Shown in pieces: positions 1 to 64,000 of a DNA stretch of 64,000 nt. The DNA is taken from contig NZ_CP065856.1 in assembly GCF_016065055.1 (NCBI RefSeq), positions 3,595,836-3,659,835 of the forward strand, read 5' to 3'. The notes beneath the pieces were generated by a model. The model was not told where the DNA came from and did no database searches. It saw only the letters and a program-made list of their open reading frames with translations. This DNA is from Halosimplex litoreum (GTDB taxonomy: Archaea > Halobacteriota > Halobacteria > Halobacteriales > Haloarculaceae). Each line of letters starts with the position of its first letter. Position 1 is the first letter of the stretch. A program made the position numbers and the translations under genes.

Positions 1-1
1 C

Positions 2-64
2 GACGGAAGCGACGACCGGTGGCAGTTCGTCTCGATGCACGTCAGCACGGCGAGGGATCTCTGA
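2..64 (+). CDS. C-terminal end of an upstream protein (partial)
   Basis: An open frame enters from the left edge and stops at TGA 62-64. The visible 20 residues end in ...QFVSMHVSTARDL. They look like ordinary protein rather than the Arg/Pro-rich translation typical of shadow frames in this GC-rich DNA. Too little is present to assign a family. The TGA overlaps an ATG (64-66), so translation may be coupled to what follows. Confidence 0.5.
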   Translation, partial: DGSDDRWQFVSMHVSTARDL

Positions 65-101
65 TGGACCGGACGACTCGACGCTCGGGAGGTGAGCGCT
101 G

Positions 102-488
102 ATGGTCGGTCCGATCTCGGCCGAGGAGCGCTCGGCGTTCAACCGCCGGGTCGTCTACGGGACGACGTTACTGGTGGGGCTGTCGGGCGGGTTGATCACG
201 CTGCAGATAGAGACGACCGCGGTCCAGACCCTGGGCGCCGTCGTCCTCGGGCTACTCGTCGGCTACCCGCTGGCGCAGTACGTCGTCCCGACCGGCCCCG
301 CGCCGGCCGACCGTCAGCGCGAGCGCCTCGACCGCGAGAACCCCTTCACCGACGGCGGTGACGGTACCTCGGACGCCGAGGGCAGCCGACGCGGCGGTAC
401 CGACCCCGAACGCGAAAGCGGCCGGGGTGACGGTGCCGGCGAGTCCCGCCGGTCTCGGTCGCGCTCGGACGATTACGGACGGCGCTGA
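102..488 (+). CDS. Small two-helix membrane protein, unknown function
   Basis: A 128-residue protein not assigned to a characterised family. Residues about 18-37 and 43-62 form two hydrophobic helices with a short polar turn between them. They are followed by about 60 residues of Arg/Asp/Gly-rich, probably disordered tail, likely cytoplasmic. The ATG at 102 overlaps the TGA (100-102) of a 12-codon mini-ORF, which itself overlaps the stop of the upstream gene, so this gene probably belongs to the operon entering from the left. The hydrophobic half is convincing. The tail is low-complexity and gives no functional clue. Confidence 0.65.
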   Translation: MVGPISAEERSAFNRRVVYGTTLLVGLSGGLITLQIETTAVQTLGAVVLGLLVGYPLAQYVVPTGPAPADRQRERLDRENPFTDGGDGTSDAEGSRRGGTDPERESGRGDGAGESRRSRSRSDDYGRR

Positions 489-522
489 CGGGACGACACG
501 GCGTGAAGACGGTTCTGCGGCC

Positions 523-1473
523 TCACTCGGCGACGCGAGCGAGCCACAGCGTCGGGTCGTCGAGTTCGGCGTCCGTGGGGAGGGTCTCGGGCGACTCCCA
601 GACGGTGGCGGCGCCGGCGACGCCTCGCTCGTCGGCGACGACGTCGAAGAAGGCCTTCCCGCGTTCGTACTGACGTCGTTTCATACCGAGGCCGAGTAAC
701 CGGCGCATCACCCGGGAGAGGGGGCCGCGGCCGCGACGGCGCGCTTCGACTTTCTCGCGGAGGTCGGCGTACTCGTCGTCGAACGCCCGGTCCATGACGA
801 GCTCGGCGTAGCCCTCGACGGCCGTCATCGTGGTGTCCAGACCCTGCAGGGCGTCGCGGTCGAGGCTCCCCTCGCCGAGCGCCGCGACGGCCTCCTCCAT
901 CGTCGTTTCGAGGTGCTCGGACAGCCAGGGGGCGGCGCCGAACTCGGCGGCGTGGGCCACTTCGTGGAAGGCGATCCAGCGGCGGAAGCGGTCGAAATCG
1001 GCGTCGAGGGCGTCGGCCACCGTCTCGATGTTCGGGTGGACGAAATACAGCGCGTGGTCGTCGCCCTCGGCGAGCAGCAGGGGGTCGTACTGCCCGAGGA
1101 CGTTGTTGCCGAGGAAGGCCAGGGCGACGCTCATCGTCCCGGTGTTGACGACCCGGCTGGCGCCGGGGAACATCGTCACCTGTTCTTCGAGCGGGCGCAT
1201 GACCCGCTCGAAGGTGGCGACGTTGGCGTCGACCCAGTGGTGGCGGTTCTGGATCTCGACGACCTCCGGCAGGTCGAACTCCACGGCGCCGACCGACCGC
1301 ACGCGGTCGCGAGCGTCGCGCACGTCGGCCGCGTAGGCGGCCTCCTCCTCGCGTGTGAGCGCGATCGACCCGGGGTCGGTCGAGGCCTTCGCGGCGTCGG
1401 CGACGGCGGCCCAGTCGACCGGCCCGTCCCCCGACGCCGTCGTGACCGCCCGGACGCTCTCGTACAGTCCCAT
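523..1473 (-). CDS. Zincin-like metalloprotease, Zincin_2/DUF2342 family
   Basis: A 316-residue protein with the zinc-protease signature HEVAH at residues 170-174, preceded by the hydrophobic stretch RRWIAF. This matches the family often annotated as zinc-dependent metalloprotease or 'coenzyme F420 biosynthesis-associated protein'; the F420 label reflects genomic association, not proven chemistry. The two His of the motif should bind zinc and Glu171 should activate water. There is no signal peptide, so it is probably cytoplasmic. Length is normal for the archaeal members. Substrate unknown. It is transcribed leftward and separated from its neighbours. Confidence 0.8.
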   Translation of the reverse strand: MGLYESVRAVTTASGDGPVDWAAVADAAKASTDPGSIALTREEEAAYAADVRDARDRVRSVGAVEFDLPEVVEIQNRHHWVDANVATFERVMRPLEEQVTMFPGASRVVNTGTMSVALAFLGNNVLGQYDPLLLAEGDDHALYFVHPNIETVADALDADFDRFRRWIAFHEVAHAAEFGAAPWLSEHLETTMEEAVAALGEGSLDRDALQGLDTTMTAVEGYAELVMDRAFDDEYADLREKVEARRRGRGPLSRVMRRLLGLGMKRRQYERGKAFFDVVADERGVAGAATVWESPETLPTDAELDDPTLWLARVAE

Positions 1474-1520
1474 ACCTGACCCACGTCATCCGACGGGATA
1501 GGCCTTCTCCCCGCCCGTCC

Positions 1521-1835
1521 TCAGAGGCGCGCCCGGAGCCCGCCGCTCTCGGCCTCCTCGCCCGCCGACTCGTCGAGGACCGGCTCGCCCGACCCGCCGA
1601 GCAACCGCCGGAGCGCGACGACTGCGAGGATCATCCCGGCGAAGGTGAGGACGATCCCGAAGGGGTTGGTCCCGTCCTCGTCGCTCGCCGTCTCCGCCGT
1701 CTCGTCGCCCTCGTCCTCCCCGAACGGGAGGCCGCCGAATCCGGTGTCGTCGTCGGGCTCGCCCTCGCTGTACGGTGCGTTGGCGGTGAACTCGGCGCCG
1801 TCGAGGTGGATCTCCAGGAGCGTGAACTTCGCCAT
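1521..1835 (-). CDS. Single-helix acidic membrane protein, unknown
   Basis: A 104-residue protein starting MAKFTLLEIHLDG. It has a short beta-like N-terminal segment, an acidic Gly/Asp/Glu linker at about 23-55, one transmembrane helix at about 60-78 (GIVLTFAGMILAVVALRRLL) and an acidic tail. Nothing identifies a reaction. The topology suggests a small membrane-anchored accessory protein. It lies 47 bp upstream of the metalloprotease gene on the same strand and could be co-transcribed with it. Confidence 0.6.
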   Translation of the reverse strand: MAKFTLLEIHLDGAEFTANAPYSEGEPDDDTGFGGLPFGEDEGDETAETASDEDGTNPFGIVLTFAGMILAVVALRRLLGGSGEPVLDESAGEEAESGGLRARL

Positions 1836-1955
1836 GGATGACGTTCGACGACGGGCCAGATAGTGGTTTCCCCGGCATACCCGTGGCGGGGGATCCCGAC
1901 GACACGCCGGCGGACGGGGCCCGCGCGGTGGCCCTGGGGAGGCGATGCAGCGGCG

Positions 1956-2645
1956 TTACCGCGCCTCGGCGAGGAACCAGTCGAGGACGCGTTCGACGGC
2001 TCGACGGACTGTCTCGCTGGTCGAGGACTTGTCGACGCCCATGGCGTCGGCCACCTCCGCGAGGGTACACTCGCGCGGGACCGCGAAGTACCCTTCCCGG
2101 AGCGCGACCAGCAGCGTCTCGCGCTGGCGGTCGGTCAGCACCGCCGAGCGGTCGTCGCCGTGAACCACGGAGAGGAGGTCGTACCGCCGGTCCGCGGCGT
2201 CGAGGCGGTCGCCGAACGCGTCGAACTGCGCCCGCGTCGCCGTGACGGTGAACTCGATCGAGCCGTCCTCGACGACGACCGGAAACTCCGGCGTGAGCGC
2301 GGAGTCGCCGAGGAACTCGAACAGCCCCTGCTCGCGCGTCTCGTACCTGACCAGCGCCCGGTCGGAACCGGTGTACAGCGGGGCCGACGAGACCACGTCC
2401 GGATGCTCGCGGAGCCCGTCGAGGGCGCTCTCGGGGTCGACCGCCAGTATCTCGCCGAGTTCCAGCGTCCGGTCGTCCAGCGGGACGCCGGTGAGGAGCC
2501 GGAAAGTCGCGTCCGAAAACGCCTGCGACACCTCCCCGACCCAGACGTCACCGGGCAGCGCCATCCGGATCCGAGCCCGGATCATCGGCGCGACCTCCAC
2601 GCCGCGGACGGGCGGTTCTCCCGCGTTCTCGTCGGTCGACGGCAC
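1956..2645 (-). CDS. HTH_10 (bacterio-opsin activator type) transcriptional regulator
   Basis: A 229-residue protein. The C-terminal about 55 residues, beginning LTDRQRETLLVALREGYF and continuing through VADAMGVDKSST, are the haloarchaeal HTH_10 DNA-binding domain. The N-terminal two thirds is the usual variable sensor-like domain of this group. The start used is GTG at 2645, because a TATA-like box (TTTATG on the minus strand) lies about 28 nt upstream, as in leaderless haloarchaeal genes. ATG at 2585 (MIRARIRMALP) is the main alternative and looks more like the N-terminus of homologues. Ligand and targets are unknown. Confidence 0.8.
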   Translation of the reverse strand: MPSTDENAGEPPVRGVEVAPMIRARIRMALPGDVWVGEVSQAFSDATFRLLTGVPLDDRTLELGEILAVDPESALDGLREHPDVVSSAPLYTGSDRALVRYETREQGLFEFLGDSALTPEFPVVVEDGSIEFTVTATRAQFDAFGDRLDAADRRYDLLSVVHGDDRSAVLTDRQRETLLVALREGYFAVPRECTLAEVADAMGVDKSSTSETVRRAVERVLDWFLAEAR

Positions 2646-2670
2646 ATATCCCGAGTGACGGGCGGGTCCA

Positions 2671-2676
2671 CATAAA
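2671..2676 (-). promoter_or_regulatory. TATA-like box for the HTH_10 regulator
   Basis: The plus strand reads CATAAA, so the minus strand reads TTTATG. It is centred about 28 nt before GTG 2645, the expected spacing for a leaderless archaeal transcript, and it supports that GTG as the start. Confidence 0.45.
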
Positions 2677-2750
2677 TCCGGGTCCGCCGCGCGCCGGGAG
2701 GCGAACGGGGCGGTCGGTGTCGCTGTCGACCGGTCCCGCGGCGCGGTCGG

Positions 2751-3203
2751 TCACTCGACCCCGCGGCGCCACAGGACGAGCGCGTGGCCGGCGCCCGCGA
2801 GGACGACGCCGATCAGCGCGAGCAGGACCGCGAACGCGACGTACCCCCACATCGGGTCGGCGTAGGGGAGGATCACGTCCGTCGGCGGTTCGACCGCCCA
2901 CGGACTCAGGTGAAAGAAGACGAGCATCCCGGCGCCGAGTACCATCACGGTCGTCCAGTAGCGAACGCTCTCGCGACCGGTCACCGACAACAGGAACCCG
3001 ACCGCGACCAGCGGGTAGACGGCGAGACTGTAGGTGAACGGGTTCACTTCCGGCGTGATCGGCCAGCCCACGTGGTTCCCGCGGATCACGTGGTCGACGT
3101 GGTGGGCCAGCCCCAGCAGCGTCGCGAGCCCGAATAGCAAGTACGACCGCAGGGACAGTCCCTCGTCGGCGCGTTCGGACGACTGTCGCGTTCTCTCGCT
3201 CAT
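2751..3203 (-). CDS. Four-helix integral membrane protein, unknown
   Basis: A 150-residue protein with hydrophobic segments at about 19-38, 56-74, 83-100 and 119-141. The first helix carries a HHVDH cluster (AHHVDHVI), a possible metal or haem ligand set, and a second feature is the PEVNPFTY loop. No family name is assigned. It is divergent from the enolase-superfamily gene to its right, and the two share about 180 bp of upstream DNA. The function remains open. Confidence 0.65.
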   Translation of the reverse strand: MSERTRQSSERADEGLSLRSYLLFGLATLLGLAHHVDHVIRGNHVGWPITPEVNPFTYSLAVYPLVAVGFLLSVTGRESVRYWTTVMVLGAGMLVFFHLSPWAVEPPTDVILPYADPMWGYVAFAVLLALIGVVLAGAGHALVLWRRGVE

Positions 3204-3385
3204 ACTCGACGGTCGCGCCCGCCACGGGTCAGCCTGTGCCCAACGTGTTGGGCGAGCCGGTCGCGGCCGTCGGACCGCCCGTGCGGCGCGACGCCGTGCC
3301 CCCGCGCGCTCGGCGCGGCGGTGACGGTCCCCGTTGGGCGGTGTCGACCCCGGGACTACTTGAGCGATCCCGTCCCACGGTCGAT

Positions 3386-4561
3386 ATGGCCCCGGAGATC
3401 ACCAAGATCGAGAGCGTGGAGTTCGCCTACGAGATCCCCGAGATGGGGACCGACCAGCACGGGTTCAACCTCGTCTACGAACCCGGCGAGAGCGTCGAGC
3501 GTAAGCTGTTCGCCGTCACCGTCCACACCGACGCGGGGATCACCGGCGAGTACGTCGGCGGCAACTCCCCCGGTGCCGCCCAGATCAACACCTTCGCCGA
3601 CTACCTCGTCGGGAAGAACCCCCTCGCTCGCGAGAAACACTGGTCGGAGATCAAACGCGCCTTACGCAAGTACGACCGCATGGGCATCGGCCCGGTCGAC
3701 ATCGCGCTGTGGGACTTCGCCGGCAAGTACTACGACGCGCCGATCCACGAACTCCTCGGCACCTACCGCGAACGGCTGCCCGCCTACGCCTCGACCTATC
3801 ACGGCGACGAGAACGGCGGTCTCGAAACCCCCGAGGACTTCGCCGACTTCGCCGAGGAGTGTCTGGATCTGGGCTACCCCGGCTTCAAGATCCACGGCTG
3901 GGGCGGCAGCGACGGCTCCCGTGACCTCGACCGCGAGATCGACGCCGTCCACGCCGTCGGCGAGCGCGTCGGCGACGAGATGGACCTGATGCACGACCCG
4001 GCCTGCGAACTGGAGACGCTAGCCGACGCCCTGGAACTCGGTCGGGCGCTCGACGAGCAGGACTTCTTCTGGTACGAGGACCCCTACCGCGACGGCGGCA
4101 TCTCACAGCACGCCCACCGCAAGCTCCGCCAGCAGCTCGACACGCCGATCCTCCAGACCGAGCACGTCCGCGGCTTGGAACCGTTTACCGACTTCATCGA
4201 CGCCGAGGCGACCGACTTCGTCCGCGCCGACCCCGAGTACGACGGCGGGATCACCGGCGCGATGAAACGCGCCCGTGTCGCCGAGGGTCACGGCCTCGAC
4301 GTGGAGTTCCACGCGCCGGGCCCCGCCCAACGGCACTGCATGGCCGCCGTCCGCAACTCCAACTACTACGAGATGGCGCTCGTGCATCCCGACGCGCCCA
4401 ACACGACGCCGCCGGTCTACGCCGGCAACTACGAGGACCAACTCGACAGCGTCGACGACGAGGGCACCGTCCCCGTCCCCGACGGCCCCGGCCTCGGCGT
4501 CGAGTACGACTGGGACTACATCGAGGCCAACGCGACCGGAAGCGTCCACGTCTACGAGTAG
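3386..4561 (+). CDS. Enolase-superfamily (mandelate racemase/muconate lactonizing type) enzyme, probable sugar-acid dehydratase
   Basis: A 391-residue protein with the enolase-superfamily layout: capping domain to about residue 120, then the barrel. The expected metal ligands are Asp204 (LMHDP), Glu231 (WYEDPY) and Glu259 (QTEH). The general acid/base His309 (EFHAPG) sits 50 residues after the third ligand, as in mandelate racemase. The usual KxK motif reads K168-I-H170 (FKIH), so one base is replaced by His, which narrows the possible reaction but does not identify it. ATG 3386 is preferred to the long upstream open frame, whose extra residues are Arg/Pro-rich. Sugar-acid dehydration is inferred from the family. 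Confidence 0.78.
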   Translation: MAPEITKIESVEFAYEIPEMGTDQHGFNLVYEPGESVERKLFAVTVHTDAGITGEYVGGNSPGAAQINTFADYLVGKNPLAREKHWSEIKRALRKYDRMGIGPVDIALWDFAGKYYDAPIHELLGTYRERLPAYASTYHGDENGGLETPEDFADFAEECLDLGYPGFKIHGWGGSDGSRDLDREIDAVHAVGERVGDEMDLMHDPACELETLADALELGRALDEQDFFWYEDPYRDGGISQHAHRKLRQQLDTPILQTEHVRGLEPFTDFIDAEATDFVRADPEYDGGITGAMKRARVAEGHGLDVEFHAPGPAQRHCMAAVRNSNYYEMALVHPDAPNTTPPVYAGNYEDQLDSVDDEGTVPVPDGPGLGVEYDWDYIEANATGSVHVYE

Positions 4562-4647
4562 CGGAGGCTCGGCCCGACCACCGTCGCCGGCCCCGTCCCC
4601 GTCGCCGCCGTCGAAGCCACTAAGCCGCCGTCGGCCTGAGCGGACCC

Positions 4648-6033
4648 ATGCGACTGTTCTGGCACCAGCGCGACCTGCGACTGCGGGACAACCGCGGGCT
4701 GGCGACCGCCGCCGCGGACGGCCCGGTCGTCCCCGTGTTCGTCTACGACACCGACTTCCTCGAACACGTCGGGCGTCGTCAGCGCGCCTTCTTCATGCGC
4801 GGTGTGCGACGGCTTCACGAGGCCTACCGCGAGCGCGGCGGGGACCTCGTGGTGCGGACGGGCTCCCCGAGCGAGGTACTGCCCGAAGTCGCCGACGAGT
4901 TCGGGGCCGACACCGTCGTCTACAACGACCACTACCGCCCCGCCCGTCGCGAACGCCAGCAGCGCGTCGAGGCGGTCTGCGATCGGGCGGGCCTCGACAC
5001 CGTCGGCGAGACGGATCTGGTGCTCGTCGACCCCGGCCGCCTCGACGACCGGTACCCGAACCACAGCCAGTTCCACAACGACTGGCAGCAGGTGCCGAAG
5101 TCCGCGCCCGCACCGGCGCTCGAGGCCGACGACCTGGCAGAATTAGACAGCGGGGAGACCGTTCCGGTGCCCGACGCGGACATCGACCTCCCGGAAGCGG
5201 GCTCCGACGCGGCCCGCGAGCGCTACGACGCCTTTCTGCAGGATGGGATCTACAGCTACAACGACACTCGCGACGACCTCCCGCTGGCGGTCGAGCGGCC
5301 GACCCAGGCGGTCTCGCGCATGTCGCCGTACATCGCCGCGGGGATGATCGGGATCCGCGAGCTGTGGCGCGACGCGACGGAGATCCACGACTCGGTCTCG
5401 GGCACCGAGCAGCGCAACGTTCAGAAGTACCGCTACGAACTGTCCTGGCGCGAGCAGAACTACCACCTGCTGTACTACAACCCCGACCTGCCGGTGGCGA
5501 ACTACAAGTCGATCCCCAACGAGATCGAGTGGCGCGACGACCCCGACGAGTTCGAGGCCTGGAAGCGCGGCGAGACGGGCTATCCGCTCGTCGACGCTGG
5601 GATGCGCCAGCTCCGCGAGGAAGGGTATATCCACAACCGGCCGCGCCAGGTCGTCGCCTCCTTTCTCACGAAGCACCTGCTGGTAGACTGGCGGAAAGGG
5701 CTGGCCCACTTCGCCGCCCAGCTGGTCGACCACGACCCAGCGTCGAACTCGGGCAACTGGCAGTGGATCGCCTCCACGGGCACCGATTCCGTGGACGTCC
5801 GCATCTTCGACCCCGTGAGCCAGCTGAGCAAGTACGACGACGGAGCGACGTTCGTGAAGGCGTACGTCCCGGAGCTTCGGAACGTGCCGGCCGGGAAGGT
5901 GGTCGACTGGCCGACGCTTCCCGCCGCCGAGCGCGAGGAGTTGGCGCCCGACTATCCCGACCCGATCGTCGACCGCAACGAAGGCTACGAGCGCGCCCAG
6001 CGTGTCTTCGAGCGGGCGCTGGGGAAGCGATGA
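4648..6033 (+). CDS. phr: Deoxyribodipyrimidine photolyase (class I photolyase/cryptochrome)
   Basis: A 461-residue light-driven repair enzyme. The N-terminal Rossmann domain begins MRLFWHQRDLRLRDN, the classic photolyase start. The FAD-binding helical domain contains GYPLVDAGMRQL, YIHNRPRQVVASFLTKHLL, DWRKG and NSGNWQWIASTG, which line the flavin and lesion pocket. It should split cyclobutane pyrimidine dimers using reduced FAD, fitting a sun-exposed halophile. Length is normal. It is translationally coupled to the next gene through an ATGA overlap at 6030-6033, so the two proteins are probably made together. Confidence 0.93.
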   Translation: MRLFWHQRDLRLRDNRGLATAAADGPVVPVFVYDTDFLEHVGRRQRAFFMRGVRRLHEAYRERGGDLVVRTGSPSEVLPEVADEFGADTVVYNDHYRPARRERQQRVEAVCDRAGLDTVGETDLVLVDPGRLDDRYPNHSQFHNDWQQVPKSAPAPALEADDLAELDSGETVPVPDADIDLPEAGSDAARERYDAFLQDGIYSYNDTRDDLPLAVERPTQAVSRMSPYIAAGMIGIRELWRDATEIHDSVSGTEQRNVQKYRYELSWREQNYHLLYYNPDLPVANYKSIPNEIEWRDDPDEFEAWKRGETGYPLVDAGMRQLREEGYIHNRPRQVVASFLTKHLLVDWRKGLAHFAAQLVDHDPASNSGNWQWIASTGTDSVDVRIFDPVSQLSKYDDGATFVKAYVPELRNVPAGKVVDWPTLPAAEREELAPDYPDPIVDRNEGYERAQRVFERALGKR

Positions 6034-6482
6034 CGGAGGCGGGCGGATCCGTGCTGGCCGAGGCGTCGGCGGACGCGCGCGTCTGTGTGGTCGCGACACG
6101 ACCGGCGACCTTCGAGCGCTGTCGCGAGGGGTTCTACCCGGCACCGGCCTCGTACGACCGGGTCGACGAACCGTTCGATCACGTTGCGTTCTACCGGACC
6201 GCACCAGTCTCGGCGGTCACACACGTCGCTCGCGTGACCGAGCGAGTCGACCAGCGGCGGGGCGACCCCGGGCCGCTCTCGGAGCGCGACTGGCTGGCGA
6301 CGATCGACCCGTTCGTCGACACCGACGCCGTCGTGGTCTTCGAACTGGGACACCTCGAAGCGCTGGCGAACCCGATCGAGAACGACGTGAACGGCCTCCG
6401 CGGCGCGTGGTACTGCACGGTCGGCGACCTCGACGGTGCGACCGGCCTGTCTGACCTGACCGAGCGCGACGACTCCCGCTGA
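6030..6482 (+). CDS. Unknown protein coupled to photolyase
   Basis: A 150-residue soluble protein whose ATG (6030) overlaps the photolyase stop. It starts with a poorly conserved-looking 17-residue segment and then has VCVVATRPATFERCREGFYP, FDHVAFYRTAPVSAVTHVARV and a C-terminal DAVVVFELGHL strand. The alternation of strands with a basic turn faintly recalls PUA/EVE-like RNA- or modified-base-binding folds, but I cannot confirm this. No catalytic motif or membrane segment is seen. Coupling suggests a role in DNA repair or in sensing damage, which is inference only. Confidence 0.65.
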   Translation: MTEAGGSVLAEASADARVCVVATRPATFERCREGFYPAPASYDRVDEPFDHVAFYRTAPVSAVTHVARVTERVDQRRGDPGPLSERDWLATIDPFVDTDAVVVFELGHLEALANPIENDVNGLRGAWYCTVGDLDGATGLSDLTERDDSR

Positions 6483-6559
6483 GTGGCCGGCGAACCGCGG
6501 GCCACGAACCGGCCGACCGCCGGGCAACAGCCAAGTCCCCGCCGGCCGATGCGGTAGCC

Positions 6560-7696
6560 ATGGCAGCCTACCGCGCGGGTATCGTCGGGGCCGGTGGCAT
6601 CGCCGGACTCGGTATCCTCGGGATGCACGACGAGGCGGACATCGGCGAGAAGAAGTTCACGGCCAGCCACGCCGGCGGCTACGCGGCCACCGACGACGTC
6701 GAGCTGGTCGCAGTCGCCGACGTCGACGAGGACAAGCTCGACCGTTTCGGCGACGCCTGGGACGTCCCGACCGAACGGCGCTACGTCGGCCACGAGGCGA
6801 TGCTCGACGCCGAGGATCTGGACGCCGTCTCGGTGTGTACGCCCTCTTTTCTCCACCGCGACCACGTCGTCGACGCGGCCCGCTCGGCGGCCGACCCCGA
6901 GGTGATCTGGTGCGAGAAGCCGATCGCCGCCTCCGTCACGGACGCCGAGGAGATGGTCGAGGCCTGCGAGGAGACCGACACCGAGTTGCTCGTCAACCAC
7001 TCCTTCCGGTTCACCGAGAAACAGGAGCGGCTCCGCGAACTCGTCCGCGAGGAGGGGCTCCTCGGGGAGGTACACGCGGTGTCGATGCAGTTCCGGATGG
7101 AACTGTTGCGCAACTCGACGCACCTGCTGGACATGCTCGTCTCGCTGCTGGACGCCCGGGCCGAGCGGGTCTCGGGGTACATCACCGGCGAGAACGAGGC
7201 CATCGACACGCTGGCGGGTGGCGACGGTGCGGGCGAGGCGGCCGGGACGGCTCCCGCGGTCGACGACGCCGGCGGCGGCGGCTTCGTCGTCATGGACGAC
7301 GGCACGTTCGCGACCGTCGACTGCACGATCCCGCGGGCGGACTCCTCGATGACGATGCAGTTCGTCGGGACCGAGGGTAAGCTGTATCTCAACAACGACG
7401 ACGGCGAGTGGCGCTACTGGCGGTTGGCGGAGGGCGACCACGTCGAGGCGGACCTGGCCGACTACGGTATCGAGGGCGCCTGGACGTGGGACGACGACTA
7501 CGAGCGAGCGTTCCCCAACGCCGCCAGCCACGTCGAGGAGTTGCTGGACGGGACCGCCGAGAACCGCTCGACCGGCCGCGAGGCGACCCGGTCGCTGGAG
7601 ATCATCGTCGGCTTCTACCTCTCGCATTACACCGGCGGACAGGTGTCGATCCCGCTCGACCGCCCGCTTCGCGACGCCGAGATCACGTCGTGGTAG
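6560..7696 (+). CDS. Gfo/Idh/MocA family NAD(P)-dependent oxidoreductase
   Basis: A 378-residue protein. The N-terminal Rossmann domain has GAGGIAGLG at about 10-18 and VAVADVD at the end of beta 2. The family motif EKPIA (WCEKPIAAS) lies near residue 120 and supplies the catalytic Lys. The C-terminal domain has the usual substrate-binding sheet (MQFVGTEGKLYL). The family oxidises or reduces hydroxyl groups of sugars and inositols; the substrate here is unknown. A Gly/Ala/Asp-rich insertion near residues 220-240 is probably a loop. It is a separate gene between the photolyase pair and a peptidase. Confidence 0.85.
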   Translation: MAAYRAGIVGAGGIAGLGILGMHDEADIGEKKFTASHAGGYAATDDVELVAVADVDEDKLDRFGDAWDVPTERRYVGHEAMLDAEDLDAVSVCTPSFLHRDHVVDAARSAADPEVIWCEKPIAASVTDAEEMVEACEETDTELLVNHSFRFTEKQERLRELVREEGLLGEVHAVSMQFRMELLRNSTHLLDMLVSLLDARAERVSGYITGENEAIDTLAGGDGAGEAAGTAPAVDDAGGGGFVVMDDGTFATVDCTIPRADSSMTMQFVGTEGKLYLNNDDGEWRYWRLAEGDHVEADLADYGIEGAWTWDDDYERAFPNAASHVEELLDGTAENRSTGREATRSLEIIVGFYLSHYTGGQVSIPLDRPLRDAEITSW

Positions 7697-7780
7697 GCGT
7701 GGCTCGGTTCGCCCGTCGCGTCGACCGCTCGCTCGTCCGCCAGTCACACGATTCAAGCGCGTTCGCACGAACGTCACGGC

Positions 7781-8848
7781 ATGGAGCGAGAACACAGGGC
7801 GTTTCTGGAGGACCTGCTCTCGACGGCGAGCCCGTCGGGCTACGAGGTCCCGGGCCAGCGCGTGTGGGTCGAGTACGTCGAATCGTTCGCCGACGACGTC
7901 GAAGTCGACGAGTACGGCAACGCCGTCGCGGTTCACGAGGGACGCGACGACGCAGACGCGTCGGTCGCGTTCGCGGGTCACGGCGACGAGATCGGGTTCG
8001 TCGTCCGCGAAGTCACCGACGACGGCTTCCTCTCGATCGGTCGCGTCGGCGGCTCGGACAACACGGTCACCCAGGGTCAGCACGTCACCGTCCACACCGA
8101 CGGCGGGCCCGTCGAGGGAGTCGTCGGCCAGACGGCGATCCACCTCCGTGACCGCGACGACGACTCGGCGCCGGACATCGCCGAACAGTGCGTCGACATC
8201 GGCGTCGAAGACGGCGAGGCCGCCGCGGACCTCGTCGAGGTGGGCGACCCGATCACCTTCGTCCAGCGCGTCCGGGAACTCGAAGACGGTCGGCTGACCG
8301 CTCGTGGGATGGACAACCGGGTCGGGATCTGGGCGGCTGCGGAGGGGTTGCGCCGGGCCGTCGAGGCCGGGGCGGACGCGACGGTGTACGCGGTCAGCAC
8401 GGTCCAGGAGGAGGTCGGGCTCCGGGGCGCCGAGATGGTCGGGTTCGACCTGGACCCCGACGCGGTTATCGCCTGCGACGTGACCCACGCGACGGACTCC
8501 CCGGGGGTACCCGGGAAGCAGTCGACCGGCGTCGAACTCGGCGGAGGGCCCGTGGTCGCTCGTGGGAGCGTGAACCACCCCGCGGTGGTCGCGGCCGTCC
8601 GCGAGGCGGCCGACGACCAGGGGATCGACGTGCAACTCGAAGCGACCGGGAGTCGGACGGGGACGGACGCGGACGCCTTCTACACCGCACGCGGGGGCAC
8701 GCCGACGCTCAGCCTGGGCGTCCCCAACCGGTACATGCACACCCCTGTCGAGGTGATCGACGCCGACGACCTGAACGCGACGGCGGACCTCCTCGGTGCG
8801 GTCGGCGCCGCGGCCGACTCGCACGCCCCGTTCGGCGTGGACATCTGA
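7781..8848 (+). CDS. M42 family metallo-aminopeptidase (tetrahedral aminopeptidase type)
   Basis: A 355-residue cytoplasmic peptidase. Family signatures in order are GHGDEIGF (first metal His/Asp), RGMDNRVG (bridging Asp), VQEEVGLRG (catalytic Glu pair), [12 protein letters not shown] (metal Asp) and YMHTPVEV (last metal His). The family forms large tetrahedral complexes that trim short peptides released by the proteasome. The first motif is GHGDE rather than the more common AHMDE, a small change that keeps the ligand. Length is typical. It stands alone, upstream of the LSm promoter. Confidence 0.88.
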
Positions 8849-8909
8849 GCGCGGCCGGGTCACCGGCGGAGACCGTGCGGGCCCTCGGTCCGATTGGGCA
8901 AGCGGTACG

Positions 8910-8915
8910 TTTATG
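8910..8915 (+). promoter_or_regulatory. TATA-like box for the LSm-rpl37e-purF operon
   Basis: TTTATG lies about 27-30 nt before ATG 8940, the geometry of a leaderless haloarchaeal promoter. No Shine-Dalgarno sequence is needed at that start. Confidence 0.5.
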
Positions 8916-8939
8916 CACGCGACGGCAGGCAGTTCGGGT

Positions 8940-9125
8940 ATGAGTGGACGACCGCTGGACGTGCTCGAGGCCTCGCTCGGCGAGGAGGTCACGGTCCGTC
9001 TGAAGGGCGGCGAGGAGTACGTCGGTGAGCTCTCGGGCTACGACCAGCACATGAATCTGGTTCTCGAGGACGACCAAGACACAACGATTATACGCGGCGA
9101 CAACGTCGTCTCGATCAACCCATGA
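8940..9125 (+). CDS. lsm: Archaeal LSm/Sm-like RNA-binding protein
   Basis: A 61-residue Sm-fold protein. Sm1 is [24 protein letters not shown], with the conserved DxHMN-type turn, and Sm2 is [10 protein letters not shown], with the RG motif that contacts uridines. Such proteins form heptameric rings that bind U-rich RNA. It is shorter than many archaeal LSm proteins (about 70-90 aa) because both termini are minimal, which is usual in haloarchaea. Its TGA overlaps the ATG of rpl37e (ATGA at 9122-9125), so ring protein and ribosomal protein are translationally coupled. Confidence 0.93.
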
Positions 9126-9295
9126 CTGGTGCAGGAACCCCGAGTCAGGGGAAGAAAAACACCACGACACACGTCAAGTGTCGTCGGTGCGGTGAGAAAT
9201 CGTATCACTCCAAGAACAAAGTCTGTGCGTCCTGCGGGTTCGGCGAGTCGGCCAAGCGACGGGACTACGCCTGGCAGGACAAAGCGGGCGAGTAA
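9122..9295 (+). CDS. rpl37e: Ribosomal protein L37e (eL37)
   Basis: A 57-residue zinc-ribbon protein of the large ribosomal subunit. It begins [13 protein letters not shown] and carries the four zinc-binding cysteines as CRRCG and CASCGFG, followed by [11 protein letters not shown], as in eL37. The rRNA-binding basic residues KKN and RR are present. It overlaps the LSm stop by 4 nt and is followed 3 nt later by purF, forming a compact operon that joins RNA binding, ribosome assembly and purine synthesis. This LSm-L37e order is widespread in archaea. Confidence 0.95.
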
Positions 9296-9298
9296 GGA

Positions 9299-10726
9299 AT
9301 GCACGAGAAGTGCGGCGTTGTCGGCATCTCTACCGCCGACCGAGACGTCGCCCGCCCCCTCTACTATTCGCTCTACGCCCTCCAGCACCGCGGCCAGGAA
9401 TCGGCCGGGATCGTCACCCACGACGGCTTCCAGCAGTACGAACACGTCGAGATGGGACTGGTCGGCGACGTTTTCGACGAGTCCGACCTGGACTCGCTCA
9501 ACGGCTCGAACGGCATCGGCCACGTCCGCTACCCCACCTCGGGGTCGGTCAACAACTGCTGTGCGCAGCCGTTCTCGGTCTCGTTCAAGAGTGGCTCGCT
9601 CGGCCTCGCCCACAACGGCAACTTGATCAACACCGCGGAGATCCGTGAGGAACTCGCCGCGCTGGGCCACGCCTTCACCTCCGACGGCGACACCGAAGTG
9701 ATCGCCCACGACCTCGCTCGCAATCTCCTCGAAGAGGACCTTGTCCGGGCGGTCAAACGGACGATGAGCCGGATCCACGGCTCCTATTCGCTGACGATCA
9801 CCCACGACGAGACGGTCCTGGGCGTGCGAGACCCGCAGGGCAACCGACCACTGTGTATCGGTGAACTCGACGACGGCTACGTGCTCGCCTCCGAGAGCGC
9901 GGCGATCGACACGCTGGACGGCGAACTCGTCCGGGACGTGCGGCCGGGTGAACTCGTCGTGCTCCACGACGACGGCAGCGGCTTCGACACCTACCAGCTC
10001 GTCGAGACCGAACAGACCGCTCACTGCTTTTTCGAACACGTCTACTTCGCGCGGCCGGACTCGGTCATCGACGACGAACTCGTCTACGAGGTTCGCCGTG
10101 ACCTGGGCGGCGCGCTGTGGGAAGAATCGGGCATCGAGACCGACGTGGTGATGCCCGTGCCCGACTCGGGGCGGGCGTTCGCTTCGGGCTACGCCGACGC
10201 CGCGCCCGAGGGCGTCGACTTCGCAGAGGGGCTGATGAAGAACCGCTACGTCGGGCGCACGTTCATCATGCCGACACAGGACGAACGCGAGCGGGCCGTC
10301 CGGCTCAAGCTCAACCCGATCAAGAGCACGGTCGAGGGCAAGACCGTCACGGTCATCGACGACTCCATCGTCCGCGGGACGACCTCCTCGCAGCTCGTGG
10401 AGTTGCTCTACGAGGCCGGCGCCGAGGAGGTCCACGTCCGCATCGGCGCGCCGCCGATCGTCGCGCCCTGTTACATGGGCATCGACATGGCCAGCCGCGA
10501 CGAACTCATCGCGGCGGACAGGTCCGTCGAGGAGATCCGCGAGGAGATCCAGGCGGACTCGCTGTCGTATCTCTCCATCGAGGCCATCGCCGACGCGCTC
10601 GGCACGTCCGACTCGGACCTGTGTCTGGGCTGTGTCACCGGCGAGTATCCCTACGACATCGAAGGAGAACGGACCGACCGCGAGGTCACCCGACCGGTCG
10701 TCGGGCACTCCTCGGCCGACGACTGA
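9299..10726 (+). CDS. purF: Amidophosphoribosyltransferase
   Basis: A 475-residue enzyme for the first step of purine synthesis: PRPP plus glutamine gives 5-phosphoribosylamine. The N-terminal glutaminase begins MHEKCGVVGI. The nucleophile Cys5 would become N-terminal after removal of a four-residue propeptide, shorter than the eleven-residue one of Bacillus. The PRPP loop is VIDDSIVRGTTS at about residue 355. The C-terminal LCLGCVTGEYP, with its paired Cys, suggests the iron-sulfur type. The ATG lies 3 nt after the rpl37e stop, so it is probably read from the LSm promoter. Confidence 0.95.
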   Translation: MHEKCGVVGISTADRDVARPLYYSLYALQHRGQESAGIVTHDGFQQYEHVEMGLVGDVFDESDLDSLNGSNGIGHVRYPTSGSVNNCCAQPFSVSFKSGSLGLAHNGNLINTAEIREELAALGHAFTSDGDTEVIAHDLARNLLEEDLVRAVKRTMSRIHGSYSLTITHDETVLGVRDPQGNRPLCIGELDDGYVLASESAAIDTLDGELVRDVRPGELVVLHDDGSGFDTYQLVETEQTAHCFFEHVYFARPDSVIDDELVYEVRRDLGGALWEESGIETDVVMPVPDSGRAFASGYADAAPEGVDFAEGLMKNRYVGRTFIMPTQDERERAVRLKLNPIKSTVEGKTVTVIDDSIVRGTTSSQLVELLYEAGAEEVHVRIGAPPIVAPCYMGIDMASRDELIAADRSVEEIREEIQADSLSYLSIEAIADALGTSDSDLCLGCVTGEYPYDIEGERTDREVTRPVVGHSSADD

Positions 10727-10768
10727 CGTTTCACCCGCCTTCGGCCCGTCGCCGCGTTTCGTTCCGGG

Positions 10769-10960
10769 TCAGACGTACCCGAGTAGGTCGATTCCCACGT
10801 CGAAGTGGTCGAGGACGACGTACCCCAGGTAGATCCCGACGACTCCCAGCACGCCGGCTGCGTTCGGGGGCGCCGGGATCGGGACGTTCAGGAATCGGAA
10901 GACTGCACCGGTCAGAAACCCCGTCAGCAGGGCGAGAGCCGCGGTAGTGGCCGACACCAT
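10769..10960 (-). CDS. XapX domain (DUF1427) small membrane protein
   Basis: A 63-residue protein with two transmembrane helices (about 6-22 and 37-53) joined by FLNVPIPAPPNAAG. The RFxxxPxPAPP turn is the XapX-domain hallmark. The domain is named from an E. coli gene in the xanthosine-uptake region, but its role is unknown. It converges on purF from the right with a 42-bp gap. Confidence in the family is good; no function is claimed. Confidence 0.78.
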   Translation of the reverse strand: MVSATTAALALLTGFLTGAVFRFLNVPIPAPPNAAGVLGVVGIYLGYVVLDHFDVGIDLLGYV

Positions 10961-11380
10961 GGCACTCCGTACAGTGACTCGCTACTCAGGAGTTTCGACA
11001 CGCTGTCGGACAGCCTCCACGCGACGGATCGCCGCTGGTGCTATCGCTGTGTAGGTAACTCCCGCAGAAAGGTGGGGTGGGTGTGGGGGTGGGTGGGTGG
11101 GTTGGCACCGAACTGGTGCCGCAACTACGAATATCGGCCGACCCATAATAAAGCTTGTGCAAAAAATATCGATTTTGATTTTGGTTAGTTTTTCAGATGA
11201 TATACGCCGCGAAGAAGCGAGAGCGTGGCTGTCCGGTGACGTATCGAGCCGTCTTCCCGGCCCCGCCCCGGATATCAATTCTGTGAACGAGGGGGCAACC
11301 TATTTGCGCGAACTGACGAACGAACGGACGATGAGGCCCGAACGACCGACCGACGACGGGTCGAGGTGGGGGCGGTGGCG
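10961..11380. other. Intergenic region: G-rich tract followed by an AT-rich stretch
   Basis: There is no convincing gene here. Positions 11071-11105 are a run of G-tracts separated by single T or TGT, and 11140-11210 is strikingly AT-rich (TAATAAAG, CAAAAAATATCG, TTTTGG) for this genome. The AT-rich part could supply promoter elements for the downstream response regulator, but no box sits at the exact leaderless distance. Confidence 0.6.
11071..11105 (+). other. Potential G-quadruplex tract
   Basis: Seven runs of two to five G are separated by one to three bases (GGGGTGGGTGTGGGGGT and continuing). At least four runs have three or more G with loops of one to three, the textbook pattern for an intramolecular G-quadruplex on the plus strand. 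It lies outside genes. Confidence 0.6.
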
Positions 11381-11968
11381 ATGACCACGGAGCCGGCGGT
11401 GCTGGTCGTCGACGACAACCGGGTCGTCGCGGACACGTACGCGGCGTTTCTGACCGACGAGTACGCGGTCGAAGCCGTCTACGACGGTGAGGCGGCACTG
11501 GACGCGGTCGGTCCCGGGGTCGACGTGGTCCTGCTCGACCGGCGGATGCCGGGGCTATCGGGCGAGGAGGTGCTCGCGCGGATCGAGGAGCGGGTGCTTG
11601 ACTGTCGGGTCGTGATGGTGACGGCGGTCGACCCGGCGGTCGACGTCGTCGACCTGCCGTTCGACGAGTACGTCGTCAAGCCGATCGGTCGGCCGGAACT
11701 GCTCGCCGTCGTCGAGGAGATGCACCGACGGGCCACCTACGACGACGCTCTAAGGGGTTTTCTCGCGCTCGCGTCGAAGAAGGCGACGCTCGAAGCGCGC
11801 GTCGACGAGGCGGAACTCGCCGACAGCGAGCCCTACCAGCGGGTCGAGGAGCGCCTGGCCGAACAGCGGGAGTCGCTCGGGATCGAGACCGAACGCCTGG
11901 AGGGGGTCGTCTCGGGAGAGACGCGGGACATCGTCGACACGAGCGATGCCGGGGCGCTCACCGAGTGA
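11381..11968 (+). CDS. HalX-type response regulator
   Basis: A 195-residue protein. Residues about 1-112 form a receiver domain: VLVVDDN with acidic pocket, LLDRRMPG with the phosphoacceptor Asp near residue 51, VTA, and VVKPI with the conserved Lys. The C-terminal part, DDALRGFLALASKKATLEA then helical QRVEERLAEQRESLG, is the haloarchaeal HalX domain, thought to be a helical output or dimerisation module. No DNA-binding domain is seen, so the output may be protein-protein. ATG 11381 is chosen over an in-frame GTG at 11366. No histidine kinase is adjacent. Confidence 0.87.
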   Translation: MTTEPAVLVVDDNRVVADTYAAFLTDEYAVEAVYDGEAALDAVGPGVDVVLLDRRMPGLSGEEVLARIEERVLDCRVVMVTAVDPAVDVVDLPFDEYVVKPIGRPELLAVVEEMHRRATYDDALRGFLALASKKATLEARVDEAELADSEPYQRVEERLAEQRESLGIETERLEGVVSGETRDIVDTSDAGALTE

Positions 11969-12047
11969 CGTGAAGCCGTCCAGGCGGCGTCGTCCGGTCC
12001 CGTCGACTCCGGTACGCTTACGGCGTCCGCTCCGTAGCGGACTGGTA

Positions 12048-12323
12048 ATGGAGGGGACCCTGTGGTACGTGCTCACCGGGACGCGCGGGGGGCGAAACCG
12101 GATCAGGATCCTCCAGGCGATCGACGAGCGGCCCCGCAACGCACACCAGCTGGCCGACGACCTCGATCTGGACTACAAGACCGTCAGGCACCACCTCGAC
12201 GTGTTGCTGGACAACGACATCGTCGACAAGAGCGGCGACGACTACGGCGCCGTCTACCTGCCGACCGACCGGGTCCGGGCCAACTGGGGAACCGTCCAGG
12301 AGATCTTCGAACGGGTCGAGTGA
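12048..12323 (+). CDS. Winged helix-turn-helix regulator (ArsR-like)
   Basis: A 91-residue one-domain DNA-binding protein. NRIRILQAIDERPRNAHQLA begins the HTH, and LDYKTVRHHLDVLLDND is the recognition helix and wing, typical of haloarchaeal winged-helix proteins. No sensor domain or cysteine pair is present. It is followed 55 bp later by a three-helix membrane protein. This regulator-plus-small-membrane-protein pairing recurs in haloarchaea and suggests that the membrane partner provides or receives the signal. Confidence 0.82.
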   Translation: MEGTLWYVLTGTRGGRNRIRILQAIDERPRNAHQLADDLDLDYKTVRHHLDVLLDNDIVDKSGDDYGAVYLPTDRVRANWGTVQEIFERVE

Positions 12324-12378
12324 GTATGGTCGAAATTAGGAACACGTATATTCGGCGGGGCGGACAAGGGAGGAACGG

Positions 12379-12681
12379 ATGAGTCTCTGGCTGGACGCCG
12401 CGAGCGCGGCCGCGACCCTGAACGTCGTCCTCCTGGTCGCACTCGTCGGCATCTGGGCCCGCAACTACCTGGAGTTCCGGTCGAAGCACCCGCTGGGCCT
12501 GCTCGTCTTTGGCCTCCTGTTGCTGGCCGAGAACTGCCTGTCGGTCTACTACTACGTGATCGACCCGGAGGTGGCGAACCTGTTGCGCTCGGCGGCCCCC
12601 GTCGCCGGCCGCGCCATGACCTTCGTCCAGATCCTCGAACTCGCCGCCATCCTCTTTCTCGCCTGGGTCACCTGGGACTGA
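12379..12681 (+). CDS. Three-helix membrane protein paired with winged-helix regulator
   Basis: A 100-residue protein with helices at about 10-28, 38-56 and 78-98, very little soluble sequence and a conserved-looking SKHPLGLL...ENCLSVYYYV segment. A good Shine-Dalgarno (GGGAGG at 12368-12373) precedes the ATG by 5 nt, unusual among the mostly leaderless genes here and consistent with being the second gene of an operon. The function is unknown. The pairing suggests membrane signalling to the upstream winged-helix protein, which is inference. Confidence 0.7.
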   Translation: MSLWLDAASAAATLNVVLLVALVGIWARNYLEFRSKHPLGLLVFGLLLLAENCLSVYYYVIDPEVANLLRSAAPVAGRAMTFVQILELAAILFLAWVTWD

Positions 12682-12836
12682 GCGGGGAACCGCGGGTTCG
12701 CGGGCCCACCGGGTCACTGACCGCGTCGTCGACCGCGATCCGACACGGAGTTCGAACGAATTTGGGTGACTCCCGGGCGTGGGTACGGTGTCACGTCGGA
12801 AAATCTTCACGTCGCTCGTTTCCTGGGCTTCTAGCG

Positions 12837-14306
12837 ATGACACGCAAGACGCGACGCGACCTGCTCGCAGCGCTCGGTGCATCGGCCGCGGTCGGCCTCG
12901 CCGGCTGTGGATCGGACGGGGGATCCACCGACACCGAAGCCGACGACGACGAGGAGACCGACGCCATGGACGGCGGGATGGACACCGATACCGACGCCAT
13001 GGGCGACGGCATGGGCACCGACACGGAGACCGACTCCGGGATGGGTGGTACCGCGAACGTCCGCGTGGCCCACTTCTCGCCCGACGCCCCGAACGTCGAC
13101 GTGTACGTCAACGACAGCGAGACCCTCTCTGACGTGCCGTTCCGCGCGATCAGCGACTACCTGGAGCTGCCCGCCGGGACCCATACCGTCACGATCACCG
13201 CCGCGGGCGACGCCGACACCGTCGCCTTCGAGGGCGAGGTGACCGTCGAAGCCGACACCGACTACACCATCGCCGCGATCGGCGAACTCTCCAGCGAGGA
13301 CAGCGAGTTCCGGCCGCTCGTCCTCGAAGACGACAACAGCGACGTCGGGTCGGACATGGCCCGGGTCCGCCTCGTCCACGCCTCGCCCGACGCACCGGCG
13401 GTCGACGTGACCGCCGCCGGCGGCGACACCGTCCTGTTCGACGGCGTCCCGTTCGGCGAGTCCGGGTACGTCGAGGTACCCGCGGGAACCTACACGCTGG
13501 GCGTCCGCGGCGATACCGACTCCAACGACGGCGATATCGTCGCCGAGTACTCCGTCGAACTCACCGGCGGCACCGTCTACACCGGTTTCGCCGGCGGCTA
13601 CCTCACGCCCGGCGACGAGGACGCCGAGGGGCCGTTCGACCTGACGTTCGCCGTCGACTCGGGCGCGGGCGGCGGTGGCCTGGTCGAGACCGGGTCGGTC
13701 CGGGTCGCGCACATGTCCCCGGACGCCCCGAACGTGGACGTGTACGTCGACGACAGCCAGGCGCTCTCGGACGTGCCCTTCGGCGCCGTCAGCGACTACA
13801 TGTCCGTGCCCAGCGGCGAGCGGACCGTCACGATCACCGCCGCGGGCGACGCCGACACCGTCGCTTTCGAGGGGCCGGTCACCGTCGGCACCGGCGACTA
13901 CACGATCGTCGCCGCGGGCGAGCTGACGAGCGAGGACACCGAGTTCCAGCCGCTCGTCCTCGAAGACGACAACAGTGACCCCGGGGGAGACATGTCGCGG
14001 CTCCGCGTCGTCCACGGCTCGCCCGACGCGCCCGCGGTCGACGTGACCGCCGCCGGCGGCGACGTGGTACTGTTCGACGGGGTCGCCTTCGGAGAGTCCG
14101 GCTACACCACCGTCGAAGCCAACGACTACACCGTCCAGATCCGCGGCGACACCGACTCCAACGACGGCGATATCGTCGCCGACTACGACGTGTCGCTCAA
14201 CGGCGGCACCGTCTACACCGCCTTCGCTCAGGGCTACCTGACCCCCGACGACGAACCCGTCGACGAGAGCTTCGATCTCAACGTCGTTCAGGACGCGAGT
14301 TACTGA
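12837..14306 (+). CDS. Tat-exported lipoprotein with four DUF4397 repeats
   Basis: A 489-residue cell-surface protein. The N-terminus, TRKTRRDLLAALG...LAGC, is a Tat signal with lipobox, so it should be lipid-anchored outside. An Asp/Gly/Met-rich linker follows (about 25-70). Then come two long homologous halves, each with two DUF4397 domains: VRVAHFSPDAPNVDVYV, VRLVHASPDAPAVDVTA, VRVAHMSPDAPNVDVYV and LRVVHGSPDAPAVDVTA. SPDAPxVDV is the family hallmark. The halves are nearly identical in places, implying a recent internal duplication. The role is probably adhesion or surface structure; no enzyme motif is seen. Confidence 0.87.
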   Translation: MTRKTRRDLLAALGASAAVGLAGCGSDGGSTDTEADDDEETDAMDGGMDTDTDAMGDGMGTDTETDSGMGGTANVRVAHFSPDAPNVDVYVNDSETLSDVPFRAISDYLELPAGTHTVTITAAGDADTVAFEGEVTVEADTDYTIAAIGELSSEDSEFRPLVLEDDNSDVGSDMARVRLVHASPDAPAVDVTAAGGDTVLFDGVPFGESGYVEVPAGTYTLGVRGDTDSNDGDIVAEYSVELTGGTVYTGFAGGYLTPGDEDAEGPFDLTFAVDSGAGGGGLVETGSVRVAHMSPDAPNVDVYVDDSQALSDVPFGAVSDYMSVPSGERTVTITAAGDADTVAFEGPVTVGTGDYTIVAAGELTSEDTEFQPLVLEDDNSDPGGDMSRLRVVHGSPDAPAVDVTAAGGDVVLFDGVAFGESGYTTVEANDYTVQIRGDTDSNDGDIVADYDVSLNGGTVYTAFAQGYLTPDDEPVDESFDLNVVQDASY

Positions 14307-14489
14307 CGACTCGCACAGTTCGGGGCCCGCCCCACGGGACCGATCGGTCGGACGCGGTCGCGGTCCGCTTCGGAACCGCAAGCTCGATCCCCCCGTAGAC
14401 CTCGTTTCTCGAAGGGAAATCGCATTGAGACGGGCGCCCGTCGGTCCGAGTGAGATGACGGCGGAAACCGACGGAGGACCGCGAGTGCG

Positions 14490-15752
14490 ATGAACCGCAA
14501 CGACCGGGCTATCACCGGCTTCGCGATGGCCGCCCACGGGCTGGTCCACACCTACGAACTGGCCGTTCCGATCCTGTTGACCGTCTGGATCGTCGAGTTC
14601 CCGGTCACTTCGGCGACGCTGGGAACCGTCGTGGCCGTCGGGTACGGACTGTTCGGCGTCGGCGCGCTCCCGGCGGGCCTGCTCGTCGACCGTTTCGGCT
14701 CGCGAACGCTGGTCGTCGGCTGCACGTTCGGGATGGGGCTATCCTTTCTGCTGTTGGGCGTGCTCCCGGGGGTCGCCGGTATCGCCGTCGCGCTCGCTCT
14801 GTGGGGGATCGCGGCCAGCGTCTACCACCCCGCGGGCCTGACGCTCATCAGCAAGGGCGTCGAGGAACGGGGCGCCGCCTTCGCCTACCACGGGATGGCC
14901 GGCAACGTCGGGATCGTCGCCGGTCCCTTCCTCACCGCGCTCCTCCTCGTCGTCGCCGACTGGCGGGTCGCCGTCGCCGTGCTCGCGGTCCCCGCGTTCG
15001 TCGCGACCGTGGCCGGCCTCCGCGCGGAGTTCGACGAGACCGCCGCGGTCGGTGGGCGGGAAGCGGCCGCCGACGGTGGTGACGCGCCCGAAACCGACAT
15101 CGGGTCGCTCACGGAGTTCCTGACGGCCTCGCGGGCCGTGTTCACCGTCGGCTTCCTGACCGTCTTCGCGCTCGTGCTGTTCAACGGCCTGTACTATCGC
15201 GGGATGTTGACGTTCCTCCCAGATCTCCTGAGCGACTTCCTCGAACCGCTGGTCGGGTCGGCCGCCCGGTCGCTCGGTCCGTTCTCCGAGGGGCCGGCCG
15301 CCGGGGAGTTCGACCGCTCGCGATACCTCTACGCCGGCCTCCTCGCCGTCGGTATCGGGGGCCAGTACGTCGGCGGTCGCCTCACCGACGCCGTCGAACC
15401 CGAGCGTGGTCTCGTGGTCGCGTTGACCCTGTTGGTCGCGATCGCGCTCCTGTTCGTTCCGGCCTCGGGCTCGCTGCCGGCGCTGCTCGCGGTCAGCGGC
15501 GCCCTCGGGTTCGTGCTGTTCGGCATGCAGCCGCTCTCCCAGGCGACGATCGCGAAGTACTCGCCGCCGGAACACCGTGGCCTCTCGTTCGGCTACACGT
15601 ACCTCGCCATCTTCGGGATCGGCGCGGTCGGTGCCTCTATTACCGGGTGGGTGCTCACCTACGGCTCGACGTGGCTGCTGTTCGTGGTGCTGGCCGGCTT
15701 CGCGGCCGCGGCGCTGGCGCTGGCGCTGTCGCTGGTCGTGCGCGGAGAGTGA
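14490..15752 (+). CDS. Major facilitator superfamily transporter
   Basis: A 420-residue membrane protein with twelve hydrophobic segments and a charged central loop at about 180-205 (REAAADGGDAPETD). The motif GLLVDRFGSRTLVVG, between helices 2 and 3, is the MFS motif A. It should move a small solute, drug or anion by secondary transport. The substrate cannot be inferred. It is followed directly by the 166-bp tandem repeats. Confidence 0.88.
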   Translation: MNRNDRAITGFAMAAHGLVHTYELAVPILLTVWIVEFPVTSATLGTVVAVGYGLFGVGALPAGLLVDRFGSRTLVVGCTFGMGLSFLLLGVLPGVAGIAVALALWGIAASVYHPAGLTLISKGVEERGAAFAYHGMAGNVGIVAGPFLTALLLVVADWRVAVAVLAVPAFVATVAGLRAEFDETAAVGGREAAADGGDAPETDIGSLTEFLTASRAVFTVGFLTVFALVLFNGLYYRGMLTFLPDLLSDFLEPLVGSAARSLGPFSEGPAAGEFDRSRYLYAGLLAVGIGGQYVGGRLTDAVEPERGLVVALTLLVAIALLFVPASGSLPALLAVSGALGFVLFGMQPLSQATIAKYSPPEHRGLSFGYTYLAIFGIGAVGASITGWVLTYGSTWLLFVVLAGFAAAALALALSLVVRGE

Positions 15753-15770
15753 CCGACCGAGACGGCCGTC

Positions 15771-16573
15771 GCTCGTCGATTCGCTTCGGTAGGAAGTTTG
15801 CGTGGGTGCAGTTCCGATGGACCGGATTCGCTTCGCTCACCGGTCCATCGACGTCACGCTCGCTGCGCTCGCGTGACTCCCTGAGGGATGCACCTGCACT
15901 GCCGCCCACAGTTCGGGAACCGTGGGGATACCTGTGGCTCGTCGATTCGCTTCGGTAGGAAGTTTGCGTGGGTGCAGTTCCGATGGACCGGATTCGCTTC
16001 GCTCACCGGTCCATCGACGTCACGCTCGCTGCGCTCGCGTGACTCCCTGAGGGATGCACCTGCACTGTCGTCCACAGTTCGGGAACCGTGGGGATACCTG
16101 TGGCTCGTCGATTCGCTTCGGTAGGAAGTTTGCGTGGGTGCAGTTCCGATGGACCGGATTCGCTTCGCTCACCGGTCCATCGACGTCACGCTCGCTGCGC
16201 TCGCGTGACTCCCTGAGGGATGCACCTGCACTGCCGCCCACAGTTCGGGAACCGTGGGGATACCTGTGGCTCGTCGATTCGCTTCGGTAGGAAGTTTGCG
16301 TGGGTGCAGTTCCGATGGACCGGATTCGCTTCGCTCACCGGTCCATCGACGTCACGCTCGCTGCGCTCGCGTGACTCCCTGAGGGATGCACCTGCACTGC
16401 CGCCCACAGTTCGGGAACCGTGGGGATACCTGTGGCTCGTCGATTCGCTTCGGTAGGAAGTTTGCGTGGGTGCAGTTCCGATGGACCGGATTCGCTTCGC
16501 TCACCGGTCCATCGACGTCACGCTCGCTGCGCTCGCGTGACTCCCTGAGGGATGCACCTGCACTGTCGTCCGC
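15771..16573. repeat. Tandem array of 166-bp repeats, about 4.8 copies
   Basis: Near-identical units begin at 15771, 15937, 16103, 16269 and 16435; the last is truncated near 16573. Each starts GCTCGTCGATTCGC. Each contains two perfect inverted repeats: GATGGACCGG...CCGGTCCATC with a 14-nt loop, and GTCACGC...GCGTGAC with an 11-nt loop. Units 2 and 5 carry CTGTCGTCC where 1, 3 and 4 carry CTGCCGCCC. The period (166) is not a multiple of three, so the short open frames inside shift frame from copy to copy and are not genes. The array fills the space between the MFS gene and the 3' end of tRNA-Leu. Confidence 0.95.
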
Positions 16574-16590
16574 CGTGGGCGGACTGGTAG

Positions 16591-16675
<85 letters not shown>

Positions 16676-16724
16676 ACTCGTCTGCTCTTGCGGTTTTCCG
16701 CATTCGTTCATTCCCGAGGGGCAT

Positions 16725-16732
16725 TAAAATCA
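16725..16732 (-). promoter_or_regulatory. TATA-like box for tRNA-Leu
   Basis: ATTAAAAT on the plus strand (ATTTTAAT on the minus strand) lies about 50 bp upstream of the mature tRNA 5' end. This fits an archaeal promoter with a leader of about 20 nt that is trimmed from the precursor. Confidence 0.5.
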
Positions 16733-16867
16733 CTGTCGGTTTCGCCGCTCGATGTGTGACGACCCCACGCTCCCGTCGGCCCGTCGACGACCCACTCGCA
16801 CCGTGGCCGTTTCCGGGTGGCGATTCCGGCGGACTGTCAGGTCATCCCGACGAGGGAAAACGGGCCA

Positions 16868-16894
16868 TTCAAATAGGGGGGCTCCACTACCCCC
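16868..16894 (+). promoter_or_regulatory. TATA-like box plus G5/C5 inverted repeat before the MBF1-like gene
   Basis: TTCAAATA (16868-16875) is about 27 nt before ATG 16898, as in leaderless genes. Between them lies GGGGGG-CTCCACTA-CCCCC, able to pair five to six G with C. The hairpin covers the presumed transcription start and could be an operator. Confidence 0.45.
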
Positions 16895-16897
16895 AGC

Positions 16898-17395
16898 ATG
16901 GCCAAGTACTCGACCGGTGGCGCCGGCTCCAGCGCCAGCGACAGTTGCGAACTCTGCGGCGCGGAGAACGTGGATCTACAGACCGCGAGCGTCGCCGGGG
17001 CGACGCTCAGCGTCTGCTCGGAGTGCGTCCAGCACGACGAGACGCCTGGTGGGGGGTCCGACGGCGGCGACGACGGGCGCGACCGAAAACGGCAGGCGGC
17101 ACAGAACGCGGCTCGCATGCAGGACGCCGCCCAGGCCGACGCCTCCCACTGGGAGGACGGCGCCGATTACGACGACGACCAGCTCCCGTATCTCGTCAGC
17201 GACTACGGCGACGTGCTCGTCGCGGCTCGCCAGGACGCCGGCCTCCAGACCGGCGAGCTCGCCGAAGCCGTCGACGCAGCGGAATCCGACGTCCTCGCCG
17301 TCGAGCAGGGACGCGCGACTCAGGCGAACGTCGGCGGGTCGCTCATCGGCGCCCTGGAAGCCGAACTCGACGTTCGGCTGGTCGACGGGGAGTGA
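16898..17395 (+). CDS. MBF1-like protein (zinc ribbon plus Cro/C1-type HTH)
   Basis: A 165-residue protein. The N-terminus holds two Cys pairs, CELCG and CSECV, forming a zinc ribbon. A Gly/Asp/Ala-rich linker is followed by a helix-turn-helix at about 100-150 (VLVAARQDAGLQTGELAEAV... VEQGRA). This is the layout of archaeal multiprotein bridging factor 1 homologues, which bind ribosome or transcription factors. The HTH is acidic and somewhat diverged. A TATA box and a G/C hairpin directly precede the ATG. Family assignment is fairly sure, the exact role is not. Confidence 0.72.
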   Translation: MAKYSTGGAGSSASDSCELCGAENVDLQTASVAGATLSVCSECVQHDETPGGGSDGGDDGRDRKRQAAQNAARMQDAAQADASHWEDGADYDDDQLPYLVSDYGDVLVAARQDAGLQTGELAEAVDAAESDVLAVEQGRATQANVGGSLIGALEAELDVRLVDGE

Positions 17396-17443
17396 CCGTC
17401 GGCGACCGGCCGGTGTTTTCAGCGCGAGAAGTCCCTCGAAGGG

Positions 17444-17451
17444 CATAAATA
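17444..17451 (+). promoter_or_regulatory. TATA-like box for the pilin-like gene
   Basis: CATAAATA lies about 42 nt before ATG 17490, implying a leader of roughly 15 nt. That leader ends in GGAG (17482-17485), 4 nt before the start, so this gene appears to use a Shine-Dalgarno. Confidence 0.5.
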
Positions 17452-17489
17452 GCTGACGTGTGTGGCTGTTTTCAGTAGGGGGGAGTGGT

Positions 17490-18509
17490 ATGTTCGACAC
17501 AGCCGACGGCGAGAGCGGAGTACTCGGGGTATCGACACCGGTCGGTGTGACGCTCATGGTCGTCATCGTCGTGTTGTTGGCGACGCTCGTCACCGTGACG
17601 ACGACCGATCTGGCGCGGTCGACCCAGGACAGCGCGCAAGTTCACGGCGTCGGGACCTTCGACGTACAGTTTCTGGAGAGCGGGAACGACTCGCTGCGGA
17701 TCTCGCCCGACACGCTGCGAAACGAGGACTCGACGTACGTTCTGGAGGTCAACGACAACCGTGTCTATCGGTGGGACGGCCACGAGCCCCTGGAGTTCAC
17801 GTGTCTCTACCCCGGCGACCACATCGAGATCGTCTCGAAGGAAGGCGAGACGACCTACCCGGTTCGGGACTACCGGATGGAACGGGGCCTCTCCTGTGAA
17901 CGTATCAGGGCCCTCCCGGAGAAGTTCGAGTACGCCTACATCGAGGATCAGACGGGCCTCGACAAGGTGCGCGTCCAGCCCGAGTTCACCTTCGGTATCG
18001 AGATCGACCCCGACGGTCCCGACGACGACAACTTCGGCGGTTCGTACGTGAGCGACGTGGGCAAGATCCCGGTCACCAACCAGTTCCACTACATCCGGAA
18101 GTACGACAAATCGATCGAGGGCGTTCCACCGCCGGTCTGGGTCATCGTGATGACGGACAACGTCCACAAGACGGGTAACGCCGGCGGCCTGAACTGGACG
18201 GACGACCCCGACAAGGCCTACGGAAAGGACGCCTACACGATTCAGGATACCGGGAGCACCAACGAGATCGATCCGATCACCGATAGCTCGACGGAACCGA
18301 CCAACGACATCTACATGGTCTTCAAACCCGGCTGCTCGGGGAGCCGACTCAAGATCATCGACGTGGTCGCCGGCTACAACAACCGGATCTACGTCAACGG
18401 TCAGGTGGCCGTCTCGGACACCTACGACTACAGCGAGTACAACACCAGCCGGACCGAGCCCCCGGTCGAGCTGAACGCCCCGGCCGTCAACTGTCCGACC
18501 AGTCCCTGA
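17490..18509 (+). CDS. Pilin/archaellin-like single-helix surface protein
   Basis: A 339-residue protein. Residues about 12-40 (LGVSTPVGVTLMVVIVVLL) resemble the class III signal and hydrophobic domain of archaeal type IV pilins, where the usual text is SPVIGVILMV. The remainder is a large extracellular domain rich in Asp, Tyr and Thr with four Cys (TCLYPG, SCERI, GCSGS, NCPTSP), which could form disulfides. It is much longer than ordinary pilins and no pilus-assembly genes are adjacent, so it may be a minor pilin or a surface sensor. The family beyond the N-terminus is not recognised. Confidence 0.65.
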   Translation: MFDTADGESGVLGVSTPVGVTLMVVIVVLLATLVTVTTTDLARSTQDSAQVHGVGTFDVQFLESGNDSLRISPDTLRNEDSTYVLEVNDNRVYRWDGHEPLEFTCLYPGDHIEIVSKEGETTYPVRDYRMERGLSCERIRALPEKFEYAYIEDQTGLDKVRVQPEFTFGIEIDPDGPDDDNFGGSYVSDVGKIPVTNQFHYIRKYDKSIEGVPPPVWVIVMTDNVHKTGNAGGLNWTDDPDKAYGKDAYTIQDTGSTNEIDPITDSSTEPTNDIYMVFKPGCSGSRLKIIDVVAGYNNRIYVNGQVAVSDTYDYSEYNTSRTEPPVELNAPAVNCPTSP

Positions 18510-18562
18510 CCACTGCGCCACCGGCCGCGCAATTTTTGCCGCCGCTATCCCAATAACGTGCC

Positions 18563-19699
18563 ATGGAGCTATCGGCCACGCAGGCGGCGATCCGCGAGGC
18601 TGTCCGAGAGTTCGCCGAGTCGGAGATCCGTCCGGTCGCGGCCGAGGCGGACCGCGAGAGCGAGTTCCCCGAGGACGTGTGGGACGGGCTGGCCGACCTC
18701 GACCTGACGGGACTGACCGTCCCCGAGGCCTACGGCGGGTTCGACGCCGACCGGCTGACCTACGCCGTCGTCAACGAGGCGGTCGCCTACGGGTCGCTGG
18801 CCGTCGCGACGGCGCTGTCGGTCCACTGTCTGGCCACCTCCTGTATCGCGGAGTTCGGCGAGGAGTCGGTCCGCGAGGAGTGGCTGCCGGAGATGGTGGA
18901 CGGTCGGCCGGTCGGCGCGTTCGCGCTCTCGGAACCCGACGCCGGGTCGAACCCCGCAGAGATGGCGACGACCGCCCGCGCTGTCGACGGCCGCGACGCG
19001 TACGTCATAGACGGGAAGAAGCAGTGGATCACCAACGGCGAGCGCGCCGGCGTGGCGGTCGTCTTCGCGAAGACCGACCCGGACGACCCCGAGTCGGTGA
19101 CGCAGTTTCTGGTCCCGACCGACGCCGCCGGGCTCGAAGTCGGAAAGAAAGAGGACAAACTCGGCCTGCGAGCCAGCGACACGACGAGTCTGGTCTTCGA
19201 CGGCGTCGAGGTGCCGGCGCGCTACCGGCTGACCGAACCCGGTCGGGGGCTGGCGGCGGCCTTCTCGATCCTGACCGGCGGGCGGATCGGCATCGCGGCC
19301 CAGTCGGTCGGGCTGGCGCAGTCCGCGCTCGACGAGGCGGTCGCCTACGCCGGCGAGCGCGAGCAGTTCGACCGGCCGATCGCCGACATCCAGTCGATCC
19401 GCCACAAGCTGGCGGACATGGAGACGAGCGTGCGGGCGGCGCGGGCACTGACCCACGAGGCCGCGGCCGCACAGGACCGCGGGGAGTCGGCGCGGACGGC
19501 CGCGAGCGTCGCGAAGTACTTCGCGAGCGAGGCGGCGGTCGACGTGACGAACGAGGCCGTCCAGATCTACGGCGGCTACGGCTACACCTCCGAGTTCCCG
19601 GTCGAACGACTCTACCGGGACGCGAAGGTGACGACGATATACGAGGGGACCAGCCAGATCCAGAAGAACATCGTCGCGCGGGACCTGCTGGGTGAGTAG
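18563..19699 (+). CDS. acd: Acyl-CoA dehydrogenase
   Basis: A 378-residue FAD enzyme introducing the alpha-beta double bond in acyl-CoA, the first step of beta-oxidation or of branched-chain amino-acid breakdown. Features: LSEPDAGSN (flavin-contacting), [19 protein letters not shown], and the C-terminal [22 protein letters not shown]...YEGTSQIQ, whose Glu is the usual catalytic base. Length is normal and no membrane segment is present. The ATG lies 53 bp after the pilin-like gene; TATA-like CCAATAAC precedes it. Chain-length specificity cannot be told. Confidence 0.92.
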
Positions 19700-19805
19700 C
19701 CGGCGGTTGGTCACTCGCTCGCCGGTGCGGTACTGCGACCGCCCGATGGTACCCTGACCGTCCCCGGTCGACACGCATTTGCTGGCTCGATCCCTACCGT
19801 CGCCC

Positions 19806-20333
19806 GTGACGGAGTACGACGCCATCGTCTACGACCTGGACGGGACGCTCGTCCGCCTCGACGTGGACTGGGGGGACGTGGCCGAGCGGTGCGCGGCGAT
19901 CCTGCGGGCCCGAGGCCACGACGTGTCGAACGCGGACATCTGGGCAATGCGCGAACTCGCGGCGGCCGAGGGCCTGCTCGACCGCGTCGACGACGCTATC
20001 GCGGAGTTCGAACGCGACGGCGCGCGCAGCGCCCGACGGCTCGCACTCGCCGACGAACTCCCGCACTCGATCCCGGTGGGGGTCTGTTCGCTCAACTGCG
20101 CGGCGGCCTGTCGGATCGCGCTCGAACTTCACGGCATCGACCGCCACGTCGACGCGGTCGTCGGCCGGGACTCCCACGAGACGGTCAAGCCCGACCCGGG
20201 GCCGCTGGTCCACGCCGTGGAGCAACTCGGCGCCGAGCCCACCTCGTCGCTGTTCGTGGGCGACTCCGACTCCGATCGAGAAGCTGCCAGTGCCGCCGGG
20301 CTCGACTTCCGATGGGTCGAAGACCGGGTTTGA
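19806..20333 (+). CDS. HAD-superfamily phosphatase (phosphoglycolate phosphatase-like)
   Basis: A 175-residue protein. Motif I is YDLDGTLV (nucleophile and acid Asp), motif III is VKPDPGP and motif IV is VGDSDSDREAA. A small alpha-helical cap lies between. GTG 19806 is chosen as start because the motif I strand (YDAIVYD) follows directly; an upstream TTG frame adds only a Ser/Pro leader. The gene ends 7 bp from the convergent gene on the other strand. Substrate unknown; the family acts on small phosphorylated metabolites. Confidence 0.83.
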   Translation: MTEYDAIVYDLDGTLVRLDVDWGDVAERCAAILRARGHDVSNADIWAMRELAAAEGLLDRVDDAIAEFERDGARSARRLALADELPHSIPVGVCSLNCAAACRIALELHGIDRHVDAVVGRDSHETVKPDPGPLVHAVEQLGAEPTSSLFVGDSDSDREAASAAGLDFRWVEDRV

Positions 20334-20340
20334 GAAACTT

Positions 20341-20574
20341 TCAGCCGTTGACGCGGCGCTCGTAGACGTAGACGGACAGAGCGGTGACGATCCAGACGAC
20401 CGCACCGACGCGGACGGCGAACAGCGCGCGCTCGGTCCACGTCGTCAGCTCGACGGCGAGCGACAGCATGGCCACCAGGGGTGCTCCCGCGACGATCGTG
20501 GCGACGAACGTGAGCTGCATGACCCGCCCGTAGTCGACGCCGTCCGGGTCGGTCCGCTCGACGCGCGCTGGCAT
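20341..20574 (-). CDS. Small two-helix membrane protein, DUF5822-like
   Basis: A 77-residue protein beginning MPARVERTDPDGVDYGRVMQ, then helices at about 20-40 and 52-70 and a basic end (YERRVNG). It resembles the haloarchaeal DUF5822 group, whose members share the TDPDGVDYG-type N-terminus. ATG 20574 is used; the longer open frame upstream is Arg-rich and not protein-like. Function unknown. It converges with the HAD gene, with 7 bp between stops. Confidence 0.68.
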   Translation of the reverse strand: MPARVERTDPDGVDYGRVMQLTFVATIVAGAPLVAMLSLAVELTTWTERALFAVRVGAVVWIVTALSVYVYERRVNG

Positions 20575-20654
20575 ATTCGCGAGTTTCGGCGACGGCGCCT
20601 TGAGTCCCCCGTTTTCCGCTCGGGACCGTCGCCACGAGCGTCCGTACCTGCGTC

Positions 20655-21440
20655 TCAGCCGTCGAGCGAGTCGAGGAACCGGCCGACCGTGCGGTCGAAC
20701 GCCCCCGTCCGTTCGACCATCGCGAGGTGGGCGGCGTCGGGGATCTCGACGTACTCGCAGTCCGGCAGGCGGTCGGCGAGAAACTCGTGATAGGAGGGCG
20801 GCGTCAGCGAGTCGTGTTCGCCGACGACGGCCAGCGCGGGGAGGGCGATCTCGTCGAGCCGGTCGCGAACGTCGAAGGCGTGGCAGGTCAGGAAGTCCCG
20901 ACGGGTGACGGACTGGCCGGTCGCACGCATCTGTTCGCGCGACCGGTCGAGCGTCCGCTCGTCGGCGTCGTGGAACAGTCGATCCGGTTCGTGGAGGACG
21001 TCGACCGCGCGGTCGAAGTCGTCGGCGAGCCACTCGCGCAAGCGCTCGTCGACCCCGAGTTTCGCGCCGGTGCCGGCCAGCACCAGCGCTCCGGGGTCGA
21101 AGTCGGTGTCGAGCGCGATCCGGAGGACGACGGCACCGCCGAGGGAGTTGCCGACGAGCGCGTCGGCGCCGGTCGCCTCCGCGACGGCGATCACGTCTCG
21201 TGCGTACGCGTCGAGCGTCGCGGGCCCCGGATCGGTCGTCACGTCCGCCGAGTCCCCGTGGCCGCTCAGATCCAGCGCGGCGGCCGGGCGGAGGGGTCCG
21301 TCCGGGCCGTACTGTGCGGCCCACAGGCGGTGGGTCGCGCCGCTACCGTGGACGTACAGCGCGACCGCGTCGCCGACCGCTCCGTCCTCCCCCGCGAGCC
21401 GATAAGCCGTCTCGCGGCCGTCGTGGCGAACGGTCTCCAT
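20655..21440 (-). CDS. Alpha/beta hydrolase
   Basis: A 261-residue enzyme. The oxyanion region is YVHGSGATHRLW, the nucleophile elbow is GNSLGG, the acid region is VVGEHDSLTPP and the catalytic His is in IPDAAHLAM. Start ATG 21440 (METVRHDGRETAYRL) is preferred over an upstream extension of 41 residues without family features. The reaction (esterase, thioesterase or C-C hydrolase) cannot be chosen. It is divergent from the CDC48 operon, sharing about 180 bp of upstream DNA. Confidence 0.83.
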   Translation of the reverse strand: METVRHDGRETAYRLAGEDGAVGDAVALYVHGSGATHRLWAAQYGPDGPLRPAAALDLSGHGDSADVTTDPGPATLDAYARDVIAVAEATGADALVGNSLGGAVVLRIALDTDFDPGALVLAGTGAKLGVDERLREWLADDFDRAVDVLHEPDRLFHDADERTLDRSREQMRATGQSVTRRDFLTCHAFDVRDRLDEIALPALAVVGEHDSLTPPSYHEFLADRLPDCEYVEIPDAAHLAMVERTGAFDRTVGRFLDSLDG

Positions 21441-21587
21441 ATCGACCGTTGGTCGGCCTGCCTGAAAGCCGTAGCGACCGTCGCGAGTCGGTACTTCGCC
21501 CAAACTCCCCAGACGCCTGTCAGTGTGAACCGCAATTGTACCGATACGGGTCGAACCCCCCACGTACGGGGGTGCTTTGGCGATAGA

Positions 21588-21619
21588 TTTAAATAGTTAT
21601 CTCGCTAACTACGAGTTAG
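21588..21619 (+). promoter_or_regulatory. TATA box and 15-bp palindrome before the DUF7127-CDC48 operon
   Basis: TTTAAATA (21588-21595) is about 29 nt before ATG 21621, so the transcript is probably leaderless. CTAACT-ACG-AGTTAG (21605-21619) is a perfect inverted repeat filling the space between the TATA box and the start, where a bound repressor would block initiation. A second imperfect palindrome, CCCCCACGTACGGGGG, lies just upstream (about 21557-21572). Confidence 0.6.
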
Positions 21620-21620
21620 T

Positions 21621-21848
21621 ATGACCGGAACCCAACAGCTGGCCGACGACGTCGGCCTGCGGCGCTACGAGTACGACGAGGAGACGGTGCTGGCGGCGGA
21701 CCTCGGCCCCGGCCGGGAGGCCTCGGTCGACGTGCTCGACGACGCGGTCATCGTCGTCGTCGACGGCGAGCAGTACGATCTGGAGCTTTCGGGTGACGCG
21801 CGAGCGTTTATCCGCAACGGTGTCCTCACTATCGAGGTGAGCCCATGA
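21621..21848 (+). CDS. Small Hsp20-like-fold protein upstream of CDC48 (DUF7127-like)
   Basis: A 75-residue acidic protein. It begins [20 protein letters not shown], then has alternating strands [30 protein letters not shown] and NGVLTIEV. The last strand is like the GVLTIxxP end of alpha-crystallin-type domains. Its ATG follows a palindromic promoter, and its TGA overlaps the CDC48 start by 4 nt (ATGA), so the two are made together. It may be a small co-chaperone or adaptor of CDC48, inferred from coupling alone. Confidence 0.72.
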
Positions 21849-24112
21849 GACTCTCTGTCAAGCCGCTCAAGCAGAAGGACGCGGGGCGCGGACTCGCCGC
21901 GATCGACCGCGCGGCGATGGCCGAGCTCGACCTGGAGAACGGCGACTACATCGTCATCGAGGGCGACGGGTCCCGCGCGGTCGCGCGGGTCTGGCCGGGC
22001 TACCCCGAGGACGAGGGTCGAGGTGTCATCCGGATCGACGGTCGGCTCCGCCAAGAGGCCGACGCGGGGATCGACGACAACGTCGACGTCGAGAAGGCCG
22101 ACGTGAACCCGGCGGCCCGGGTCAGCGTCGCTCTCCCACAGAACCTCCGGGTCAGGGGCAACGTCGGCCCGATGATCCGCAACAACCTCAGCGGGCAGGC
22201 CGTCACCGAGGGCCAGACCGTGCCCGTCAGCTTCGGGCTCGGTCCGCTCTCGTCGATGAGCGGCCAGAAGATCCCGCTGAAGATCGCCGGCACCGAACCG
22301 TCGGGCACCGTCGTCGTGACGGACTCGACGGAGGTCGACGTGGCCGAGAAGCCCGCCGAGCAGATCACCGGCGCCGCGCCCGGCGCCGCCGAAGGCGGCG
22401 CGCCCGACATCACCTACGAGGACATCGGCGGCCTGGACGACGAGCTCGAACAGGTCCGCGAGATGATCGAGTTGCCGATGCGCCACCCCGAGCTGTTCGA
22501 GACGCTCGGTATCGAGCCGCCGAAGGGCGTGCTCCTCCACGGCCCGCCCGGCACCGGCAAGACGCTCATGGCGAAAGCGGTCGCCAACGAGATCGACGCG
22601 TACTTCACGGACATCTCCGGCCCGGAGATCATGTCGAAGTACTACGGGGAGTCCGAAGAACAGCTCCGCGAGGTCTTCGACGAGGCCGAGGAGAACTCTC
22701 CCGCCATCGTCTTCATCGACGAGATCGACTCCATCGCGCCCAAGCGCGGTGAGACCCAGGGTGACGTCGAACGGCGCGTCGTCGCGCAACTGCTGAGCCT
22801 GATGGACGGTCTCGAATCGCGCGGGCAGGTCATCGTCATCGGCGCGACCAACCGCGTCGACGCCGTCGACCCCGCGCTCCGTCGCGGCGGTCGCTTCGAT
22901 CGGGAGATCGAGATCGGCGTTCCCGACAAGAACGGCCGCAAGGAGATCCTGCAGGTCCACACCCGCGGGATGCCCCTCGCGGAGGGCATCGACCTCGACC
23001 AGTACGCCGAGAACACTCACGGCTTCGTCGGCGCTGACCTGGAGTCGCTGACCAAGGAGTCGGCGATGAACGCCCTGCGGCGCATCCGCCCCGAGCTCGA
23101 CCTCGAATCGGACGAGATCGACGCCGAGGTGCTCGAACACCTGGAAGTCTCGGAGAACGACTTCAAGCAGGCGCTGAAGGGGATCGAACCCTCGGCGCTG
23201 CGGGAGGTGTTCGTCGAGGTGCCGGACGTGACCTGGGACCAGGTCGGCGGGCTCGAAGACACCAAAGAACGGTTACGCGAGACGATCCAGTGGCCGCTGG
23301 ACTACCCCGAGGTGTTCGAGGCTATGGACATGCAGGCCGCCAAGGGCGTGCTGATGTACGGCCCGCCGGGCACGGGGAAGACCCTGCTCGCCAAGGCCAT
23401 CGCCAACGAGGCCCAGTCGAACTTCATCTCGATCAAGGGTCCCGAACTGCTGAACAAGTTCGTGGGCGAATCGGAGAAGGGCGTCCGCGAGGTCTTCGAG
23501 AAGGCTCGCTCGAACGCACCCACGGTGGTGTTCTTCGACGAGATCGACTCCATCGCGGGCGAACGCGGACAGAGCGCCGGCGACTCGCAGGTCGGCGAGC
23601 GCGTCGTCTCCCAGCTGCTGACCGAGCTGGACGGCCTGGAGGAGCTGGAGGACGTGGTCGTCATCGCGACCACGAACCGTCCGGACCTCATCGACAACGC
23701 GCTGTTGCGGCCCGGTCGCCTCGACAGGCACGTCCACGTGCCCGTCCCGGACGAGGAGGCTCGCCGGAAGATCTTCGAGGTCCACACCCGCGACAAGCCG
23801 CTCGCCGAGGGCGTCGACCTCGACGACCTGGCGGCACGCACGGACGGCTACGTCGGCGCCGACATCGAAGCCGTGACCCGCGAGGCGTCGATGGCCGCGA
23901 CCCGCGAGTTCCTCGCGAGCGTCGACCCCGAGGACATCGGCGACTCCGTCGGCAACGTGAAGGTCACGATGGAGCACTTCGAGGACGCCCTGGAGGAGGT
24001 CTCCCCCAGTGTCACCGAAGAGACCCGCGAGCGCTACGACGAGATCGAAGAACGGTTCGACACCGCAGAGGCCGAGACCGGCGACGACGAGCTCGGCCGC
24101 ACCTTCCAGTAG
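21845..24112 (+). CDS. cdc48: CDC48/VAT-type AAA+ ATPase
   Basis: A 755-residue double-ring unfoldase. The N-domain (double-psi barrel and beta clam, about 1-185) begins [17 protein letters not shown]1 has Walker [11 protein letters not shown] and Walker B FIDEID near residues 235-300. D2 has [10 protein letters not shown] and FFDEID near 505-570. Both have arginine-finger regions and [16 protein letters not shown] sensor loops. It extracts and unfolds proteins for the proteasome and possibly SAMPylated targets. The acidic tail ends [10 protein letters not shown] and lacks the HbYX motif. It is coupled to the upstream small protein. Confidence 0.96.
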
Positions 24113-24255
24113 CGCGGTCGCCGCGGTTCCGTCTTCTGTAGCTGCTCTCGTTTTGTGGCTTTTTACGCTTCAACAACAAACAGAGGCTTCTCTCGGTCTG
24201 AGAAGGCTTTTCGGGAGAGGGTATCTATGGATCTGACAACCTAGTAACGGAAAAG

Positions 24256-24663
24256 TTGCATGAGATAGGCTCACCTACTGGAGGGGCTACTGTAACGTGT
24301 ACAGGTGTTGCTGTCTTAGGCGGTGTTGGGAGTGCGTTTGGCGGTCCAGTCAGTGTCGTAGGGGGTGCGAGTATCGTTGGCGCAGTCTGTACTGCTAGTG
24401 CTGCTGGCTGTTTCGCTGAAGATGTATTCTCCGAACAGACCGGTTGCGACGGTGTCGAATTTGAGGTGTATGTCTCGTACGAGACGAAGCCGGCAGTGTA
24501 CATCGTCCCTCTGTGTGAGGGGGACCTCTTTGACGAGGATCTAGTTGACGACCTGGAAGATGTTGGCGAAAATGCCTGGAGAACAGCAACAGACATCGCT
24601 GACGACCTCGCAGACGGGATCGGAAGTCTCGCCGACGAGGGATTAGACTTAACAGGGCTGTAA
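24256..24663 (+). CDS. Gly/Cys-rich small protein in a low-GC island (TTG start, or a 5'-truncated gene)
   Basis: A 135-residue frame with only a TTG available as start and no internal ATG. The frame is open upstream to 24202, so it may be 5'-truncated. Residues about 10-53 are hydrophobic and rich in Gly, Ala and Val (GVAVLGGVGSAFGGPVSVVG), with Cys at VTCTG, AVCTA, AGCFA, TGCDG and PLCEG. The C-terminal third is an acidic helix. This is broadly like the Cys/Gly-rich mature parts of halocins, but I cannot align it with confidence. Base composition is far lower in GC than its neighbours. Confidence 0.45.
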   Translation: MHEIGSPTGGATVTCTGVAVLGGVGSAFGGPVSVVGGASIVGAVCTASAAGCFAEDVFSEQTGCDGVEFEVYVSYETKPAVYIVPLCEGDLFDEDLVDDLEDVGENAWRTATDIADDLADGIGSLADEGLDLTGL

Positions 24664-24703
24664 CGTATAACCAGTAGTTGTCTCAGGCATACAATTCTAA
24701 CAT

Positions 24704-24871
24704 ATGAACCACGTTAGTGCGTTTTATTTGATGTTCTTAATATTGTCTGGATTCATGCTGGTCGTCTCCCTATCAGATTTCTCGCAATATACGTCACCAT
24801 CCGATGCGATAGTATTTGCAGGATTCATAGGACTGGCAATAGTGGGTTGGTGGCGCGAAGCGAAAGGCTGA
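24704..24871 (+). CDS. 55-residue two-helix membrane protein, possible partner of the preceding gene
   Basis: ATG 24704 opens a 55-residue frame ending TGA 24869-24871. Helices lie at about 7-24 (YLMFLILSGFMLVVS) and 36-50 (AIVFAGFIGLAIVGWW), followed by the basic tail REAKG. Codon use is AT-rich (TTA, ATA, AGT), unlike the rest of the window. It lies 40 bp after the Gly/Cys-rich protein on the same strand. Small two-helix proteins next to bacteriocin-like genes are often immunity proteins; that role is a guess. TATA-like elements are common in this DNA, so the promoter is not assigned. Confidence 0.5.
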   Translation: MNHVSAFYLMFLILSGFMLVVSLSDFSQYTSPSDAIVFAGFIGLAIVGWWREAKG

Positions 24872-25150
24872 GCACAGATCTATCGATCCCATCAATCACT
24901 TTCGGAGTTTTTCGGGTGTTACAATCGCTCGGTGACTCGTAGGGTACGTTCGCACTTTCAGCTGGATCGATGCTTCGTCCACACTGGGTTCTCGTCCTAC
25001 CATGTCGTCGGTCGAAGGTCGGTATTACCGCGTCGGGTCGTCTGATCAAATGACAGTTGTACACAAGGAATCCTCGTTACTACCCCAATGCGACAAATAT
25101 TAATATGTGGTTATATACCCTAAATAATTAATACTATATTATCTCGCGTC
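24872..25150. other. AT-rich intergenic region
   Basis: No supported gene is seen. The last 60 bp (ATATTAATATGTGG, TAAATAATTAATAC) are among the most AT-rich in the window and contain several possible TATA boxes for the downstream zinc-ribbon gene and gdhB. An open frame on the minus strand (24825-25064) has no protein-like features. Confidence 0.5.
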
Positions 25151-25315
25151 GTGAATCAGTACGTGCCCCACCATCAGGACGTCGCCGACGACGCGGAGAC
25201 GAAATCGACCTACGAGTGTCTCGTCTGCGGGACCATCGTGAAGGCGGAGTCGCATCCGGGCGAGTGTTCGGAGTGCGACGGCGAGTTCCAGAATCGCGCG
25301 ATGTCGCTGGAGTAG
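25151..25315 (+). CDS. Rubrerythrin-like zinc-ribbon small protein (DUF7129-like)
   Basis: A 54-residue protein starting with GTG ([14 protein letters not shown]). It has two Cys pairs, CLVCG and CSECDG, twenty residues apart, the rubredoxin-like knuckles seen in haloarchaeal 'rubrerythrin-like domain' proteins. It could bind iron or zinc; there is no second domain. It sits 11 bp before glutamate dehydrogenase, with AT-rich promoter DNA upstream, so the two probably share a transcript. Whether it acts on the enzyme is unknown. Confidence 0.75.
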
Positions 25316-25326
25316 CGGTCCCCACC

Positions 25327-26625
25327 ATGTCTTCCGACACACCACCGCAGTCGACAGCCGATAGTACCGAACCCCGGGTCGAGGACTCGGAGTCGGCGCT
25401 TGCGACGGCCCGCCGTCAGCTGCGGCGGGCGGCCTCGCTGGTCGACGTCGATCCGAACGTCGTCGAACGGTTCCTCCACCCCGACGCGGTCCACGAGGTG
25501 ACCGTGCCGATCGAGCGCGACGACGGGAGCGTCGAGGTGTTCCGCGGCTTCCGCGCCCAGCACGACAGCGTCCGCGGGCCGTACAAGGGCGGGATACGGT
25601 TCCATCCGGAGGTCTCCCGCGAGGAGTCCATCGGCCTCGCCATGTGGATGACCTGGAAGTGCGCGGTAATGGACATCCCCTTCGGCGGCGCGAAGGGTGG
25701 CGTCGTCGTCGACCCCAAGGAGCTGAGCGAAGACGAGCGCGAGCGCCTGACCCGACGGTTCACCGACGAGATCCGCAACGTCATCGGGCCGACGACGGAC
25801 ATCCCCGCGCCCGACATGGGGACCGACGCCGAGACGATGTCGTGGATGATGGACGCCTACAGCATGCAGGAGGCCGAGACTATCCCGGGCGTCGTCACCG
25901 GGAAGCCGCCGGTCATCGGCGGTAGCGAGGGCCGCGCCGAGGCGCCGGGCCGGAGCGTCGCCATCGTGACCCGTGAGGTCGCCGAATACTACGACACGCC
26001 GCTCGCCGAGGCGACCGTCGCCGTGCAGGGGTTCGGGAGCGTCGGCGCGAACGCCGCGCGGTTGCTCGACGACTGGGGCGCGACGGTCGTCGCCGTGAGC
26101 GACGTGACGGGTGCCGCCTACGACCCCGACGGCCTCGACACGCGCTCGATCCCGTCCCACGAGGAGCAACCCGAAGCCGTCGCGGCCCACGCCGACCGCA
26201 CCATCCCGAACGGCGAACTGCTGGAACTCGACGTGGACGTGCTCGTTCCTGCCGCCGTCGGCAACGCCATCACCGAGGCGAACGTCTCGGAGGTCCGGGC
26301 GGACGTCGTCGTCGAGGGCGCGAACGGGCCGGTGTCGTTCGCCGCGGACGAGATACTCGCCGACCGCGGCGTGTCGGTGATTCCGGACATCCTCGCGAAC
26401 GCCGGCGGCGTGACCGTCTCCTACTTCGAGTGGCTCCAGGACATCAACCGCCGATCGTGGTCCGCCGAGCGCGTCAACGAGGAACTGGAGACCGAGATGC
26501 TCGCGGCGTTCGAGGCCGTCGCCGACGAGTTCGAATCGAGCGACGGCACCTGGCGCGACGCCGCCTACGCCGTCGCGCTCTCCCGCATCGCCGAGGCACA
26601 CGAGGCGCGCGGGCTCTGGCCCTGA
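25327..26625 (+). CDS. gdhB: Glutamate dehydrogenase
   Basis: A 432-residue enzyme interconverting glutamate and 2-oxoglutarate plus ammonia. Features: [12 protein letters not shown] (substrate site), [17 protein letters not shown] with the catalytic Lys region, PAPDMGTD, and a Rossmann motif [12 protein letters not shown] at about residue 235. [15 protein letters not shown] closes the active site. ATG 25327 is chosen; the longer upstream frame runs through the zinc-ribbon gene in another reading. Cofactor (NAD or NADP) cannot be settled by eye. A 40-residue acidic Ser/Thr-rich N-terminus is typical of haloarchaeal forms. Confidence 0.94.
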
Positions 26626-26728
26626 CAGTCGGTCTACGGCCTCTCGGCCAGGCCGGACGCCCTCGTCGGAGTCGCTCGCCGCGCCCGAAGCGCAACTGCA
26701 TTCACGGTCGAGTCCTCAGTTACGACCG

Positions 26729-27283
26729 ATGAACGTCAGGGAGCACGTCCCCGCGGTCTCCGGTATCCTCTCGGTCGTCGCGCTCGGACTCGTCTTCGCG
26801 GCGGCACTGCAGGCGATCCCACAGAGTTTGCTACCGCGAGCACCCGACGCGGTGCTCGAAGCGATCCCGCACGTCAACGCTATCGTGAGCGCGACGGCGA
26901 TCGGAACCATCGTCGTCGGCGTCCGAGCGATCCGCAGGGGCGACGTGGCCCGCCACCGCGCGGCGATGCTGTCGACGACCGGCCTGTTCGCTCTGTTCCT
27001 CGTCGCGTATCTCTACCGGGTCGCCCTGCTGGGCCCGAGCGACTTCTCCGGCCCGCCGCTGGTCGAGGGCGTTATCTACCCCGGGATCCTCGCCGTCCAT
27101 ATCCTCCTCGCTATCGTCTGCGTGCCGCTCGTGATCTACGTTCTCCTGTTGGCCCTGACCCACTCGATACCAGAGTTGCGCGAGACGCGCCACCCGACCG
27201 TCGGCCGCATCGCCGCGGCGCTGTGGCTGATATCCTTTACCCTCGGCGTCGTCGTCTACCTCATGCTGTACGTGTTGTTCTGA
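26729..27283 (+). CDS. DUF420 family membrane protein
   Basis: A 184-residue protein with five predicted helices (about 10-29, 47-66, 82-100, 120-143, 160-182). Invariant-looking His/Asn positions lie in PHVNAIVSA, ARHRAAML and GILAVHILLAI. DUF420 proteins often occur with haem-copper oxidase genes and resemble CtaM-type assembly proteins. Here it stands alone, far from the oxidase cluster at 51-58 kb. Family assignment is good; a role in oxidase assembly is inference. Confidence 0.82.
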   Translation: MNVREHVPAVSGILSVVALGLVFAAALQAIPQSLLPRAPDAVLEAIPHVNAIVSATAIGTIVVGVRAIRRGDVARHRAAMLSTTGLFALFLVAYLYRVALLGPSDFSGPPLVEGVIYPGILAVHILLAIVCVPLVIYVLLLALTHSIPELRETRHPTVGRIAAALWLISFTLGVVVYLMLYVLF

Positions 27284-27289
27284 ACTGCC

Positions 27290-28009
27290 TCACCGCTCCG
27301 ACCCCGCGCTGGTTCGAACCGGGCCAGTCAGCGCGCCGGGGCCCTCGCCGAGGACGGCCAACAGCCACTCGACGGTCCGTTCGCGCGACGACGAGGAGAA
27401 CAGTTCGTGGCCGCCGTCGTAGAGCACGGTGCGCTCGGCCGGGGCGTGGTCACCGATCGCGTCGACGCCGACGACCTGGTCCCGGAGCGAGCAGAAGACC
27501 ACGCTGTCGTCGCGGAAGTCTGGCAGTCGCGACTGGGCGTCGGCGACGGCCCGCAGGAACGCCGGCGCGATCCGGTCGGGCCCCTCGACGCGCTGGCGTT
27601 CCGTCGCGAGGTCGCCGAGCGCTCCCTCCTCGAAGGGAACGGGAACGACCGGCCGGTCGGTGGGCAGCGCGGCGGCGACCCGTCCGAGGAGACCCTCGTC
27701 GGCCATCCCCCACCAGGGACTGAGATACACTCGTCGAGCGGGCGAGTCGAGGTGTGCGGCGACCAGTCCGCCGGTGCTGTGCGAGAGGATCCGGTCGGGC
27801 CCGGTGGCGTCGTGGTGTCGCTGGGTCGGGCGGACGTACCCCGCCTCGAAGTCGCTCCCGTGGTCCGGAATCTCGCCCACGTCGACGGTGTAGCCGGCGT
27901 CGACCAGCTCGTCGACCAGCCACCGGACGTTCTCGTGGTGGGTCCGATTGCCCCAGCCCAGGACGAAGAGGACGCGCACGTCGCCGTCGCCGAACTCGGT
28001 GAACTGCAC
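27290..28009 (-). CDS. Alpha/beta hydrolase-like protein
   Basis: A 239-residue protein. RVLFVLGWGNRTHHENVRWL is the first strand and oxyanion region, SHSTGG is the nucleophile elbow (Ser in SxSTGG), FCSLRDQVVG is the acid loop and YDGGHELF carries the catalytic His. GTG 28009 (VQFTEFGDGDVRV) is chosen over a TTG nine codons upstream. The substrate is unknown. It converges with the DUF420 gene, with 6 bp between them. Confidence 0.75.
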   Translation of the reverse strand: MQFTEFGDGDVRVLFVLGWGNRTHHENVRWLVDELVDAGYTVDVGEIPDHGSDFEAGYVRPTQRHHDATGPDRILSHSTGGLVAAHLDSPARRVYLSPWWGMADEGLLGRVAAALPTDRPVVPVPFEEGALGDLATERQRVEGPDRIAPAFLRAVADAQSRLPDFRDDSVVFCSLRDQVVGVDAIGDHAPAERTVLYDGGHELFSSSSRERTVEWLLAVLGEGPGALTGPVRTSAGSER

Positions 28010-28081
28010 GACCGGTGACTGGGAGCGGTAGCACAAAAAGGCGCCCCCAGCCGCGACTATCGGGCCCGGGGCCCGCCCCGT

Positions 28082-29197
28082 TCAGTCGTCGGTCTCGTCC
28101 ACTGCGTCGGGAGCGTATTCCAGTTCCCCGGCTCCGACGAGCGCCTCGAAAGCGTTGTCCTCGGCCTCGAGCGGGAAGTCGACGCGGCCGCGCTTCCGGG
28201 CGGACTCGTAGGCGCCGAAGATGATCTCGGCGGTCTTGAGGCCGTTTTTGACGCCGAGTTCGGACTCGCGGCCCTCGGCGAGTGCGTCGACGACCTCACT
28301 GGCCGCGCGGTCGATGTACTCGCTGCCGTACTGTCGGCCCTCGGCGTGGGCGCTGTGGAGATCCTCGCCGTCCACGTCGATAGCCTCCCACGACCCCTCG
28401 CCGGCGCGGCGGATCTCCAGCATGTTGCCCGTCTCGCTGTCGATTCGGATCTCGCCGTCGGTCCCGCGGATCACGTGGGCGGCGTCGGCGAAGTCGCTCC
28501 CTTCCCCGCCGGAGATAACGCCCTGGACGCCGGTCTCGTACTCCCAGAGCGCCCAGGCCTGGTTCTCCTGATGCATGCCGAAGCGCACGTCTTCCTCGCG
28601 GTAGTCGATCTGTGCGATGACCCACTCGGGTTCGGCCTCGTCGGCGAACATCCCCGTCAGGTCGATGGTGTGGGCACCGGTGTCGTAGAGGTCGCTCCAC
28701 GTGGTCTCGATCCGCTGGAGGTCGCCGATCGCCCCGTCGTCGATCAGCCGTTTCGCCTCGCGGAACGGCTTGCCGAAGCGTCGCTGTCGGTTGAACGTGA
28801 GCTGGACGTCGCGACGCCAGCAGGCCTCGGCCATCCGGCGGGCCGACCCCCAGGTGTGTGCCATCGGTTTCTCGGCGTGGATCGCCGAGACGACGCCGCT
28901 GCGGGCGCAGTCGACGACCACGTCCTCGTGGATCGCCGGCGGGACCGCGACGGTCACGACGTCGGGCTCGACGGCGTCGAGCATCGCCTCGTAGTCTTCG
29001 AAGAGGTTCCCTTCGGGGAGGTCGAACGTTCGCCCGAACGCCTCGGCGTTCTCCGGGACGATGTCCGCACAGGCGACGACCTCACAGCGGTCGTCGTTCT
29101 CGAACGATTCGGCGTGGCGGTAGCCCATCGCGAACCCCTCGACGGTCGGGTTCTCCGGGTCGGGCCCCGTTCCGACGACGGCGACGGTGTACGTCAT
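28082..29197 (-). CDS. Gfo/Idh/MocA family oxidoreductase
   Basis: A 371-residue NAD(P)-dependent oxidoreductase. The Rossmann start is AVVGTGPDPENPTVEGFAMG, longer than the usual GxGxxG loop. The catalytic motif is AEKPMAHTW near residue 120 and the C-terminal sheet includes IRGTDGEIRID. The start used is ATG 29197 (MTYTVAVVG), two codons inside the longest frame. It is the second member of this family in the window and shares little beyond the fold with the one at 6.6 kb, so they are not recent duplicates. Substrate unknown, probably a sugar or polyol. Confidence 0.83.
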   Translation of the reverse strand: MTYTVAVVGTGPDPENPTVEGFAMGYRHAESFENDDRCEVVACADIVPENAEAFGRTFDLPEGNLFEDYEAMLDAVEPDVVTVAVPPAIHEDVVVDCARSGVVSAIHAEKPMAHTWGSARRMAEACWRRDVQLTFNRQRRFGKPFREAKRLIDDGAIGDLQRIETTWSDLYDTGAHTIDLTGMFADEAEPEWVIAQIDYREEDVRFGMHQENQAWALWEYETGVQGVISGGEGSDFADAAHVIRGTDGEIRIDSETGNMLEIRRAGEGSWEAIDVDGEDLHSAHAEGRQYGSEYIDRAASEVVDALAEGRESELGVKNGLKTAEIIFGAYESARKRGRVDFPLEAEDNAFEALVGAGELEYAPDAVDETDD

Positions 29198-29352
29198 GCA
29201 CACATCCAGTGAGAACGCGCTAAAGTCGCTTTCGGTCGCTCTCCTTCGCGTATATCGACGTGTATCCCGGTAGTGAACGATTCGAACGGTTCTCGCCCGG
29301 CCACGCCACTCGCTACCGTCGACCGTTCGATTCTACCAAACGGCTTGGAAAA

Positions 29353-29385
29353 GATATATCACTTGCTTCTCACCAATATATAAAC
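29353..29385 (+). promoter_or_regulatory. Two TATA-like elements before the 29.4 kb gene
   Basis: GATATATC (29353-29360) and AATATATAAAC (29375-29385) lie about 45 and 20 nt before ATG 29401 in a short AT-rich patch. Either could serve. The presence of two suggests more than one start or a regulated promoter. Confidence 0.4.
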
Positions 29386-29400
29386 AGTCGAGCTATCGAC

Positions 29401-30048
29401 ATGCCAATGATAACTGTCGACGGATCAGAAATTACGTACGAGCGGCAGGCGAAGAACAGATCGGAGAGCGTCTTCGAGGCGCAACTGGTCGTCGAGTCGC
29501 GGACGGGCGAGCGGTCGGTGCGGTCGTTCGAGATCGACGTGTCGGCGCGGGACGACCTGACGGCCGAGCGGATGGAGACCGCGCTCGCCGAGTGGAAGGA
29601 GTCCCACCCCACCCTGACGGTCGACCAGGTAGTCGTCGAGGAGACGAAACGGTGCGGCTTCGGCCGCCGCGTCGGCGAGGCCGACGCAGAGGACGCCGCA
29701 GACGCGACCGCCGCGGGCGACGACTCGGGGCGGACACAGCCGCTGTACCGCGGCGGTGCGCAGTCGGTCCCGCGGTCACCCGTCGGATTCGGTGACGTGC
29801 CCGTCGAGCGCGGCGAGGAGGTCACCTTCCACGTGGCCGGCCCCGACTCCTCGGTCTACGGGACCTCCAGTGGGACCGTCACCGGCGTCAAGACCGGGAC
29901 CGAGGACTACAACGTCCTGATCATCGAGACCGACTCCGGTACCAAGCGCGTCCGCGAGGACTGGGTCGTCGACGAGAGCGACGACGACGTGGAAGCCGAG
30001 GCCGACGACGCGGCCGACGACGGTGACGTCGAGAACGACGAGTCCTGA
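29401..30048 (+). CDS. Acidic two-part protein of unknown function
   Basis: A 215-residue soluble protein. Residues 1-85 form a compact-looking domain (ITVDGSEITYERQAKNRSES, then VSARDDLTAERMETALAEW). After an Ala/Asp linker, residues about 125-195 form a second beta-rich domain (VPVERGEEVTFHVAGPDSSV, NVLIIETDSGTKRV). The last 25 residues are almost all Asp/Glu/Ala. A small strand-rich C-terminal domain with a basic edge might bind a ligand or nucleic acid, but no family is recognised. It has its own promoter. Confidence 0.65.
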   Translation: MPMITVDGSEITYERQAKNRSESVFEAQLVVESRTGERSVRSFEIDVSARDDLTAERMETALAEWKESHPTLTVDQVVVEETKRCGFGRRVGEADAEDAADATAAGDDSGRTQPLYRGGAQSVPRSPVGFGDVPVERGEEVTFHVAGPDSSVYGTSSGTVTGVKTGTEDYNVLIIETDSGTKRVREDWVVDESDDDVEAEADDAADDGDVENDES

Positions 30049-30146
30049 ACGGCGAGCGGTCGCCGCGGGGCCGTTTCTCGCGGGTTTCGAGCGAGCACCT
30101 GGGTGCGTGAACCGAGCGAGGAGCCTCGCCCAAAAATAGACGACCG

Positions 30147-31970
30147 CTAGTAGCTGCGTTCCTTGGGCTCGTACTCCTTCTCGGCTTCGAGGAGCACGGG
30201 CTTGTAGTACAGCTCGGGGTTGCCGTCGTTCCAGGCGAGCATGGTGTGTTTGAGCCACTCCTCGTCCCGGCGCTCCTGATACTGCTCGCGCCAGTGGGCC
30301 CCGCGGAACTCCTCGCGTGCGAGGGCGCCGACCGCGATGGCTTCGGCGATGTCGATGATGTTGCGGGTCTCCATCGTGTGCATCAGGTCGGTGTTGTAGG
30401 TGCGCGAGGGGTCCGAGGCGGCGACGTGCTGGTAGCGCTCGCGCGCCTCGCGGATGTCGTCCAGCGCCTCTACGAGGTTGTCCTCGCGGCGGAAGACGTT
30501 GACGTTGGCCGTCATCGTCTGCTGGATGTCCTCGCGGACCTGCGCGTGGTTGACGCCCTCGTCTTCGAGGAGGCGGTCGACCCGTTCTTCCTGGCGCTGG
30601 ACTTCGGCGTCGACGACCGTCCCGGCGTCGATCGCCGCGCCGTCCGCGGCGACACTCCGGTTACCGGCGTCGACGGCGCCGATCTCGACTTCCTCGGAGA
30701 GGTCGCCGGCCTCGCTCTTGGCCGAGGGACCCGTCGATATCTCGGCCTCTTTCATGTCGCCGCCCGCGGCGTGCTTGCCGGCGCGGGCGCCGAACACGAG
30801 CAGTTCGGGCAGGGCGTTGCCGCCGAGGCGGTTGGCCCCGTGCAGCGAGACGCAGGCGGTCTCGCCGGCCGCGTAGAGGCCGTCGATGCAGGTGTGGCCG
30901 TTCTCGTCGCACTCGACGCCGCCCATCTGGTAGTGCTGGCCGGGTTTGACCGGCATCGGCTCGTCGAGGCCGTCGACGCCCTCGAAGTCCTCCGCGAGGT
31001 GGAGGATGTTCTCGAGGCGGTCGAGGATACGCTCCTCACCGAGGTGACGCATGTCGAGGTGGACGTACTCGTCCTCGATACCGCGGCCCTCGTTGACCTC
31101 CGTCAGTTCGGCCCGCGAGACCACGTCGCGGGAGGCGAGTTCGCCGTCGTTGTTCGCGTAGCCGTACTCGAACATCAGCCGCTCCTCCTCGTCGTTGTAG
31201 AGGATGCCGCCCTCACCGCGGACCCCCTCGGAGATCAGAACCCCGGTAGAGGGCAGCGTCGTCGGGTGGAACTGGACGAACTCCATGTCCTCCAGCGGGA
31301 CGCCCGCGCGGTAGGCCATCGCGTAGCCGTCGCCGGTGTTGGCGACGGCGTTGGTGGTGTGGTCGAACACCTGGCCGGGGCCGCCGGTGGCGAGGATGAC
31401 GCCGTTGGTGGCGCGGTAGCCCTGGATCTCGCCGCTGGCGATGTCGTAGGCGACGACGCCGTGACACTCGCGGTCCTCGACGTCGTCGTGGTCGGTCACC
31501 GCCAGGTCGAGTACCTGCTGTTCCTCGTAGACGGTGATACCCCGTTTGACGACCTGCTCGTACATCGTGTGGAGCAGGTGGTGGCCGGTCTCGGCGCCGG
31601 CGTAGGTCGTGCGGGGGTGGCTGAGGCCGCCGAACGGTCGCTGGGAGACGGTGCCGTCCTCCTCGCGGGAGAAGGGCATCCCCCAGTGTTCGAGCTGGAT
31701 GACCTCGTCCGGAGCGTCCTGAGCGAAGGTCTCGACCGCGGGGGCGTCCCCGAGGTAGTCCGAGCCCTTCATCGTGTCGTAGGCGTGTAGCTCCCAGGAG
31801 TCCTCCGGGTGCAGAGCGGCGTTGATGCCGCCCTCGGCCGCCCCGGTGTGGCTCCGGACGGGGTGGAGCTTCGTGACCATCGCCACGTCCGCTCCCTCTT
31901 CGTGTGCCGCGATCGCCGCGCGCAGGCCTGCGCCGCCCGCGCCGACGACGAGTACGTCGTGTTCGTGCAT
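30147..31970 (-). CDS. sdhA: Succinate dehydrogenase flavoprotein subunit
   Basis: A 607-residue subunit oxidising succinate to fumarate. It begins MHEHDVLVVGAGGAGLRAAI (FAD-binding GxGxxG) and contains RSHTGAAEGGINAA around the covalent-flavin His, the catalytic HxxxT-type region QFHPTTLPSTG, and HGANRLGGNALPEL. ATG 31970 is chosen; a longer frame upstream belongs to sdhB in another reading. It is the last gene of the leftward sdhCDBA operon, 2 bp after sdhB. Residues about 440-500 include an Asp/Ala-rich insertion common in halophiles. Confidence 0.96.
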   Translation of the reverse strand: MHEHDVLVVGAGGAGLRAAIAAHEEGADVAMVTKLHPVRSHTGAAEGGINAALHPEDSWELHAYDTMKGSDYLGDAPAVETFAQDAPDEVIQLEHWGMPFSREEDGTVSQRPFGGLSHPRTTYAGAETGHHLLHTMYEQVVKRGITVYEEQQVLDLAVTDHDDVEDRECHGVVAYDIASGEIQGYRATNGVILATGGPGQVFDHTTNAVANTGDGYAMAYRAGVPLEDMEFVQFHPTTLPSTGVLISEGVRGEGGILYNDEEERLMFEYGYANNDGELASRDVVSRAELTEVNEGRGIEDEYVHLDMRHLGEERILDRLENILHLAEDFEGVDGLDEPMPVKPGQHYQMGGVECDENGHTCIDGLYAAGETACVSLHGANRLGGNALPELLVFGARAGKHAAGGDMKEAEISTGPSAKSEAGDLSEEVEIGAVDAGNRSVAADGAAIDAGTVVDAEVQRQEERVDRLLEDEGVNHAQVREDIQQTMTANVNVFRREDNLVEALDDIREARERYQHVAASDPSRTYNTDLMHTMETRNIIDIAEAIAVGALAREEFRGAHWREQYQERRDEEWLKHTMLAWNDGNPELYYKPVLLEAEKEYEPKERSY

Positions 31971-31972
31971 GG

Positions 31973-32863
31973 TTACCAGAATTTGAGGTTCGACTTGACT
32001 GCTTCGCGCTTCAGCTCCTGGATGTGCTCGGTCAGCGGGATGTCCTTCGGGCACACCTCGGTGCAGGAGAACTGGGTCTGACAGCGCCAGACGCCGTGTT
32101 CCTGCTCGATGATCTCCAGTCGGTCTTCCTTCTGGATCTCGCCTTCCCGCTCGTCCATCGCGAACCGGTACGCCTTGTTGATGGCCGCCGGGCCGAGATA
32201 CTCGTTGTCTCCCGCCGCGATGTTACACGAGGACATGCAGGCGCCACACCAGATACACCGCGTGGACATCTTGACCTTCTCGCGGTTCTCGGGGGACTGG
32301 CGCTGCTCCTCGCGCTCGCCCTCCGGGAGCTCGTCGGGCTGGAAGTACGGCTCGACGGCCTCCATCTGCTCGTAGAAGTGCTCCATGTCCACGACCAGGT
32401 CCTTCACCACGTCCTGGTGGGGGAGCGGCTCGATGCGAACCGGTCCTTCGAGGTCGGCCATCTGGGTCTTGCACCCGAGTCGTTGCTGGCCGTTGACGAA
32501 CAGCGCGTCGGAGCCACAGACCGCCTGTCGGCAGGAGTGGCGGAAGGTCAGCGACGAGTCGTAGTGGTCCCGAGCGTAGATCAGCGCGTCGAGGACGGTC
32601 ATCCCCTTGAAGAAGGGGACCGAGAAGTCGTCGAAGCGCGGCTCGGACTTGCCCTCGACCTCCGGGTCGTAGCGGAACACCTTGATCTGGACGGTGTCGT
32701 CGGCGTCCCGGACCTCCTCGCGGGCCTGCTCCTCGCGTTCGCGGGCTTCGGCGCGGGCCTTCTTCTCCGAGAGGCGCCGTTCCTGGGGCGACTGCTCGGC
32801 CGGTTCGGCCGTCTCGGCCTCGGTCTGCTCTTCTGTCTGCTCTTGTTCGATTTGTGTGCTCAT
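31973..32863 (-). CDS. sdhB: Succinate dehydrogenase iron-sulfur subunit
   Basis: A 296-residue electron-transfer subunit. A 45-residue Glu/Gln-rich N-terminal extension precedes the ferredoxin domain. The [2Fe-2S] ligands are in CRQAVCGSDALFVNG...LGC, where one ligand position is Asp as in E. coli SdhB. CIWCGACMSSC binds the [4Fe-4S] and CQTQFSC...CPKDIP the [3Fe-4S] cluster. It passes electrons from SdhA to quinone at SdhCD. Its ATG overlaps the sdhD stop (ATGA), and the stop is 2 bp before sdhA. Confidence 0.96.
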   Translation of the reverse strand: MSTQIEQEQTEEQTEAETAEPAEQSPQERRLSEKKARAEAREREEQAREEVRDADDTVQIKVFRYDPEVEGKSEPRFDDFSVPFFKGMTVLDALIYARDHYDSSLTFRHSCRQAVCGSDALFVNGQQRLGCKTQMADLEGPVRIEPLPHQDVVKDLVVDMEHFYEQMEAVEPYFQPDELPEGEREEQRQSPENREKVKMSTRCIWCGACMSSCNIAAGDNEYLGPAAINKAYRFAMDEREGEIQKEDRLEIIEQEHGVWRCQTQFSCTEVCPKDIPLTEHIQELKREAVKSNLKFW

Positions 32864-33225
32864 AGTAGGTCGGTCATCGCGAGTGCCACGCGGGTTCCCT
32901 GGACGATCAGTGCTATGCTCGCCAGCGTCAAAACGGCCCCGACTGCCGTCTTGCGAGTGCCGCTCAGGCCCTGATTGACGAGGGCGTTGTAGACGCCGTT
33001 GACGCCGTGGAAGGTCGCGGTGACGAGGAACAGCCACATCGTCGCGAAGTAGCCGACCTGGCTCATCCGCGCCTCGGTGCCGGCGAAGGTGATCTCGGCG
33101 GCGTGGTTGACGAAGTGCAGCAGGAAGAAGTGGAAGGCGAGAACCCCGACCAGGAAGACCGCCGTCAGTCGCTGGAAGAGCCACTTGACGCCGCCGCGCT
33201 CGAACGACGAGTAGTGCTGTGCCAT
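32860..33225 (-). CDS. sdhD: Succinate dehydrogenase membrane anchor subunit D
   Basis: A 121-residue membrane subunit with three helices (about 17-38, 58-78, 90-115). It contains FHFFLLHFVNHAAE in helix 1 and TATFHGVNGVYN in helix 2, with His residues placed to help bind haem or quinone. It follows sdhC by 3 bp and overlaps sdhB by 4 bp. Together with SdhC it anchors the SdhAB catalytic head on the cytoplasmic face. Confidence 0.88.
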   Translation of the reverse strand: MAQHYSSFERGGVKWLFQRLTAVFLVGVLAFHFFLLHFVNHAAEITFAGTEARMSQVGYFATMWLFLVTATFHGVNGVYNALVNQGLSGTRKTAVGAVLTLASIALIVQGTRVALAMTDLL

Positions 33226-33228
33226 GAG

Positions 33229-33618
33229 TTACACCCCCGCGAGGAACGTCGGCACGCTCGCGACGACGATGGCGGCCGTCACGACGAGCGACGCGTAGAA
33301 GCTCTTGTCCTGATTTTCGAGTCCGAACCCGAGGTCGACGAACAGCAGCCGAACCCCGTTGAGGATGTGGAAGACGGCCACCGACAGGAGGCCGACCTCC
33401 AGCACACGGACGATCAGCAGTTCTTCCAGTCCCTGGAGCGTGTTCGTGTACAGCACCTCGCCACCCGTCGCGGTGCTCAACACGGCGATATGCGTAAAGA
33501 GGTAGCCGACGAGCACCCAACCGGTGAACTTGTGGAAGATCCAGGCCCACATGCCCGGCTGGAACTCCCGCCACCGGCCGAAATCCTCGACCGCTCCGCG
33601 GTCGTACGTTCCGCTCAT
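33229..33618 (-). CDS. sdhC: Succinate dehydrogenase cytochrome b subunit
   Basis: A 129-residue membrane protein. [20 protein letters not shown] leads into helix 1, with the HKxTG quinone/haem motif of SdhC. The second helix has a His in LFTHIAV and the third has [12 protein letters not shown]. It is the first gene of the sdhCDBA operon. A TATA-like box about 30 nt before its ATG implies a leaderless transcript. Confidence 0.92.
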
Positions 33619-33645
33619 ACAACGGGCGCAATGGTAGCAGGGGCT

Positions 33646-33652
33646 ATAGTAG
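33646..33652 (-). promoter_or_regulatory. TATA-like box for the sdhCDBA operon
   Basis: CTATAGT on the plus strand (ACTATAG on the minus strand) is centred about 31 nt before the sdhC ATG at 33618, the usual leaderless spacing. Confidence 0.45.
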
Positions 33653-33818
33653 TTTCTACACCGCCCCGTCTCGGCCGCCGAACACGTTCACGCGCGTCCA
33701 CAGGACGCCGGGTTCGGTGGGTGTTTCGGGGATTATCGCCGGTTCCACCGGCCGACGTATCACTCCGATAACAGAGCCGCGCCAGCGAACCGGCGTCGCC
33801 CGCTCGCGCGCGCGACGC

Positions 33819-34865
33819 TCACTCGGCGACGGTGGGCGACGTCGGGTCCCGTGGCGAACCCGTCCCGTCGCTGCGTTCGATCGCGTCGAGCGTGTCGCCG
33901 TCGAGTTTGACGAGGTGACAGAGCGGATTGCCGGGGTAGACGACGGGGTTCTCGAGGATACCGACGAGCAGTCCAGTGAAGGGCGCCTCGACGTGGGTGC
34001 GTTCGGTCTTGAACGGGTTGGCGATCGTGCAGATCGTCTCGCCCTCGCGGACGACGCCGCCGCGGGCGGCGTGCATATCGACGAGACCGCCCGCGTCGGC
34101 ACGCAGCCACGTCTTCTCGCTGGATCCTTCGACGATCGTCCGCCAGCCGGGCCAGCGGACCCGTTCGGTCGGCAGGATGCCGAACTCGGCGAGGACGCTC
34201 TCGACGCCGACCAGGGCTCGGTCGATGAACTCCCGCTGGAAGCGGTGGGCTTCGCCCATCTCGACGGTGACCGTGGCGGTGCCGGCCTCGCTGGCTTCCC
34301 GGCGGAGCGTCCCTTCGGGGCCCTGTCCGTCGATGATGACGTTCGAGGCGAACGCCTTCGCGACGCGGGCGACCGACGAGTCGGCCATGTCGGCACGGAC
34401 GTGGAGCATGTTCGTCCGGCCGCGGGTGGAGGTGTGCAGGTCCAGCCCCACGTCACAGGGCGCGACGAAGTTGTCGAAGATGCGTCGGGCCATCCGCTTG
34501 GCGCTGGTCGACCCCGCTTTGCCGGGGAACGAGCGATTCAGGTCGCGGTCGTAGACGGGGAGGTAGCGCTCCTGTGCGATGAAGCCGGGCACGTTCAGTA
34601 CGGGGAGACAGATGAGCGTCCCCCGGAGGTCGTCCAGGTCCCACTCGTGGGCGACCTCGCGGACGACCTCGACGCCGTTGAGCTCGTCGCCGTGGGCGGC
34701 GGCGCTGAGGAAGGCGGTGGGTCCGGGCTCTTCCCCGACGACGACCGTCACGGGGATCCTGACGGGGTCGCCGAGGTAGGTCTCGCTGACGGTGTAGCGC
34801 ACGTTTGTCCGTTCACCCGGGTCGACCCGACCGCCGTCGTAGGTGAACGGCTCGGCCTCGTCCAT
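33819..34865 (-). CDS. Succinylglutamate desuccinylase/aspartoacylase-type zinc hydrolase
   Basis: A 348-residue enzyme of the AstE/AspA (M14-like) family. Zinc ligands are in AAAHGDELNG (His and Glu near residues 59-62) and LDLHTSTRGR (His near 143). The catalytic Glu is in VTVEMGEAHRF. A C-terminal biotinyl-like beta domain (VVREGETICTIANPF) is typical of prokaryotic forms. Family members cleave amide bonds of acylated amino acids or trim C-terminal amino acids. It is divergent from the RimK-RimB fusion with a 145-bp shared promoter region, suggesting opposite actions on the same product. Confidence 0.85.
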   Translation of the reverse strand: MDEAEPFTYDGGRVDPGERTNVRYTVSETYLGDPVRIPVTVVVGEEPGPTAFLSAAAHGDELNGVEVVREVAHEWDLDDLRGTLICLPVLNVPGFIAQERYLPVYDRDLNRSFPGKAGSTSAKRMARRIFDNFVAPCDVGLDLHTSTRGRTNMLHVRADMADSSVARVAKAFASNVIIDGQGPEGTLRREASEAGTATVTVEMGEAHRFQREFIDRALVGVESVLAEFGILPTERVRWPGWRTIVEGSSEKTWLRADAGGLVDMHAARGGVVREGETICTIANPFKTERTHVEAPFTGLLVGILENPVVYPGNPLCHLVKLDGDTLDAIERSDGTGSPRDPTSPTVAE

Positions 34866-35010
34866 ACCGTCTCCAGCGCCCGGGGGTTGAAACGTGTGGC
34901 GACCCGCGGAGCGATTCCGGTTGGGTGAACGTTCCGATTCGGCGTCAAATGGCCTCGTGCGGCCGGCTCGCGACCGTTAGTACTTTCGGCCGCCCGGGCG
35001 ATTACGGGAT

Positions 35011-36354
35011 ATGACGACTTCTGACTCGGTTTCGGTGGGGGTGTTGAGCCTGCACAACAGCAAGGAGACGAAAGCGATCCTCAACGCCGTCGACGCGCTG
35101 GGCCACCACCCCGAGTGGCTACGCCGGGAGAACACGACGATACGCGTCGAGGGGTCGGAGCCGAAACTCGAACCCGACGTAGACGTGATCGCCAACCGAC
35201 TCCTCCTGTCGAAGTCGACCGAACCCTGCGAGGAGATGGGGCTGGCCAACACCTTCGAACAGTTCGTCCCGATGCTCAACGAACCGGCGAAGACGCTCAC
35301 GTCGATGCACAAGGTGGCCTCGGCGGTCGCGCTCTCGGAGGCCGACGTGCAGGTACCCGACGCCCTGCTCGCCCTGTCTTCCGACCGGCTGAACTTCGAA
35401 CGCGAGCAGTTCGGCGAGGAAGCGGTGTACAAGACCGCCATCGGAACCAACGGCGGCGGCACGTGGAAGGTCGACGCCACCGAGCGGGTCAACGCCCGCG
35501 TCGGCAACCGCTACGCGTTCCTCCAGAAGCTGCTCGACCGGGGTGACGTGCCGACGCGCGACCTCCGCGTCTACGTCGTCGGCGGCGAGGTCGTCGGCTC
35601 GATGTTCCGCTACGCGCCCGACGACGAGTGGCGGACCAACGTCGCCCTGGGCGGCCGCGTCGAGGACGCCGCCGGCGAAGTCGACGACGCAGTCATCGAG
35701 ACGGCACGGACGGCGGTCGAGGCCGTCGGTCTGGACTACGCCGGCGTCGACCTCATGGAGGGTGAAGACGGCTGGTACGTCCTCGAAGTCAACCCCACCG
35801 CGGGCTTCAAGGGCCTGTTCGACGCGACCGGGACGAGCCCGGCCCCCTACATCGCCCAGCGAGCCATCGAGCGCGCCGGCGGCAGCGTCGACCGCGACCG
35901 GGTCGAGGAGCTGTCGGGCCTCCTCGACGACTCGGTGCCCGCCTGCAAACCGCCCTCTGTCAACTCCGGGGCCGCCGACTCGCTCGTCATCGGCTACACC
36001 GAGGAAGTCCTGATCAGCGGGACGAAAGGCTCGGAGTCGGTGGTCGCCAAGTCCGACACCGGCGCGACCCGAACCAGCATCGATACCCGTCTCGCCGCCG
36101 ACATCGGTGCCGGCCCGATCAAGTCGATCACGAAGGTCCGCTCGGGCTCGAACAAGTCCTCGAAGAGTCGTCCGCTCGTCGACGTGGTCGTCGGCGTCGG
36201 CGGCACCCGCCACACCGTCACCGCCAGCGTCGAGGACCGCAGCCACATGAACTACCCCGTCATCCTCGGCCGCGACATCCTCGGCGACTACCAGGTCGAC
36301 GTCTCCCGGCAGGCCGACAACGAGTCCGACTCCGAGATCGAATCAGAGGAGTAG
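35011..36354 (+). CDS. RimK-type ATP-grasp amino-acid ligase fused to a RimB-type retropepsin-like domain
   Basis: A 447-residue fusion. Residues about 1-300 are a RimK-like ATP-grasp ligase: SMHKVASAVALSEADVQVPD, a Gly-rich loop TNGGGTWKVD, RVYVVGGEVVGSMFR, and metal-binding YVLEVNPTAGFKG. Residues about 325-430 match the RimB/DUF785 domain: VVAKSDTGATRTSID with the aspartyl-protease-like DTGA, then RPLVDVVVGVGGTRHT and YPVILGRDIL. Bacterial RimK adds glutamates to ribosomal S6 and RimB removes them. Haloarchaea lack S6, so the target here is different and unknown (F420 or another protein are options). An acidic tail ends it. Confidence 0.88.
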   Translation: MTTSDSVSVGVLSLHNSKETKAILNAVDALGHHPEWLRRENTTIRVEGSEPKLEPDVDVIANRLLLSKSTEPCEEMGLANTFEQFVPMLNEPAKTLTSMHKVASAVALSEADVQVPDALLALSSDRLNFEREQFGEEAVYKTAIGTNGGGTWKVDATERVNARVGNRYAFLQKLLDRGDVPTRDLRVYVVGGEVVGSMFRYAPDDEWRTNVALGGRVEDAAGEVDDAVIETARTAVEAVGLDYAGVDLMEGEDGWYVLEVNPTAGFKGLFDATGTSPAPYIAQRAIERAGGSVDRDRVEELSGLLDDSVPACKPPSVNSGAADSLVIGYTEEVLISGTKGSESVVAKSDTGATRTSIDTRLAADIGAGPIKSITKVRSGSNKSSKSRPLVDVVVGVGGTRHTVTASVEDRSHMNYPVILGRDILGDYQVDVSRQADNESDSEIESEE

Positions 36355-36364
36355 ACGCGCGTCT

Positions 36365-36712
36365 TCAGTCTTCGTTCCCGTCCGCGATCCGCTCCGCCAG
36401 CGACCGCGCCGTCGCCACGCGCTCGTCGGCGTCCTCGTCGCCGGTCCCGTCGACGTTCGAGAGGAGATCCGCCACGTGGCCGACCCGTTCGCGGACGGTC
36501 GCCCTCGCGCCCTCGTCGTCCGCGTCGCTCGCCAAGGCCGCGGCGTCGCCGGCGACCGCCTGCGCCTCGCCGACCCACCGGCTCGCCGTCCGGTCGACGG
36601 GTCGTTCCTCGGTCGCTTCGAGTTTGGCGTGGAGCCGTTCGACGCGTTCGGCGAGCGAGTCGCCCGCGACCTCGGTGTCGCCCTCACCGCGGCCGTCGGT
36701 GTCGTCACCCAC
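36365..36712 (-). CDS. Helical acidic protein, unknown
   Basis: A 115-residue, Ala/Asp/Glu-rich protein predicted almost entirely helical. It contains SLAERVERLHAKLEATEERP and a pattern of Leu/Val every three to four residues (VGHVADLLSN, RSLAERIAD) that suggests coiled-coil or helical-bundle packing. No catalytic motif or membrane segment is seen. It ends the cluster with the glycosylase gene, 3 bp downstream of the latter on the same strand, so the two are co-transcribed. Confidence 0.62.
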   Translation of the reverse strand: MGDDTDGRGEGDTEVAGDSLAERVERLHAKLEATEERPVDRTASRWVGEAQAVAGDAAALASDADDEGARATVRERVGHVADLLSNVDGTGDEDADERVATARSLAERIADGNED

Positions 36713-36715
36713 GGT

Positions 36716-37294
36716 TCACCCCTCCACCGCGCGCCAGAGGTACAGGCTGGCGTAGCTCCGGTAGGGAGCCCACCGCTCGGCGGCGTCGGTCATCTCGGCG
36801 CGAGTCATATCGGCGTCGAACAGCCGGTCCATCCCCTCACAGATGCCCAGGTCGCCGACCGGAAACACGTCCTCACGACCGAGCCCGAACAGCAGGAACA
36901 TGTCGGCGGTCCACGGGCCGACCCCGTGGACGTCGGTCAGCTCGGCCCTGACCGCGTCGTCGCTCGTGTCGGCGAAGGTGTCTCGATCCCACTCGTGGGT
37001 CAGGAACGCGTTCGCCGCGCTCTTGGCGTAGTCGGCCTTCGCCTCGGAGAGTCCGGCGTCGTGGAGTTCGGCGTGGTCGGCCTCGACGACGGATTCGGGG
37101 GTCACCTCGACCGCGTCGAACAGCCGCTCGCGGATGGCCGCGGCGGCGTCCATCGACACCTGCTGGCGGATCAGCGAGACGACCAGCCGCTCGTACAGAT
37201 CGTCGGCCGGCTCGATCGAGACGGGGCCGTGCTCGTCGACGACCGGCCCGAGCACCTGGTCGTCGGCGAGTTCCTCGATAGGGTCCGCTGTCAT
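36716..37294 (-). CDS. DNA-3-methyladenine glycosylase (AlkA-like, HhH-GPD)
   Basis: A 192-residue base-excision repair enzyme. LIRQQVSMDAAAAIRERLF is the family's early helix. The helix-hairpin-helix DVHGVGPWTADMFLLFGLGR is followed by VFPVGDLGI, whose Asp is the catalytic base of HhH-GPD enzymes. It lacks the N-terminal TBP-like domain of E. coli AlkA, like many archaeal and short bacterial forms. ATG 37294 is used; the upstream extension is Arg/Pro-rich. It removes alkylated purines. It is followed 3 bp later by a helical protein. Confidence 0.88.
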   Translation of the reverse strand: MTADPIEELADDQVLGPVVDEHGPVSIEPADDLYERLVVSLIRQQVSMDAAAAIRERLFDAVEVTPESVVEADHAELHDAGLSEAKADYAKSAANAFLTHEWDRDTFADTSDDAVRAELTDVHGVGPWTADMFLLFGLGREDVFPVGDLGICEGMDRLFDADMTRAEMTDAAERWAPYRSYASLYLWRAVEG

Positions 37295-37350
37295 CGCTAG
37301 AACGTCGGGCTCGGGACGGCATGGGGGTTTCGGCCCGACTCGAGCGCCAC

Positions 37351-38034
37351 TCAGCTCGCGCCCGCGGCGCCGCAACAGGCCGGCGGCTCCGGCGGGCCCG
37401 CCGTCTCGCCGTCCGGGTCGTCGGTCGACTCGTCGTCCGGGTCGGCGGTCGTCTCCGGGTCGACCGCGGTGGGCTCGCTGGCCTCGTCCGCGGATTCGAC
37501 CCCGTTACCGCCGTCGGTTCCGTCGCCGCCGTCGACGACCTTGGCTGGATTGCCGACCACGGTCGCCCCCGGCGGTACGTCGTCGACGACGACCGCACCG
37601 GCGCCGACCGAGGCGTCGTCGCCGACCGTGATGTCGCCCACGAGCGTCGCGTTGGCGCCCAGTGTCACGCGGTCGCCGACGGTCGGGTGCCGTTTGACGG
37701 GACGGGGGTCGTCGCCCCCCAGTGTCACACCGTGGTACATCACCACGTCGTCACCGACCTCCGCCGTCTCGCCGACGACGACGCCCATCCCGTGGTCGAC
37801 GAAGACCCGTCGGCCGAGGTCGGCGCCCGGATGGATCTCGACGCCGGTCAGGAAGCGGGTGAGTTGTGAGATGAGTCTGGCGGCGAAGTGGAACTCGCGG
37901 GTCCACAGCCAGTGGGCCAGCCGATAGGCCCAGACGGCGTGGAGGCCGGCGTAGAGGAGTACTTCGGCGCTGCTCTTCGCGGCGGGGTCGGTCTCGCGGG
38001 CTGTGCGAACGTCCTCGCGGAGTCTGTCGAACAT
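37351..38034 (-). CDS. cysE: Serine O-acetyltransferase
   Basis: A 227-residue enzyme making O-acetylserine for cysteine synthesis. A short N-terminal helical part ([20 protein letters not shown]) precedes the left-handed beta helix with hexapeptide repeats: [21 protein letters not shown], with catalytic Asp-His, then [10 protein letters not shown] and [13 protein letters not shown]. It ends in a 50-residue Asp/Gly/Pro-rich tail with CCGAAGAS, the CC pair being odd and possibly metal-binding. No cysK is adjacent in the window. Confidence 0.9.
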
Positions 38035-38216
38035 TGTGGGTCGGTGTCGTGGTCGGTCGAGTGCGGGTCGATGCAGACAAAAAAGAGCGGTCGCTCAACG
38101 ACAGCAGCGCCGAACGTCGTTCGGCTGGTCGGAGTCCGTGCGGCCGGACGAACGCGAGCGCCCGAAGTGCATGGTTCCGAGTCGATTTGCCAGCGGCTTA
38201 AATCGACCGACCCGCT

Positions 38217-38302
38217 CTACAGTAGAATCTGAAAGACATCGCTCGGACGATCCCATGATAGCGTGCGATCGACCGTGCAAACGCTTTCAAATTCTACTAT
38301 AG
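38217..38302. mobile_element. Candidate miniature inverted-repeat element (86 bp)
   Basis: CTACAGTAGAATCTGAAAG (38217-38235) and the complement of CTTTCAAATTCTACTATAG (38284-38302) match at 17 of 19 positions, framing a 48-bp centre with no coding potential. Such terminal inverted repeats are the mark of a MITE left by an insertion sequence, though a bidirectional operator cannot be excluded. It lies in the 550-bp gene-free gap after cysE. Confidence 0.5.
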
Positions 38303-38427
38303 CAGTCGCTTCGATCGCCTCGCGTCTGACCGAGCGCTCTGGACACGCTCGTCCGGAGAGGCGCGGGGATCGCGGGAAAACGTCTCCCCGGTGGCGACCG
38401 CCCGGGTCTGGTCGTCGGCGACGCGAT

Positions 38428-38471
38428 GGACTTCCCCACGGATCGCTTCGCTCGTCTGGGAGGGGAAGTCC
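38428..38471. repeat. Perfect 10-bp hairpin with TCGCTTCGCTC in the loop
   Basis: GGACTTCCCC (38428-38437) pairs perfectly with GGGGAAGTCC (38462-38471). The loop holds GATCGCTTCGCTCGTC, sharing the core of the hairpins at 15.8-16.6 and 62.1-62.4 kb. There is no T-run after it on either strand, so a simple terminator is unlikely. It lies in the gap between cysE and the beta-oxidation gene. Confidence 0.6.
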
Positions 38472-38587
38472 GTGCCTCACCGGTGGTCCGGTAGCGCACG
38501 GAGACGATCGAAATCAACTCTCAACTCGGAGAGCGTTTACGGCCGAGAGAAACCTTGAAACGGGAGCCGAGCCAGGTTGCACACGTC

Positions 38588-40552
38588 ATGGACTTCGAGG
38601 ATATCGAACAGGTCGCGGTACTCGGTGCGGGGAACATGGGTCACGGGATCGCCGAGGTCGCGGCCCTGGCGGGCTACGACGTGACGATGCGTGACATCAA
38701 AGAGGAGTTCGTCGACGACGGCTACGAGAACATCGAGTGGTCGCTCGGCAAGCTCGCCGAGAGCGGCCAGATCAGCGACGAGGAGGCCGACGCCGCGCTT
38801 GACCGAGTCGAACCGCTCGTCGACTTCGAACCCGCCGTCGCCGAGGCGGACGTGGTCATCGAAGCGGTCCCCGAACGGATGGACATCAAGAAGGACGTGT
38901 ACGGCGAGCTGTCGGAGTACGCGCCCGAGGAGGCCATCTTCGCGACGAACACGTCCAGCCTCTCGATCACCGAACTCTCGGAGGTGACCGAGCGACCGGA
39001 GCAGTTCTGTGGGATGCACTTCTTCAATCCGCCCGTCCGGATGGCGCTCGTGGAGGTCATCCGCGGCGAACACACCGCCGACGAGACCCTCGACGCGATC
39101 GAACAGTTGGCCGAGGCCTTCGACAAGACGCCCGTCCGCGTCCGTAAGGACTCGCCGGGGTTCATCGTCAACCGCGTGCTCGTCCCGCTGATGAACGAGG
39201 CCTGCTGGCTCGTCCACGACGACGTGGCGACCGTCGCCGAGGTCGACTCCACGACCTCCTTCGACATGGGCCTGCCCATGGGCGCGTTCGAACTCGGCGA
39301 CCAGGTCGGCCACGACGTAACCCTGCACGTCCTCGAATACCTCGACGAAGTACTGGGCGACGCCTACGAGCCCTGCCCGCTCCTCGAAGAGAAGGTCGAC
39401 GCGGAAGAACTCGGCAAGAAGACCGGGCAGGGCTTCTACGACTACGAGGACGGCGGCGTCGAGATCCCCGCCGACGAGGGCCGCGACGACGTCGAGGCGC
39501 GCCTGCTGGCCGTCATGGCCAACGAGGTCGGCAAGCTCGTCGAGAACGACGTCGCACCGGTCTCGGACATCGACGAGGCGATGATGCTCGGTGCCGGCTT
39601 CCCGGAAGGCCCGGGCAAGCGCGCCGACGCCTACGGGCTCGGCGAACTCGTCGCGACCCTCGAGCCGGTCCACGAGGAGACCGGCGCGGCCCGCTACGAG
39701 GTGTCCGACGGCCTGCGCGCGGCGGCCGAGGAGGGCGGCTTCTACGGTGACGACGAGGAGGGCGAGACCGTCGAGTACGAGCAGATAGTCGTCGAGACCG
39801 ACGGCGCGGTCGGGTACGTCCAGCTCGACCGCCCGGCGCGGATGAACACGATCACCGTCGACATGATCGACGAGGTCGACGCGGCGCTCGACCAGTTCGA
39901 GGACGACGACGAGATCCGCGCCGTCCTGCTGGAAGGCGCCGGCGACCGGGCGTTCTCCGCCGGGTTCGACGCCGCGAGCGCCGCGCCCGGCAGCGGCCTC
40001 GAAGCCAGCGAGATGTCCCGGAAGGGCCAGCGCGTGTTCGGCCGGCTGGAGGAGGTCGGCATGCCGGTCGTCGCGGCCATCGACGGCTACTGTCTCGGGG
40101 GCGGGATGGAACTCGCGACCGCAGCGGACATGCGCATCGCTAGCGAGAGCGGCCAGTTCGGCCAGCCCGAGCACAACCTCGGGCTCCTGCCCGGCTGGGG
40201 CGGCACCCAGCGCCTCCCGCAGGTCGTCGGTGAGGGGCGAGCGAAGGAGATCATCTTCACCGCCAAGAACGACTACGACGCCGAGACGATGTACGACTAC
40301 GGCTTCGTCAACGAGGTCGTGAGTCCGGACGAGTACGACGACCGCAAGTGGGAGCTCGCCCGCGACCTGGCCGCGGGGCCGCCGATCGCCCAGAAGTTCA
40401 CCAAGCGCGCCATGCTCGCGAGCCGCGACGACACCGACGCCGGTCTCGAGTACGAGGCGTCGGCCTTCGGCCACCTGTTCACCACCGACGACGTCTGGGA
40501 GGGCCTCGCGGCGTTCCAGCAGGACCGCGAGCCGGAGTTCGAAGGGGAGTAA
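38588..40552 (+). CDS. Fused 3-hydroxyacyl-CoA dehydrogenase/enoyl-CoA hydratase
   Basis: A 654-residue beta-oxidation enzyme. The N-terminal dehydrogenase has VLGAGNMGHGIAEVAA (NAD fold), ATNTSSLSI, MHFFNPPVRM (catalytic His) and KDSPGFIVNR. The C-terminal hydratase (about 400-654) has AFSAGFD, IDGYCLGGGMELA and PEHNLGLLPGWGGTQRL with the catalytic Glu pair region. The order dehydrogenase-then-hydratase is opposite to bacterial FadB and typical of haloarchaea. ATG 38588 is chosen over an upstream TTG. It works downstream of acyl-CoA dehydrogenases such as the one at 18.6 kb, and has no operon partner here. Confidence 0.94.
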   Translation: MDFEDIEQVAVLGAGNMGHGIAEVAALAGYDVTMRDIKEEFVDDGYENIEWSLGKLAESGQISDEEADAALDRVEPLVDFEPAVAEADVVIEAVPERMDIKKDVYGELSEYAPEEAIFATNTSSLSITELSEVTERPEQFCGMHFFNPPVRMALVEVIRGEHTADETLDAIEQLAEAFDKTPVRVRKDSPGFIVNRVLVPLMNEACWLVHDDVATVAEVDSTTSFDMGLPMGAFELGDQVGHDVTLHVLEYLDEVLGDAYEPCPLLEEKVDAEELGKKTGQGFYDYEDGGVEIPADEGRDDVEARLLAVMANEVGKLVENDVAPVSDIDEAMMLGAGFPEGPGKRADAYGLGELVATLEPVHEETGAARYEVSDGLRAAAEEGGFYGDDEEGETVEYEQIVVETDGAVGYVQLDRPARMNTITVDMIDEVDAALDQFEDDDEIRAVLLEGAGDRAFSAGFDAASAAPGSGLEASEMSRKGQRVFGRLEEVGMPVVAAIDGYCLGGGMELATAADMRIASESGQFGQPEHNLGLLPGWGGTQRLPQVVGEGRAKEIIFTAKNDYDAETMYDYGFVNEVVSPDEYDDRKWELARDLAAGPPIAQKFTKRAMLASRDDTDAGLEYEASAFGHLFTTDDVWEGLAAFQQDREPEFEGE

Positions 40553-40582
40553 GGCCGCGTCCGGGCCGTTCTTTCCGTTCTC

Positions 40583-42514
40583 TCAGTCGTCCTCGGCGGC
40601 GTCTAGCGCCTGCTGGGCGACCCGTTCGCTGGCCTGCTCGACGAACTCCTCGGGGAGGTCCTCGATCTCGCCGGCCTGGACGCGCCAGAGGTTGGCGTAG
40701 AGCCCGTCGCCGCCCAGCAGGTCCTCGTGGGTGCCGCGTTCGACGATCTCGCCGTCGTCGATGACGAGGATGGTGTCGGCGTCGCGGACCGTCGAGAGCC
40801 GGTGAGCGATGATGAAGGTCGTGCGGTCGGCGGCGAGTTCGTCGATCGAGCGCTGGATGAGCATCTCCGTCTCGGTGTCGACGGCGGAGGTCGCCTCGTC
40901 GAAGATCATGATCGCGGGGTGCTGGAGGATGGTCCGCGCGACGGCGACGCGCTGGCGCTGGCCGCCCGACAGTTTCACGCCGCGCTCGCCGATGTCGGTG
41001 TCGTAGCCCTCGGGGAGATTCTCGATGAACTCGTGGGCCTCGGCGCGCTTGCAGGCTTCGACGACCGCCTCGCGGGTGGCGTCGAACTGGCCGTACTTGA
41101 CGTTCTCGGCGATGGTCCCGTCGAACAGGAAGTTGTCCTGGCCGACGTAGCCCATCGACCCCCGCAGGCTGGCGAGCGTCGCGTCGCGCACGTCCGTCCC
41201 GTCGACGCGGACCTCGCCCTCGTCCACGTCGTACAGCCGCAGCAACAGCTTGACGATGGTCGTCTTCCCCGCGCCGGTCGGCCCGACGAGCCCGACGGTC
41301 TCGCCCGGTTCCACGTCGATGTCGACGTCGTCGAGCACCGTCTCGTCGCCGTCGTAGCTGAAGGTCACGTCGTCGTACTCGACGCGGCCCGCCACGTCGC
41401 CAAGGTCGACGGCGTCCGGCCTGTCCTGGATGCGGACCGGGAGGCTCATCAGCCCGAGGATGCGCTTGGTCGAGGCCTTGGCGTCCTCGTAGCGCTCGAC
41501 GATGTTGCCCATCTGGGCGAGCGGGTTGACGAGCCGCTGTGTTAGCAGGAGGAAGGTGACGAGCACGCCGGCGGTGAGGTCGCCCGAGAACGGGCCGGGC
41601 GGCCCCTGGATGAGCCAGATCCCGCCGACGATGAAGGTCGCGATAAAGGAGAGGGAGGTGAGCACGCGCAGGCCGGGGCGGTAGACGAAGGATAGCCGAA
41701 GCGCCAGCCAGTCGAGCTTGAAGTAGCGGTAGGAGTGGTCCTCGACGCGCTGGTCCTCGTACTCCTCGGTGTTCGACGACTTGATCACCTGGATGCCACC
41801 GAGGTTGTTCTCCAGGCGGCTGTTCAGGTCGCCGACCGACTCGCGGATGTCGGCGTAGCGCTCCTCGGCCAGGCGCATGTACCAGTAGGTGAACACCGCC
41901 GACAGCGGCGCGACGACCATGGTGACGGCCGCCAGCTGGGGGTTCAGCGCGACGAGGAAGGCGGCGGTCCCGAGCATGAGGACGATCAGCTGGATCAGCT
42001 CGCCCATCATCGAGTCGAGGAACTGCTCCAGCCGGTTGACGTCGTTCGAGAGGATGGAGATGAGCTCGCCGGTCTGGACCTCGTTGAAGAAGTCCATGTC
42101 CAGGCGCTGCATCTGTTGGTAGGTGGCCGTGCGGGCCTCGTGTTTCACCCTGTGGGAGAAGAGGTTCAGGGTGGACGAGCGGACGAAGATGAGCACGGCT
42201 TGCCCGATCATCGCGACGGCCATACCGCCCACGACGAACCAGAACTGCCCCATCTCCGTCGTCGGGAGCAACGACTGGGGGACGTAGGGAAGCGTGAACC
42301 CCGCCTCTTCGTTGAACAGCGCGTCGATGGCGACGCCCAACAACACCGGCGGCACCAGCGAGAAGAAGCGCGACCCGATGCTCGCCAGCACGCCGACGAC
42401 GAACCAGCGCCGGTGGCCGTGGCCGAACCGCTGGAACAGCTGCAACAGTGGGTGATCCAGTTCCTCTCGGTGTTTCTCGATGTACTCCGAATCTATCGCC
42501 TGGTCTGTACTCAC
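40583..42514 (-). CDS. ABC exporter (fused permease and ATPase)
   Basis: A 643-residue type IV exporter half. Six transmembrane helices (about 40-340) are followed by the nucleotide-binding domain: Walker A GPTGAGKTTIVKL, Q-loop GYVGQDNF, signature LSGGQRQRVA, Walker B IMIFDEATSAVD and switch His in IAHRLSTV. It should form a homodimer that exports lipids, peptides or drugs. The N-terminal DHPLLQLFQRFGHGHRR is a cytoplasmic lead. Converges on the beta-oxidation gene with a 30-bp gap. Substrate unknown. Confidence 0.92.
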   Translation of the reverse strand: MSTDQAIDSEYIEKHREELDHPLLQLFQRFGHGHRRWFVVGVLASIGSRFFSLVPPVLLGVAIDALFNEEAGFTLPYVPQSLLPTTEMGQFWFVVGGMAVAMIGQAVLIFVRSSTLNLFSHRVKHEARTATYQQMQRLDMDFFNEVQTGELISILSNDVNRLEQFLDSMMGELIQLIVLMLGTAAFLVALNPQLAAVTMVVAPLSAVFTYWYMRLAEERYADIRESVGDLNSRLENNLGGIQVIKSSNTEEYEDQRVEDHSYRYFKLDWLALRLSFVYRPGLRVLTSLSFIATFIVGGIWLIQGPPGPFSGDLTAGVLVTFLLLTQRLVNPLAQMGNIVERYEDAKASTKRILGLMSLPVRIQDRPDAVDLGDVAGRVEYDDVTFSYDGDETVLDDVDIDVEPGETVGLVGPTGAGKTTIVKLLLRLYDVDEGEVRVDGTDVRDATLASLRGSMGYVGQDNFLFDGTIAENVKYGQFDATREAVVEACKRAEAHEFIENLPEGYDTDIGERGVKLSGGQRQRVAVARTILQHPAIMIFDEATSAVDTETEMLIQRSIDELAADRTTFIIAHRLSTVRDADTILVIDDGEIVERGTHEDLLGGDGLYANLWRVQAGEIEDLPEEFVEQASERVAQQALDAAEDD

Positions 42515-42656
42515 GGGTTTGACTGTCGCGCCTGTTAGCCATCCCCGCTCAAAAAGGGGCCGGTCCGCAACAGATTCGCCGCTTGTTCGACGGGCGAGCG
42601 GCGACCGGTCGCGCGTCGACCACCAGCGAGAAGGCCATCAGCGACGCGCTTCGTCG

Positions 42657-45563
42657 TCAGTCCCAGAAGCTCCGGGTGCGGGCGTACTCGCGCTCTCGGC
42701 GCAGGATATCCCGATAGAACTCGTCTTCGTCCTCGCGGAGTTTGTTGATGATGCGGGCGGCGTTGCGCGGGCCGACGCCGCGGGCAGCTAGGGCGATCAC
42801 GGCCTGCTTGCCGTGGGCCTGGACCAGGCTCGCCGACTTGTACGCTCGCTCGGTCTGTTTCTCCTGCTCGTCGTCCTTCTCCGTCGCTTTCACCGCCGAG
42901 ACGACCTCGTCGGCCCAGGGATTGAGCGCGGCGATCCGGGTCGACCCGCAGTCGGGACACTCCGGCCGGTCCCGGATCCGCTTGACCGGTTTCTTGCGCT
43001 CCCAGTCCCGGCAGTGCAGACAGAAGAGGATCATCCGGTCGCTCCGGATGCGCTCTTTGACCGTCTGGATGACGCTCGCGTCGGCGTGGTCGGGGGAGAG
43101 TAACTCCTGGCCGGCGCTGCGGCCGCCGAGGCCGATCGGGGTGCGGTCGCCGAGCAACTCGACGGAGAGGTCGCCCGATTGGATCCGTTCGAGCACGGCG
43201 GCCGCCCCGTCCACGTCGAGTTCCTCGTGGAGGATCTCGCGGACGGCTTCGTCGTAGACGGGCGTGTCCTCCAAGGCGTCCATGAGGCGGTCGCGGCCGA
43301 ACCGATTCGAACTCCCGCGACCGCGCCAGCGCTTGAGTGCGCCGAACTTCGTCGCGACCTGGGCGACCTTGAACTTCAGCGAGTCGGCGTTGTTCAGCGA
43401 GAGTTCGACGAGTTCGGCGACGTGGTCGGGGTCGGTGTCTTCGAGCACGTCCAGCGCGTCGGTCGCCGAGGCGTTGCGGGGCACTTCCAGTTCGATCCGG
43501 TAGGGGTCGATCTCCATCCCCACCGACGAGCCGGTGGCCTGCCCGAGCAGTGCCGACAGCAGCCGCCCCAGCGTCTCGTTGATCTTGTGGCCGAACGCGG
43601 CGACGACGACGAGTTCGCGCCCGCGGAACTCGACCAGTATCGTGTCGTCGGTGGGGATCGGATGCTCGGGGTCGTGGTCGGCCAGCTGTTCGAGGCCGAC
43701 GGCGACGGTGTCGGCGTCGCCGTCGTAGCGAGCGGTGAACTCCCGCGCGACCGAGTCGACGGGCGCGCCCGACGCCAGTTGCCGGCCAGCGATACCGCGC
43801 AGCTCGCCGACCTCCTGGGCGACGGCGTAGGGGACGGGGATCTCCTGGCCGGTCCAGGAGGGCACCTCACCCCCCGGGTCCTCGACGGGCGAGACGGTGA
43901 CGACCTCTTCCTCTTCGTCGATCTCGGTGATGCGCCACATCTCGCCGCGCTGGATGAATATCTCCCCGGGCGTCGCGAAGTTGACGACGAACCGCTCGTC
44001 CAGCGTGCCCACGTCGCGGCCGCTGGCCACGTCCTCGACGCTGTAGGTCGCCTCGTCGGGGATCATCGAGAGGTTGTGATAGAAGTACTGCCAGGTGCCA
44101 CGGCGCTTCTGGATCTCGTCGACGTCCTCTTCGAGCCAGACGACCTCGTTGCCCGCCAGCTCGCGGACGACCGACTCGAACGCCCGTTCGTCGAGGTCGC
44201 GGAACGGGTAGGCCCGGGTGAGGATCTCGTAGGCCCGCATGGCCCGTATCTCGCCGAAGTCCATGACGAGGCCGGCGATCTGGTTGGCGACGGTGTCGAG
44301 GCTCCCGTCGTGGATGTCGGCGGACTCGACCTCGCCCGAGCGGGCCTTGCGGGCGATCGCGAGCGCCTCCAGGGTATCGTCGGGGTGGGTCGTCACGACG
44401 GTGCCCCGCGAGACCTGGTCGCGGCGGTGGCCGGCGCGACCGACCCGCTGGAGCAGGCGCGTCACCTGTCGCGGGCTGTTGTACTGGATCACGTGGTCGA
44501 CGTGGCCCACGTCGATCCCGAGTTCCATCGACGACGTGCAGAGCAGCCCGTCGAGTTCGCCCGACTTGAAGTCGTCTTCCACCTCGATACGGGACGCCTT
44601 GGCCAGCGAGCCGTGGTGGACGCCGACGTTCGCGTCGAGTTCTTTGAACCGCGAGCCAAGCGCCTCGGCCAGCTGGCGCGTGTTGACGAAGATCAGCGTC
44701 GACTCGTACTCTGAGACGAGTTCGGTGATGTAGCGGACGTGACTCGCGAACTCCGGTTCGGTCATCAGCTCGCCGGCCAGCCGCTCGTCCTCCTCGCGGA
44801 TCTCGGGCGAGCGGACGCGCACGTCGAGGCGACTGCCCACGTCGATCTCGACGACCGTCGAGCCCCGGCCGCCGGTGAGAAACCGGCCCACCTCGGCGGG
44901 GTCACCCACGGTCGCCGACAGGCCGATCCGCTGGAAGTCGTCGGCGAGTTCGACCAGCCGTTCGAGCCCGACGGTCATCTGCGCGCCGCGCTTGGAGACG
45001 GCGAGTTCGTGGACCTCGTCGACGACGACGTGGTCGACGTCGGCCAGCGCGGTCCGGAGCTTCGACCCGGTGAGCATCGCCTGGAGCGTCTCGGGCGTCG
45101 TCACGAGTACGTCCGGCGGGTCGTTCGCTTGCTTCTGACGCTGGTAGTCCGTCGTGTCGCCGTGGCGCACCTGCACGTCCAGGTCCAGGCGGTCGCCCCA
45201 CCACTCGAGTCGTTCGCGCATGTCGCGGTTGAGCGCGCGGAGCGGCGTGATGTAGAGCGCGCCGATGCCGAACCGCTCTTCGCCCTCGAGGGCGTTCAAC
45301 ACGGGGAGCATCGCCGTCTCGGTCTTGCCGGTCCCGGTCGGCGCGACGACGAGGACGTTCTCGCCGTCGACCAGGGGCGGGATCGCCTCGCGCTGTGGCT
45401 CGGTCGGCGTCGTGAACCCGCGCTCGGACAGGGCGGCCCGGACCTCCGGTCCGAGTGCGGTGAACGCCGCCGGATCGCCCGAGTGGGCGGCGCCCCCGTC
45501 GGCTCCGTCCGACCCCTGCTCGTCCAGAGATTCGGCGTCACCGGTGGCACCGGCGTCTGTCAT
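42657..45563 (-). CDS. lhr: Lhr-type DEAD/DEAH superfamily 2 helicase
   Basis: A 968-residue helicase. Motif I is VAPTGTGKTE, motif II DEVH (VVVDEVHELAVSK), motif III SATV, motif IV LIFVNTRQLAEALG and motif VI QRVGRAGHRRDQ. The Lhr winged-helix and core domains follow. The C-terminus holds a zinc finger, CLHCRDW...CPDCGSTRIA, then a helix-hairpin-helix-like end (ALAARGVGPRNAARIINKL). Lhr unwinds DNA or RNA-DNA hybrids and is linked to repair. The acidic 25-residue start is halophile-typical. There is 142 bp between it and the ABC gene. Confidence 0.92.
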   Translation of the reverse strand: MTDAGATGDAESLDEQGSDGADGGAAHSGDPAAFTALGPEVRAALSERGFTTPTEPQREAIPPLVDGENVLVVAPTGTGKTETAMLPVLNALEGEERFGIGALYITPLRALNRDMRERLEWWGDRLDLDVQVRHGDTTDYQRQKQANDPPDVLVTTPETLQAMLTGSKLRTALADVDHVVVDEVHELAVSKRGAQMTVGLERLVELADDFQRIGLSATVGDPAEVGRFLTGGRGSTVVEIDVGSRLDVRVRSPEIREEDERLAGELMTEPEFASHVRYITELVSEYESTLIFVNTRQLAEALGSRFKELDANVGVHHGSLAKASRIEVEDDFKSGELDGLLCTSSMELGIDVGHVDHVIQYNSPRQVTRLLQRVGRAGHRRDQVSRGTVVTTHPDDTLEALAIARKARSGEVESADIHDGSLDTVANQIAGLVMDFGEIRAMRAYEILTRAYPFRDLDERAFESVVRELAGNEVVWLEEDVDEIQKRRGTWQYFYHNLSMIPDEATYSVEDVASGRDVGTLDERFVVNFATPGEIFIQRGEMWRITEIDEEEEVVTVSPVEDPGGEVPSWTGQEIPVPYAVAQEVGELRGIAGRQLASGAPVDSVAREFTARYDGDADTVAVGLEQLADHDPEHPIPTDDTILVEFRGRELVVVAAFGHKINETLGRLLSALLGQATGSSVGMEIDPYRIELEVPRNASATDALDVLEDTDPDHVAELVELSLNNADSLKFKVAQVATKFGALKRWRGRGSSNRFGRDRLMDALEDTPVYDEAVREILHEELDVDGAAAVLERIQSGDLSVELLGDRTPIGLGGRSAGQELLSPDHADASVIQTVKERIRSDRMILFCLHCRDWERKKPVKRIRDRPECPDCGSTRIAALNPWADEVVSAVKATEKDDEQEKQTERAYKSASLVQAHGKQAVIALAARGVGPRNAARIINKLREDEDEFYRDILRREREYARTRSFWD

Positions 45564-45748
45564 CTGGCGTGCCTACGGGTTTGAACCGATTAAGCGCCCC
45601 GATCTCTACACCGATCGATAGTATTCTGTGATATTGGGGTTATAGAGAAATATTAGTTTTGCGCCGATTCCCAGCGGGGGGGAGGACCGGAGAGGTGTTA
45701 ACAGCGGTCGGCACGAACGACGATACGAGGAACGCCCTCTGAGGACAC

Positions 45749-46408
45749 ATGTGTGAACACACTCACAGGACGGGACGGGAGCGAGTCGCCGGATCGCGCG
45801 CCCGCGGGAACACGAGGCCTGACCGGGCCGAGACAGCCGCGACCGCTTCGATCCGCCGACGGACGGTTCTCCTCGGTGGCGCGGCGACGCTAGCGGCGCT
45901 CGCGGGGTGTGGCGGGTCGGACACGTCGGACGCGCCCGAGGCTGTCGGGCTGACGACCGAGGACCGATGCGACGTGTGCGGGATGGTGATCCCGAACCAC
46001 CCCGGTCCGAGCGCCGAGATATTTTACGCGGACGAGCGACCCTCGGGCCACGACAACCCGGCGCGGTTCGACAGCACCTGGGAGGCGTTCCAGTACGACT
46101 TCGAGCGTCGGGACAGGGGCTGGAACACTGCCGCGTTCTACGTCACCGACTACTCCGCAGTCGACTACTCGGTTTCCGAGGAGGGCGGGGACTCGGTCAT
46201 CTCCACTCATCCAGAGGCCGACGCGTTCGCCGACGCCGACTCGGTCACGTTCGTCGTCGGCTCGGCGGTCAAAGGCGCGATGGGCAGGGACCTGATCGCC
46301 TTCACGGAGCGAGGCGACGCCGAGTCGTTCCGCGACGAGTACGGCGGGTCCCTCGCCGCGTTCGACGAGGTGACCCCCGAGACGATCGCACAGCTCGGCC
46401 GGGCCTGA
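45749..46408 (+). CDS. nosL: NosL-family copper lipoprotein
   Basis: A 219-residue exported Cu(I)-binding accessory protein. The signal SIRRRTVLLGGAATLAALAGC has a twin-Arg motif and a lipobox Cys54; the region before it is unusually long (34 residues). The copper motif CDVCGM is at residues 74-79, followed by FYADERPSGHDNPARF, AFYVTDYS and SFRDEYGGSLAAF, all typical of NosL. NosL delivers copper to nitrous oxide reductase with NosDFY. It is first of four same-strand genes, 2 bp before nosD. No nosZ is present in the window. Confidence 0.87.
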   Translation: MCEHTHRTGRERVAGSRARGNTRPDRAETAATASIRRRTVLLGGAATLAALAGCGGSDTSDAPEAVGLTTEDRCDVCGMVIPNHPGPSAEIFYADERPSGHDNPARFDSTWEAFQYDFERRDRGWNTAAFYVTDYSAVDYSVSEEGGDSVISTHPEADAFADADSVTFVVGSAVKGAMGRDLIAFTERGDAESFRDEYGGSLAAFDEVTPETIAQLGRA

Positions 46409-46410
46409 CG

Positions 46411-48303
46411 ATGGACGTACGGTTCGTCGGGGCCGCCGTCGTCGCGCTCGTGGCGGTGAGCGCCGCCGGGTTTCTGGTCGGTACCGGCGGGGGCGAGATC
46501 CGGCCGGTCGACTTCGAGGAGACGCTGCGGATGGGGATGACCGGCGTCGACGTGCGGACGGCCGAGGCCAGGGGTCACGCCCTCCCGCGGGCGCAGGTGT
46601 TCTACGGCCAGTACGAGTACGTCGTCGGCTACTACGGCGTCGAGTCGCTCGTCTCCCAGCTGGAGAGCGGGACGGCCGCCCGCCAGTTCGGCGACCCGCT
46701 CGCCGTCTTCGTGACCGACTTCTCCGGTTCCGACCCGTCGCTGGTCGACGGCGGCGCCATCGACCCGAGCACCGACCCGGCCGTCGGGTGGGTCCGGGCA
46801 GACACGGCGGTCTACGTCGTCGACAGCGGCGCGCGGACGCCGACCGGCCCGACCGCACTCCCGTTCTCGGATCGGGCGGACGCCCGCGCGTTCGCGGACG
46901 AGTACGGCGGCCGGGTCGTGTCGTGGACGGCGCTGCCGGCGGCCGTCGAATCCGGCGGGCGAGCGACCGAGGCGTCGCTGCGCGAGGCGGTCGAGAACCG
47001 CTCGGCCTGGGCCGACCGGACCGTCGACGACCGGCGAGCGCTCCGCGAGCGCCCGGTCTCGGTCGTCGTCGGCCGGGACGCGCCGGACCTGGCCGGCGCC
47101 GTCGCGGCCGCCCCGCCGAACACGACGGTCGAACTACCGCCCGGCACCTACGACGCGAACCTGACCGTCGCGAAGCCGGTGACGATCCGCGGGTCGGGAC
47201 CGGAGACGGTGCTCGACGGCGGCGGGAACGGCACCGTCCTGCGGGTCCACGGCGATCGGGTCGCGATCACGTCCCTTTCGGTCGCCGGGGTCGGTACCGT
47301 CGGCTCGCGGTCGCCGCCCGAGGACCCCGACGACCCCGTCGGAACCACGCTGGTCTACGCTCGGAGCGACGCGGGCATCGCCCTGGTCGACGCCGAGGAG
47401 TCGCTCGTCGCCGACGTGCGGGTCGACACCGCCTCGACGGGCGTCAGTCTCCGACACAGCGACCGGTCGGTCGTCCGGAACGTCACGGTTCGGGGGGCCG
47501 ACACCATCGCCGCCGGCTCGATGGGGGTGTTGCCCATCTCCTCGCGGGTCGTCGTCGAGGACGTGGAGACCCGCGGCGGCCGCGACGGCGTCTACGTCCA
47601 CCGTGCTCACGGGAGCGTGATCCGAGACAACCACATGGTCGGCGGTCGCTACGGCGTCCACGAGATGTTCACGTCGGACTTGCTCGTGGCGAACAACACG
47701 GTCCGCGAGACGGAGGGCGCGGTCGTCCTCATGACGCGGCCGTCGAACAACGCCGTCGTGGGCAACCGCGCCGTCGACAACCGTGCGGGAGTCGTCGCAG
47801 TCGGCGACGCGTCGCTGTTCGCCGACAACGTGCTGGCGGACAACCGGATCGGCCTCGATCTCGGGTCGACCCGCTCGCTCGTGACCGGCAACACCATCGC
47901 GGACAACGACGTTGGGATCCGGTCGGTGACGCTACTGCCGACGAACGACCTGATCGCCAACGACGTGGTCGACAACGAACGGCCGGCGGTCGCGTCGAGC
48001 GGTCCCGTCCACGTCTGGACGGTCGCCGACCGCGGCAACTACTGGGGACCGGTCCCCGGGCTCGACCGCGACGGCGACGGCGCCGTCGACCGACCGTTCC
48101 GCCCGACCGGACGCGTCGACGTGGCGGCCAGTCGAGCGCCGGGAGGCCCGACGCTCTCGCGGGCGCCCGCGCTCGGCCTCCTGCGAGCGGTCGCCGGGAC
48201 CGTTCCGGGTCTACGCGAGGGCGGCGCGGTGGACACGGCGCCCCGGGTCGAACCGGTCCGCCCCCAGCGGCTCCGGGAGGTGCGAAACGGAACGTATGAG
48301 TGA
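46411..48303 (+). CDS. nosD: NosD-type beta-helix protein with an N-terminal NosL-like domain
   Basis: A 630-residue exported protein. One N-terminal hydrophobic helix (about 5-25) may be signal or anchor. Residues about 60-185 align by eye with the neighbouring NosL (AQVFYGQY, AVFVTDFS, ADARAFADEYGGRVV) but lack its CxxCGM copper motif. Residues about 205-560 are the right-handed beta-helix of NosD with repeats such as VRGADTIAAG and NVLADNRIGLDLG. The C-terminus has a Pro/Arg-rich tail. NosD works with the NosFY ABC transporter. Its stop overlaps nosF by 8 bp. Confidence 0.87.
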   Translation: MDVRFVGAAVVALVAVSAAGFLVGTGGGEIRPVDFEETLRMGMTGVDVRTAEARGHALPRAQVFYGQYEYVVGYYGVESLVSQLESGTAARQFGDPLAVFVTDFSGSDPSLVDGGAIDPSTDPAVGWVRADTAVYVVDSGARTPTGPTALPFSDRADARAFADEYGGRVVSWTALPAAVESGGRATEASLREAVENRSAWADRTVDDRRALRERPVSVVVGRDAPDLAGAVAAAPPNTTVELPPGTYDANLTVAKPVTIRGSGPETVLDGGGNGTVLRVHGDRVAITSLSVAGVGTVGSRSPPEDPDDPVGTTLVYARSDAGIALVDAEESLVADVRVDTASTGVSLRHSDRSVVRNVTVRGADTIAAGSMGVLPISSRVVVEDVETRGGRDGVYVHRAHGSVIRDNHMVGGRYGVHEMFTSDLLVANNTVRETEGAVVLMTRPSNNAVVGNRAVDNRAGVVAVGDASLFADNVLADNRIGLDLGSTRSLVTGNTIADNDVGIRSVTLLPTNDLIANDVVDNERPAVASSGPVHVWTVADRGNYWGPVPGLDRDGDGAVDRPFRPTGRVDVAASRAPGGPTLSRAPALGLLRAVAGTVPGLREGGAVDTAPRVEPVRPQRLREVRNGTYE

Positions 48304-49159
48304 ACACGACGGCTCGACGACGGAGACGGCACCGGACGGTGACGAGACGACCGAGCGCGCCGCCGAGGCGACGGACGACGGCGATCCGGTCGACGGAGGG
48401 GGCGCTCGCGACGCCGACGGGCCCGGCGATGCCCTCGCGGTCGACGGTGTCGCACGGTCGTTCGGCGACGTGAGCGTCCTCGCGGACGTGTCGTTCACGG
48501 CCGACCGCGGGACGGTCGCCTGTCTGGTCGGCCCGAACGGTTCCGGGAAGACGACCCTCTTGCGGGTCGTCGCGGGCCTGCTCGCGCCGGACGCCGGGTC
48601 CGTCCTGCTCCCCGACGGCGGCGACCGCGCGGTCGGGTACCTGGCTCAGACCCCCGCCTTCCGTCCGCAGTTCACGCTCGCCGAGACGCTGGGGTTCTAC
48701 GGCGACCTCGCTGGCGTCGACGTCGACCCGGACGGGGTGCTGGAACGGGTCGGCCTCGAAGCGGTCGCCGACCGCCGCGTCGGAGCGCTGTCGGGCGGCA
48801 TGACGCGTCTGTTCGGGATCGCGGTGGCGACGATCGGCGACCCGCCGGTGCTCGTCCTCGACGAACCCTCCAGCGGACTCGACCCGACCATGACCGAGCA
48901 CGTGGGGTCGGTCGTTCGCGACCTGGCCGACGAGGGCCGGACGGTCCTGCTCGCGACCCACGAGCTGGGCACCGTCGACCGCGTCGGGGACACCGTCCTC
49001 GTCCTCGACGACGGGGTGATCCAGACGGCGGCCGCGCCCGACGCGTTGCGCCGCGAGACCGGCTCGGAGACGCTCACACACGCCGTCAACCAGTTCGTCC
49101 ACGGCGGCGCCGGCGACCTGACGGTCCGCGCCGGCACCTGGGAGGGCGCGGATGAGTGA
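48296..49159 (+). CDS. nosF: NosF-type ABC transporter ATP-binding protein
   Basis: A 287-residue ATPase. A 40-residue acidic Thr/Asp-rich start precedes the domain: Walker A GPNGSGKTTLLR, Q-loop YLAQTPAF, signature LSGGMTRLFGIA, Walker B VLVLDEPSSGLDP and switch His ATHELGT. It powers the NosY permease, thought to move a sulfur species or drive NosD for copper-site assembly. Start and stop overlap both neighbours by 8 bp, so synthesis of NosDFY is coupled. Confidence 0.9.
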   Translation: MSEHDGSTTETAPDGDETTERAAEATDDGDPVDGGGARDADGPGDALAVDGVARSFGDVSVLADVSFTADRGTVACLVGPNGSGKTTLLRVVAGLLAPDAGSVLLPDGGDRAVGYLAQTPAFRPQFTLAETLGFYGDLAGVDVDPDGVLERVGLEAVADRRVGALSGGMTRLFGIAVATIGDPPVLVLDEPSSGLDPTMTEHVGSVVRDLADEGRTVLLATHELGTVDRVGDTVLVLDDGVIQTAAAPDALRRETGSETLTHAVNQFVHGGAGDLTVRAGTWEGADE

Positions 49160-50045
49160 GGACTCGACGGCCGACGCGACGGCTGGGGCCGCCGCCGGCG
49201 AGCGCGGCACCACCGACCGTGGCGTCGGCGACCGGCTCCGGTCGCTTCGGGCGGTCGCCCAGCGGGCGTTCGACACCGTCGTCCGGACGCGAGCGTACCT
49301 CGCGCTGGCGCTCGTCTACGGGCTCGCCGTCGTCGCGCTCCCGCTGGCGGGCGGCGTCGGCGGGTACCTCCCGCTCGTCCTCGACCTGTCGACGCCGGTG
49401 GAGGTGCTCGTACCGCTGGTCGCCTTCGGGTTCGGGACCTGGAGCGTCCTCGCGGACGCGGCGAGCGGGGAACTCGACGCGATCCGGACCTTCCCGGTCG
49501 ACCGCTCGACGTACGTCCTCGGGACGTTCCTCGGTCGCGCGGTCGGGCTGCTCGTCGCAGTCCTCGCGCCGCTGGTGGCGCTGGGCGTCTCGGTCCCGTT
49601 CGTCCGGGAGCCGTCGACGGCCGTGTTCGTCTCTCACGCCACGGTCGACTCGCCGACGTTCTTCGCGCGGTTCGTCGCGCTGACGGCCGCCTACGCGCTC
49701 GTCTCGCTCGCACTCGCGATGGCCGTCTCGTCGCTCGCCCGCTCGCGCCGCGCCGCCGTCGCGGCCGCCGTCGTCGTCGCGCTGGCGGCCGTCGTCGGTG
49801 TCGACGCGCTGGTGGTTCTGGGGCTGGCTCAGGGGGTCGTCGGCCCGGACACGCTCGCGGTCGCGCTGGGGCTGAGCCCGACCGGTGCGTTCCGCGGCCT
49901 GGTCCTGTCGACCGCGACCGGCGGGATCGTCTCGACCGGGCCGCCCGCCGCGGACGTCGCGACGAGTCTCGTCGGTCTCCTCGGGTGGTTCGCCGTCGGA
50001 CTCGCCGTCGCCACGCTGGGTGCGTGGTCGCCCGGTAGGCGGTGA
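49152..50045 (+). CDS. nosY: NosY-type ABC transporter permease
   Basis: A 297-residue membrane protein with six predicted helices (about 48-66, 76-100, 128-150, 172-200, 206-235, 270-292). It contains GTWSVLADAASGELDAIRTFP and DRSTYVLGTFLGRAVG, the amphipathic and coupling region conserved in NosY. It partners NosF. The operon ends here; the next 250 bp hold no supported gene. Confidence 0.88.
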   Translation: MSEDSTADATAGAAAGERGTTDRGVGDRLRSLRAVAQRAFDTVVRTRAYLALALVYGLAVVALPLAGGVGGYLPLVLDLSTPVEVLVPLVAFGFGTWSVLADAASGELDAIRTFPVDRSTYVLGTFLGRAVGLLVAVLAPLVALGVSVPFVREPSTAVFVSHATVDSPTFFARFVALTAAYALVSLALAMAVSSLARSRRAAVAAAVVVALAAVVGVDALVVLGLAQGVVGPDTLAVALGLSPTGAFRGLVLSTATGGIVSTGPPAADVATSLVGLLGWFAVGLAVATLGAWSPGRR

Positions 50046-50302
50046 CCGGTCGTCCGCCGGGCGTGGGGACTGCCGTGGGCGGTCCCGTGTTTGGCAGCGA
50101 CGGACACCGACGATGCCGTCCGGTTGCGACACTCGGGGTCGCGTCCGAGGAGCGCCCGGGTCCGCCTTCGCGGCGGTACCGGCGAGACGACGGGAGCGGT
50201 CGGCAGTGTGGCTCGCCCTCGGCGTCGGCCTCGGACGGATCGTCCTGTCGGTCGCACTGATAGACGTGGTCCGACCGCTCGCCCCGACGGACGCGTTCGT
50301 GC

Positions 50303-50428
50303 TCAGAACGACTGCGCGAACGTCAACAGGTCCACGCCGATGATAAACAGCACGACGAGGACTGCGACGAGGATGATCGCTTTCAGGAACCACGGCATCG
50401 ATTGGTCGGCTGCAGGCGTATCGCTCAT
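50303..50428 (-). CDS. 41-residue single-helix protein, candidate small subunit of the ba3-type oxidase
   Basis: ATG 50428 opens a 41-residue frame: SDTPAADQSMPWFLKAII, one helix at about 14-34 (LKAIILVAVLVVLFIIGVDL) and a short outside end. Haem-copper oxidases of the ba3 type carry such a one-helix subunit (IIa or CbaD type). Its promoter bears the same TTGTCNNNNGACAA palindrome, at the same distance (36 nt), as the oxidase and copper-protein genes, which supports both its reality and its role. It is separated from the other oxidase genes by the regulator at 50.6 kb. Confidence 0.7.
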   Translation of the reverse strand: MSDTPAADQSMPWFLKAIILVAVLVVLFIIGVDLLTFAQSF

Positions 50429-50463
50429 ACGTCGGCTAGTCGCGGCGGTTCCCTCAACCCACC

Positions 50464-50479
50464 GTTGTCACACGACAAC
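50464..50479. promoter_or_regulatory. Operator-like palindrome, site A
   Basis: GTTGTC-ACAC-GACAAC is a perfect inverted repeat. Its near edge is 36 nt from ATG 50428 on the minus strand, just upstream of the TATA position. It also lies in the upstream region of the plus-strand regulator gene. One of four copies of TTGTCNNNNGACAA in this region. Confidence 0.75.
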
Positions 50480-50562
50480 GACGGCGGTCGGTCGGCCGAC
50501 GGCAGCGCGGACGCAGTCGCGTCACCGGGTCGCCGCCGCGACCGAAACTGACTGGCTACTGG

Positions 50563-50576
50563 CCGAACGAGTTCGG
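50563..50576. promoter_or_regulatory. Palindrome CCGAACGAGTTCGG before the regulator
   Basis: A perfect inverted repeat, CCGAAC-GA-GTTCGG, ends 5 nt before ATG 50582, covering the expected start of a leaderless transcript. The position suits autorepression. Its CGAAC...GTTCG half-sites recall motifs reported for anaerobic regulators of Haloferax, a resemblance recalled from memory and not verified. Confidence 0.55.
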
Positions 50577-50581
50577 GATAG

Positions 50582-51298
50582 ATGCGGGAGTTCGTCTTCA
50601 CGCTGACGTACGAGACGGGGGTCGACCCGCTGATGGACACGCTCGCGGCCGCGCCGGAAGCGCGGTCGACGGCGCTGGTCTGTCCGGGCTCCGAGTCGGA
50701 GGTATGGCGGCTCGACAGGGTCACGGGCCCGCAGGAGACGGTCGAGCGGGCAGCGGCGCTGATCGCCGACGAGAACCGTGATCTGATCTCGGTCAGCGAC
50801 CGCGGCTGCGCGGGGCGTCGATACAGTGACGTGCTCTCGGTGTCGGCGCGGCGGGCCGTCGTGTACACTCGCGTCTCCGAGGCGACCCGCTGTGACGCCG
50901 TCTCGCTGATCGCCAGGCGATATCTCACCGGCGGCGTCTTCGCGGAGGTGACCCGCCGCGGGTCCGAAGCGCGCTGGCGGATCCTCATGGAGAGCGACGA
51001 GAAGGTCGGGATGCTCTACGACACGGTCGGCGGAACGCTCAGGGAGGGGATCACCTACCGGTTCGAGCACCTCGAAGACGCCACGGAGTCGCCGTCGAAC
51101 CCGTTCGCGTCGCTGTCGCTCCGGCCCGAGCAGCGACAGGTGCTCGAACTGGCCGCGGAGATGGGATACTACGAGACCCCACGGGAGACGACGCTCGACG
51201 ATCTGGCGGCCGAACTGGACTGCCCGCGGTCGACCGTCTCCTATCGGCTCAGGCGCGCCGAGGCGGAACTCGTGGCCGGATTCATCTCGACGACCTGA
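50582..51298 (+). CDS. HTH_10 transcriptional regulator within the oxidase cluster
   Basis: A 238-residue regulator of the bacterio-opsin-activator type. The C-terminal HTH_10 domain (LRPEQRQVLELAAEMGYYETPR then LAAELDCPRSTVSYRLRR) binds DNA. The N-terminal about 160 residues have Cys at 34, 76 and 104 that could sense redox, metal or oxygen. This is reminiscent of cysteine-containing NarO/DmsR-type haloarchaeal regulators, though the spacing differs from what I recall for those. It is preceded by a palindrome at its own start and sits between nos genes and oxidase genes, so it is the best candidate reader of the four nearby TTGTCNNNNGACAA sites. Confidence 0.83.
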   Translation: MREFVFTLTYETGVDPLMDTLAAAPEARSTALVCPGSESEVWRLDRVTGPQETVERAAALIADENRDLISVSDRGCAGRRYSDVLSVSARRAVVYTRVSEATRCDAVSLIARRYLTGGVFAEVTRRGSEARWRILMESDEKVGMLYDTVGGTLREGITYRFEHLEDATESPSNPFASLSLRPEQRQVLELAAEMGYYETPRETTLDDLAAELDCPRSTVSYRLRRAEAELVAGFISTT

Positions 51299-51368
51299 GT
51301 CCGGTCGTCCGGGGAGCGACGAGGTACCGGCGTCGGCGACGCCGACGACGCCGACGACGCCGACCGCG

Positions 51369-53153
51369 TCAGCCGAAGACGACCCCGAGGGCTGCGTCGA
51401 CGAAGCCGACCGGGACGGGCGGCGCGGCGGGGTCGAACGGTCCGTCGGCGACCATCGAGAAGATGGGGAAACCGTAGGCGATGGCGACGAGGACGACCGC
51501 GACGGCCGCCCACAGTTTGAAGTTGTCGAGGACTCGCGGGCTGTCCTCGGGGCCGGAGATCGGTTCCGGGAGGTGGCTGTCGACGCGGAGGCGCCCGCGG
51601 CCGCGGTCGGCGAACCAGGTCGCCAGCATCACCGCTGCGAACAGCACCGCACCCAGCGTCAGCAGCGTCCCGCCGACGGCGATCTGGAGGCGCATCTCCG
51701 GGATCGACCCCAGCGCCGCCTCGAAGGAGAACTGGTCGTACTGGGGCTCGGCGGTGCGGCGCGGGACGCCCGCGAGGCCGGCGCGGTGCATGGCGTTGGA
51801 CATCAGCGCCATGCCGATGAACCAGATGTACGGCTGGACCTGGGCGAAGCCGTACAGCTGGAGTCGTTTGCCGGTGATCTGCGGGTACAGCCAGTAGCTG
51901 ACCGCCATCATCGTCAGCGCGCTCGCGGTGCCGACGGTGAGGTGGAAGTGGCCGGGCACCCAGAGCGTGTTGTGGACCAGCGAGTTGATGTTCATCCCGG
52001 CGTTGACGATGCCCGAGAAGCCGCCGGCGGCGAACATCAGCCCGGCCAGCGCCATCCCGGCGAAGGCGGGGTTGGCCCACGGGAGCGCCTTCATCCAGCC
52101 GAAGTAGCCGCTACCGCCGCGGCGGCGGGCGCCGTACTCCATGCTGGCGACGACGGTGAAGGCGGTGAGGAAGCTCGGCAGCAGGAGGAACATCGTGTTC
52201 GTCATCGCGACGAACTTGAAGCCCTCGGCGATGCCGGGGTCGGCGTACTGGTGGTGAAAGCCCACCGGCGTCGAGAGGATCAGGAAGAGGACGAACACGA
52301 CTCTGGCGAGCGGGTCGCTGAAGAGCCGGCCGCCGGCGAGTTTCGGGAGGATGGTGTACCACGCGAAGTATGCCGGCATCAGCCAGAAGTAGACGACCGG
52401 GTGGCCGAAGAACCAGAACAGCGTCCGGGTGAGCAGCGGGTCGACGCTGTCGATCAGGCCGAGCGACAGCGGCAGCAGGAAGACGAGCACCTCGACGGCG
52501 ACGCCGACCGTCGAGATGTACCACATCAGCATCGTCGTCAGCACCATGAACGTCTGGAGCGGGACGCGCTCGCCGGGGTTGTCGCCGCGCCAGCGGAGAT
52601 ACGAGCGGATCCAGTCGAACCCGGCGAGCCACGTGCCGACGAGCCAGGCCGCGAGGCCGGCGTAGAACAACGGGTGGGCCTGCAGCGGCGCGTAGAAGGT
52701 GTAGAGCACGTCCGCCTCGAAGGGGACCTGTCCGACGAAGCCGCCGAAGATGGCCGTCGCGACGGCGACGGCGCCACCGAGCTGGAGGCCGAACCAGGCC
52801 ATCGAGAACCGCGGGCTCGGGAGGTCCCGTCCGAGGCTGCGGGTCGTCCCCCAGGTGAACGCGCCCGAGAGGAAGAAGATCGTGAAAAACAGCGCGAGCA
52901 GGACGCCGTGGCCGGTCAGCACGGAGTAGTAGTCGCTCGACTCGATCACGCCGCGGAAGACGTTCGTCCGGTGGAGCGCCTGGACGATCCCGAGCACTGC
53001 CCCGACCAGCAGGGCGCTGAACGAGACGCCGAAACACAGGCGGGTGATCCGCGCGGCCGACGGGTACTGGTCGACGAACGCGAGCCGGTCACCGGCCGTC
53101 AGCTCGGCCTGTTCGGCGGCCTCGTTCGTTCGCTCGTCGTGTGCGTGGGCCAT
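51369..53153 (-). CDS. cbaA: Haem-copper oxidase subunit I, ba3 type (B family)
   Basis: A 594-residue proton-pumping oxidase catalytic subunit with at least twelve helices. The low-spin haem His is in LTGHGVLLAL, the CuB ligands are in FFGHPVVYFWLMPAY and GFHHQYADP, and haem ligands are in PGHFHLTVG. The HPxxYxWxxPAY pattern and missing A-family proton-channel motifs indicate a B-type oxidase, suited to low oxygen. ATG 53153 is preferred; a GTG two codons upstream overlaps the subunit II stop. It is the last gene of the leftward cba unit. Confidence 0.93.
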   Translation of the reverse strand: MAHAHDERTNEAAEQAELTAGDRLAFVDQYPSAARITRLCFGVSFSALLVGAVLGIVQALHRTNVFRGVIESSDYYSVLTGHGVLLALFFTIFFLSGAFTWGTTRSLGRDLPSPRFSMAWFGLQLGGAVAVATAIFGGFVGQVPFEADVLYTFYAPLQAHPLFYAGLAAWLVGTWLAGFDWIRSYLRWRGDNPGERVPLQTFMVLTTMLMWYISTVGVAVEVLVFLLPLSLGLIDSVDPLLTRTLFWFFGHPVVYFWLMPAYFAWYTILPKLAGGRLFSDPLARVVFVLFLILSTPVGFHHQYADPGIAEGFKFVAMTNTMFLLLPSFLTAFTVVASMEYGARRRGGSGYFGWMKALPWANPAFAGMALAGLMFAAGGFSGIVNAGMNINSLVHNTLWVPGHFHLTVGTASALTMMAVSYWLYPQITGKRLQLYGFAQVQPYIWFIGMALMSNAMHRAGLAGVPRRTAEPQYDQFSFEAALGSIPEMRLQIAVGGTLLTLGAVLFAAVMLATWFADRGRGRLRVDSHLPEPISGPEDSPRVLDNFKLWAAVAVVLVAIAYGFPIFSMVADGPFDPAAPPVPVGFVDAALGVVFG

Positions 53154-53155
53154 CG

Positions 53156-53674
53156 TCACTGCACCTCCGTGCTCGCGTCGAACTCGGACTGGGGGACCAC
53201 TTCGAGCGTCCCGGCCATGTCGTGGTGGCCCTCGCCGCAGTACTCGTTACAGACGAGCCCGTACTCACGTGGCTCGTCGAACTCGGCGGTGACGGTGGCC
53301 TTCTGGCCTGGGATCGCCATCGTGTTGATGTTCGTGCCCGCGACCTCGAAGCCGTGGAGCACGTCGACGCTAGCCACGTGGAACGTCACGGTGCTACCGG
53401 CCGGGACGCGGATCGGCTCGCCGGTGCCGGGGACGAACGCGAACCGCCGCGTCTCCACGTAGACGTCGTAGTGGTCGGGTTCGCTCCCCTCGTAGACGCC
53501 GGGGTCGCGGAAGCTCTCGCTCGCGGCCGGATCCGTCGAGTCGACCTGACCGCCCTCGGCGTCGACCATCCCGTAGCCCGCGACGGCGGCCCCGTAGGTG
53601 ACCGTCCCGACGAACAGGACGATCATGCCGAGTGCGGCGACCAGCCAGATCCGCTCGAACCTGTGGACGTGCAT
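53156..53674 (-). CDS. cbaB: Haem-copper oxidase subunit II with CuA site
   Basis: A 172-residue subunit: one N-terminal helix (about 8-30) and an outer cupredoxin domain. CuA ligands are in DVLHGFEV (His) and CNEYCGEGHHDM (two Cys, His, Met). The single helix is typical of ba3-type subunit II, whereas A-type have two. It accepts electrons from halocyanin or cytochrome and passes them to subunit I, whose start lies 2 bp after its stop. The gene before it ends 1 bp upstream. Confidence 0.92.
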   Translation of the reverse strand: MHVHRFERIWLVAALGMIVLFVGTVTYGAAVAGYGMVDAEGGQVDSTDPAASESFRDPGVYEGSEPDHYDVYVETRRFAFVPGTGEPIRVPAGSTVTFHVASVDVLHGFEVAGTNINTMAIPGQKATVTAEFDEPREYGLVCNEYCGEGHHDMAGTLEVVPQSEFDASTEVQ

Positions 53675-53675
53675 C

Positions 53676-54065
53676 TCAGCCCACCACCGTCGGTCCGTTG
53701 CCGAGGAACTCCACGAAGTACATGAACAGCCAGGTCAGCGTGACGACCAGGAAGTAGACGGCCAACAGCGCCGCCGTCCCAACGGGGTCGAACGCGTCGT
53801 GGTCGACCGATTCGGTCTCGGCTTGTGCCACCTCGGACTCGTACATCGGCCCGCCGCGAGTACCGGCGACCGCTGCCCGCTCGCCGGCACCAGCGGTCTC
53901 CGTTCGCGCCCCGTCGAACGACGGCTCCGGCGGCGTCCGCCACCCGTAGTAGTACACGGCTCCCGCAGCGAGCGCGGTGACGAGTGCGCTCACGGCCGTC
54001 ACGGCCAGGAGCGACCCGCCACCCGCTGCGGTCGCGAGCACGGTATCGACTTCAAAACCCTTCAT
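53676..54065 (-). CDS. Small two-helix membrane protein, first gene of the oxidase unit
   Basis: A 129-residue protein. Helix 1 (about 12-40, GSLLAVTAVSALVTALAAGAV) and helix 2 (about 98-120, AALLAVYFLVVTLTWLFMYF) are joined by an acidic soluble loop of 55 residues. It probably is an accessory subunit of the ba3-type oxidase (as CbaE or similar in other haloarchaea), inferred from position as first gene of the operon. ATG 54065 lies 28 nt from a TATA-like TACAAT and 39 nt from operator site B, which argues for a leaderless start there; the long upstream extension is rejected. Confidence 0.75.
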   Translation of the reverse strand: MKGFEVDTVLATAAGGGSLLAVTAVSALVTALAAGAVYYYGWRTPPEPSFDGARTETAGAGERAAVAGTRGGPMYESEVAQAETESVDHDAFDPVGTAALLAVYFLVVTLTWLFMYFVEFLGNGPTVVG

Positions 54066-54103
54066 ACTGGGTGTCGTTCGACCCCGGTCAATTGTAGCCT
54101 GGC

Positions 54104-54117
54104 TTGTCGCAGGACAA
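54104..54117. promoter_or_regulatory. Operator-like palindrome, site B
   Basis: TTGTC-GCAG-GACAA, 39 nt upstream of ATG 54065 on the minus strand and directly upstream of the TATA-like TACAAT. It shares the 18-bp CTTGTCGCAGGACAACCG with site D at 58464-58477, far beyond the palindrome itself. Confidence 0.8.
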
Positions 54118-54140
54118 CCGACGATCGGCCGACGTGGCGG

Positions 54141-54154
54141 TTGTCGCGGGACAA
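54141..54154. promoter_or_regulatory. Operator-like palindrome, site C
   Basis: TTGTC-GCGG-GACAA, centred 37 bp from site B. It lies about 8 bp upstream of a TATA-like CTTATGTT (54162-54169) that points at the plus-strand rhodanese gene, so B and C appear to serve divergent promoters. Confidence 0.75.
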
Positions 54155-54235
54155 GCCGGCGCTTATGTTTCGGGGTTCCCTCGAACGGTGACACCCCAGT
54201 GGCGGTCGGTGCGGTCCGGCGGCCACCGAACAGCA

Positions 54236-55129
54236 ATGACCGGACGCACGACACGACCAGAGCGGTCGGACGCGCTCGTCTCCCCCGAGTGGGTCGACGA
54301 GCGGCTGCCCGCGGCCCGCTCGGACGACCCGTCGTTGCGACTCGTCGAGGTGGACCTGAACACCGGGTTCTACGACGAGGGCCACCTCCCGGGGGCGGTC
54401 GGGCTCGACTGGCGGTCGGACTTGCGACACGACCGACGTCGGGACGTCCCGTCGGCGCGAGCGTTCGCGGACCTCCTCGGCGACATCGGCATCACCGAGG
54501 AGACGACGGTCGTCGCCTACGGCGACAACGCAAACTGGTTCGCCGCGCACTTCTACTGGCTGTTGACCTACTACGGCCACGACGACGCGTACCTGCTCGA
54601 CGGGGGGCGCGAACACTGGGTCGAGTCGGACCGGCCGACTACGACCGAGGTCCCGTCGTTCGACTCGCGCGCGTACCGGGCGGCCGGTCCGTACGAGCAC
54701 GTCCGCGCGTACCGCGACGACGTGGCGCGGGCGGTCGACGACCGGACGGCGCTGGTCGACGTGCGGCTGCCCGAGGAGTTCGACGGGACCGTCGTCGCAC
54801 CGCCCGGGATGGACGAGTTCGCCCAGCGCGGCGGGCACGTCCCCGGCGCGGTCAACGTCGTCTGGTCGGAGAACGTCGCGCCCGACGGTCGGTTCAAATC
54901 CCGAGCCGAACTCGAGGCGATCTACCGCGACCGCGGCGTCACGCCCGACCGGAGCGTCGTCGTCTACTGCCGCATCGGCGAGCGCTCGTCGCTGACGTGG
55001 TTCGTCCTCTCGGAGTTGCTCGGGTACCCGTCGGTCCGCAACTACGACGGCTCGTGGACCGAGTGGGGCAATCTGGTCGACGCTCCCATCGAGACCGGCC
55101 GGCCCGGCTCGGGTGAGCGGGACGGTTAG
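54236..55129 (+). CDS. Two-domain rhodanese (thiosulfate sulfurtransferase)
   Basis: A 297-residue enzyme. Both rhodanese domains are present: the first is inactive-like (VVAYGDNANWFAAHF, no Cys) and the second carries the active Cys in VVVYCRIGERSS near residue 245. The GHLPGAV and GHVPGAV signatures mark each domain. It transfers sulfane sulfur from thiosulfate to cyanide or another thiol acceptor. ATG 54236 is used because the domain begins shortly after (LVSPEWVDERL); GTG 54188 in the same frame is possible. Its stop overlaps the converging copper ATPase by 4 bp. Site C lies upstream. Confidence 0.88.
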   Translation: MTGRTTRPERSDALVSPEWVDERLPAARSDDPSLRLVEVDLNTGFYDEGHLPGAVGLDWRSDLRHDRRRDVPSARAFADLLGDIGITEETTVVAYGDNANWFAAHFYWLLTYYGHDDAYLLDGGREHWVESDRPTTTEVPSFDSRAYRAAGPYEHVRAYRDDVARAVDDRTALVDVRLPEEFDGTVVAPPGMDEFAQRGGHVPGAVNVVWSENVAPDGRFKSRAELEAIYRDRGVTPDRSVVVYCRIGERSSLTWFVLSELLGYPSVRNYDGSWTEWGNLVDAPIETGRPGSGERDG

Positions 55130-57450
55130 CCGTCGACCGGACGCGTCGAGTTGAGAACCACGAGGAGGCTGCTTGTCGCCATCGCGACGGCGGCGAACAG
55201 GGGGTTGAGGACGCCGGCGACGGCCAGCGGGAGCGCGACCGCGTTGTACAGGAACGCCCAGCCGAGGTTCTCGCGGACGCGGCGGCGGGTCCCTTCGGTC
55301 GTCGCGAAGGTGGCGGGCAACGGGGTCAGCGAGTCGCGGGTGACGACGACGTCGGCGGCGTCGACGGCCAGGCGCGTCCCCCGCTCCATCGCGATGCCCA
55401 GGTCGGCGGCAGCCAGCGCCGGCGCGTCGTTGCTCCCGTCGCCGACCATCGCGACCGGCCCCTCGGCCGCGAGGCGGTCGACGACCGCGGCCTTCGCCTC
55501 CGGCGGGACGCCGGCGAACACCTCGTCCACGTCCGGGTGGGTCTCGAACCGTCGCGCGGCCGCCCGGTCGTCGCCGGTGATCACGACGACCCGCCTGTCG
55601 GCGGCCAGGTCGCCCACGACCGTCTCCCAGTCGTCGCGCACCTCGTCGCCGACGACGACCGCGCCGCGGACGCGGCCGTCCCAGCCGACGTAGCTCGGGA
55701 CGGCGTCGGCCGGTGCGTCCGCGTAGGCGAGCGCCACGTCCTCCGGGACCGCCCAGCCGCGCTCGTCGAACAGCGCGGCGTCGCCGACGAGGACGCGCCG
55801 GTCGCCCACGGTCGCCTCGACGCCCTGTCCGGGGTGCGTCTCGAAGTCGGCCACGGCGGCGTCGGGGAGCGTCCCGGTCGCGACGACCGCCTCGGCGACG
55901 GGGTGAGTCGCGAACTGCTCGACCGCGGCCGCCAGCGCCAGGGTCTCCTCGTGACCCACGACCTCGCGGACGGTCATCGATCCGGTCGTCAAGGTGCCGG
56001 TCTTGTCGAAGGCGACCGTCTCGACCTCGGGGGCCGTCTCCAGCGCCGAGCTGTCGGTGATGACGACGCCCGCCGCGAGGGCGTCGCGGATGCCGGCCAC
56101 GACGGCCATCGGGGTGGCCAGCCCGAGCGCGCAGGGACAGGAGACGACGAGAACGGTCAGTCCGGTCAACAGGACGGCCGTCGGTGCCGACCCCAGCAGG
56201 AGGTGGACGACGGTCGTGCCGACCGCGAGGAGGAAGACCAGCGGGACGAACGCCGCGGCGATACGGTCGACGAGCCGCTGCGCTCCCGGAGACCCGCTCT
56301 GGACGGCCCACAGCGTCTCGACGAGACGGTCTGCGGTGCTGGTCGGGTCCGGGTCGGCGCGGACCACGAGGCCGCCGTCGGTGACGGTCCCGCCGCCGAC
56401 CACTTCGTCGCCGGACTCCTTCGAGACGGGCAGCGACTCGCCGGTGACCAGCGACTCGTCGACGGCCGCCGTGCCCTCGGCGACGGTGCCGTCGACGGGG
56501 ACGCGCTCGCCCTCGCGGACGACGAGTTCGTCGCCGCCCGCCACCGCGTCGCGCGCGACGGATTCGGTCCCTCCAGCCGTCCGACGTCGAGCCGTGTCGA
56601 CTCGCTCCTCGGCCGCCTCGGAGAGCCGCCCGGTCGCCCGCCGCCGGACGCGGTCGCGGTAGTAGTCGCCGACCGTCACCGCGAGCACGACCACGACGGC
56701 CACGTCGAAGTAGAGATCCGTGTGGCCCAGAGTCAACGCGAGCGTGCTGTAGGCGTAGGCGGTGACCGCCGCGACGGCGACCAGGAGGTCCATGTTCGGC
56801 TCGCGGACCCGCAGGCTCACGGCGGCGCCCCGGAGCAGTGGCGCACCAGTGTAGCCGACGACGACCGTCGCCATCGCCCACACGTTCGCGAAGAGGAACC
56901 CGCCGGCCGGCCCGTCGAGGTCGACCAGCAGCGAGTCGGGCGCGACGCCGAGGTAGACGGGGTAGAGAAAGAGGACGTACCACGCCATGATCATCATCCC
57001 GAAGAAGCCGCCGACCAGCAGGCGCCCGACCGTCTCCTGGTCGTCGTCGCCGGCCTCGCCGCCGGTCGGCGCCGCCTCGTAGCCGTAGTCGGAGACGCCG
57101 TCGGCGACGGCCCCCTCGTCGGTCAGGTCGTCGTCGTAGACGACGCGCATCATCCCCGAGGTGTAGCTCGCTTCGGCCGCTCGCACGCCGGCCGCGTCGG
57201 TCGCCGTCGCTTCGAGAAAGGACTCGCAGGTGGCGCAGTGCATCCCCGATACGTCGAGGTAGGCCCGCTCGCCGTCGACCTCGTCGACTGCCGGGCCGCC
57301 GTCGAGCGCGTCGGGGTCGGCCTCGGCGGGCGCCTCGTCGAGGGTGCGAGCGACCTCCAGACAGCCGCGACAGCAGAAGTCGCCCTCCACGTCGTCGGCG
57401 GCGTGGGGCGAATCGGGGGTCGGGAGTCCACAGAGGGTACACTCGGCCAT
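55126..57450 (-). CDS. Copper-translocating P1B-type ATPase, CcoI/FixI-like
   Basis: A 774-residue ATPase. The N-terminus has CTLCGLPTPDS and FCCRGCLEVA, the putative metal-binding domain (ATPase-cat_bd) usual in CcoI-type pumps, then an HMA domain with SGMHCATC. Eight helices include the CPC motif (SCPCALGLATPM). The P-domain has FDKTGTLT, the A-domain VTGESLPV, and the hinge GDGSNDAPAL. It should export Cu(I) for insertion into the oxidase. Start ATG 57450. The next gene upstream on this strand ends 2 bp away, so they form one operon of three genes. Confidence 0.92.
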   Translation of the reverse strand: MAECTLCGLPTPDSPHAADDVEGDFCCRGCLEVARTLDEAPAEADPDALDGGPAVDEVDGERAYLDVSGMHCATCESFLEATATDAAGVRAAEASYTSGMMRVVYDDDLTDEGAVADGVSDYGYEAAPTGGEAGDDDQETVGRLLVGGFFGMMIMAWYVLFLYPVYLGVAPDSLLVDLDGPAGGFLFANVWAMATVVVGYTGAPLLRGAAVSLRVREPNMDLLVAVAAVTAYAYSTLALTLGHTDLYFDVAVVVVLAVTVGDYYRDRVRRRATGRLSEAAEERVDTARRRTAGGTESVARDAVAGGDELVVREGERVPVDGTVAEGTAAVDESLVTGESLPVSKESGDEVVGGGTVTDGGLVVRADPDPTSTADRLVETLWAVQSGSPGAQRLVDRIAAAFVPLVFLLAVGTTVVHLLLGSAPTAVLLTGLTVLVVSCPCALGLATPMAVVAGIRDALAAGVVITDSSALETAPEVETVAFDKTGTLTTGSMTVREVVGHEETLALAAAVEQFATHPVAEAVVATGTLPDAAVADFETHPGQGVEATVGDRRVLVGDAALFDERGWAVPEDVALAYADAPADAVPSYVGWDGRVRGAVVVGDEVRDDWETVVGDLAADRRVVVITGDDRAAARRFETHPDVDEVFAGVPPEAKAAVVDRLAAEGPVAMVGDGSNDAPALAAADLGIAMERGTRLAVDAADVVVTRDSLTPLPATFATTEGTRRRVRENLGWAFLYNAVALPLAVAGVLNPLFAAVAMATSSLLVVLNSTRPVDG

Positions 57451-57452
57451 AG

Positions 57453-58232
57453 TCACCCCAGCGGCTGGTAGGCGGGCAGCGGCGGGTGGGGCAGGTGGAT
57501 ACCCAGTAACATCAGGCCGTGGGCGAGCGGGAGGTAGCCCATGATCAGAAACGCGACGCCGAGCGCCCGGTGGAGCGGTCCCTGAACTCGCGGCGAGACG
57601 GCCCCGAACGCGACGCCGTAGGCGAACACCGCCGGGACGGTCGCCAGTCCCAGCGTCGCGAGCGCGAGCGCCCCGTAGACCGGCGACCCGGTGGCGAAGG
57701 CGTAGAGGAACGCGGGGTACAGCAGCGGGCACGGGAGGAGCCCGTGGACGGCGCCCAGCGCCGCGATGCGCGGGCCGCGGACCCAGCGGTCGACGCGGGC
57801 CATCAACGCACTGCTCACCCGCTCGAACGCCGAGGGCGTCCAGGCGTGGCCGAGTGCGCCGGCGGTCGACCCGGTGAGCGCGTACGTCGCGCCGGTCAGC
57901 AGGATGAACCCGCCGACGAGCACGCCGGCGACCGCTCGCACGTCGTCGGCTATCGCCGCGACGCCGGCGGCGTCGTACAGCACGGTCCCCAGCGCGCCCA
58001 TCAGCGCGCCGATCAGCGCGTAACTCGCCGTTCGACCGAGGTTGAACAGCAGGTGCTGGCGGATCTCCGAGAACCCGGCGGGTCCGTCGTCGCCCAACCG
58101 GTCGGCGTACAGCGTCACCAGCGGGCCGCACATCCCCAGACAGTGGGCCCCACCGAGTAGCCCGACCAGCGCGAAGACGGCGAGGCCAGCGTCCGCACTG
58201 CCGACGGTCGTGGCGGCCTGGAGCGGCGTCAT
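57453..58232 (-). CDS. DsbD_2/SafE-type membrane protein, oxidase-assembly candidate
   Basis: A 259-residue protein with six to seven helices. Family marks are LLGGAHCLGMCGPLV near residue 27, with the HCxGMCGP copper- or thiol-like motif, and VHGLLPCPLLYPAF near 160. Proteins of this group occur with cbb3 or ba3 oxidases and are thought to help copper delivery. It lies between the CcoI-like pump and the 64-aa protein, overlapping the latter (ATGA at 58232-58235). The alternative is a sulfite or thiosulfate exporter, which is less likely in this context. Confidence 0.8.
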   Translation of the reverse strand: MTPLQAATTVGSADAGLAVFALVGLLGGAHCLGMCGPLVTLYADRLGDDGPAGFSEIRQHLLFNLGRTASYALIGALMGALGTVLYDAAGVAAIADDVRAVAGVLVGGFILLTGATYALTGSTAGALGHAWTPSAFERVSSALMARVDRWVRGPRIAALGAVHGLLPCPLLYPAFLYAFATGSPVYGALALATLGLATVPAVFAYGVAFGAVSPRVQGPLHRALGVAFLIMGYLPLAHGLMLLGIHLPHPPLPAYQPLG

Positions 58233-58426
58233 CACCGCCCGGTCAGTCGCGCCGGCAGGTACTGCTCGTCGGCCGACCCGAACATGATCCGCACGGCGAC
58301 CACGATGAGGACCGTGTTGAGTATCGCCAGTACCGCGACCGGTTCGAGTCCGAGCGCGAACGCCAGCGCCGACGGGATCGCGAGCAGCCCCACCAGCGGG
58401 AGCCACGAGAGCGGGATCGAGTCCAT
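58232..58426 (-). CDS. 64-residue two-helix membrane protein
   Basis: A short membrane protein: MDSIPLSWLPLVGLLAIPSA begins helix 1 (about 7-26), helix 2 lies at about 29-48, and the tail is GSADEQYLPARLTGR. It is the first gene of the copper-pump operon. ATG 58426 sits about 29 nt from a TATA-like ATTAAATT and 38 nt from operator site D. It is in the position of CcoS in ccoGHIS clusters, but its sequence does not resemble CcoS closely. No function is claimed. Confidence 0.7.
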   Translation of the reverse strand: MDSIPLSWLPLVGLLAIPSALAFALGLEPVAVLAILNTVLIVVAVRIMFGSADEQYLPARLTGR

Positions 58427-58463
58427 ACGATCCCCTGCCCACTTCGATCGATTAAATTGCGCC

Positions 58464-58477
58464 TTGTCGCAGGACAA
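58464..58477. promoter_or_regulatory. Operator-like palindrome, site D
   Basis: TTGTC-GCAG-GACAA, its near edge 38 nt from ATG 58426 and 6 nt upstream of the TATA-like ATTAAATT (58451-58458). Identical to site B over 18 bp. It marks the copper-pump operon as part of the same regulon. Confidence 0.8.
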
Positions 58478-58531
58478 CCGCCGGTGGATCGCGGCGACGG
58501 GGTCGAGCGCGGCCGTCGTCGACCGACCGCC

Positions 58532-59077
58532 TCACTCGCCGTTCCACTCCGAACGGAGCAGCCCGTACTGGACCATGTCGCGATACGCGCCGTCGACGAA
58601 CATGAACTGTCTACGCCGGCCTTCCTCGACGAACCCGAGCGACTCCAGCAGGGCCCGTGAAGCGTCGTTGTGCTCGAAGGCGCCCGCGCCCACGGCGGGC
58701 CGGTCGTAGGACCGAAAGCAGTGGTCGACGACCAGTCCGACGGCTTCCCTCCCGTAGCCCTGGCGGTGGACTTCCGGGACCAGCCAGTAGCCCAGTTCCG
58801 GGCGCCGATAGCCCACGTTGTCGGCCGTCACCTCGCCGATCCGTCGTAGGTCGTCACCGTCCGCGCCGCCCGGGCCGCTCTCGTCGTCGAGACAGACGAG
58901 GAAGCGGTCGGTGTCGTCGTCTTCGTCGAGGTCGAAGTCCGCGCGAGTGCGGAGTGGGTTTCCGAGGGGATAGCGGATCTCGGGGTTCGCGCCGGCCCGC
59001 TGGAGAAACGGCACGTCCTCTGTCTCGACGGTCCGGAGCGTGACGCGGTCGCCGACGGCGATGCGTGCGCCTGGCAT
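58532..59077 (-). CDS. GNAT-family N-acetyltransferase (RimJ/RimL-like)
   Basis: A 181-residue acetyltransferase. VTLRTVETEDVPFLQR is the typical RimJ-like start, ELGYWLVPEVHRQGYGREAV contains the acetyl-CoA pyrophosphate loop, and EHNDASRALLESLGFVEEG is the end-of-fold signature. It acetylates an amine of a protein or small molecule. ATG 59077 is used; the longer frame is Ser/Pro-rich. It lies head to head with the DUF5785 gene. Confidence 0.87.
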   Translation of the reverse strand: MPGARIAVGDRVTLRTVETEDVPFLQRAGANPEIRYPLGNPLRTRADFDLDEDDDTDRFLVCLDDESGPGGADGDDLRRIGEVTADNVGYRRPELGYWLVPEVHRQGYGREAVGLVVDHCFRSYDRPAVGAGAFEHNDASRALLESLGFVEEGRRRQFMFVDGAYRDMVQYGLLRSEWNGE

Positions 59078-59180
59078 GGCAGTGGCGTCGCCGCGGAGGG
59101 GCAAAGGTCTGTCCCAGGACGGGACGGACCGTCGCCCGGAGAGAGAAATCCTTTTGCCCGATTCGGCCACAGTGTCGGGT

Positions 59181-59480
59181 ATGGACTGGCCGCACGATCC
59201 CGACGGGAACGAGGGCAGCGAGGGGCGCCGCAAGTACGGGCAGGCGGTGCTCGCCAAGAAGATCGACGAGGGCGAGGACTTCCCGCTCTCCCAATCCGAG
59301 TTCGTCTCGGAACACGGCGACGAGCCGATCCGCATCGACTACGAGACCGTCGTCAGTGTCTCGGAGATCTTCGAACACGTCGACCAGGCGGAGTTCGAGG
59401 ACTTCCCCGACTTCCACAAGGCCGTCGGGGCGGGACTGCGCGAGGCCGACTACTGGCCCTACCGGCTCGAACACGCCTAG
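59181..59480 (+). CDS. DUF5785 family protein
   Basis: A 99-residue acidic protein beginning MDWPHDPDGNEGSEGRRKYG, followed by AVLAKKIDEGEDFPLSQSEF, SEIFEHV and DFHKAVGAGLREADYW. This pattern matches the haloarchaeal DUF5785 group. A winged-helix-like arrangement is possible, but no function is known. ATG 59181 is the first Met. It is upstream of the paired membrane proteins but 98 bp from them. Confidence 0.78.
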   Translation: MDWPHDPDGNEGSEGRRKYGQAVLAKKIDEGEDFPLSQSEFVSEHGDEPIRIDYETVVSVSEIFEHVDQAEFEDFPDFHKAVGAGLREADYWPYRLEHA

Positions 59481-59578
59481 AGGGCGGTTCGGACGCGGCT
59501 GCTCCGTGTCGGCCCGCCACCGTCGATCCGGGCCCGGTGACCGATGTCTTTTCCCGACCCGGACGAGTACCGGGTTCC

Positions 59579-60622
59579 ATGTCCGGGAGCGGAGACGCCC
59601 CGAGCGACCGGTTGCGCGAGCGAGCCGACCAGAGCCGGCTGAAACTGTGGGTCCTCCTCGAGGCCGACCGCTGGCTCGTCACGGGTATCCTCGTCGCCGC
59701 CGTCTTCTGCGTGCTCGTCGGCGCGGGGTATCTCTATCCGACGACGGAGAACGCTATCCGCACGAGCGACTCCGTCGACACGCTGTTCCAGGGCTTTCTC
59801 ACCGCCACGATCACCGGCGTCACGCTCGTGTTGACGCTCAACCAGCTCGTCCTCTCCCAGGAACTGGGCGCCGTCAAGGACCAGCGCGAGCGCATGGAGG
59901 GCGCCATGGAGTTCCGCGAAGACGTGGCCGACGTCATCGAAGCGGCGGTCAGCCCCTCCCGGCCCGCGCAGTTCCTCCGGGCGCTCGTGCAGGTGTCGGG
60001 CGAGCGCGCCGAGGACCTCCGCGAGGCGGTCTCCGACGCGGGCGACGGCGACCTGCAGGCGGAGATCGCCGACCTCACCGACAGCCTCGTTGGCAACGCC
60101 GATAGCGTCGCCTCGGGCCTGGACGACGCCCGATTCGGCGAGTTCGACGTCATCTCCTCGGCGCTGAACTTCAACTACTCCTGGAAGATCTTCACCGCCC
60201 GGCGCATCCACGAGCAGTACGGGGAGGATCTGGACGAGGAGGGCACCGAGGCGCTCGAACGGCTGATCGAGGTGTTGCGGCTGTTCGGCCCCGCCCGCGA
60301 GCACTTCAAGACGCTGTACTTCCAGTGGGAGCTGATCAACCTCTCGCGGCAGATCCTCGCCGCCGCGATCCCGGCGTTGCTGGTCTCGGCGGTCATGATC
60401 ATCTTCTTCAACGACGCCACCTACAGCGTGACCGTCTTCGGCATCGAGACCCTGGCGCTGGTCATGGCGCTCGCGGCCACCGTCGCGGTCGTCCCGTTCC
60501 TCATCCTGCTGGCGTACGTCATGCGGATCGCGACGGTGACCCAGCACACCCTCTCGATCGGCCCGTTCATCCTCCGGGAGACCGACGACGTGACCGAGGT
60601 GGAGTGGAACCGCGACGGGTGA
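59579..60622 (+). CDS. Unknown membrane protein, paralogue A
   Basis: A 347-residue protein. An acidic Ser/Arg start leads to LRERADQSRLKLWVLLEADR, then helices at about 33-53 and 72-95, a long soluble helical region (about 100-255, with MEFREDV and LNFNYSWKIF) and two C-terminal helices (about 260-285, 290-315). It ends SIGPFILRET. Each of these signatures recurs in the gene at 60.9 kb, so the two are duplicates. Family unknown; the layout suggests a channel or sensor with a large cytoplasmic domain. Confidence 0.75.
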   Translation: MSGSGDAPSDRLRERADQSRLKLWVLLEADRWLVTGILVAAVFCVLVGAGYLYPTTENAIRTSDSVDTLFQGFLTATITGVTLVLTLNQLVLSQELGAVKDQRERMEGAMEFREDVADVIEAAVSPSRPAQFLRALVQVSGERAEDLREAVSDAGDGDLQAEIADLTDSLVGNADSVASGLDDARFGEFDVISSALNFNYSWKIFTARRIHEQYGEDLDEEGTEALERLIEVLRLFGPAREHFKTLYFQWELINLSRQILAAAIPALLVSAVMIIFFNDATYSVTVFGIETLALVMALAATVAVVPFLILLAYVMRIATVTQHTLSIGPFILRETDDVTEVEWNRDG

Positions 60623-60710
60623 GCCGGGTCGCCAACGCGACGATCGCCGGCCGCCAGCGACGAGCGACTGCAGGGCCGGGGCTTTTGCCTTGCCCCTTCC
60701 ATGGGCCGGT

Positions 60711-60905
60711 ATGACCGACGACCCGGACGCCTGGGAGTACGAGACCCTCGACCCACCGAGAGGCGAGACGAAGAAGGAAGCCACCGACCCGAAGCGTCAG
60801 CTGAACGACCTCGGAGCGGAGGGCTGGGAGTTCGTCGACACGATCGACTACGTCGGCGGTGGGACGAAGCTTCTCGTCTTCAAGCGTCCGGTCGACCGGT
60901 CATGA
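60711..60905 (+). CDS. DUF4177-like small protein
   Basis: A 64-residue protein. WEYETLDPPRGETKK, RQLNDLGAEGWEFVDTIDY and KLLVFKRP give the DUF4177 pattern: a strand, a helix with LNxLGxEGWE, and two closing strands. Its ATG lies after a short gap and its TGA overlaps the next membrane-protein gene (ATGA at 60902-60905), so it is coupled to paralogue B. The function of the domain is unknown; it often accompanies membrane proteins. Confidence 0.8.
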   Translation: MTDDPDAWEYETLDPPRGETKKEATDPKRQLNDLGAEGWEFVDTIDYVGGGTKLLVFKRPVDRS

Positions 60906-62008
60906 GCGGCGAGGCGGACTCGACGAGCGACGACTCCGACACGGACTCCGGCGACGCCGACACCGACCCCCGCGAGTCCGACACCGAGATCGACGCGTCG
61001 GCGGACACCGAGATATCGACGGCGGACACGATGCGCGAGCGCGCCGACGAGAGCCGCCTCGCGCTGTGGCTGTTGCTGAAGGCCAATCGCCTCCACATCA
61101 CCGGCGTGCTCGCGGTCGTCGTCTTCGCCACCTTCGTGGGCGTCGGGAGTATCGTCGACGGCTTCGTCGCGACGCTCCAGGGCGGCGACACGAAGGGTGC
61201 GCTGTTCTCGACGATGCTGGGTGCCATCATCACCGGGACGACCCTGGTCGTGACGATCAGCCAGCTCGTCATCTCCCAGGAGAACGGGCCGCTGGGTGAC
61301 CAGCACCAGCGCATGAGCAACACGATGGACTTCCGCGAGTACGTCGGCGACATGTACGACGAGCCGGTGCCGGTCGACCCGTCGGCGTTCCTGCGCGAGC
61401 ACGTGAACGCGGTCCAGCGCCAGGCGAAGGCGCTCCGCGAGGCCGTCTCCGGCAGCGACGACGACGACCTGCGCACCGAGGTCGACGAGTTCACCGACAG
61501 CGTCACCGGCAACGCCGACGCCGTCCGCGACCAGCTCGACGGCGCCGCTTTCGGCACCTTCGACGTGCTGTTCGCCGCGCTGAACTTCAACTACGCCTGG
61601 AAGATCTTCCAGGTCGAGCGCATCGGCTCCGAGCACGAAGCGGCCATCGACGACGAGATCGACGGGCGGCTCACCGACCTGCGGACGACGCTGTCGATGT
61701 TCGGCCCCGCCCGCGAGCACATCAAGACGCTCTATTTCCAGTGGGCGCTCGTCGATCTCTCGCAGTACATCCTCTACGCGTCGGTCCCCGCGCTGGTCGT
61801 CACCGGCTCGCTGCTCGCGTTCGCCGGATCCGGCCCCATCCCCGGGACGACGCTGGGCGTCGACAACGTCCTCTGGGTCGTCGGCGCCGGGTTCACCGTC
61901 TCGCTCGTCCCCTTCCTGTTGCTCGTCGCCTACATCGCCCGGATCGCCGTCGTCGCCAAGCGAACGCTGGCTATCGGCCCGCTCGTCCTCCGCGATTCAC
62001 AGCGGTGA
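60902..62008 (+). CDS. Unknown membrane protein, paralogue B
   Basis: A 368-residue paralogue of the protein at 59.6 kb. A 45-residue Ser/Asp/Thr-rich N-terminus precedes MRERADESRLALWLLLKANR. Shared stretches include TMDFREYVGDMYD against MEFREDVADVIE, LNFNYAWKIF against LNFNYSWKIF, FGPAREHIKTLYFQW against FGPAREHFKTLYFQW, and LAIGPLVLRD against LSIGPFILRE. Helices lie at about 64-85, 98-122, 285-308 and 318-342. It is coupled to the DUF4177-like gene. Function unknown. Confidence 0.75.
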   Translation: MSGEADSTSDDSDTDSGDADTDPRESDTEIDASADTEISTADTMRERADESRLALWLLLKANRLHITGVLAVVVFATFVGVGSIVDGFVATLQGGDTKGALFSTMLGAIITGTTLVVTISQLVISQENGPLGDQHQRMSNTMDFREYVGDMYDEPVPVDPSAFLREHVNAVQRQAKALREAVSGSDDDDLRTEVDEFTDSVTGNADAVRDQLDGAAFGTFDVLFAALNFNYAWKIFQVERIGSEHEAAIDDEIDGRLTDLRTTLSMFGPAREHIKTLYFQWALVDLSQYILYASVPALVVTGSLLAFAGSGPIPGTTLGVDNVLWVVGAGFTVSLVPFLLLVAYIARIAVVAKRTLAIGPLVLRDSQR

Positions 62009-62607
62009 GTTCGATCTGCTCACTTATCGGTTGGTTCCGGTTGTACTGGAGCGAAACGAAGTCGAGCGACAGCGACCGCACTCACCGGGGACAGCAGGCG
62101 ATGGGCGCCCTCGGCGCACTCGCGGTCGCTGCGGCGGATATTCTCGCTCCGCTCGAATAGTGCCGCCGCAGACGACTGAACTGCACGCGAGCGCACCTCG
62201 CCCGTTCAGTCCACCAGGAGAGCAAGCTCCCCTGAGCCCTCGTTCGCTCCGCTCACGAGGACGCCGGGACCGCACAGCACCATGACCGCCGCGCGCAGCA
62301 CCGCAGACGGCCACGAGCCTCCCCAGCCGATTCGCTCACTCCGTTCGCTCATCCCTCGCACGGTGCTGGCGCGTCTGGCGAGATCGAAGCTCTCGCTAAC
62401 CCTCGTTCGCTGCGCTCACGAGAAAGACGAGACTCGCGACAGCGCGCGCCACGGCGGATTGCTATCTCTCTCACCTGTACCGAGCGGCTGTGTAGCCGGA
62501 TTGGTCGGTGAGATGGCGGTATCGAGGTAATTCGGGGGCGTTCGGATGTCTGGGGCACCGGCAGACGAGCGCAATTTACATAGGCTATCCTCCGTTACCG
62601 GTGAGCA
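62009..62607. other. Gene-free region with several loop-conserved hairpins
   Basis: No convincing gene is seen in about 600 bp. Three hairpins stand out: CTGCGGCGG/CCGCCGCAG with inner TATTC/GAATA (62129-62171), CCTCG/CGAGG (62238-62260) and CTCG/CGAG (62402-62422). All enclose TCGCTCCGCTC or TCGCTGCGCTC. A fourth partly matching copy, TTCGCTCACTCCGTTCGCTC, lies at 62331-62350. Short open frames here are Arg/Ser-rich and rejected. Confidence 0.6.
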
Positions 62608-63666
62608 ATGAGTTCAGAGACGGCCGACCACCGACGGCTTATCATCGCGGGATCTGGTATCGCGGGGCTGACGGCCGCCATCTACGCGGCGCGGTCGAAC
62701 CTCGACCCGCTCGTGCTGGAGGGCGACGAGCCCGGCGGACAGCTCACGCTGACGACCGACGTCGAGAACTATCCCGGTTTCCCCGAGGGCGTCGGCGGCA
62801 CGGAGCTAGTCAACGACATGAAGGCCCAGGCCAAGCAGTTCGGTGCCGAGATCACCCACGGGATCGTCACCGACGTCGACGACGAGGGCCGACCCTTCGA
62901 AGTCGAACTCAACACCGGCGACACCTACACCGCCGACGCGGTCATCGCCGCCAGCGGTGCGAGCGCCCGCACGCTGGGGATCCCCGGCGAGGACGACCTG
63001 ATGGGCTTCGGCGTCTCGACGTGTGCGACCTGCGACGGCGCCTTCTTCCGTGGCGAGGACATGGTCGTCGTCGGCGGCGGCGACGCCGCCTTCGAGGAGG
63101 CCGACTTCCTGACTCGCTTCGCCGACACCGTCTACCTGGTCCACCGCCGGGAGGAGTTCCGCGCCGAGGACTACTGGGTCGACCGCCTGATGGACAAAGT
63201 CGACGACGGCGACGTGGAGATCATGCGAAACACCGAACTGCTGGAAGTCCACGGTTCCCAGGAGGCGGGCGTCGACCACGTCACCCTCGCGGAAAACGAG
63301 TCGGGCCACCCCTCGGAGAAGCTCGACGACTCCGAGACCGAGACCTTCGACTTCGACGTGGGCGCCGTCTTCGTCGCCATCGGCCACACGCCGAACACGG
63401 ACTACCTCGAAGACACAGGCGTCGAACTCGACGACGAGGGCTACGTGAACACGCGGGGTAGCCGCGGCGGCGGCGAGGGCGGAGACCAGACCGCGACCGG
63501 CGTCGAGGGGCTGTTCGCCGCGGGCGACGTGGTCGACCACCACTACCAGCAGGCGATCACCGCCGGCGGCATGGGCTGCAAGGCCGCGATCGACGCCGAC
63601 GACTACCTCGAACGCGAGGTTCCGACTGCCGGGGAGACCGAGGCGGCCGCCGAAGCCGACGACTGA
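62608..63666 (+). CDS. trxB: Thioredoxin reductase
   Basis: A 352-residue flavoprotein. FAD motif IIAGSGIAGLTAAIYAARS is at about 11-29, the redox-active pair is CATC (STCATCDGAFF) near residue 137, the NAD(P) motif is VVVGGGDAAFEEADFL, and the end motif is GLFAAGDVVDHHYQQA. It reduces thioredoxin-like proteins and so protects against oxidative stress. An acidic insertion (about 225-255) and an Ala/Glu tail are halophile features. TATA-like ATTTACAT lies about 30 nt before the ATG. Confidence 0.93.
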   Translation: MSSETADHRRLIIAGSGIAGLTAAIYAARSNLDPLVLEGDEPGGQLTLTTDVENYPGFPEGVGGTELVNDMKAQAKQFGAEITHGIVTDVDDEGRPFEVELNTGDTYTADAVIAASGASARTLGIPGEDDLMGFGVSTCATCDGAFFRGEDMVVVGGGDAAFEEADFLTRFADTVYLVHRREEFRAEDYWVDRLMDKVDDGDVEIMRNTELLEVHGSQEAGVDHVTLAENESGHPSEKLDDSETETFDFDVGAVFVAIGHTPNTDYLEDTGVELDDEGYVNTRGSRGGGEGGDQTATGVEGLFAAGDVVDHHYQQAITAGGMGCKAAIDADDYLEREVPTAGETEAAAEADD

Positions 63667-63748
63667 CGGGTCGGTCTCTCTCTTGGCGTGTTTCGCCCGC
63701 AGCGCACGCTTCCACCAGACCCATATGGCGGCTCTCCCTACGAGTGCC

Positions 63749-64000
63749 ATGGCAGAATCCGAGACGGTCACGCTCACGCTCGAATCCGACGAGGACACGG
63801 ACGAACTCGAAGTCCCCGCTGCGCTGATCGAGATGCTCGCCGAGGGCGACGAGGCGCCGCCCGAGGTCGTCGGCGACATCGCCATGTTCGGCCTCGCCCA
63901 GCGCATCCACAGCGCCACTCACCACAGCGAAGGCGAGGTCAGCGACGAGATCGCCGAGGCCGAGACGCTCACTCTGGACCTGTTCGAGAAGCGGTTCGGC
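63749..64000 (+). CDS. Small acidic protein, truncated at the window edge (DUF7545-like)
   Basis: The first 84 codons are present. The protein begins MAESETVTLTLESDEDTDEL, then EVPAALIEMLAEGDEAPPEV and FGLAQRIHSATHHSEGEVSD. It is very acidic, with strand-like then helical character, and resembles a small haloarchaeal family of unknown function. The frame is open to the right edge. ATG 63749 is the first Met; it is 82 bp after trxB on the same strand. Confidence 0.6.
   Translation, partial: MAESETVTLTLESDEDTDELEVPAALIEMLAEGDEAPPEVVGDIAMFGLAQRIHSATHHSEGEVSDEIAEAETLTLDLFEKRFG

Follow-up and report, generated by a model that had tools for sequence, protein, structure and literature searches.

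A RimK-RimB fusion protein and its divergent AstE-type neighbor as a putative polyglutamate writer-trimmer module of haloarchaea

The divergent gene pair described here probably encodes a polyglutamate writer-trimmer module, in which a predicted RimK-like ATP-grasp ligase and a RimB-type retropepsin share a single chain and an AstE/AspA-type hydrolase is the partner. The pair lies within the window, the whole 64,000-nucleotide stretch of DNA that was analyzed, which is part of a 4.16-Mb haloarchaeal genome whose closest named relatives are Halosimplex (89-95% identity). An initial annotation had proposed that one protein joins an ATP-grasp domain to a RimB-like retropepsin carrying DTGA, head to head with a hydrolase gene; both genes were recovered in this arrangement, with Pfam matches to each part. 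The label of amidohydrolase given to the neighbor was incorrect, as the protein is a zinc hydrolase of the AstE/AspA (carboxypeptidase-like) type and lies outside the amidohydrolase superfamily. The features of the locus are as follows.

35011..36354, plus strand: RimK-RimB fusion protein, 447 residues (Pfam, NCBIfam and a 40-sequence alignment)
35311..35838, plus strand: RimK-like ATP-grasp domain, residues 101-276 (PF08443, E 2e-18)
35992..36303, plus strand: RimB-type retropepsin domain, residues 328-431 (PF05618; match to the RloA-type crystal structure 9g59)
36049..36066, plus strand: catalytic motif K347-S-D349-T-G-A, which together with R387 and R410 matches RloA K46/D48/R114/R137
36304..36351, plus strand: variable acidic C-terminal tail ending in Glu-Glu, SRQADNESDSEIESEE, the proposed cis acceptor (tail-end counts)
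34866..35010, no strand: divergent intergenic region of 145 bp (median gap 145 bp in 70 relatives)
33819..34865, minus strand: AstE/AspA-type zinc hydrolase, 348 residues (PF24827, AstE_AspA_cat, E 6e-47)

The fusion and AstE genes start head to head with 145 bp between them, and this intergenic region presumably holds the promoters of both. A sigma-70 promoter scan of the locus returned no match, and none was expected in an archaeon. Downstream of AstE, directly adjoining and in the same orientation, is a succinate dehydrogenase operon (33229-33618 and 30147-33225, minus strand), and of the 47 named loci in which both AstE and sdhC were found, 39 have the two no more than 400 bp apart. Near the 3' end of the fusion gene is an HhH-GPD (AlkA-like) DNA glycosylase gene (36716-37375, minus strand). 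This glycosylase is near the fusion 3' end in 55 of 80 named loci, 20 of these within 400 bp and on the same strand, and it remains by the fusion at loci where AstE has relocated. A 115-residue acidic open reading frame (36365-36712, minus strand) with no Pfam or NCBIfam match separates the two.

The ligase and protease domains of the fusion

The full extent of the ligase module is approximately residues 8-288, within which S13, R63, S67, K141, R186, R208, N210, D247, E259 and N261 are invariant in the aligned fusions. The residues through which Pseudomonas RimK contacts its bound glutamate chain include S68, S7, R8, R64, S14, N262 and R189 (PMC10092738). Within this set, five of the seven contacts are kept, with S7, R64, S68, R189 and N262 corresponding to S13, R63, S67, R186 and N261 of the fusion; R8 is replaced by leucine in all 40 aligned fusions, and S14 has no clear counterpart. 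The HRGG motif that follows FRSN is also altered. Fold, catalytic residues and chain-contact residues place the predicted ligase within the broad RimK family of ATP-grasp enzymes, and the family model rimK_fam (TIGR00768) scores 138.0 bits, slightly below its cut-off of 143.4. Models of individual enzymes score far lower relative to their cut-offs: 46.7 bits against 331 for the RimK S6 ligase equivalog (PRK10446), 42.8 against 300 for CofF, 107.1 against 350 for MptN and 110 against 275.6 for the ArgX/LysX equivalog.

The solved structures nearest to the ligase domain are those of LysX/ArgX and RimK, and a small tree places the domain with ArgX, apart from the clade of bacterial RimK. Over the aligned parts the haloarchaeal domain is ~25-39% identical, compared with 66-77% between Methanosarcina RimK and bacterial RimK. 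That haloarchaea simply acquired a bacterial rimBK gene by transfer was also considered, and rejected on the grounds that the domain order is reversed and that the ligase, unlike that of Methanosarcina, is outside the bacterial RimK clade.

The retropepsin domain has a PF05618 (RimB family) match above the cut-off at residues 369-434 (E 2e-9), and its DTGA occupies residues 349-352. A structural model of Pseudomonas RloA has K46, R114 and R137 binding polyglutamate around the catalytic D48, and the R114A and R137A substitutions had the strongest effects on cleavage (PMC12239564). K46, D48, R114 and R137 correspond to K347, D349, R387 and R410 of the fusion, all invariant in 40 of 40 aligned sequences; the 23-residue spacing between the two arginines is the same in both proteins, and the segment from the catalytic aspartate to the first arginine is shorter in the fusion than in RloA. 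The K.DTG signature is present in 80 of 80 fusions. With a lysine two positions before the aspartate, DTGA and two arginines, the putative protease carries the marks of the RimB/RloA family. An AlphaFold model of the fusion has a mean pLDDT of 57.6 and is poor over the protease domain and tail; its Foldseek matches confirm the ATP-grasp part only.

Elsewhere, a Natrinema plasmid encodes an unfused RimB-like protein (L067, 3980-4354), annotated as a 'glutaminyl transferase', which keeps the K/D/R/R signature and ends in NAD and not in Glu-Glu. Three methanogen proteins of ~190 residues (L044, 1345-1917; L051, 1366-1962; L056, 1360-1938) have weak PF05618 matches at positions 25-138; they have a HELEHLE-like motif and no DTG, and the model has probably picked up an unrelated family in them.

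The hydrolase partner and the distribution of the pair

The AstE-type protein has the motifs HGDE (58-61), DLNR (108-111), DLHT and EMG as well as H144, so that the zinc and substrate motifs of this family are intact. By analogy with the family, H58, E61 and H144 are the predicted zinc ligands and E202 the predicted catalytic glutamate. Models of named enzymes again score low, at 21.8 bits against 305.65 for AstE, 32.8 against 180 for AspA and 100.2 against 402.7 for DoeB. Judged by these profile scores, all well below cut-off, neither the fusion nor the hydrolase is a known equivalog.

In Methanosarcinaceae the genes for RimB, RimK and AstE directly follow one another, and plasmids of Salinivibrio, V. 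europaeus, V. nigripulchritudo, Phaeobacter and Acaryochloris likewise have the three in a row, in varying order. The haloarchaeal AstE scores 170-205 bits to the AstE proteins of these operons, compared with 125 bits to the paralogue in its own genome. On bacterial plasmids, its best relatives (35-37% identity) are beside rimK in every record with readable surroundings, namely the five bacteria just listed and, by adjacent coordinates, Photobacterium DA100; the V. parahaemolyticus match (split in two pieces) and the Photobacterium GJ3 match lie in stretches without informative annotation. Because its nearest bacterial relatives are RimK-operon AstE proteins, the hydrolase is by these comparisons a third component of a RimK-RimB kit, and not a chance neighbor. 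Membership of this subfamily strengthens the earlier suggestion that hydrolase and fusion are linked. The companion suggestion, of writer and trimmer on one chain, is well supported, by domain content, the invariant polyglutamate-handling residues and the conserved three-part gene set of other phyla; the two activities are predicted.

Genes for mechanosensitive channels, cation/proton antiporters, Mg/K transport and diadenylate cyclase are found near the AstE genes of RimK operons, and also near an AstE of a second haloarchaeal type; this ion-transport pattern was not seen in two other plasmid contexts. At the window locus no ion-transport neighbors were found, the neighbor being the succinate dehydrogenase operon. 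The genomic context in other organisms, together with the failure of RloA mutants in hypoosmotic medium (PMC12239564), gives a weak link to ion or osmotic homeostasis. The second haloarchaeal type itself (~56% identical, plasmid-borne; L170, 3483-4547, and L180, 3489-4556) is not accompanied by the fusion. It has cation/proton antiporters as neighbors, joined in one case by a mechanosensitive channel and a diadenylate cyclase and in one case by TrkA-type genes.

We surveyed 242 Halobacteria genomes, taking E < 1e-100 for presence of the fusion and E < 1e-140 for presence of the AstE partner. Both genes are present in 221 genomes and neither in 18; three have AstE only, and none has the fusion only. 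The head-to-head arrangement recurs, with the two genes adjacent in 67 of 80 named loci, and a fusion in 221 of 242 genomes with an adjacent divergent partner at this frequency is not due to chance. Among genomes with AstE only, G110 retains a 67-residue N-terminal remnant of the fusion, and in G184 the fusion is reduced to a 37-residue C-terminal match beside AstE. Losses of the pair are spread over at least six genera whose sister species retain it, and are therefore recurrent. Since the genes are usually adjacent, their joint loss can be a single deletion, as in G114, where the AstE end alone survives next to sdhC; this weakens co-loss as a proof of function. In other genomes, of which G045 and G213 are examples, the two genes are far apart and both are retained. 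The idea that the pair disappeared along with respiration, or with the locus as a whole, was rejected, as all genomes without the pair have succinate dehydrogenase. The association between fusion and AstE is real, and its weight as functional evidence is moderate.

The Glu-Glu tail and the acceptor

Bacterial RimK acts on ribosomal protein S6, which the initial annotation held to be absent in archaea; a profile search agreed, with PF01250 found in neither the window's own genome nor 27 relatives. The acceptor in this organism must then differ from the bacterial one. It had earlier been left nameless, a gap for which there is now a concrete candidate, the conserved, S6-like Glu-Glu end of the fusion's own C terminus. 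We put this tail forward as the leading candidate acceptor, a tentative assignment drawn from tail comparisons and held at well short of even confidence.

The tail that follows the last protease strand is 8-29 residues long and poorly conserved. Of the 80 fusions at the named loci, 77 have Glu as the final residue and 67 have Glu-Glu as the final pair, and a second set, chosen in another way but overlapping with the first, has a final Glu in 37 of 38; these counts, like those that follow, are of related proteins and not of independent events, and the figures are not formal probabilities. The three fusions with another final residue have five or six consecutive Glu at an internal position. In 68 distinct tails, the last residue is Glu in 65 and the last two are Glu-Glu in 55; shuffling each tail gave on average 20.7 and 6.0, and at most 36 and 16, in 20,000 trials. 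Taking one representative per genus or lineage, the ends are Glu in 25 of 26 and Glu-Glu in 21 of 26. Plasmid paralogues of the fusion (~49-63% identity) end in Glu-Glu in six of the seven with a full-length frame. Two plasmid paralogues in which one half looks degenerate keep this end: in one the DTGA is broken (L174, 2480-3805), and in the other the glycine-rich loop of the ATP-grasp domain is altered (L175, 2501-3808).

The textbook acceptor of RimK, S6 of E. coli, has the C terminus ...AGDSEE, and the LysW encoded beside ArgX in this same genome ends in EDWGE, so that a protein whose last residue is glutamate is already in use by the RimK family here. No Glu-Glu end was found in the unfused Methanosarcina and bacterial RimK and RimB proteins compared, and a cis acceptor would thus be a haloarchaeal novelty. 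RimB cleavage requires five or more Glu (PMC11957791), so a Glu-Glu end would be too short for cutting until extended.

In the mechanism that we propose, the ATP-grasp domain would ligate L-glutamate stepwise onto a C-terminal glutamate acceptor, and the fused retropepsin, acting as a dimer, would trim the chain once it reaches some five to six or more Glu, an activity predicted from RimB and RloA. The AstE-like hydrolase from the divergent gene may then remove the last residues or recycle the freed glutamate peptides. The flexible Glu-Glu tail of the fusion would be the acceptor, modified in cis or between subunits. Several observations weigh against a writer-trimmer function: the ligase is outside the RimK clade and matches no equivalog, the counterpart of R8 is lost and the HRGG motif is changed, and a bacterial RimBK hybrid was proteolytically active and did not glutamylate RpsF (PMC11957791). 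By analogy with glycogenin, the fusion could be a self-primed polyglutamate enzyme, in which the ligase extends its own tail, the protease cuts the chain off and AstE returns the glutamate; writer, trimmer and acceptor would then be one chain, in a salt- or stress-linked glutamate-polymer cycle across haloarchaea. This extension of the proposal is possible, if on the doubtful side.

Rather unlikely, in our estimation, is that the tail serves as an autoinhibitory pseudosubstrate or as a halophilic solubility tail, with another C-terminal-Glu protein as the true acceptor in trans. Haloarchaeal proteins are acidic, bacterial RimK modifies S6 in trans (PMC11957791), and LysW, with its C-terminal Glu, is likewise an acceptor in trans. 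The specificity of the ends weighs against this reading: Glu ends ~14% and Glu-Glu ~2% of the other predicted proteins of these loci, the partner AstE ends in Glu in 9 of 71 cases and in Glu-Glu in 1 of 71, and the enrichment is confined to the last two tail positions (96% and 85% Glu, versus 35-54% at positions -3 to -8).

The fusion might instead make free poly-alpha-glutamate, as an osmolyte or glutamate store with no protein acceptor, from which AstE returns glutamate. Pseudomonas RimK does make free polyglutamate, with stimulation by RimB (PMC11957791), RloA mutants fail in hypoosmotic medium (PMC12239564), and the neighbors seen elsewhere (mechanosensitive channels, cation/proton antiporters, TrkA, diadenylate cyclase) fit such a role. 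We consider this reading unlikely, as it leaves the conserved Glu-Glu tail unexplained and the window locus is without ion-transport neighbors; synthesis of free polyglutamate is nevertheless compatible with the self-primed cycle.

Glutamylation of a small molecule such as F420, folate or another cofactor, with the protease domain trimming or regulating, is quite improbable. MptN and CofF are RimK-family cofactor enzymes, and the MptN score of 107 bits is near that of rimK_fam (138). Against this, the CofF model reaches only 43 bits, cofactor genes were not seen near the locus, and the polyglutamate-binding residues of the retropepsin are conserved. All 21 genomes without the fusion carry the cofE gene, and F420 synthesis thus does not depend on the fusion; a plain F420 ligase, which the initial annotation had named as the case that would overturn its proposal, is disfavored and was rejected, cofE not following the fusion and the CofF score being poor. 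That the fusion is an additional ArgX/LysX-type ligase for amino-group carriers, with LysW as its substrate, is very improbable: the nearest solved structures include LysX/ArgX and the domain groups with ArgX, but a dedicated ArgX (L163) with its own LysW and ArgC is encoded elsewhere in the genome, the fusion has a RimK-like WRTN and not the WLTN of ArgX, and an attached polyglutamate protease would be without a role.

Relation to known systems

The predicted writer-trimmer module resembles Pseudomonas RimK/RimB, which polyglutamylates RpsF (PMC11957791, PMC7343187), in pairing an ATP-grasp glutamate ligase with a polyglutamate-specific retropepsin that has a catalytic DTG and conserved basic substrate-binding residues. 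In Pseudomonas the genes are separate, RimA and c-di-GMP exert control, the acceptor is S6 (absent in the haloarchaeon), the ligase belongs to another branch of the RimK family, and the enzymes compared have no Glu-Glu tail. The bacterial RimBK hybrid (Desulfotalea psychrophila DP2392; PMC11957791) also has protease and ligase on one chain; there RimB comes first, the opposite domain order, and the published survey covered bacteria only (PMC11957791). The hybrid of Aureibacter (L064) ends in ...VRTND, not Glu-Glu. The operons of Methanosarcinaceae, Vibrionaceae, Phaeobacter and Acaryochloris have the same three parts and the same AstE subfamily, but are unfused, with a bacterial-type RimK (65-77% identical between groups) that has a basic C terminus. 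RloABC of Pseudomonas aeruginosa similarly places a retropepsin with the K/D/R/R signature beside an ATP-grasp gene; its protease is secreted, its partner RloB is a transmembrane protein, and there is no AstE among the three genes (PMC12239564). ArgX/LysX with LysW provides the closest solved ligase structures and an acceptor protein ending in Glu, and differs in adding a single amino acid, in having no protease and in its biosynthetic role. Eukaryotic tubulin polyglutamylation offers an analogy, in which ATP-dependent writers (TTLL ligases) are opposed by hydrolases (CCP deglutamylases); the ligase branch, the proteases and the acceptor, tubulin, are different.

The RimK-RimB cycle and the bacterial hybrids are already published. 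In the searched literature, which covered few subscription papers, we found no description of the archaeal fusion, its near-universality in Halobacteria, AstE as a third component or the Glu-Glu tail. By synteny, HVO_2813 is probably the Haloferax volcanii fusion and HVO_2812 its AstE; no paper describing these likely counterparts was found in the same literature. If the proposal is true, archaea would possess a reversible C-terminal polyglutamylation that is nearly universal in one class and independent of S6, and a role of RimK/RimB without S6 would become testable in Haloferax, with a candidate acceptor already named.
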